Origin: Actinomycetota bacterium
GTDB lineage: Bacteria > Actinomycetota > Acidimicrobiia > Acidimicrobiales > Ilumatobacteraceae
NCBI GenBank assembly: GCA_005788205.1
Contig: SXYT01000064.1
Coordinates: 1-32,343 of the forward strand
Reading direction: 5' to 3'
Length of the DNA stretch: 32,343 bases
Below the pieces are notes generated by a model that was not told where the DNA came from, made no database searches, and saw only the letters and a list, made by a program, of their open reading frames with translations. Below, piece after piece: positions 1 to 32,343 of this stretch. The position numbers and the translations under genes were made by a program. Positions within the stretch are counted from its first letter, which is position 1. Each line of letters begins with the position of its first letter.

Positions 1-392
1 AAGGTGCTCGGGAATCTCGGTCACTGCAAATACCTCAACTGGCGGACGAATACCGCGTCCCGGGTGGGTCGGGCCGCGCCTGCGACAGGGGCGTGAAGAT
101 CCTCCCGCGGACGTCCCCACGATAGACAACAACTCGTCTCGAGAAGCAATCAATCAGTGTGTGGTGGGTGCCACGCGCACTACTGCGGCACGACCGGTGG
201 ATGCCCGTTGCGATGGCAGCCGGACGTCCGTCGAGGTCGCATCGACCCGTGCCGACGGCAAAGACCCTCGTCCTCATCGTCAGCACAAGGGCACAACCGA
301 GGAGGCCCGAGACCGCTGTCCCGCTTGTGAACAAGCACCGAAGTGGCGTCTGTCGCTAGGGCGGAAATGGCCCCGAACGGGGGGTGCGTGGC

Positions 393-421
393 TAGTGTTC
401 TTGGTGCTCGGGCTGCAGCCC
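393..421 (+). promoter_or_regulatory. Candidate promoter/operator upstream of bc-complex operon: TAGTGT (-10-like, 393-398) and perfect 12-bp palindrome GGGCTGCAGCCC (410-421)
   Basis: TANNNT hexamer and exact palindrome in the non-coding interval before the first operon gene; no convincing -35. Confidence 0.25.
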
Positions 422-461
422 AGGCGCATCCCACCCCAGCGCGGAGAAACAACGAGAGTCC

Positions 462-941
462 ATGATCGCGATCGACATCCTCAGGTGGCCGGGCATGAAT
501 CAGGCGTTCATTGTCTCTTTCCTGGTGACGACCGCAATGGCTCTCGCTGTCATTCCCTACGGCAAGCGGCGCAAGCCCGGCCAGCCCACCACGTGGGGTG
601 AGGCCATGGTCGGGGCGGTCTATGCCTTCTTCGTCATGTTTCTCGCCTTCGGGGTGGTCCCCCACCAGTTCATCGACCATGCCGACAAGGAACTCGGCTG
701 GCGCAAGGACAAGCTGCTGAATGGCCCGTTCGACCTGCTCCAGGCCAAGGCCTACGGGGGCAACTTCCCCTTCACCCTGTCCTACGAGGCTGTCCGCGAC
801 ATCGTGGTCCTCGTCATCCACGGCATCTACATCGGTCTCATGGTTTACCTGTTCGTGTGGTGGCAGAAGCGCGGCGACAAGGCCGCCACGAAGGAACTCG
901 AGACATCGACATACGGCCGTCCGCTCGCGAGGAAGGCCTGA
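462..941 (+). CDS. Small membrane protein (about 3 predicted TM helices) at head of bc-complex operon; unknown function
   Basis: 159-aa ORF with hydrophobic segments (AFIVSFLVTTAMALAVIPYG, AVYAFFVMFLAFGVVPHQF, DIVVLVIHGIYIGLMVYLFVWW); followed 1 nt later by the ferredoxin gene. Confidence 0.75.
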   Translation: MIAIDILRWPGMNQAFIVSFLVTTAMALAVIPYGKRRKPGQPTTWGEAMVGAVYAFFVMFLAFGVVPHQFIDHADKELGWRKDKLLNGPFDLLQAKAYGGNFPFTLSYEAVRDIVVLVIHGIYIGLMVYLFVWWQKRGDKAATKELETSTYGRPLARKA

Positions 942-942
942 C

Positions 943-1356
943 ATGGCGCGCACAGACGCAAATCCGCCCATGCCCGAGTGGTCGACCGAGTACCAGCTGG
1001 TCGAGGTCGACCACGAGTACCTGAGCAAGGCGGTCAAGCCGAAGCAGTTCATCCACATTGACCAGAGCGAGTGCATCATGTGCGAGGGCTGCGTGGACAT
1101 CTGCCCGTGGAAGTGCATCCACATGGTCACCCCTGATGCGATCGCAGAGGCAACCGGCACCGAGCAGCCGGGCATGGATCCGTCCGACAACGTGATCTTT
1201 CTCATCGACGACGACGTCTGCACGCGCTGCGCGCTCTGCGTCGACCGTTGCCCGACGGGGGTCATCATCCTCGGCAAGGCCGGTGCGCCGGCACCCGAGG
1301 GAGACTCCCACACCCGTACCAACAACCACGGCTACGCCTACGGCATGCGCCTCTGA
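943..1356 (+). CDS. Ferredoxin, 2x[4Fe-4S]
   Basis: Motifs CIMCEGCVDICP and CTRCALCVDRCP; ATG at 943 in frame with ORF 721..1356, immediately after the previous stop. Confidence 0.9.
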   Translation: MARTDANPPMPEWSTEYQLVEVDHEYLSKAVKPKQFIHIDQSECIMCEGCVDICPWKCIHMVTPDAIAEATGTEQPGMDPSDNVIFLIDDDVCTRCALCVDRCPTGVIILGKAGAPAPEGDSHTRTNNHGYAYGMRL

Positions 1357-1367
1357 GGTGAAACACA

Positions 1368-2150
1368 ATGGCAAAAGTTCTCGATAACCCCCGCCCCACC
1401 GCAAAGGAGCGCCTCGCCAAGATCGGCGAGCAGATGCAGGGCAGCCAGGCGTGGAACTCGATCTTCCGGCCGGGCTCGATCTTCCGCAAGGGCTACACCG
1501 ACAGCCCCCGCAACAGGTCGTACGTGATCATGAACTCGGTGCTGTACCACCTGCACCCGGTGAAGGTGAAGCGACACGCCGTGAAGGTGTCCTACACGCT
1601 CTGTCTCGGCGGGCTCTCGTTCTTCCTGTTCATCCTGCTCACCGTGACGGGCATCTTCCTCATGTTCTTCTATCGACCCACCGGGGCGAACGCGTGGGAG
1701 GACATCCAGATGCTGCAGACCTCGGTGACGTTCGGTCTGCTCGTGCGAAACATGCACCGATGGGGTGCGCACTTGATGGTGCTCTCCGTGTTCCTGCACA
1801 TGGCGCGCGTCTTCTACCACGGTGCGTACAAGCCGCCGCGCGAGTTCAACTGGGTGATCGGCGTCATCCTCCTCACCCTCACGCTGCTGCTCTCGTTCAC
1901 CGGTTACCTGCTGCCGTGGGACCAGCTGGCCCTGTGGGCGGTCACCGTGGGAACGAACATGATGGGCTACTCGCCGTTGGTCGGGAACCAGGTCCGCTTC
2001 GTGCTTCTCGGTGGCGTGGAGATCGGGTCGGAGACGTTGCTGCGCTGGTACGTGCTGCACGTCATCATGTTCCCGTTCATCATCATCATCTTCATGGCCA
2101 TTCACTTCTGGCGCGTCCGCAAGGACGGCGGAATCTCCGGACCCCTGTGA
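1368..2150 (+). CDS. Cytochrome b, N-terminal (b6-type) subunit of quinol:cytochrome c oxidoreductase
   Basis: Heme His pairs HRWGAHLMVLSVFLH (13 between) and HVIMFPFIIIIFMAIH (14 between); YRPT and GYLLPWDQ motifs; SD GAGG. Confidence 0.93.
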   Translation: MAKVLDNPRPTAKERLAKIGEQMQGSQAWNSIFRPGSIFRKGYTDSPRNRSYVIMNSVLYHLHPVKVKRHAVKVSYTLCLGGLSFFLFILLTVTGIFLMFFYRPTGANAWEDIQMLQTSVTFGLLVRNMHRWGAHLMVLSVFLHMARVFYHGAYKPPREFNWVIGVILLTLTLLLSFTGYLLPWDQLALWAVTVGTNMMGYSPLVGNQVRFVLLGGVEIGSETLLRWYVLHVIMFPFIIIIFMAIHFWRVRKDGGISGPL

Positions 2151-2165
2151 TCAAGGAGACCACAC

Positions 2166-2864
2166 ATGACTGAAATCCCCGAACACCTCCTCAAGCGGGC
2201 CCAGGCCGCGCGCGACAAAGCCGCCGGTGGAGACGCCGGTGGCGCCGCCGGCGGAGACCGGATTCCCGGCGACCTTCTCGACCGCACCAAGGCCGCATCT
2301 GACGGTGCGGCAGCCGTTGTCGCGACCGCGCCAGTCGGTGGCGGCGTCCCGGTGGGTGCCGGTCCCGGTGGCCACACCCAGCGCCTCCTCACGGTCGTCA
2401 AGTCGGGTTCCATCCAGGAAGCCAAGGCAGCCCCCGTCGACAAGGTGCACACCTGGCCGCACCTCCTGGCGGTCGAGTTCGTGGCCGCACTCGCGTGCAC
2501 CGCGTTCCTGTTCGTCTTCTCGTGGGTGGTGAACGCGCCGCTCCTCCAGGCAGCCGACTTCAACAAGACCCCGAACCCCTCGAAGGCCCCGTGGTACTTC
2601 CTCGGTCTGCAGGAACTGCTGACGATGTTCCACCCGATGATCGCAGGAGTGACCCTCCCCGGCATGGGTCTCGTTGCCCTGATCCTCGCCCCGTACCTGG
2701 ACCGCAATGCCTCGAACAAGCCCGAGGACCGCAAGTTCATGACATCGATGATGACGATGTTCCTGATGTTCTGGGCGGTGCTCACCATCATCGGCTCGTT
2801 CTTCCGCGGGCCGGGCTTCAACTTCACGTTCCCGTGGCGTGACGGCATCTTCTTCGAGCTCTAA
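2166..2864 (+). CDS. Cytochrome b, C-terminal (subunit IV/PetD-like) subunit
   Basis: KAPWYFLGLQELL Qo-site motif, TM helices, long Gly/Ala-rich N-terminal extension; SD AAGGAG. Confidence 0.9.
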   Translation: MTEIPEHLLKRAQAARDKAAGGDAGGAAGGDRIPGDLLDRTKAASDGAAAVVATAPVGGGVPVGAGPGGHTQRLLTVVKSGSIQEAKAAPVDKVHTWPHLLAVEFVAALACTAFLFVFSWVVNAPLLQAADFNKTPNPSKAPWYFLGLQELLTMFHPMIAGVTLPGMGLVALILAPYLDRNASNKPEDRKFMTSMMTMFLMFWAVLTIIGSFFRGPGFNFTFPWRDGIFFEL

Positions 2865-2903
2865 GACCCACCCAACGCAACCGAGACCAAGGAACCAACA
2901 CCC

Positions 2904-3752
2904 ATGAGTACCGCAGTAATCATCGCCATCGTCGCGATCGCAGCCGCCGTGCTGGGCGCCGTCGTCGTGGTGACGACGGCACGCCAGACCGACGTGCGCG
3001 GCGCCGGTGCGCTGTCGCGCGAGACTCGCAAGCGTGACCGCAAGGCGACGATCACGGATGGTGCCGTCACCGGCCGCGAGGTCGAGGCTGCCGCGAAGTC
3101 GACGGCCGTCATGGTCGCCGCACCAGCCGAGGTCGCACCGTTCGTGGCACCCGATGCCGAGGCAATCGGTGTCTCGCGGCGCATGTTCTTCAACCGTGCC
3201 GCCGTCGGGATGATGAGCGCGAGCCTCGGTGCCTTCGGTGCCGCCGTCATCGCGTTCCTCTGGAAGGGCGCCGAGGGCGGGTTCGGTTCCAAGATCGCAG
3301 CAGGCCGCGTGAGCGACATCCTCTCGACCATCCGTGCGAACGACGGGTTCCTCTACCTCGCCGAGGCGCGAGCGTGGGTCACCGAGTACCCCGAGAGCGC
3401 ACTCACGAAGGCGAAGGCCGTCTACGGCAACCAGTCCCAGGTGCTCTCCGGCATGGAAGCCGGTGTCGTCGCGCTGTACCAGAAGTGCCCGCACCTCGGG
3501 TGCCGCGTGCCGGAGTGCAAGAGCTCACAGTGGTTCGAGTGCCAGTGCCATGGCTCGCAGTACAACCGTGTCGGCGAGAAGAAGGGTGGTCCCGCGCCGC
3601 GCGGCATGGACCGCTTCGCCGTGTCGGTCACGAACGGCGTCCTCACGATCGACACCGGTTCGGTGTTCGCAGGGCCGCCGGCCGGCGTGAACACGACCGG
3701 CCAGGAGGCAGAGGGCCCGCACTGCGTGGGTGCCGGCGAGGGCGGTCACTGA
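2904..3752 (+). CDS. qcrA: Rieske [2Fe-2S] iron-sulfur protein
   Basis: CPHLGC and CQCHGS boxes; twin-arginine SRRMFFN before a TM; additional N-terminal TM. Confidence 0.92.
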   Translation: MSTAVIIAIVAIAAAVLGAVVVVTTARQTDVRGAGALSRETRKRDRKATITDGAVTGREVEAAAKSTAVMVAAPAEVAPFVAPDAEAIGVSRRMFFNRAAVGMMSASLGAFGAAVIAFLWKGAEGGFGSKIAAGRVSDILSTIRANDGFLYLAEARAWVTEYPESALTKAKAVYGNQSQVLSGMEAGVVALYQKCPHLGCRVPECKSSQWFECQCHGSQYNRVGEKKGGPAPRGMDRFAVSVTNGVLTIDTGSVFAGPPAGVNTTGQEAEGPHCVGAGEGGH

Positions 3753-3753
3753 G

Positions 3754-4818
3754 ATGGTCGCATCGACAAGCGCCTCCATCGCGTGGCTCATCCTCCTCGC
3801 GTCCCTCCTGGGTTGGATCATCTACGGAATCGCCAACGTCCGCGGCGGGCGCAAGGAGGTCGGCTCCGAGCAGAGCCTCGCCGCCAACCGCAAGCCCTAT
3901 TACGACGACGAGGAACTCGAGGGCAAGCGACTCGAGCGCACCCAGCTCCTCGGTCTCGTGTTCCTCGGCATCGTCACTGTCGCACTGCCGCTGTACTGGG
4001 TCATGGAGCCGAGCCGCCAGGAAGAGGCGGTGTTCGGCTTCGACAAGCGTTTCGTCAGCTGGGGCAGCAAGTTGTTCGCGGCGACTGCGGACGGTGGCTA
4101 CAACTGCGCCGGTTGCCACGGCGGCATGAAGGCCACCGGCGGCGTCGCCCCGTACGCGATCACCGACCCGAAGACGAGCGAGGTGAAGGCGGTCTCGTGG
4201 AAGGCCCCCGCACTCAACACCGTGATGTACCGGTACAGCGCCGAAGAGGTGCGCTTCATCCTGAACTACGGCCGCCCGTTCTCGCCGATGTCGGCGTGGG
4301 GAACGATCGGCGGCGGCCCGCTGACCGACCAGGCTGTCACCACGCTCATCAACTACGTCGAGTCGATCCAGGTCCCGCAGGACAACTGCACGGACACACG
4401 CGGTGAGTTCAACCCCACCTGCGACACCGGCAAGCTCCCGAAGGACAAGAACGACGAGATCAAGGCAGAGGCCAAGCGCCTCGTCGACAACGGCACTTAC
4501 TCCAGCATGGGTGAGGCCTACTTCAACCTCGACCTCGGCGGCGGCGCGTACTCCTGCGCGCGGTGCCACACGAAGGGCTGGTCCTACGGCGACCCGCAGG
4601 TCACCGGTGGCGGGGCCTTCGGTCCCAACCTGACGGCGGGCTCCCCCGTGCGCCAGTTCCCGAGCGCTGACGACATGGTGGCGTTCCTGAAGGCCGGCTC
4701 GCAGATGGGCCAGCGCTACGGCGAGCAGGGCCAGGGCAGCGGCCGCATGCCCGGCTTCGGCCAGATTTACACGGACGAACAGATCCGCCAGATCGTCGAG
4801 TACGCGAGGAGTCTCTGA
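3754..4818 (+). CDS. Membrane-anchored diheme cytochrome c of the bc complex
   Basis: Two CXXCH motifs (CAGCH, CARCH), two N-terminal hydrophobic segments; ATG at 3754 follows Rieske stop (upstream GTG at 3730 overlaps Rieske). Confidence 0.9.
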   Translation: MVASTSASIAWLILLASLLGWIIYGIANVRGGRKEVGSEQSLAANRKPYYDDEELEGKRLERTQLLGLVFLGIVTVALPLYWVMEPSRQEEAVFGFDKRFVSWGSKLFAATADGGYNCAGCHGGMKATGGVAPYAITDPKTSEVKAVSWKAPALNTVMYRYSAEEVRFILNYGRPFSPMSAWGTIGGGPLTDQAVTTLINYVESIQVPQDNCTDTRGEFNPTCDTGKLPKDKNDEIKAEAKRLVDNGTYSSMGEAYFNLDLGGGAYSCARCHTKGWSYGDPQVTGGGAFGPNLTAGSPVRQFPSADDMVAFLKAGSQMGQRYGEQGQGSGRMPGFGQIYTDEQIRQIVEYARSL

Positions 4819-5624
4819 TGCTGTCCACTCTCCTCGCGATCGGATGGGAGCCCGAGATCCGTGGCTACATCGTTGTTCTCATCATGGTCGGCACGCTGAT
4901 CGGCGGCACCTATCTCATTCTCGGCACCAACCTCGGTGCGCGCCTCGGTTTCCTCGTGGCCGCATGTGGTCTCGCCGGCTGGATGATGTCCATGGCGATC
5001 ATCTGGGTCATCTACGGAATCGGGCTCCAGGGCCCGTTCCCGTCGTGGAAGCCCTCCGAGCCGGTTGCGCTCGTGCGTGATGCCGCCCAGCTCGACCTCA
5101 CCGAGATCGTGGAGGCATCGCCCGGGGTCAAGGACAAATCGCGCGTCGACTCCGCAGCTGCCGTCCAGACGCAGCTCGAGGCCGAGGGCTGGACACGCCT
5201 GGACGACTCGGACCCGCAGCGCGGCCAGGCAGTGGCCTCTGCAGACGAGATCATCCAGGTGGGGACCGAGGAGTTCAAGAGCGGCGAATACGTGCCCGTC
5301 GCGGTCTACGACAAAGGCGGGGAGAGGTGGCCGAAACTCGGTGACTCCATCGACTTCGTCGCGTTCAAGCACGAACCGCGCTACGCAATCGTCGAGGTGG
5401 CGGCCCTGCTGCCCCAGCGCTCGGAGCCGGGCCGTGCGCCCGCCCGTGCCGTCATCGATGACAGCCAGCCGCACCGCTACGTGGTGATGGTCCGTGATCT
5501 CGGTGCGCGCCGCCGCCCCGCGGCGTTAATCGGCATCGGCTCCGGGCTCATCTTCTTCCTCCTCGCATGGATGCTCCACCGTCGTGAGGCATACCTGCGA
5601 GAGAACCTCGCCCTGAAGGCGTAG
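4818..5624 (+). CDS. Unknown membrane protein, TM helices at both ends with soluble central domain; candidate bc-complex accessory subunit
   Basis: 268-aa ORF; 1-nt TGATG overlap with diheme cytochrome c gene; hydrophobic N- and C-terminal segments. Confidence 0.8.
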   Translation: MLSTLLAIGWEPEIRGYIVVLIMVGTLIGGTYLILGTNLGARLGFLVAACGLAGWMMSMAIIWVIYGIGLQGPFPSWKPSEPVALVRDAAQLDLTEIVEASPGVKDKSRVDSAAAVQTQLEAEGWTRLDDSDPQRGQAVASADEIIQVGTEEFKSGEYVPVAVYDKGGERWPKLGDSIDFVAFKHEPRYAIVEVAALLPQRSEPGRAPARAVIDDSQPHRYVVMVRDLGARRRPAALIGIGSGLIFFLLAWMLHRREAYLRENLALKA

Positions 5625-5632
5625 TCCGCGCG

Positions 5633-6106
5633 ATGGGCCAGTACCTCCCGATCATCGCACTGGTGGTGGTGGCTGTTCTTTTCGGTGTGCTCAGTTTCGT
5701 TGCGTCGGGCCTGCTCGCCCCGTACAGGCCGAACAGCGCGAAGGAGGCACCGTACGAATGCGGCATCGTGCCGTCCCGTGACAACCCCGAGCGATTCCCG
5801 GTCAGTTTCTACGTGATTGCGATGCTCTTCATCATGTTCGACATCGAGATCATCTTCGTCTACCCGTACGCGGTGTCGCGCGACGTGCTGGGCACGTACG
5901 GCTTCGCAGAGATGGCGGCGTTCAGCGCGGTCTTCTTCGTCGCATTCGTCTACATCGTCGCCAGGGGAGCTCTCGAGTGGGGGCCGCTGAGGCGTGCCGA
6001 CTCCGAGACGCCCGCGAACGACAGCCTGGTGGCGTCGACACAGGCACATGGCTCGTTCCGTGTGGTCGGTCTCGAGGGTCGCGAGAGGAACGGGGAGGCA
6101 GCCTGA
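5633..6106 (+). CDS. nuoA: NADH-quinone oxidoreductase subunit A
   Basis: YECGI motif, [27 protein letters not shown]; first gene of complete nuo order. Confidence 0.96.
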
Positions 6107-6690
6107 TGGGTGTCGTGCGCAACGTTCTCGACGAGGGGCTCGCGGGTCTCGACCACAATTTCGTGACCGCCCGCCTCGAGGACCTCGTGAAATGGTCGCG
6201 GTCCCGCAGCAGCTGGGGTGCGTCTTTCGGGCTCGCGTGCTGTGCGATCGAGATGATGGGGTCCGGTGCGTCGCACTACGACCTGTCGCGCTTCGGCATG
6301 GAGGTCTTCCGTGCCTCCCCGCGCCAGGCGGACATCATGATCGTTGCCGGGCGGGTCAGCCAGAAGATGGCCCCCGTCCTGCGCCAGGTGTACGACCAGA
6401 TGATGGAGCCCAAGTGGGTCATCAGCATGGGTGTCTGCGCTTCCACCGGCGGGATGTTCAACAACTACGCGATCGTGCAGGGGGTTGACCAGATCGTGCC
6501 CGTCGACGTGTATGCGCCGGGATGCCCGCCCACTCCCGAGACGCTCATCCATGCAATCGAGACGCTCCACCAGTTGATCGAGGACGGCGAGATCATGCGG
6601 CGCCGTGACGCGAACAACGGGGGTGCCGCCGTCGAGATCCACGAGATTCCCGCGGGTGCCACGACCTCGGTCTCCATCGGGATCAGGTGA
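6106..6690 (+). CDS. nuoB: NADH-quinone oxidoreductase subunit B
   Basis: [43 protein letters not shown] overlap with nuoA. Confidence 0.97.
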
Positions 6691-7187
6691 CCATGGAGGA
6701 GACCGCGACGGAGGCGCAGGAGCAGATGCACGGGTGCCCCGTCATCATGTCGCGCGGCCAGAAGGTCCTTCTTGTCGACCGCAAGGACTACCTGAACGTC
6801 ATGAAGGCGCTCGTTGCCGACACCTTCGACATGCTCGTCGACCTCACCGGTGTCGACTATCTCGCCATGCCGGGCCGCAAGCCGGGCGCCGGGGTCACCG
6901 CCGAGCGCTTCGAGGTGGTCGTGAACCTGCTGTCGATCCAGCGCCGCGAGCGTCTGCGGGTGCGCGTGCAGGTTCCGGAGCTTGATCCTGCCATTGCCTC
7001 GCTGTTCGACGTGCACCCCGGCGCAGAGGCACACGAGCGCGAGACCTTCGACAGGGTCGGCAGCGTCGTCGATGGGCATCCCGATCTCACCCGCATCCTC
7101 ATGCCCGAGGACTGGCAGGGTCACCCGTTGCGCAAGGACTACGACCCTGGCCGCATCCCCGTGCAGTTCAAGGGGGCGAACGCATGA
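6687..7187 (+). CDS. nuoC: NADH-quinone oxidoreductase subunit C
   Basis: [38 protein letters not shown]; start GTG 6687 or ATG 6693. Confidence 0.95.
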
Positions 7188-8596
7188 CGATCGCCGAGGA
7201 AAGAATGGATGACGCCACGGACGAGCCGACGGGGGATGCCCCGGCAGCCGTCGAGCCGGGCCCGCGCAGCCGCACCACGTCTGCGCTGACGGGAGAGGGC
7301 CGCCAGGAACTCTCGTCGCGCGCCGGCATGGGTGCAAAGGAACTCCTCCGGGAGGTCGGTGCGGTGCTGCGGATGAGCGAGTCCGAGGCCGCCGCGCTCG
7401 CCGACATCGAGTCTGACCCCGACGAGGACCAGACGATGATCATCAACATGGGCCCGCAGCACCCGTCCACGCACGGCGTGCTGCGTCTCATGCTGGAGCT
7501 GCAGGGCGAGACCGTCCTGCGCTGCAAGCCGATCATCGGGTACCTGCACACCGGCATGGAGAAGACGGGCGAGCAGCTGACCTACATGCAGGGCGGCACC
7601 AACGTCACCCGCATGGACTACCTCTCGCCGTTCAACAACGAGCTCGTGTTCTCCATGGCGGTCGAGAAGCTCCTCGGGATCGACGGTGACATCCCGGAGC
7701 GTGCCGTGTGGATGCGCATGTTCCTCAGCGAACTGAACCGCATCAGCAGCCATCTCCTCTTCCTCGCCACGAACGGCATGGACATCGGTGCGGTCTCGAT
7801 GATGCTGTACGGCTGGCGCGAGCGCGAGGAGGTGCTGCGCTTCTTCCAGAAGGTCACCGGCCTGCGGATGAACCACAACTTCATCCGGCCCGGCGGACTC
7901 GCTGCGGACCTGCCCGCCGGCTGGCGTGACGACGTGCTCGACATCCTCGACATGCTCCCGGGGCGGCTCGAGGAGTACGAGATCCTGATGAACGGCCAGC
8001 CCATCTGGCGCGAGCGCCTGCAGGGCGTCGGTGTCATCACCGCCCGTGAGGCACTGGCACTCGGCACGAGTGGGCCGATCCTGCGGTCCACCGGCGTGGC
8101 GTGGGACCTCCGTCGCGACATGCCGTACCTGCATTACGACGAGGTCGAGTTCGATGTGGTCATCGGCACGCACGGTGATGCGTACGACAGGTTCGCGATC
8201 CGCCTGAACGAGATCCGCGAGTCGATGCGCATCGTGCACCAGATCCTCGACCGGATGCCGAAGGGCGACTTCCGCGTGCAGAACAAGAAGGTCACGCCAC
8301 CGCCGCGTGCCCGCATCGACGAGTCAATGGAGGCCTTGATCCACCACTTCAAGATCTTCACCGAGGGCTTCAAGGTGCCCGAGGGTGAGGTGTACGTGGG
8401 CATCGAGAGCCCGCGCGGCGAGATCGGCTGCTACATCGTGAGCGACGGGTCAGCCAACCCGTACCGCATTCACATGCGTGCGCCGTCGTTCGTCAATGTC
8501 CAGGCGATGCCGCACATGATGCGAGGCGGCATGGTGGCCGACGCCGTCGCGATCATCTCGTCGGTGGATCCGGTGCTGGGGGAGGTGGACCGCTGA
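7184..8596 (+). CDS. nuoD: NADH-quinone oxidoreductase subunit D
   Basis: GPQHPSTHGVLRL, TRMDYLSPF, SFVNVQAMPHMMRGG; about 84-aa N-terminal extension. Confidence 0.96.
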   Translation: MTIAEERMDDATDEPTGDAPAAVEPGPRSRTTSALTGEGRQELSSRAGMGAKELLREVGAVLRMSESEAAALADIESDPDEDQTMIINMGPQHPSTHGVLRLMLELQGETVLRCKPIIGYLHTGMEKTGEQLTYMQGGTNVTRMDYLSPFNNELVFSMAVEKLLGIDGDIPERAVWMRMFLSELNRISSHLLFLATNGMDIGAVSMMLYGWREREEVLRFFQKVTGLRMNHNFIRPGGLAADLPAGWRDDVLDILDMLPGRLEEYEILMNGQPIWRERLQGVGVITAREALALGTSGPILRSTGVAWDLRRDMPYLHYDEVEFDVVIGTHGDAYDRFAIRLNEIRESMRIVHQILDRMPKGDFRVQNKKVTPPPRARIDESMEALIHHFKIFTEGFKVPEGEVYVGIESPRGEIGCYIVSDGSANPYRIHMRAPSFVNVQAMPHMMRGGMVADAVAIISSVDPVLGEVDR

Positions 8597-9210
8597 TGGC
8601 GCGTCTGACAGAGGAGAACGTGCGTCTCGCCCAGGAGATCATCTCGCGCTACCCGCGCCCGCGGTCGGCCATGATTCCGCTTCTGCACCTCGCCCAGGAG
8701 CAGGACGGTTATGTCACCGAGGATGCGATGGCCCACATCGCGGGGCTCGTCGGTGCATCGCCGGCGGAGGTCTACGGCACCGCCTCCTTCTACGAGATGT
8801 TCAAGTTCCACCCGGTCGGCAGGTACGTGATCAACATCTGCGGCACGATGTCGTGCGCGCTCGCGGGTGCGGAGGACCTCATGCACCACGCAGAGGAGAA
8901 GCTCGGCGTCCGCATGGGCGGCACCACCGACGACGGTCTCATCACTCTCGAGCGTGCCGAGTGCCAGGCCGCGTGCACCGAGGCCCCGTGCCTGCAGACC
9001 AACTACCGCTACAGCTTCCGGGTGACCGCGGAGTCCTTCGACACGCTGGTCGATGACCTGCGCGCGGGCCGTCTCGCCGACGAGATCCCGCCGCACGGCA
9101 CGGTCGCGCGGGTGCGTCAGCACATTCCTGCCGACAAGGGTGCGGGCGTGCACGCACCCGAGGACGTGAAGTCGGCCCCGGCATGGCTCGACGGGAAGGC
9201 GGCACTGTGA
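8596..9210 (+). CDS. nuoE: NADH-quinone oxidoreductase subunit E
   Basis: 2Fe-2S ligands CGTMSC and ECQAAC, thioredoxin-like fold family sequence; TGATG overlap. Confidence 0.95.
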   Translation: MARLTEENVRLAQEIISRYPRPRSAMIPLLHLAQEQDGYVTEDAMAHIAGLVGASPAEVYGTASFYEMFKFHPVGRYVINICGTMSCALAGAEDLMHHAEEKLGVRMGGTTDDGLITLERAECQAACTEAPCLQTNYRYSFRVTAESFDTLVDDLRAGRLADEIPPHGTVARVRQHIPADKGAGVHAPEDVKSAPAWLDGKAAL

Positions 9211-10613
9211 GCGCCGGCGGCACCAACTCGTTCGCGCCCGGTTTCTACGAGGGCGACCGTCCGCGCATCGTGACCTCGCGCTTCGGCCTCGAGGACAGCC
9301 ACACACTCGCGCGCTTCGTCGCCACCGGTGGCTACGAGGGACTGCGCCGCGCGCTCGGCCGTCCTGCCGGCGAGGTGCACGACGAGGTGCGCAGTGCCAC
9401 GGTGCTCGGCCGTGGCGGCGCGGGGTTCCCTGCCGGCACGAAGTGGGGCCTGACGCCCCAGGAGGTGTGGCCGCGATACCTGGTCGTGAACGGCGACGAG
9501 TCGGAGCCCGGCACGTACAAGGACCGTCTTCTCATGGAGCGTGACCCGCACCAGCTGATCGAGGGGTGTCTCATCGCGTGCTACGCGGCAGGACTCTCGC
9601 AGTGCTTCCTGTACATCCGCGGCGAGATGGCGCTCGCCCAGGAGCGCGTGGCAACCGCATTGAACGACGCGTACGCGGCGGGCTACGTGGGTCGCAACAT
9701 CCTCGGCTCCGGTTTCTCCGTCGACATCGTCCTGCACTGGGGTGCCGGCGCGTACGTGGTCGGCGAGGAGACCGCGCTCATCGAGTCTCTCGAGGGCAAC
9801 CGCGGGATGCCGCGCCTGAAGCCCCCGTACTTCCCCGCGGCGATCGGCCTCTACGGCCAGCCGACGATCGTCAACAACGTGGAGACGCTCGCGAACCTGC
9901 CGTGGCTGATGGTCAACGGCGCCGAGGCGTACACCGCCATCGGCACTCCCACCTCGCCGGGCACGCGCATGGTCGCCGTGTCCGGTCACGTGAAGCGTCC
10001 CGGTGTCTACGAGATCGTCAACGGAACGACCACATTCCGTGACCTTCTCTTCGGCGAGGAGTTCTGCGGCGGCATGCGCGACGGACGCACGCTCAAGGCG
10101 TTCGTGCCGGGCGGCGGCTCCGCACCCTGGTTCCTGCCGGACCAGCTGGACCTCCCGTTCGAGGCGAGTCAGGTCGGCCCCGCGGGCTCGATGCTCGGGT
10201 CCGGTGCGGTGATGGTGATGGATGACACCACCGACATCCCGAGGGCTGCGCTCACCCTGACCCGCTTCTACGCCCACGAGTCATGCGGCAAGTGCACGCC
10301 GTGCCGCGAGGGCGGCACGTGGCTCGAGCGCATCCTCAGCCGCATCGTCGACGGAAAGGGCACGGATGCCGACCTCGACCAGCTGATGGAGGTCGGGCAG
10401 TCGATCTGTCCGGGCGCGTTCCCGCACGCGTCCAGCGAGCGTCTCGGGATCAATGCCACCCCGTTCCCGTACCGGATGAACACGATCTGCTTCGTCGGGC
10501 CCTCCGCCTTCGCCCCCGTCCATTCGGCGCTCACCCTCTTCCGCGAGGAGTTCGATGCCCGTGTCACGAGGCGGATCCACATCCCTGTGTCCGCAGTCGG
10601 GGCCGCACAGTGA
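9207..10613 (+). CDS. nuoF: NADH-quinone oxidoreductase subunit F
   Basis: GRGGAGFPAGTKW, NGDESEPGTYKDR, ESCGKCTPCREG; GTG 9207 overlaps nuoE stop. Confidence 0.96.
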   Translation: MSAGGTNSFAPGFYEGDRPRIVTSRFGLEDSHTLARFVATGGYEGLRRALGRPAGEVHDEVRSATVLGRGGAGFPAGTKWGLTPQEVWPRYLVVNGDESEPGTYKDRLLMERDPHQLIEGCLIACYAAGLSQCFLYIRGEMALAQERVATALNDAYAAGYVGRNILGSGFSVDIVLHWGAGAYVVGEETALIESLEGNRGMPRLKPPYFPAAIGLYGQPTIVNNVETLANLPWLMVNGAEAYTAIGTPTSPGTRMVAVSGHVKRPGVYEIVNGTTTFRDLLFGEEFCGGMRDGRTLKAFVPGGGSAPWFLPDQLDLPFEASQVGPAGSMLGSGAVMVMDDTTDIPRAALTLTRFYAHESCGKCTPCREGGTWLERILSRIVDGKGTDADLDQLMEVGQSICPGAFPHASSERLGINATPFPYRMNTICFVGPSAFAPVHSALTLFREEFDARVTRRIHIPVSAVGAAQ

Positions 10614-12970
10614 GCACCACCGAGACGAACGCGGGGGAGACACCCGAGGTACCGGTCGACCCGAACGCGGTCAGCATCTCGATCAACGGCCGCTCCGTCG
10701 CGGCCCGCAAGGGCGAGCTCATCATCGCCGCCGCCGACCGCGAGGGCGAGTACATCCCGCGGTTCTGCTACCACCCGCGGATGAGCAGTGTCGGCATGTG
10801 CCGCCAGTGCCTCGTCGAGGTCGAGGGCCCGCGCGGCCCGATGATGGTCGTCTCCTGCATGACACCGGTTGCCGACGGCCAGGTCGTGCGAACAGAGACA
10901 GAGCAGGTGAAGCGCGCCCAGGAGGGGATGATCGAGATGCTCCTCGCGAACCACCCTCTCGACTGCCCGGTCTGCGACACGGGCGGCGAGTGCCCGCTGC
11001 AGGACCAGGCGTTCAGCCACGGCCCCGGCGAGAGCCGTTTCGTGGAGGAGAAGCGCCACTACGAGAAGCCCATCCCGATCAGCGACCTGGTGTTCCTCGA
11101 CCGTGAGCGCTGCATCCTGTGCGACCGGTGCACGCGTTTCGCACGCGAGGTCGCGGGCGACCCGCTCATCAGTTTCACCCAGCGCGGGAACAACACCCAG
11201 GTGATGACCTTCCCTGACGAGCCGTTCGCCTCCTACTTCTCGGGCAACACCGTGCAGATCTGCCCCGTCGGGGCCCTCACCGCCCAGCCCTATCGCTTCA
11301 AGGCCCGTCCGTGGGACCTGGAGCAGCGCGAGAGCACCTGCACCACGTGCAGCGTGGGGTGCCGCACCGTGGTGCAGTCGAGCCGCGACGAACTCGTCCG
11401 CTACCAGGGAGTCGACAGCGACCCCGTGAACTGGGGCTGGATGTGCGACCGGGGGCGGTTCAACTTCCAGTCGGTGAACTCCGAGGACCGTCTCGGCACC
11501 CCGCTCATGCGCCGTGACGGCTCTCTCGCCGCGACGTCGTGGTCCGTCGCGCTCGATGCAGTAGCCCGCGAGATGCGCTCCGGTGGTGCGGTCGCCGTTC
11601 TCGGTGGCTCCCGCGGCACCAACGAGGACGCCTTCATGTGGGGCCTCCTTGCCGATGCCGTCGGCAGCACCATGCGCGACGCCCAGATGGATGACGGCCT
11701 GCCCTCCTCCGTCTTCTCCCTTCCCCAGGCAACCATCGACTCTGCCTGTGCTGCCGGCACGGTCGTACTGCTCGCACCCGACCTGAAGGAGGAACTGCCC
11801 GTCCTCCACATCCGCCTGCGCGACGCGGCAACCAGGCACGGCCTGCGCATCATCGAGATAGCCAGCCACGACACCGGCCTCACGCCCCATGCCTGGCGTT
11901 CCGTGCGCTGCGAGCCCGGTGCCCAGCAGGATGCCGTTCGCTCCGTCCTCGCAGATGCCGAGATGTCCGCACAGCTCGCCGGCGGGAACGTGGTCGTCGT
12001 CGTCGGCCGGGCGAACCTCGCCGAGTCAGCCGCAACGACGATGGCCGCACTCGACGGCCTTCTCTCCGCGGTTCCCGCCGCGACCGTGCTGCCGGTTCTC
12101 CGCCGCGGCAACGTGCGCGGTGCGCTCGGGCTCGGTCTGGCCCCCGTGGACGGCAACGACACTGCCTCGGTGCTCGAGGCCGCCGCAGGCGGCAAGGTTG
12201 CGTGCCTCGTTCTCCTCGGTGCCGACCCTCTCAGTGACGTGGCCGATGCTGACCTCGCCCGCCGCGGGATCGCGGGGGCGCGCTTCGTCGTCGCCGTCGA
12301 CACGTTCCTGACCCGGAGTGCCGCGCAGGCGGATGTCGTGCTGCCGGCCGCCGCGTACGGCGAGAAGGACGGCACCACCACCAACCTCGAGGGCCGTGTG
12401 TCGAACGTGGTGCAGAAGATCACGCCGCGGGGAACATCCCGCGCCGACTGGATGGTGGCTGCCGAGCTGCTGCACCTGCTCGGCAAGGACGCCGGCGTGG
12501 CCACACTCGCCGATGTGCAGCGGTTGATGAGCGCGCGGTTCCCCGCCTTCGGCGCGGCTGCAGCATCGGTCGAGGTGCGCCGCAACGGTGTCGTCGTCAC
12601 GTCCGGGGGCGCCCGTCAGCCTGCTCCGGCCGTCTCGGTCACCCCGCGCAGTTCGTACGACTTCCGTCTCGTCGTGTCGCGCAAGCTCTACGACCTCGCC
12701 GTGGGCACCGCACAGAGCCCCTCCATGGCGAACCTCGCACCGGGTGCCGCCGTGCTCGTGCACCCGCTCGACGCAGAGCGTGTCGGCGCGCGTGACGGCG
12801 CCAACGTGAAGGTGTCGAACAGTCATTCGTCGGTCGTGCTGCCCGTTGTCTCCTCGGGAGCAGTGCCCCGCGGAACAGCGGTCGTGCCCTTCAACCAGCC
12901 CGGTGCCGATGTGCGGGGGCTGATCCGTCGCGGTGAGCCCGTCACCGACGTGAGGATCGAGACCGTCTGA
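10610..12970 (+). CDS. nuoG: NADH-quinone oxidoreductase subunit G
   Basis: CRQCLVEVEG, DCPVCDTGGECPLQD, CILCDRCTRF, CTTCSVGC-x27-C; GTG 10610 overlaps nuoF stop, in frame with ORF 10283..12970. Confidence 0.95.
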   Translation: MSTTETNAGETPEVPVDPNAVSISINGRSVAARKGELIIAAADREGEYIPRFCYHPRMSSVGMCRQCLVEVEGPRGPMMVVSCMTPVADGQVVRTETEQVKRAQEGMIEMLLANHPLDCPVCDTGGECPLQDQAFSHGPGESRFVEEKRHYEKPIPISDLVFLDRERCILCDRCTRFAREVAGDPLISFTQRGNNTQVMTFPDEPFASYFSGNTVQICPVGALTAQPYRFKARPWDLEQRESTCTTCSVGCRTVVQSSRDELVRYQGVDSDPVNWGWMCDRGRFNFQSVNSEDRLGTPLMRRDGSLAATSWSVALDAVAREMRSGGAVAVLGGSRGTNEDAFMWGLLADAVGSTMRDAQMDDGLPSSVFSLPQATIDSACAAGTVVLLAPDLKEELPVLHIRLRDAATRHGLRIIEIASHDTGLTPHAWRSVRCEPGAQQDAVRSVLADAEMSAQLAGGNVVVVVGRANLAESAATTMAALDGLLSAVPAATVLPVLRRGNVRGALGLGLAPVDGNDTASVLEAAAGGKVACLVLLGADPLSDVADADLARRGIAGARFVVAVDTFLTRSAAQADVVLPAAAYGEKDGTTTNLEGRVSNVVQKITPRGTSRADWMVAAELLHLLGKDAGVATLADVQRLMSARFPAFGAAAASVEVRRNGVVVTSGGARQPAPAVSVTPRSSYDFRLVVSRKLYDLAVGTAQSPSMANLAPGAAVLVHPLDAERVGARDGANVKVSNSHSSVVLPVVSSGAVPRGTAVVPFNQPGADVRGLIRRGEPVTDVRIETV

Positions 12971-14196
12971 TGGACGCAATTCTCGCCGTCGACCCGCTCC
13001 TCGAGGGCAACCTGCTCTGGACGCCCCTGCTGATCGTGCTGCTGAAGGTCCTCGTGGTCTTCGTCGTCGGTCTTGTCGCGACGATGCTCATGGTCTGGTT
13101 CGAGCGCAAGGTGATCGCCGGCATGCAGAACCGCGTCGGGCCGAACAAGGCGGGTCCCTTCGGCCTGCTCCAGACCCTCGCGGACGGCACGAAACTGTTC
13201 CTCAAGGAGGACCTCATCCCCGAGAGGGCGGACAGGTTCGTCTTCAAGCTCGCCCCGTACCTGGCCTTCGTCCCGGCGTTCCTCGCCTTCGCGATCATCC
13301 CGCTCGGCGGCGACTACCGCAACGGCAACGGCGGAATGGTCGAGTTGTTCGGCCACCAGACGAGGGTGCAGCTGGCCGACCCGCCGGTGGGGGTGCTCTT
13401 TGCGCTCGCGATCTCCGCGATTGCCGTGTACGGCATCATGCTCGCGGGCTGGGCGAGCGGGTCCAAGTACCCGCTGCTCGGCTCCGTCCGTGCGTCGGCA
13501 CAGATGGTCTCCTATGAGGCGGCGCTCGGTCTCAGCGTGGCGTGCGTGCTGCTCGTGGCCGGCACCATGTCCACCAGCGGGATCGTGAACCTGCAGGGGT
13601 CCGTCGGCAACTGGAACGTCGTGACCACGGGCTTCGTCCCGTTCTTCATCTTCGTGATCGCCGCAACGGCGGAACTGAACCGGCCCCCCTTCGACCTCGT
13701 CGAGGCCGAACAGGAGCTCGTCGGCGGGTTCAACACGGAGTACGCGTCGATCCGTTTCGCGCTCTTCTACCTCGCCGAATTCATGAACACGATCACGATG
13801 TCGGCCCTCATCGTCACGCTGTTCTTCGGCGGGCCGCAGCCGGTGTCCATCGGCGGCACCACTCTCGACATCCCGCTCATCCCGAACGCGCTCGAGGGCA
13901 CCGTGTGGCTGCTCCTCAAGGTGCTCGTCTTCCTGTACATCTACGTGTGGTTCCGTGCCACGCTCCCGCGTTTCCGCTACGACCAGCTCATGGACCTCGG
14001 CTGGAAGGTGCTCATACCCGCGTCCCTCGGCTGGTTCATGCTCCTCGCCGCCCAGCGCGTCGGCGAGGACGCCGGCTGGGACCGCATCGTCGTCACGCTC
14101 GTGACTGCGCTCGTGCTCATCGGTGGTTACACGTTGCTGCAGCTCGCCATGAAGGTCAGCCGCGACAACCGCGACCGGGACGGAGCGAGCTTCTGA
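12970..14196 (+). CDS. nuoH: NADH-quinone oxidoreductase subunit H
   Basis: [46 protein letters not shown]. Confidence 0.97.
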
Positions 14197-14843
14197 TGGG
14201 TTACTTCGGCGGATTCCTCGTGACCCTGCGCCAGCACGGGTACAAGAACAAGGTCACCACCCAGTACTCGGGCGGCCGTGTGTTCCGTCGCAAGAACCGC
14301 GACGACAAGGACCAGAAGATCGACAAACCCGAGCGCCTCCACGGCCGCCACGTGCTGAACCGGTACGAGGACGGCATGGAGAAGTGCATCGGCTGCGAGC
14401 TGTGTGCCGGCGTCTGCCCGGCAAGGTGCATCTACGTGCGCGGCCGGGACAATGACCCCGACAATCCCACCTCGCCGGGTGAGCGTTTCGGTTTCGTCTA
14501 CGAGATCAACTACCTGCGCTGCATCCACTGCGACCTTTGCGTGGAGGCCTGTCCGACGGAGGCGATCACGGAGACGAAGCTCTTCGAGTTCTCCTTCACG
14601 AACCGCAAGGACGCGATCTACACGAAGGCTGAGCTGCTCGTCGGCGACGACGGCAAGCCCCAGCACCTCCCGTGGGAGGACTGGCGCGAGGGCGAGGACG
14701 AGCACACGTCGGGCTGGATGCGCGCGACGGCCCCATCCGGCGACGCCACGTTCGAGGGAACGGTCGCGTGGAGCGGGGAGCTGGGCTACGGGGTGCGCGC
14801 ACCGGAGCCGGCCCAGGATGTCCGCGACGAGGAGGACAACTGA
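14196..14843 (+). CDS. nuoI: NADH-quinone oxidoreductase subunit I
   Basis: [15 protein letters not shown] and [18 protein letters not shown] 14196 by TGATG overlap. Confidence 0.96.
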
Positions 14844-15385
14844 TGGAGCTGTTCGTCTTCGTCGCAGCCGCTCTCATGGCGCTCGTCGGGTCGGTCGGGG
14901 TCGTGATGCGCAACAACCCCGTTCACGCGGCAATGAGCCTCGTGCTCACCCTGTTCGGGGTGGCGGTGCTCTTCGTGCAGCAGGGCGCCCACTTCCTGGC
15001 CGCGGTCCAGATCATCGTGTATGCCGGCGCGATCGTCGTCCTCTTTCTCTTCGTCATCATGCTGCTCGGCGTCGACCGCGCGGAGAACCTCAGGATCGAG
15101 CCGCTGGCCGGTCAGCGCGCGGTGGCCGGTGCCGCCGGTGCCGCCATGGTCGGGCTCCTCACGGCCGCCGTGCTGACATCGGAATCGGCGGTCCTGGAGG
15201 ACGGGAAGGGACTGAGCGCAACCACCCTCGATTCGCCTGATGCCAACATCCGGCAGCTCGCCGAGTCCATCTTCGGTGACAACGTCTTTGCGTTCGAGAT
15301 CACCTCTGTGCTGCTTCTCGTGGCCGTTGTCGGAACCGTCATCCTCGCCCGTCGCCTCCCGAAGCAGCCCGAGGCCGCGGCGTGA
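14843..15385 (+). CDS. nuoJ: NADH-quinone oxidoreductase subunit J
   Basis: [52 protein letters not shown]. Confidence 0.95.
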
Positions 15386-15699
15386 GTGCCGTCATCGAGC
15401 CCACGACCAGTTGGTTCCTCATCCTGTCCGCGGTGCTGTTCGCCGTGGGGATGGTCGGGGTGATGGTGCGCCGCAACCCACTCGTCATGTTCATGTGCAT
15501 CGAACTGATGCTGAATGCCGTCAACCTCTCGTTCGTCACTTTCGCGCGGGCCCGCGCCGACGTGGGCGGCCAGACAGCGGTGTTCTTCGTGCTCGTGGTC
15601 GCCGCCGCCGAGGTCACGGTCGGCCTCGGCATCATCGTGTCCATCATGCGCCGTCGCACGGAGGCCACCGCCGACGACCTCTCGGTGCTGAAGGGATAG
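15382..15699 (+). CDS. nuoK: NADH-quinone oxidoreductase subunit K
   Basis: [21 protein letters not shown] overlap with nuoJ. Confidence 0.95.
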
Positions 15700-15705
15700 C
15701 CGGTC

Positions 15706-17619
15706 GTGCTCGATCTTGCCTGGTTGATCCCTGCCCTCCCCCTCGCGGGCTTCCTTCTCATCCTGCTGTTCGGCCGCCGGATGGGCGAGCCCGGTGCGGG
15801 CGTCCTCGCGACGTTCATGACCGCTGCCGCCTTCGTCGTCACTGCGGGCACGTACTTCGACCTGCTGTCGCGCACTGCCGAGGAGCGCCACCACACGGTC
15901 ACGCTCTTCTCGTGGATTCCCGTCGGTGGCCTGCAGGTCGACCTCGCATTCCTGGTGGACCCCCTGAGCGTGACCATGGCGCTCTTCGTGACCGGCATCG
16001 GTTCGCTCATCCATCTGTACGCAATCGGGTACATGCACGGTGACCCGAAGTTCCCCAAGTTCTTCCTCTACCTCAACCTGTTCGTCTTCTCGATGTTGAT
16101 GCTGGTCCTCGGCGAGAACCTTCTCGTGACGTTCCTCGGCTGGGAAGGCGTCGGGGCGTGCTCGTACTTCCTCATCTCGTTCTGGCACGACCGTGACTCC
16201 GCCGCGACCGCCGGCAAGAAGGCGTTCGTGACCAACCGTGTCGGCGACTGGGGGATGATGGTCGCGATGTTCATGGCCTTCGCCGCCGTGGGCACGCTGT
16301 CCTACGAGGGCATCAACCACGCGGCCCACTCGGGGGAGATCGCCCAGGTGACCGCCACCGGCATCGCGCTCATGCTCTTCGTCGGCGCGTGCGGCAAGTC
16401 GGCACAGTTGCCCCTCTACATCTGGCTGCCTGACGCGATGGAGGGCCCCACCCCGGTGTCCGCGCTGATCCACGCCGCCACGATGGTCACGTCCGGTGTG
16501 TTCCTCATGACCCGCATGGCCCCTGTCCTCGCCGAGACCTACTCGTGGGCACCTGACGTCATCGCAACCGTCGGAGCCCTCACGGCCCTCTTCGCCGCCA
16601 CCATCGCCGTGGCACAGACGGACATCAAGAAGGTCCTCGCGTACTCCACGGTCAGCCAGCTCGGTTTCATGTTCCTCGCCGTCGGTTCCGGGGCCTACGT
16701 GGCGGCGATCTTCCACATGGTGACCCACGCCTTCTTCAAGGCGCTGCTCTTCCTCGGTTCGGGCTCCGTGATCCACGGCATGCACCACGAGCAGGACATG
16801 CGCCGCATGGGTGCGCTGCGCAAGGTCATGCCGATCACCGGTTTCACCTTCATCATCGGCTGGCTCGCGATCGCCGGGGTGCCGCCGTTCGCCGGTTTCT
16901 GGTCGAAGGACGAGATCCTTCTCTACGCCTTCGCGAACAACCGTGCGCTCTACCTTGTCGGTGTCGTCACGGCGCTCCTCACCGCCTACTACATGACCCG
17001 CCAGGTGATCATGGTGTTCTTCGGCGAGGCGCGCTGGCATGACCACGCGGAGGAGCACGGCGCGCACGGCGACAGCCACGCACCCCACGAGAGCCCCTGG
17101 ACGATGACGCTGCCGCTCGTGGTCCTCGCCGGGCTCTCCGTCGTGGGCGGTGCCATCCAGCTGCCGTTCACGAAGGGCACCCATTTCCTCGAGCACTGGC
17201 TCGGGCCCGTGGTGCACGAGGCCGAGGCTGACATCCACAAGACGTGGGCGTACGAGAACAAGTGGCTGCTGCTGGGTCTCGCGGTCATCATCGCCGCCAC
17301 CGGCATTGGCGCCTCGGTCGCGGTGTACGCGAAAGGCAAGGCAAGACCGGTCGAGCCGCGCATCCTGGCTGACGGCTGGCGCTACGACGCCGCGATCGCC
17401 GGCCTCGTCGGTGGACCCGGCCGGGCCGCGTTCCAGGGCATCGCCGACATCGACGCGCGGATCGTGGACGGCGCCGTGAACGGCGTCGGCACCGAGGTAC
17501 GCAGCGTCAGCGGTCTGTTGCGCCGGGCCCAGAACGGTTTCATCCGTTCGTACGCGGCGATCATCAGCATCGGTGTCGTCGTGATGCTCGCCTGGTTCGT
17601 GTTGAGAGGGGTGCTGTGA
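15706..17619 (+). CDS. nuoL: NADH-quinone oxidoreductase subunit L
   Basis: GWEGVGACSYFLISFW, GKSAQLPLYIWLPDAMEGPTPVSALIHAATMV, HAFFKALLFLGSGSVIH; GTG start. Confidence 0.96.
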   Translation: MLDLAWLIPALPLAGFLLILLFGRRMGEPGAGVLATFMTAAAFVVTAGTYFDLLSRTAEERHHTVTLFSWIPVGGLQVDLAFLVDPLSVTMALFVTGIGSLIHLYAIGYMHGDPKFPKFFLYLNLFVFSMLMLVLGENLLVTFLGWEGVGACSYFLISFWHDRDSAATAGKKAFVTNRVGDWGMMVAMFMAFAAVGTLSYEGINHAAHSGEIAQVTATGIALMLFVGACGKSAQLPLYIWLPDAMEGPTPVSALIHAATMVTSGVFLMTRMAPVLAETYSWAPDVIATVGALTALFAATIAVAQTDIKKVLAYSTVSQLGFMFLAVGSGAYVAAIFHMVTHAFFKALLFLGSGSVIHGMHHEQDMRRMGALRKVMPITGFTFIIGWLAIAGVPPFAGFWSKDEILLYAFANNRALYLVGVVTALLTAYYMTRQVIMVFFGEARWHDHAEEHGAHGDSHAPHESPWTMTLPLVVLAGLSVVGGAIQLPFTKGTHFLEHWLGPVVHEAEADIHKTWAYENKWLLLGLAVIIAATGIGASVAVYAKGKARPVEPRILADGWRYDAAIAGLVGGPGRAAFQGIADIDARIVDGAVNGVGTEVRSVSGLLRRAQNGFIRSYAAIISIGVVVMLAWFVLRGVL

Positions 17620-19184
17620 TGCTCGTGTCCGCCGCCGAGGCAGGTCTCCACTCCGCGTCTTTCCCGGTTCTGACGGCGCTCATCGTGGTGCCGGTGATCG
17701 GCTCGCTCCTCGTCGCGTTGCTCAGTGACCGCCGGCCCGAGTGGGTCAAGCTGACTGCCGTCGTGATGTCCGTGGTGACCGCCGGCATGTCCATCTGGCT
17801 CCTCTCGGCCTTTTCTGCCCACGAGGGCGGTTTCCAGTTCGTCTCGCGCCATGACTGGATCGGGGCATGGGGGATCTCCTGGCACCTCGGTGTGGATGGC
17901 ATCTCGCTGTTCCTCGTGGTGCTGACGGGCATCCTGTTCCCGCTCGTGATTCTCGGCGTCGACCCCCATCATGACGAGAAGCGCTACCTCGCCTGGCTCC
18001 TCCTCCTCGAGGCCGGCGTGATGGGCAGCTTCCTCAGCCTCGACCTGTTCCTGTTCTTCATCTTCTTCGAGATCGTGCTCGTGCCCATGTACTTCCTCAT
18101 CGGCGGGTGGGGCTACGACAAGCGCGTCTACGCGGCAACCAAGTTCTTCCTCTACACGATGTTCGGGTCTGCTTTCATGCTCGTGGGCATCATCGCGACA
18201 GCCGCGCTCGCGCGGCGCGACATCGGTTACCTGACCTTCGATCTCGTGACGATCGCAGAACGGTCCTCGTTCGCGGCCTCCACCGGTCGCTGGCTCTTCC
18301 TGTCGTTCGCGATCGCATTCGCGGTGAAGGTGCCCCTGTTCCCGCTGCACACGTGGCTCCCCGACGCCCACACACAGGCCCCGACCGGAGGCTCCGTGAT
18401 CCTGGCCGGCGTGCTGCTGAAGCTGGGCACCTACGGCTTCCTGCGTTTCGGGCTCTATCTCTTCCCGGAGGCCGCGGTGTGGGCCAAGCCGCTCTTCCTC
18501 ACGCTCGCCACCATCGGGGTGATCTGGGGTGCCATCGCGGCGACAATGCAGACCGACCTGAAGCGACTGGTCGCTTACTCGTCCGTGGCGCACCTCGGGT
18601 TCATCGTCCTCGGCACCTTCGCCATCACGTCGCAGTCGCTCACCGGCTCCGTCATGCAGATGGTGAACCACGGGGTGTCGACGGGTGCGCTGTTCCTGAT
18701 GGTCGGGATGATCTACGAGCGCCGGCACACGCGCGAGATCGCCGAGCTCCGCGGCATCCAGAAGGTTGCCCCCATCTTTGCGGCGGCCTTCATGGTCGTG
18801 ATGCTCTCGTCAATCGGCGTGCCGGGCCTGAACGGGTTCGTCGGTGAGTTCCTGGTGCTCATCGGTTCGTTCGAGACGGCCCGATGGTGGACTGTCGTCG
18901 CCGCGACCGGCGTGATTCTCGCCGCGCTGTACCTGCTCTGGGCGTACCAGCGCGTCTTCCACGGCGAGCCGGACGAGGCGAACTCGGCTTTCCCCGAGAT
19001 CACCCTGCGGGAGGGCGCCCTGGTGCTCTGCTTCATCGGCCTGATCGGGTTCACCGGCATCTACCCGAAGCCGATGCTCGAGCGCATCGAGCCGAGCGTC
19101 GACCGTCTGATCGAGCACGTGGAGAAGCACTCTGACCACCGCGCACCCGAGCATGCGTCTGACCACGGCAAGGAGGGCGAGTGA
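17619..19184 (+). CDS. nuoM: NADH-quinone oxidoreductase subunit M
   Basis: FFEIVLVPMYFLIGGWG, VPLFPLHTWLPDAHTQAPTGGSVILAGVLLKLGTYG. Confidence 0.96.
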   Translation: MLVSAAEAGLHSASFPVLTALIVVPVIGSLLVALLSDRRPEWVKLTAVVMSVVTAGMSIWLLSAFSAHEGGFQFVSRHDWIGAWGISWHLGVDGISLFLVVLTGILFPLVILGVDPHHDEKRYLAWLLLLEAGVMGSFLSLDLFLFFIFFEIVLVPMYFLIGGWGYDKRVYAATKFFLYTMFGSAFMLVGIIATAALARRDIGYLTFDLVTIAERSSFAASTGRWLFLSFAIAFAVKVPLFPLHTWLPDAHTQAPTGGSVILAGVLLKLGTYGFLRFGLYLFPEAAVWAKPLFLTLATIGVIWGAIAATMQTDLKRLVAYSSVAHLGFIVLGTFAITSQSLTGSVMQMVNHGVSTGALFLMVGMIYERRHTREIAELRGIQKVAPIFAAAFMVVMLSSIGVPGLNGFVGEFLVLIGSFETARWWTVVAATGVILAALYLLWAYQRVFHGEPDEANSAFPEITLREGALVLCFIGLIGFTGIYPKPMLERIEPSVDRLIEHVEKHSDHRAPEHASDHGKEGE

Positions 19185-20689
19185 TGAACAGCCTCCTCGC
19201 GTTCACCGGACCGGACATCGCCTTCACCGACGTCCTGCCGCTCCTGATCTGGCTGGGCACCGCGTGCGCCGTCCTGCTCCTCGGTTCGCTGGTGCCGCGA
19301 TGGCCGCGAGGGACCTGGGCGGCGGTCACTTCCGTTTCCGCCGTGGCGGTCGTGGTCCAGCAGCTCTCCAAGTGGCAGGACATCGGCACGGAGGGCACCG
19401 GCACCGCGCTCGCCGGTGCCGTGTCCGTGGACCGGTTCGCCGTGTTCGGCACGATCATCGTTGCGGTCGCCCTGGGTCTCGTCGCGCTCGTCACCCATGA
19501 CTACCTGACCCGAGAGGGCAACGACGGCCCGGAGCTCTACGCGCTCTTCATCACGGCTGCCATGGGTGCACAGATCATGCTGAGCGCGAACGATCTCATC
19601 GTGCTCTTCCTCGGCCTCGAGACCCTGAGCCTCTCGCTCTACGTGCTGGTGGCGAGCAACCGCCGCCGGGAGCAGAGCCAGGAGGCGGGCCTCAAGTACT
19701 TCGTGCTCGGTGGTTTCGCCTCGGCGTTCTTCCTCTACGGGATCGCATTGATCTACGGCGCGACGGGCTCCACGAATCTCACCAGCATCATGGAGGGGTT
19801 CGCCGCCGGGATCGCGATCGAGCGCAACGATGCTCTCCTCCTGGTGGGAATCGGCCTTCTCCTGGTGGGGCTCGCCTTCAAGGTCTCTGCCGTCCCGTTC
19901 CACGTGTGGACGCCGGATGTCTATGAGGGGGCACCCTCCCCGGTGACCGCGTTCATGGCTTCGGCCGGCAAGGTGGCCGCGTTCACGGCACTCCTCCGCG
20001 TGCTCGTCACGGCGCTGGAGCGCAGGGTGGACGACTGGCGGCCGGTCGTGTGGATCCTCGCGATCGTCACCGTGTTCGTCGGCTCGATCCTGGCAGTGGT
20101 CCAGACGAACGTGAAGCGCATGCTCGCCTTCTCGTCCATCGCGCATGCAGGGTTCGTGCTGGTCGGTGTCGAGGCTGCCGCCCACGCCGGGAGCAACGGG
20201 ATCGCGTCGTCGATGACGTACCTGCTCCTCTACACCGTGCTCGTGATCGGTTCCTTCACCGTCGTGTTCGTGGTCGCGGGCAAGGGGGACGGTGCGTCCT
20301 CGCTCGACGACTTCCGGGGACTTGCGCGCCGGCGCCCGTTTCTCGCACTCGGTTTCACGGTCCTGCTGCTCGCCCAGGCGGGTGTGCCCTTCACCGGGGG
20401 GTTCGTCGCCAAGTTCGGTGTCATCAAGAGTGCGGTCGAGGCCGACAGTTACGTGATCGCTGTCGCCGCGATGGTCGCGGCCGTCATCGGAGCGTTCCTC
20501 TACCTCCGGATCATGGTGAGCATGTGGCTCGATGACACCTCCGGCGAGATGACCCTCGAGGTCCCGCGGCTCGCCGGTCTCGTCATCGCACTCACCGTCG
20601 TCTTCACCCTCTTCGTCGGGTTCTTCCCCGGCTGGCTGCTCGACGCCGCCGAGCTCATCGGCGTCCACCGCGCGGCACCCGTCGGGTAG
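19184..20689 (+). CDS. nuoN: NADH-quinone oxidoreductase subunit N
   Basis: FLGLETLSLSLYVLVA, VPFHVWTPDVYEGAPSPVTAFMASAGK. Confidence 0.96.
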   Translation: MNSLLAFTGPDIAFTDVLPLLIWLGTACAVLLLGSLVPRWPRGTWAAVTSVSAVAVVVQQLSKWQDIGTEGTGTALAGAVSVDRFAVFGTIIVAVALGLVALVTHDYLTREGNDGPELYALFITAAMGAQIMLSANDLIVLFLGLETLSLSLYVLVASNRRREQSQEAGLKYFVLGGFASAFFLYGIALIYGATGSTNLTSIMEGFAAGIAIERNDALLLVGIGLLLVGLAFKVSAVPFHVWTPDVYEGAPSPVTAFMASAGKVAAFTALLRVLVTALERRVDDWRPVVWILAIVTVFVGSILAVVQTNVKRMLAFSSIAHAGFVLVGVEAAAHAGSNGIASSMTYLLLYTVLVIGSFTVVFVVAGKGDGASSLDDFRGLARRRPFLALGFTVLLLAQAGVPFTGGFVAKFGVIKSAVEADSYVIAVAAMVAAVIGAFLYLRIMVSMWLDDTSGEMTLEVPRLAGLVIALTVVFTLFVGFFPGWLLDAAELIGVHRAAPVG

Positions 20690-20700
20690 GGCAGCCCCCG

Positions 20701-22182
20701 ATGAGGCGCGCACTCGTGCTGCTCGCCACGATGAGCGAGACCGACACCATCGAGTCGGTCCTCGGGGAGGTCGCCGAGGCGACCGGACAGTTGTCCCGGC
20801 TCGACTGGTCGTTCAGGGTGCTCATCGTCGACGACGGAGGCTCCGTGGAGTTCCATGCCCTGTGCCGCCGCCTCGGGACGGCGTTCGGGCTGGACCTGGA
20901 CGTCGTGGACGGGCCGCGCGCCGGACTCGGTGGTGCGGTGCTGCACGGTTTTGCCGCGGCTCTCGCTGACCCGTCCATCGGGTTCGTGGTGAATCTCGAT
21001 GCCGACGGACAGCATGACGCCCGCCAGATGGGTGACCTCCTCCGGGCGCACATTGCGCGCGGGGCGGGCATCACGATCGGCTCACGATGGACCCGCGGCG
21101 GCAGGTGCTACGGGCTGTCCCCGGCGCGCCGGGTCCTGTCGCGGGCGAGTGCCGTCGCACTCCACGCAGCCGGCGTGCCGCGCCACGTGAAGGATCCGAC
21201 CACCAGTTTCCGTGTGTACGGCCGTGACGTCGTTGATGCCATAGCCCGCGACATCACGGGGTTCTCGGGCTTCTCGTTCTTCGGTGCGGCTGTCGCGGTG
21301 GCCCACTCGCGCGGCTACGAGGTGGTCGAGACGCCGATCATCTTTCGTCCCCGTCTCGGGGGCAGGTCCAACCTCCGGGCGGTGCAGGTGAGACGGGCCG
21401 TCCGGGACCTTCCCGAGATCGCATCCGTCGCCGCAATGGTGCGGCGGCGCGAGCAGGGATTCCTGACTGCGGCCCATGCCGCGGCCGGGCCGGCCGCGTA
21501 CAACGCGTCCCGTGAACTGGAGGTCCTCTCGAACACCCCCGTCTCCACCCGCATCGTTCTTGATGCACTCCTCCCGCACGTCGGTGGGCGCGTGCTCGAG
21601 GTCGGTGCAGGGCTCGGGCTCGTCACGGAGCAGCTGGTCGCCGCGGGGCGCACGGTGACCGCGCTGGAGCCCGACCCGTCCCTCCATGCGCGCATCGGCA
21701 GCAGGGGAGCAGGCGCCACCGTCCTCAACGCGACGCTCGCATCGAGTGGCGTGACCGGCCCGTTCGACACCGTGCTGTACGTGAACGTCCTCGAGCACAT
21801 CGAGGATGATGCCGCTGAACTTGCGGCAGCTCGTGGCGTCCTGCGCGCGGGGGGGAACATCGTGATCTTCGTCCCCGCGATGCCGTCACTGTGGGGCACG
21901 ATGGATGCGGTGTCCGGCCATTTCCGGCGGTACCGCAGGAGGGAACTCGCGACGGTGATGCATGCCGCGGGACTCCGCACGCAGGTGCTGCACAACTTCG
22001 ACCCCGTGGGAATCATCCCGTACTGGCTCGCCTACAGGATCCTGCGCAGGAAGGTTCTCGGCGGGGCGGCAGTCGGCGCCTACGACAGGGTCATCGTCCC
22101 GGCGTCACGGGTCGTCTCGCGGGTCTCGCGGGGGCGCGGCCCGGGAAAGAACCTGGTCGCGGTCGGTTCGTCCGCGCCCTGA
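20701..22182 (+). CDS. Bifunctional glycosyltransferase (GT2) / class I SAM-dependent methyltransferase fusion
   Basis: N-term LIVDDGG...NLDADGQHDARQMGDLL; C-term GGRVLEVGAGLGLVTEQLV...LYVNVLEHIEDD. Confidence 0.85.
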   Translation: MRRALVLLATMSETDTIESVLGEVAEATGQLSRLDWSFRVLIVDDGGSVEFHALCRRLGTAFGLDLDVVDGPRAGLGGAVLHGFAAALADPSIGFVVNLDADGQHDARQMGDLLRAHIARGAGITIGSRWTRGGRCYGLSPARRVLSRASAVALHAAGVPRHVKDPTTSFRVYGRDVVDAIARDITGFSGFSFFGAAVAVAHSRGYEVVETPIIFRPRLGGRSNLRAVQVRRAVRDLPEIASVAAMVRRREQGFLTAAHAAAGPAAYNASRELEVLSNTPVSTRIVLDALLPHVGGRVLEVGAGLGLVTEQLVAAGRTVTALEPDPSLHARIGSRGAGATVLNATLASSGVTGPFDTVLYVNVLEHIEDDAAELAAARGVLRAGGNIVIFVPAMPSLWGTMDAVSGHFRRYRRRELATVMHAAGLRTQVLHNFDPVGIIPYWLAYRILRRKVLGGAAVGAYDRVIVPASRVVSRVSRGRGPGKNLVAVGSSAP

Positions 22183-22191
22183 CGTCATCGG

Positions 22192-22197
22192 TACTCT
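22192..22197 (+). promoter_or_regulatory. Candidate leaderless -10 element TACTCT, 7 nt before ATG 22205
   Basis: TANNNT motif, no Shine-Dalgarno between it and the start codon. Confidence 0.35.
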
Positions 22198-22204
22198 CTG
22201 CCGC

Positions 22205-22948
22205 ATGGCAGTGCTCACGGACTTCAGCGACAACATCCTCACCATCACGATCAACCGCCCCGACGCGGGCAACGCCCTCAACGCCGAGGTCGGCGAGGGT
22301 CTCGTGGATGCGTTCAAGCGGGCCGAGGACGACGACGACGTCCGCGCGGTCATCCTCACGGGTGCGGGGGAGAAGATCTTCTGTGCCGGCATGGACCTGA
22401 AGGCGTTCGCCTCCGGCCAGGGTGTCGACAAGATCGGGGCCGGCATGAGTGCCCTCGACACCTGCAGGAAGCCGCTCATCGCGGCGGTGAACGGGCATGC
22501 ACTCGCGGGCGGCTTCGAACTGGTGCTGAAGTGCGACATGGTCGTGTCGGTCGACGGCGTGCGCTTCGGGATCCCCGAGGTGAAGCGCGGTCTCTACGCC
22601 GCCGGCGGCGGGACGCGCCTGCCGCGGCGCATCCCGCTCGCGGTCGCGCTCGAGATGGGCCTCACCGGTGACCCGATCTCCCCCCAGCGAGCGCTCGAGC
22701 TGGGTCTCATCAACCAGGTCGTGCCGCGCGAGGATCTGCTCCCCGCCGCCACTGCGCTCGCCGCGCGCGTCACCGTCAACGGGCCGCTCGCCGTGCGGTG
22801 GACGAAGGAACTCATGTGGGACGAGCTCGGCCAGCCGAGCGCCGAGAAGCAGCGCGAGGCGACCGGGAAGGTCTTCAGCAGCGAGGACGCACGCGAGGGC
22901 GCGACCGCGTTCGCCGAGAAGCGCACGCCGCAGTGGAAGAACCGCTGA
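22205..22948 (+). CDS. Enoyl-CoA hydratase/isomerase family protein
   Basis: NRPDAGNALNAE, ILTGAGEKIFCAGMDLKAF, AAVNGHALAGGFELVLKCD; ATG 22205 in frame with ORF 21962..22948. Confidence 0.93.
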   Translation: MAVLTDFSDNILTITINRPDAGNALNAEVGEGLVDAFKRAEDDDDVRAVILTGAGEKIFCAGMDLKAFASGQGVDKIGAGMSALDTCRKPLIAAVNGHALAGGFELVLKCDMVVSVDGVRFGIPEVKRGLYAAGGGTRLPRRIPLAVALEMGLTGDPISPQRALELGLINQVVPREDLLPAATALAARVTVNGPLAVRWTKELMWDELGQPSAEKQREATGKVFSSEDAREGATAFAEKRTPQWKNR

Positions 22949-22962
22949 ACGGATGAGCGGCG

Positions 22963-22982
22963 GGCGCGCCTAGCGGCGCGCC
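22963..22982. terminator. 8-bp perfect GC hairpin GGCGCGCC-TAGC-GGCGCGCC between convergent genes
   Basis: Exact inverted repeat with 4-nt loop in the 21-bp convergent gap; includes the stop codon of the minus-strand gene; no T-tract. Confidence 0.4.
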
Positions 22983-23662
22983 TGCGCCACGAGAGTGTCG
23001 AAGAGGCCCTGGTTCGCGGGGTCGTCCGCAGCGGTGTCCTCGGGGTGCCACTGCACGCCCACCACCCAGCGAGCGGTCTCGTGCTCGACGGCCTCGATGG
23101 TGCCGTCAGCCGTGGTGGCCACGATCCGCAGACATGCCGCAGGCTGGTCGATCGCCTGGTGGTGGTAGGACATCGCGAGTGGCTCCGTCGTTCCCATCGC
23201 TGTCGCCACGCGCGAGCCCGCCACCACGTTGACCGAGTGGAGCACGCCGCGGTGCTCCCTGAAGTTGTCGAGGTGCTGGACGAGCGTCCCGCCCATCGCG
23301 ACGTTCAGCACCTGGTGCCCGCGGCACACCGCGAGCACCGGCAAGTCGAGCAAGATCGCGTGGCGAAGTGCACCGATCTCGAAGTCGTCGAGCGCGGCGT
23401 TGACGCCGAAGAGCCTGGCGCGCTCGGTCTGGCCGTAGGAGCGGGGGTCGACGTCCCCGCCACCGAGCATGACCACCCCGTCGCACCTGTCGATCGTGGC
23501 GCGGACTGCCGCGGCATCGTCGTTCGGTGGGATCACCACGGGGATGCCCCCGGCACGCTGGATCGCGTCCACATAGAGGCGGCCCGCGGCGACCACGGGG
23601 GTGCGCATGTTCTTCGCCTCGTCGCTGCGCCGCCCGGGTATGGCGATGAGAGGGGAAGTCAC
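22970..23662 (-). CDS. Gamma-glutamyl-gamma-aminobutyrate hydrolase-like (peptidase C26, PuuD-like) class I glutamine amidotransferase family protein
   Basis: VMLGGGDVDPRSYG, LAVCRGHQVLNVAMGGTLVQ, SYHHQAID, GVQWHPED. Confidence 0.9.
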   Translation of the reverse strand: MTSPLIAIPGRRSDEAKNMRTPVVAAGRLYVDAIQRAGGIPVVIPPNDDAAAVRATIDRCDGVVMLGGGDVDPRSYGQTERARLFGVNAALDDFEIGALRHAILLDLPVLAVCRGHQVLNVAMGGTLVQHLDNFREHRGVLHSVNVVAGSRVATAMGTTEPLAMSYHHQAIDQPAACLRIVATTADGTIEAVEHETARWVVGVQWHPEDTAADDPANQGLFDTLVAQARR

Positions 23663-24885
23663 CGTGGCTCCACTCTCTCGATGCCGTAGCCCGCCGACCG
23701 GGCGGCCTCGACGACCACGTCAGCATGCTCGGGCCCGCGCACCTCGAGCACTGCCTGCACGCCCGTCTCGCGCACGTGCAGATCGACACCCTCGCGAACG
23801 TGCTCGACCTCGATGAGGTTCGCCCCGCTCGCCGCGAACAGTGCGAGCAGGCCCGCGAGGCCACCGGGACGGTCGGAGATGCGCGCGAACACGATGAGCC
23901 GCCGCCCTGCCTTCGTCTCGTTGCGCCGGATGAGGCCGGGAACGGCGCCGAGATCGACGTTCCCGCCCGAGAGCACGACACACGTCGTCCCGGTTGGTGC
24001 CGTCCGTGCGGCGCCGGTCATCAGTGCGGAGACCCCGACCGCGCCGCCGCCCTCGACGTAGAGCTTGCCCCTGTCCATCAGCAGCACCATCGCATCGGAC
24101 ACGGAGTCCTCGTCCACGACGACGACATCGTCGACCCATCGCCTCACCACCGGACCGGTCACCTCGCCCGGCCACTTCACTGCGATGCCGTCCGCGAGGG
24201 TGACGATCGGTCCGTCGGCCGGGAGGATCCCTGCGTACGGCGCGCACGCGCGCACCTGCACGCCGATCACCTCGATGGAGGGGTTCGCGTTCTTCAGGAC
24301 CCACGCCACGCCACCGGTCAGGCCACCGCCGCCGAGGGGGATGATGACCCGGGAGAGGTCGGGGATGTCCTCCAAGAGTTCGAGGCCGAGCGTGGCCTGT
24401 CCAGCCATCACGGCGGGATCATCGAACGGGTGACAGAAGTTCATTCCCGTCGCCGCGGCACGGTCCCGTGCCCTCGCCACTGCGGCATCGAGCGTGTCGC
24501 CCCCCTCCGAGAGGGTCGCTCCGTAACTGCGCACCGACTCCATCTTCGACAGCGACGCCCCCGCGGGAACGAAGATCTCACAGGGGATGCCCCGCTTCCG
24601 CGCCGCGAACGCGAGTGCCTGGGCGTGGTTTCCGGCGCTCCCCGCGACCACGCCCGACGCGGCTGCGTCACCGAGGGTGGCGATCTTGTTCATCGCACCG
24701 CGGATCTTGAAGGACCCGGTTCGCTGGAGGTTCTCGGCCTTCAGCACGACGGACCCGCCGCACATGTCGGACAGGGCTGCCGACTCGGTGACCGGCGTGT
24801 GCTTCACGGTGCCCCTGCCGGCCTCGCGGGCCTTCCGGACGCTCTCTTGCGAGATGGGGCCATTATCCGTGTCCGCGCGACCCAT
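23659..24885 (-). CDS. ilvA: Threonine ammonia-lyase (PLP-dependent, C-terminal ACT-like domain)
   Basis: ENLQRTGSFKIRGA, GSAGNHAQALA, LGGGGLTGG; ATG at 24885 (minus) gives 408 aa; 4-nt overlap with the downstream hydrolase gene. Confidence 0.9.
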   Translation of the reverse strand: MGRADTDNGPISQESVRKAREAGRGTVKHTPVTESAALSDMCGGSVVLKAENLQRTGSFKIRGAMNKIATLGDAAASGVVAGSAGNHAQALAFAARKRGIPCEIFVPAGASLSKMESVRSYGATLSEGGDTLDAAVARARDRAAATGMNFCHPFDDPAVMAGQATLGLELLEDIPDLSRVIIPLGGGGLTGGVAWVLKNANPSIEVIGVQVRACAPYAGILPADGPIVTLADGIAVKWPGEVTGPVVRRWVDDVVVVDEDSVSDAMVLLMDRGKLYVEGGGAVGVSALMTGAARTAPTGTTCVVLSGGNVDLGAVPGLIRRNETKAGRRLIVFARISDRPGGLAGLLALFAASGANLIEVEHVREGVDLHVRETGVQAVLEVRGPEHADVVVEAARSAGYGIERVEPR

Positions 24886-24893
24886 CAGGGCAA

Positions 24894-24900
24894 TACCGTA
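24894..24900. promoter_or_regulatory. Symmetric TACCGTA (TANNNTA) candidate bidirectional -10 in 21-bp divergent gap
   Basis: TACCGT on + is 7 nt from ATG 24907; TACGGT on - is 9 nt from ATG 24885; no Shine-Dalgarno on either side. Confidence 0.35.
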
Positions 24901-24906
24901 GTGGGC

Positions 24907-25605
24907 ATGCGCGCGGCGTTGATCGGAAACAGGGAGGACACCGATCCCGGAATCATCGGCCACGTCCTGCGCGAGCGGGGGTTCTCTTTCACCGAGTTCG
25001 CCCGGGAGGATCCCGGTTCGTACCACGACCCTTCCTCGTTCGACCTCGTTCTTGCCATGGGGTCCTCCTGGAGTGCCTACTGGGAGCGGGTGGTCGCAGA
25101 AACCGCCGCCGAACGGGCTTTCCTCGGCGATGCACACCAGGCCGGTGTCCCGGTGCTCGGTGTGTGTTTCGGGGCCCAGCAACTGGCACTGGCCCTGGGG
25201 GGTGCGGTGACCCGGGCGCAGACTCCCGAGGTCGGGTGGCACAATGTCACAAGCATTCCAGAGGCGGCGTCCGTCGCAGGGGCCGAAACCCTTGCAGGAC
25301 AATGGTTTCAGTGGCATTACGACCGGTTCTCGGTGCCCGCCGGGGCGCTGGCCCTGGCTGAGAGCCCAGCTGCCCCCCAGGCGTTCACATCCGGTCGCAC
25401 CCTGGCGCTCCAGTTCCACCCCGAGGTGACCGTGTCGATCGTGGCGCACTGGGCATCGGGTGGCGGGGAGCAGGAACTCCTCGATGCGGGGATCGACCCG
25501 GGGGAGTTGTTCGCGGAGACGGCAGCACTGATGGCGGATGTGGCACCCCGCACCGAGCGGCTCGTGGATTGGTTCCTTGAGAGATCAGCACTAGCGCACG
25601 AATGA
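24907..25605 (+). CDS. Class I glutamine amidotransferase (GMP synthase glutaminase-like)
   Basis: LGVCFGAQQLALALGG and LQFHPEV; ATG 24907 in frame with ORF 23725..25605. Confidence 0.88.
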   Translation: MRAALIGNREDTDPGIIGHVLRERGFSFTEFAREDPGSYHDPSSFDLVLAMGSSWSAYWERVVAETAAERAFLGDAHQAGVPVLGVCFGAQQLALALGGAVTRAQTPEVGWHNVTSIPEAASVAGAETLAGQWFQWHYDRFSVPAGALALAESPAAPQAFTSGRTLALQFHPEVTVSIVAHWASGGGEQELLDAGIDPGELFAETAALMADVAPRTERLVDWFLERSALAHE

Positions 25606-25614
25606 ACATCACCC

Positions 25615-25700
25615 CTGCGGCACACAGGTGTGACATGGGCTGCGGGACACGTGCAGGACCGGCGTGGAGTTGGGGGCCGATGTTGGCCCCGTAGTAGTTT
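25615..25700 (+). promoter_or_regulatory. Candidate regulatory region of second nuo operon: direct repeat CTGCGG[C/G]ACAC, inverted repeat GGGGCC-GATGTT-GGCCCC, -10-like TAGTTT
   Basis: Repeat copies at 25615-25625 and 25640-25650; hairpin 25673-25690; TAGTTT 25695-25700 located 8 nt before ATG 25709. Confidence 0.35.
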
Positions 25701-25708
25701 TGCCTCCG

Positions 25709-26074
25709 ATGTCTCAGTTCCTGCGGTCATACCTCACCGTGATCTGGTTCGGGCTCGCTTCGATCCTGATTGCGGGTCTGCTGCTGGGCATCTCGGCCGT
25801 TCTGCGGCCGAACAAACCCTCCGAGGAGAAGTTGCTGACCTACGAGAGCGGCGTGGACCCGGTCGGCGAGGGCTGGTCCCAGAGCCAGATCCGCTACTAC
25901 GTCTATGCCCTCCTTTTCGTGATCTTCGATGTGGAGGCCGTTTTCATCTTCCCGTGGGCCACCCAACTGGAGCGGTACGCGGGTTTCGGTCTCATCGAGA
26001 TGGGTGTCTTCGTGGCGATCCTCGTTCTCGGTCTCGTGTACGCATGGCGCAAGCGCGTCCTGCGCTGGGCATAG
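25709..26074 (+). CDS. nuoA2: NADH-quinone oxidoreductase subunit A, second copy
   Basis: [45 protein letters not shown] 25709. Confidence 0.93.
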
Positions 26075-26084
26075 GCGGAACATC

Positions 26085-26639
26085 ATGGGTCTTGTCGACA
26101 GGGGGAGGCTCCCCAAGCCCCTCACCACGCTCTTCAACATGGGTCGGTCGTACTCCATGTGGGTCTACCAGTGGGGCCTGGCCTGCTGCGCCATCGAGAT
26201 GGGTGCCGCATTCGGCTCGCCACGCTATGACGTGATGCGCCTCGGTGTCATCCCGCTGCCGGCCAGCCCCCGACAGGCCGACCTCGTGGTCATCTCGGGC
26301 ACTGTCACCGACAAGATGGCGCCGGCCATCAAGCGCCTCTACGAGCAGATGCCCGAACCGAAGTATGTGATCTCCATGGGGTCGTGTGCCAACTGCGGCG
26401 GGCCCTACTGGGACAGCTACTCGGTCACCAAGGGTGTCGACCAGATCATCCCGGTCGACGTGTACGTGCCCGGCTGCCCGCCCCGGCCTGAGGCCCTCCT
26501 CGAGGGGATCGTGCTCCTGCAGCAGCGCATCAAGAACGAGGACATGGGGGCGCGCTGGCGCGGCGAGGGAACGGTGCCCATGAGCGCCGTGGACGGCGAG
26601 TCCGCGGAACGTGGGGGTGTTCCCGTTGTCGCCGGCTGA
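26085..26639 (+). CDS. nuoB2: NADH-quinone oxidoreductase subunit B, second copy
   Basis: [54 protein letters not shown]. Confidence 0.95.
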
Positions 26640-27273
26640 CACCACCGAGGCGCCCCGCGACGAGCGCCGTGAGACCGAACTCGGCGCCATCCTGGGGGCG
26701 CTCGGGGGCAATGTCGCCGACTCGCTCCTCAAGCCGAACGATGACATCTGGGTGCGTGTCACCACCGAGTCGTGGCGCTCCAGTATCGAGACGATCCGCT
26801 CGCTCGGGTACGCGTACTTCTGTTTCCTGTCTGCGATCGACTGGATGCCCTCGCCGTTCGGCAAAGGCGAGAACGATCCCACCCAGCCCGCCCCGGAACG
26901 GGACAACAGCATCGTCCAGGGCTACACCGGGGGTGCCACGCGCTTCCAGCTGCTCGTGCGGCTCGTGATGCCCGGTTCCACCAGCGGCGTGAACATCAAG
27001 TGCGACGTGCCCGATGACTCCATGACGGTGGAGTCGCTCGTGCCGGTCTTTGCCGGCGCAAACTGGCACGAGCGCGAGACATGGGAGATGTTCGGCATCA
27101 ACTTCGCCGGTCACCCTGATCTGCGCCACATGTACCTGCCCCAGGATTTCGAGGGCTTCCCCCTCCGCAAGGACTTCCCCCTGCTTGCCCGCATCGTGAA
27201 GCCCTGGCCGGGCATCGTCGATGTCGAGCCGCTGCCGGGGGACGAGAACGAGGAAGAGAGCGAGCAGTCATGA
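26611..27273 (+). CDS. nuoC2: NADH-quinone oxidoreductase subunit C, second copy
   Basis: [42 protein letters not shown]; start uncertain (GTG 26611/26617 or TTG 26626). Confidence 0.93.
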
Positions 27274-28442
27274 CTCTGATCGGCGACCGCCAGCAACTCT
27301 CCTACATCGCCGCGCAGGCCGCCGACGCCCGCGTGAATGTGGAGCTCGAGACCGAGGGCATGACACTCAACATCGGCCCGCAGCACCCCGCCACCCACGG
27401 CACACTGCGCATCATCGCCCGTCTCGACGGCGAGCAGGTCGTGTGGGCCGAGCCGTCCGCCGGGTACATGCACCGTGGCTACGAGAAGCTCACCGAGGTG
27501 CGCACCTTCCCGCAGGTGACTGCACTCGTCAACCGCATCGACTGGCTCGGCAGCTTCGCGAACGAGGTGCCGTTCATCCTCGCCGCGGAGAAGCTCATGG
27601 GTGTGGAGGCCACGCCGCGCGCCCAGCACATCCGGACGATACTGTTCGAGCTGTCGCGCATCGCGAACGTTTCGTTGTTCCTCGGTGATCTCGGGGTGCA
27701 GCTCGGCGCCGTCACGCCGGTCTTCTTCGCGTTCCGCGACCGCGAGTACGTGCTCAACCTGATCGAGGCCGCCACCGGCGGACGTTTCCACCCCAACTTC
27801 GACCGCATCGGCGGACTGAAGGACGACCTGCCGGCGGGCTTCATCGACGAGACGCGCTCGGTGATGAAGAAACTGCGCAACTTCTGCGACGAGATCGAGA
27901 ACCTGCTCTTCGGCAACGAGATCTTCCAGTCGCGCACCCGCGGCATCGGCGTGATCCCGAAGGAGGTCGCGCTCCAGTACGGCCTCAGCGGCGCGAACCT
28001 GCGCGCAAGCGGCGTGGATTGGGACCTGCGCCGTGACCAGAAGATCGCGATGGCGTGGGACAAGGCCGACTGGAAGGTCATCACCCACCCGGACGGTGAC
28101 TCGTTCGCACGCTGCTGGGTGCGCCTGCAGGAGGTCCGCGAGTCCACCCGAATCGTCGACCAACTGCTCGACACCATCCCGGGCGGTCCCGTCATGGTGA
28201 AGGTGCCGAAGATCATCAAGGTGCCCGAGGGCGAGGCGTGGGTGAGCACGGAGAATCCGCTCGGCGAGATGGGCTACTACGTGGTCTCCAAGAATGACCA
28301 GGGTCCGTTCCGGGTGAAGATCCGCAGCGCCTCCTTCAACAACATCTCGATCGTGCCGTGGCTGCTGAAGGGTGTCTACGTGCCCGACATCATCACGATC
28401 CTCGCCTCGCTCTACTTCATCCTCGGGGACATCGACCGTTGA
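27270..28442 (+). CDS. nuoD2: NADH-quinone oxidoreductase subunit D, second copy (quinone-site variant)
   Basis: TLNIGPQHPATHGTLRI, NRIDWLGSF, DLPAGFIDE, SFNNISIVPWLLKG. Confidence 0.94.
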   Translation: MTLIGDRQQLSYIAAQAADARVNVELETEGMTLNIGPQHPATHGTLRIIARLDGEQVVWAEPSAGYMHRGYEKLTEVRTFPQVTALVNRIDWLGSFANEVPFILAAEKLMGVEATPRAQHIRTILFELSRIANVSLFLGDLGVQLGAVTPVFFAFRDREYVLNLIEAATGGRFHPNFDRIGGLKDDLPAGFIDETRSVMKKLRNFCDEIENLLFGNEIFQSRTRGIGVIPKEVALQYGLSGANLRASGVDWDLRRDQKIAMAWDKADWKVITHPDGDSFARCWVRLQEVRESTRIVDQLLDTIPGGPVMVKVPKIIKVPEGEAWVSTENPLGEMGYYVVSKNDQGPFRVKIRSASFNNISIVPWLLKGVYVPDIITILASLYFILGDIDR

Positions 28443-29497
28443 TGCATGCCCTCCTTGCCTCTGACGTCCCGTACTGGGCCCAGTCGCTGCTCCGGGTACT
28501 CGGGGGACTGGTGGCGGTGCTGCTCCCCGCGGGCACCGTCGTCTACCTGTTCCTGTTCAAGATGATGTCCTTCATGCAGAGCCGCCTCGGTCCCATGGAG
28601 GCCGGTCCGTACGGTTCGCTGCAGCTCTTCGCTGAGGTCGGAAAGTGGCTGCAGAAAGAGGACATCCACCCCGCCCGTGCCGACAAGTTTCTCTTCAAGA
28701 TCGCGCCGCTCGTCGTTCTCGCCAGCACGTTCCTGCTCGTCGTCGTCGTTCCCTTCGGCCCGGACGCATGGTTCACGAACTTCGAGGCCGGCATCTTCTA
28801 CGCGCTCGCGGTGTCATCGGTGTCCGTGCTCGGCATCCTCATCGCCGGCTGGGCCAGCGCCAACAAGTACTCCCTGCTCGGCGGCCTGCGTGCGGCCGGC
28901 CAGTTGGTCGCCTACGAACTGCCCATGGTCCTCGCTGTCATCGGCGTGGTCATCCAGGCCGGCACCATGAACCTCCAGGAAATCGTGGTCGCCCAGAACG
29001 CGGGCTCGATGTTCGGTTGGGACGGACTCGGCAACCCCTACCTCCTCACGCAATTCGTCGGTTTCGCGGTGTTCATGATTGCGGTGCAGGCAGAACTCAC
29101 CCAGACCCCGTTCGACATGCCGATCGCGGAGTCCGAGCTGGTCTCGGGCTACATGACCGAGTACTCGGGTTTCCGCTTCCTCATCTTCTTCATCGCCGAG
29201 TTCGCCACCGCCGGCGTCTTCTCGATGATCGCCGCCGTCCTCTTCCTCGGCGGGTGGGGCGTGCCGTTCAGCTGGTTCGGATGGACGTCACTCGGTGACA
29301 TCGACAACTGGATGAACATCGTCGGCCCGCTCATCCTCTTCACGAAGATGATCGTGCTCACCTTCCTCATCATGTGGGTCCGTTTCTCGTACCCGCGTTT
29401 CCGCGAGGACCAACTGCAGGGCTTCGCCTGGAAGGTCCTGATCCCTGTCTCTCTCGTCAACATCATGGTGACGGCGATCCTGAAGGTGGCGTTCTGA
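28442..29497 (+). CDS. nuoH2: NADH-quinone oxidoreductase subunit H, second copy
   Basis: [53 protein letters not shown] 28442 by TGATG overlap. Confidence 0.94.
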
Positions 29498-29994
29498 TGG
29501 CCAAGCCCAAGGTCCCCGGTCTGCTGAAGGGGCTCGGAGTCACCTTTGGCACCCTCATGCGCACCGTCACGGAGGGCGCCGCGACGGTGCAGTACCCGCA
29601 CGAGAAGGAGACGCCGCCGATCCGTGCCCGCGGGGTCATCGCCCTGCACGAGGGCAACTGCACCTCCTGCATGCTGTGCGTCCGTTCCTGCCCGGACTGG
29701 TGCATCTACATCGAGGGTCACAAGGAACTCGCCCCACCGCGCCGCGCGGGCGGTGCGCCGCGCAAGGTCAACAAGCTCGACCGTTTCGACATCGACTACG
29801 CGCTCTGCATGTACTGCGGCATCTGTGTGGAGGTGTGCCCGTTCGATGCGCTGTTCTGGAGCCCCGAGTACGAGTACTCCGAGCCCCGTATCTCGGACCT
29901 CCTCCACGACAAGTCGAAGCTCGGCGAGTGGATGGAGACCGTCCCGGAGGCCCCCGAGCTCGAGGCGGGCGCCGAGAAGAAGGGCAAGAAGTGA
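29497..29994 (+). CDS. nuoI2: NADH-quinone oxidoreductase subunit I, second copy
   Basis: [15 protein letters not shown] and [18 protein letters not shown] 29497 by TGATG overlap. Confidence 0.94.
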
Positions 29995-30506
29995 TGCTGG
30001 CCGCAGACCTTCTGGTCGCCCAGAACGTGGGTTTCTACCTGATCGCCGGCGTAATGGTCGTCGGCGCCCTGCGCGTGGTCACCTCCAACAACGTGGTGCA
30101 CGCGGCACTGTGGCTGGTGGTCGTGCTCGCCGGAGCCGCCGCCCAGTACGTGCTCCTCGCCGCTGAGTTCGTGGCCATCACCCAGGTGCTCGTCTACATC
30201 GGCGCCGTGATGGTCCTGTTCCTGTTCGGCACCATGCTCACCCGTGCGCGCATCGGCGCCGAGAAGGACCTCAACAACAAGAACTGGGTTCTCGGTGTCC
30301 CTGTTGCCGTGTTGATGCTCGCCACCATGGTGATCGCCCTCAACGACGGTTTCGGCAACGAGCAACTGCCCCTTGATGCGCCCCCCATCAACACCGAGAC
30401 CATCTCCGACCAGATCTTCGGCCCCTACCTGCTGCCCTTCTGGGCACTCTCGTTCGTGCTCCTCGCCGCTGTCATCGGCGCGATAGTGCTGGCCAGGAAG
30501 GACTGA
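29994..30506 (+). CDS. nuoJ2: NADH-quinone oxidoreductase subunit J, second copy
   Basis: SNNVVHAALWLVVVLAGAAAQYVLLAAEFVAITQVLVYIGAVMVLFLFGTML. Confidence 0.93.
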   Translation: MLAADLLVAQNVGFYLIAGVMVVGALRVVTSNNVVHAALWLVVVLAGAAAQYVLLAAEFVAITQVLVYIGAVMVLFLFGTMLTRARIGAEKDLNNKNWVLGVPVAVLMLATMVIALNDGFGNEQLPLDAPPINTETISDQIFGPYLLPFWALSFVLLAAVIGAIVLARKD

Positions 30507-30508
30507 CC

Positions 30509-30808
30509 GTGCTGCTGAACCAGTTCCTCATCCTCGGTGCCGTGCTGTTCTCCATCGGCGTGTACGGCGTCATCGCCCGTCGCAACGCGGTGCTCGTGCT
30601 CATGTCGATCGAGCTCATCCTGAACTCGGTGAACATCAACCTCCTCGCGTTCTCGCTGCGCAGCGGCACCGCTGACGGTCACACGTTCGCTCTCTATGTC
30701 ATTGCGGTCGCTGCCGCCGAGGTCGGCGTGGGGCTGGCAATGGTCCTGCTCATGTACCGCAACCGTCGGTCCATCGGCCTCGACGAACTCGCAGAGATGA
30801 AGGGCTGA
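30509..30808 (+). CDS. nuoK2: NADH-quinone oxidoreductase subunit K, second copy
   Basis: MSIELILNSVNINLLAF; GTG start 2 nt after nuoJ2 stop. Confidence 0.93.
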   Translation: MLLNQFLILGAVLFSIGVYGVIARRNAVLVLMSIELILNSVNINLLAFSLRSGTADGHTFALYVIAVAAAEVGVGLAMVLLMYRNRRSIGLDELAEMKG

Positions 30809-30812
30809 CCCC

Positions 30813-32343
30813 ATGTTCGGCGCCTCCACCGAAGCCACGTCCGCAGTGCTGACCTCCGGGTTCTTCCTGGAGAACGCCTGGTTGATCCCGGTCATCCCGG
30901 CCGTCGCCTTCGCGCTCATCATTTTCTTCGGCAAGAAGATGCCGATGAAGGGCAGCGAGATCGGCATCCTCTCCATGGTCGCCTCGCTCGTGTTCTCGGG
31001 CGGCGCCATCCTGCAGTGGATCAACCGCGTGAACGGCGCCGGTGAGGACCAGTACGTGGCCCCTGTCATCAGGACCTGGACCTGGTGGCAGAGCGGCGGA
31101 ATGGAATTCGGTCTGGGCCAGCACGTCGACGGCCTCACCCTCGCCGTGCTCGGTGTCGTTGCATTCATCTCCACGCTCGTGCAGATCTACTCGGTGGAGT
31201 ACCTGCGCGGCGACCGCCGCTACACCCACTTCTTCGCCTCGCTCACGCTGTTCTCTGCGGGCATGATGAACATGGTCGTCGCCGAGAACATGATCCAGCT
31301 GATCCTCGGCTGGGAGATCATGGGCCTCTGCTCCTTCTTGCTCATCGGCCACTGGTGGGAGGAGGGTGCGAACAGCCGTGCCGCGCTCAAGGCGTTCTTC
31401 ACCACCCGGACCGGTGACGTCGGCCTGCTCGCCGGCACCTCGATCCTCTTCTTCGCCGCCAACGACTGGACCCAGAAGACCCTCGGCGTCAGCGGTTTCT
31501 CCATCCGCGGTCTCTCGGCATGGGCACTCTCGGGCGACCCGAGCCACGCTGCGATCCTGTGGGGTGCGGTCGCGCTCTTCGTCGCTGCCATCGGCAAGTC
31601 GGGTCAGTTCCCGCTGCACACCTGGCTGCCCGACGCAATGGCGGGCCCGACCCCGGTGTCGTCGCTGCTGCATTCCTCCACCATGGTGGTGGCCGGCGTG
31701 TTCCTGGTCGCCCGCCTGTACCCCGTCTTCTTCGAGGGCCTCGACATCCTCGGCGGCAGCTCCAACTTCATCGTCATCATCGGCGGAATCACCATCGTGA
31801 TCGCGGCCGCTCTTGCGTTCGTCCAGACCGACATCAAGAAGGTGCTCGCGTACTCCACGGTCAGCCAGCTGGGCTACATGATGATGGGCCTCGGCGCCGG
31901 TGCGTGGCTCCCTGCGGTCTTCCACATCTTCACCCATGCGTTCTTCAAGGCGTGCTTGTTCCTCGGCGCCGGTTCGATCAGCCACAGCGCGTCGCACCAC
32001 TCCTTCGAGATGAAGAAGGACATGGGTGGCCTGCGCAAGTTCATGCCGGTCACCTTCGGCACGTGGATCATCAGCACGCTCGCCCTGTGCGGGGTCTTCC
32101 CGTTCTCGGGTTTTTTCTCGAAGGACGAGATCATCGACAACGTGGGCCACAACGGGTACACGCTGTTCATGTGGGTCGGTCTCGCCGGCGCCTTCCTCAC
32201 GGCCGCGTACATGACCCGTGCGACCTACCTCACGTTCTTCGGTGAGCCCCGCGGCGCCGCGGCGGGCGAGCACCATGACGAGCACGGTGATGCACACGGC
32301 GACGACGCGCACGCGGTCCACGGCGATGACCACGCCCATGACG
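30813..32343 (+). CDS. nuoL2: NADH-quinone oxidoreductase subunit L, second copy (3' truncated by window end)
   Basis: Open frame from ATG 30813 to the window end (not in ORF track); GWEIMGLCSFLLIGHWW, GKSGQFPLHTWLPDAMAGPTPVSSLLHSSTMVVAG, DIKKVLAYSTVSQLGYM. Confidence 0.94.
   Translation, partial: MFGASTEATSAVLTSGFFLENAWLIPVIPAVAFALIIFFGKKMPMKGSEIGILSMVASLVFSGGAILQWINRVNGAGEDQYVAPVIRTWTWWQSGGMEFGLGQHVDGLTLAVLGVVAFISTLVQIYSVEYLRGDRRYTHFFASLTLFSAGMMNMVVAENMIQLILGWEIMGLCSFLLIGHWWEEGANSRAALKAFFTTRTGDVGLLAGTSILFFAANDWTQKTLGVSGFSIRGLSAWALSGDPSHAAILWGAVALFVAAIGKSGQFPLHTWLPDAMAGPTPVSSLLHSSTMVVAGVFLVARLYPVFFEGLDILGGSSNFIVIIGGITIVIAAALAFVQTDIKKVLAYSTVSQLGYMMMGLGAGAWLPAVFHIFTHAFFKACLFLGAGSISHSASHHSFEMKKDMGGLRKFMPVTFGTWIISTLALCGVFPFSGFFSKDEIIDNVGHNGYTLFMWVGLAGAFLTAAYMTRATYLTFFGEPRGAAAGEHHDEHGDAHGDDAHAVHGDDHAHD

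Follow-up and report, generated by a model that had tools for sequence, protein, structure and literature searches.

A two-cluster ferredoxin gene lies within the operon of a b6f-like menaquinol:cytochrome c reductase across much of the Actinomycetota

A long-standing debate on cyclic photosynthesis concerns electron transfer from ferredoxin into bc/b6f complexes at heme ci. The ferredoxin of the b6f system is a plant-type soluble 2Fe-2S carrier that is encoded elsewhere. Bacillus-type menaquinol:cytochrome c reductases (qcrABC) combine b6 with subunit IV, the cysteine for heme ci and a Glu in subunit IV, as does the complex described here; to our knowledge, they have neither a ferredoxin nor an N-terminal extension of cytochrome b. 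In b6f cyclic flow, delivery of electrons from ferredoxin/FNR to heme cn has been proposed (PMC9342900). In anammox bacteria, Rieske/cytochrome b complexes with an NAD(P) oxidoreductase are known (Kuste4569-4574 and Kustd1480-1485; PMC12954380), and these complexes have been proposed to make NAD(P)H (PMC12954380). The published ext cluster of Geobacter (ExtO/ExtP/ExtQ) contains multiheme cytochromes, and a ferredoxin is not listed in it (PMC5877670). No description of a ferredoxin-cytochrome b cassette like the one reported here was found in the open-access papers searched.

The window analyzed here, a stretch of 32,343 nucleotides, carries such a cassette in a tightly packed operon. The genes follow one another in the order given below, together with the codons of two residues that bear on heme ci.

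462 to 941, + strand: small membrane protein of 159 aa that has three hydrophobic stretches and heads the conserved cassette
943 to 1356, + strand: 2[4Fe-4S] ferredoxin, 137 aa, soluble
1368 to 2150, + strand: cytochrome b6-like subunit, 260 aa (Pfam Cytochrome_B, 1e-46), extended at its N terminus by about 45 residues that lie on the cytoplasmic side
1602 to 1604, + strand: codon of cytochrome b Cys79, which aligns with b6 Cys35, the residue that holds heme ci covalently
2166 to 2864, + strand: PetD-like subunit IV, with a long extension at the N terminus (Pfam Cytochrom_B_C)
2475 to 2477, + strand: codon of subunit IV Glu104 (WPHLLAVE), at the position of PetD Phe40, the heme-ci ligand position
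2904 to 3752, + strand: Rieske [2Fe-2S] subunit with a CHGSxY motif (Pfam Rieske)
3754 to 4818, + strand: membrane-anchored diheme cytochrome c with the heme motifs CAGCH and CARCH (Pfam Cytochrom_C, Cytochrome_CBB3)
4818 to 5624, + strand: 268-aa membrane protein without assigned function, closing the bc operon ahead of nuoA (5633)

The complex is of the split cytochrome b type: b6 and subunit IV are encoded by two genes, and the genes for the Rieske protein and cytochrome c are found next to them. Its subunit IV is the single Cytochrom_B_C match in the 82%-complete assembly of the window genome. An FAD/NAD(P) oxidoreductase subunit is absent from the operon, which has the ferredoxin only. 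The split cytochrome b and the heme-ci cysteine are shared with b6f, for which ferredoxin has likewise been proposed as an N-side donor (PMC9342900); however, the ferredoxin in the window differs from that of b6f in being a 2[4Fe-4S] protein encoded inside the operon of a respiratory complex. Compared with the Geobacter families, the cytochrome b scores above the cut-off for ExtP (NCBIfam NF040969; 309 vs 290 bits), and subunit IV scores under that for ExtQ (60.6 vs 150). The 268-aa membrane protein has no Pfam match, and a similar protein is encoded at the same place in many loci.

The original prediction of a 137-aa protein with two CxxCxxCxxxCP motifs, encoded 11 nt before cytochrome b, proved accurate. 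Translation of the open reading frame gives a soluble protein with two complete motifs, C44-x2-C47-x2-C50-x3-C54-P and C93-x2-C96-x2-C99-x3-C103-P; the reading frame, stop codon included, runs to 1356 and the ATG of cytochrome b stands at 1368, and on the other side the gene for the small membrane protein ends at 941, 1 nt before the ferredoxin gene. A Pfam search matched the protein to Fer4 and the Fer4_7 dicluster (E ~1e-10), and the eight cluster cysteines are invariant in 74 sequences. Neither a hydrophobic stretch nor an export signal or signal peptide is visible in the ferredoxin sequence, and the protein is therefore cytoplasmic. A genome scan returned orthologues that are 77-92% identical across many genomes, the near relatives being named in the records as Ilumatobacteraceae and Acidimicrobiales, and dN was 0.06-0.14 vs a dS of 0.65 to saturated. 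This conservation, together with dN far under dS, marks the ferredoxin as a genuine gene on which strong purifying selection acts. Modelled alone, the protein reached moderate per-residue confidence (pLDDT 62) and its fold matches were generic; the best sequence matches and the weak fold matches were 2[4Fe-4S] subunits of the NuoI / FwdF / PsaC type. An identity as NuoI was considered and rejected, as the protein scores 40 bits vs a curated NuoI cut-off of 113 and lies apart from NuoI in a tree. A ninth cysteine, Cys58 (codon 1114-1116), adjoins the first cluster in a CPWxC arrangement; it is kept in 90% or more of the 74 sequences, is replaced by Thr in L034, and resembles a Cys in the NuoI proteins encoded in the window.

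The whole-genome contig scan returned near relatives only, and the wider survey covered the Actinomycetota, using 247 genomes drawn evenly over the phylum. A clear ferredoxin orthologue was present in 79 of these genomes. The orthologues represent 21 family groups, and 14 of these groups belong to classes other than that of the window. When 48 distinct sample loci were read (the 30 best-scoring and 18 weaker, more distant ones), the ferredoxin stood directly upstream of the same cytochrome b in 48/48; the same was true of 80/80 named Acidimicrobiia records, with gaps of 8-119 nt. Counted in reverse, 76 of the 82 sample genomes with this type of cytochrome b carry the ferredoxin. The association is thus far from sporadic, so that the outcome named in the original prediction as its refutation was not observed, and the place of the ferredoxin in the bc operon is conserved across the 21 family groups. 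In a plasmid collection, matches to the cytochrome b were distant only.

In the other six genomes with this cytochrome b, the ferredoxin was not found. One of these loci starts at a contig edge; in the remaining five (L069-L073), which were read, cytochrome b comes straight after the small membrane protein and the ferredoxin is missing. The ferredoxin-less loci fall in two separate regions of the cytochrome b tree, which indicates at least two independent losses, and because five genomes keep the complex without it, the ferredoxin is dispensable. After this clean loss, the loci retain the neighbouring membrane protein, the ci cysteine and the N-terminal extension, making them natural controls. 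The cytochrome b of the ferredoxin-less lineages displays scattered single changes only, none of them in the N-terminal extension, and hence no interface signal. Dispensability in at least two lineages speaks for a structural or regulatory subunit, whose clusters would stabilize the cytoplasmic face or sense redox state or oxygen and so tune the quinone site with no net electron flow; a precedent is PetP, a small N-side protein at the proposed ferredoxin site that tunes b6f (PMC9342900). However, such a role is quite unlikely, because the eight invariant cluster cysteines and the fusion of a related domain to a flavin oxidoreductase, described next, point to electron transfer.

A second cytochrome b (type 2; 51-57% identical) was found in twelve genomes, and eight of its loci (L061-L068) were read. 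In these loci, a gene for a protein of 600-700 aa occupies the place of the ferredoxin, directly upstream of cytochrome b. Two of the proteins were scanned; in both, Fer4_20 and Pyr_redox_2 are joined to a 2x[4Fe-4S] domain at the C terminus, so that a GltD-like FAD/NAD(P) oxidoreductase carries a two-cluster ferredoxin as its last part. For one of the fusion proteins, an alignment of this end with the ferredoxin of the window gave E 2e-15. In the cytochrome b tree, the ferredoxin complexes (type 1) and the fusion complexes (type 2) form sister clades (support 99/90 and 97/97), far from canonical actinobacterial cytochrome b. A tree of the cluster domains gives the same split as cytochrome b, with type 1 domains separated from type 2 and both from NuoI; because NuoI was the sole outgroup, the type 1 and type 2 domains are suggested, but not proven, to be closest relatives. 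This gene-fusion evidence argues that the two-cluster domain would connect cytoplasmic redox chemistry with cytochrome b.

The layout of type 2 resembles that of the NAD(P)-linked Rieske/cytochrome b complexes of anammox, and the window complex shares with the latter a b6-like cytochrome b, subunit IV, a Rieske protein and an extra cytoplasmic Fe-S redox module, as well as the Ser (and Tyr) of the Rieske motif. However, the anammox complexes have an FAD/NAD(P) subunit and a hexa- or octaheme cytochrome c, whereas the window complex has a two-cluster ferredoxin only and a diheme cytochrome c; with anammox compared by description, the type 2 loci are nearer to that layout than the window complex is. 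In one type 2 locus (L063:6711-9951), cytochrome b and subunit IV are fused in one chain.

When aligned with the cytochrome b6 of 1q90, the window cytochrome b covers b6 residues 30-215, and the four heme-b His are matched. The heme-ci cysteine is kept in the type 1 sequences displayed, ferredoxin-less members included, and is replaced by Arg, Trp or Tyr in type 2. At the position in subunit IV equivalent to Phe40, Glu was found in 116/116 type 1 loci and His in 8/8 type 2 loci. A Glu at this ligand position has been associated with a low-potential, Glu-ligated heme ci (PMC12954380). The earlier description of the subunit as a heme-ci-type cytochrome b is therefore well founded, given the match of Cys79 to b6 Cys35 and the Glu in subunit IV. 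At the level of sequence, these residues point to a low-potential heme ci with Glu as its ligand in type 1, and type 2 is read as having a heme ci that is lost or greatly changed. Since a ferredoxin-like domain is also paired with a cytochrome b that has no ci cysteine, as in type 2, heme ci may not be the sole contact. The N-terminal extension of cytochrome b, about 45 residues on the cytoplasmic side, is common to types 1 and 2 and is missing from canonical complexes; in type 1 it carries the motif FRPGSxFRxGYxDSPRNR...YHLHPVKVKRH. Because ferredoxin-less members also keep the extension, ferredoxin binding alone cannot explain it.

Taken together, these data suggest that the ferredoxin is, on balance, probably a dedicated 2[4Fe-4S] subunit or close carrier of a b6f-like menaquinol:cytochrome c reductase, likely serving as a low-potential electron input. 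The complex would consist of cytochrome b6, subunit IV, the Rieske protein, the diheme cytochrome c and the small membrane protein, and the ferredoxin would bind it on the cytoplasmic (N) face, near heme ci and the menaquinone-reducing site. Electrons would be exchanged between heme ci/bH and the clusters of the ferredoxin, and the usual direction would be inward, from low-potential cytoplasmic electrons through ferredoxin and ci/bH to menaquinone. The ordinary Q cycle would be retained, with the ferredoxin as an added cytoplasmic contact, and electrons taking the inward route would follow, in a prokaryote, a path like the one proposed from ferredoxin to quinone in b6f cyclic flow. In three complete, single-contig relatives (G031, G114 and G016), one bc-type cytochrome b was found and COX1 is present; with this sole bc-type cytochrome b and heme-copper oxidases, the complex must carry out ordinary menaquinol:cytochrome c reduction. 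A read-through chain of ferredoxin and cytochrome b, with the stop codon as a linker residue, was modelled from too few sequences and at low confidence, both per residue (pLDDT 46) and for the overall fold (pTM 0.29), and gave no support for a contact.

Inward flow is favoured; however, the preference is tempered because KorA, which stands for the 2-oxoacid:ferredoxin oxidoreductase and thus for an obvious candidate to reduce the ferredoxin, is missing in several near-complete ferredoxin-carrying genomes, because cytochrome b gave no interface signal and because the structure models, of the read-through chain and of the ferredoxin alone, add little. The main rival is outward flow, in which quinol would be bifurcated, with one electron leaving via the Rieske protein and cytochrome c and the other passing via bL, bH and ci to ferredoxin. 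The sister complexes, like those of anammox, carry an NAD(P) oxidoreductase, in their case with the homologous domain, which speaks for this direction (PMC12954380). Outward flow also needs a high Rieske potential, and every ferredoxin- or NAD-type complex that was read has CHGS in its Rieske motif, against CHGG in 5/5 canonical actinobacterial ones; the motif of the former ends in Tyr in most cases and otherwise in Phe (CHGSxY/F). Hauser et al. tie the Rieske Ser and Tyr to a high Rieske potential in the anammox complexes (PMC12954380), and a Rieske protein with CHGSxY/F may have an unusually high potential with menaquinone. It should be noted, however, that the Ser follows the clade, the ferredoxin-less L072 included, so that it is shared by descent, carries no independent signal and is suggestive only. 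Furthermore, the ci Cys and the Glu, and with them a menaquinone-reducing site, are retained in type 1, the cytochrome b of this type is the only one of bc type found in the complete relatives, and the step to the potential of ferredoxin is steep; outward flow is thus considered unlikely. Rather unlikely, too, is a scheme in which complex III has an interchangeable cytoplasmic port, where type 1 would bifurcate quinol to reduce its dedicated ferredoxin and type 2 to reduce NAD(P); if this were true, an aerobic heterotroph would make low-potential reductant at complex III. The Rieske proteins also have an extra Cys (VPxC) between their two cluster motifs (window 2904-3752; L033-L068).

The original prediction had further proposed that the ferredoxin, as a bound extra subunit or donor, may provide a link to an EFG-less complex I. 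Such a cluster is indeed in the window (nuoABCDHIJKL, 25664-32343, with nuoL2 cut by the contig end), about 20 kb downstream of the bc operon; however, the complex I cluster next to the bc operon, which starts at 5633 with nuoA, includes nuoE, F and G. Although nuo genes follow the bc operon in 61/61 Acidimicrobiia loci with room for them, few or none are near the ferredoxin-cytochrome b pair in other classes. On these grounds, a general link to complex I was rejected, and a specific one to NuoI2/NuoB2 of the EFG-less cluster is unsupported. A role as an extra subunit or electron donor on the cytoplasmic side gains from the gene fusion in the sister complexes. KorA co-occurs with the ferredoxin above expectation (65/79 genomes, phylogeny not controlled), and 2-oxoacid:ferredoxin oxidoreductase was rejected as an obligatory partner, since KorA is missing in the near-complete ferredoxin-carrying genomes G103, G124, G146 and G200. 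The constant nuo genes of Acidimicrobiia and the frequency of KorA would both be accounted for by a soluble ferredoxin that is merely co-transcribed with the bc genes and serves the EFG-less complex I or the oxidoreductase. This is very unlikely, because the adjacency to cytochrome b persists where nuo genes do not adjoin, KorA is absent from those near-complete genomes, and co-transcription by itself leaves the fusion protein of the sister clade unexplained.

A ferredoxin is thus genetically built into respiratory complex III across much of a phylum, including many deep-branching actinobacteria. This suggests an additional electrical contact at the cytoplasmic face of the complex, missing in textbook versions, and an unrecognized entry or exit point for cytoplasmic electrons in freshwater actinobacteria. 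The built-in ferredoxin, the NAD(P)-linked sister without heme-ci residues and the ferredoxin-less controls together make the debated transfer at heme ci directly testable by biochemistry.

The small membrane protein encoded at the head of the operon is probably an unrecognized subunit. It has no match in Pfam or NCBIfam; however, it is present upstream in 80/80 named loci, and a counterpart is encoded upstream in the type 1 loci inspected, ferredoxin-less loci included. It displays the pattern VVP...RDxV...QKR and stays with type 1 complexes even after loss of the ferredoxin, and in several type 2 loci the gene ahead of the fusion encodes a shorter membrane protein.
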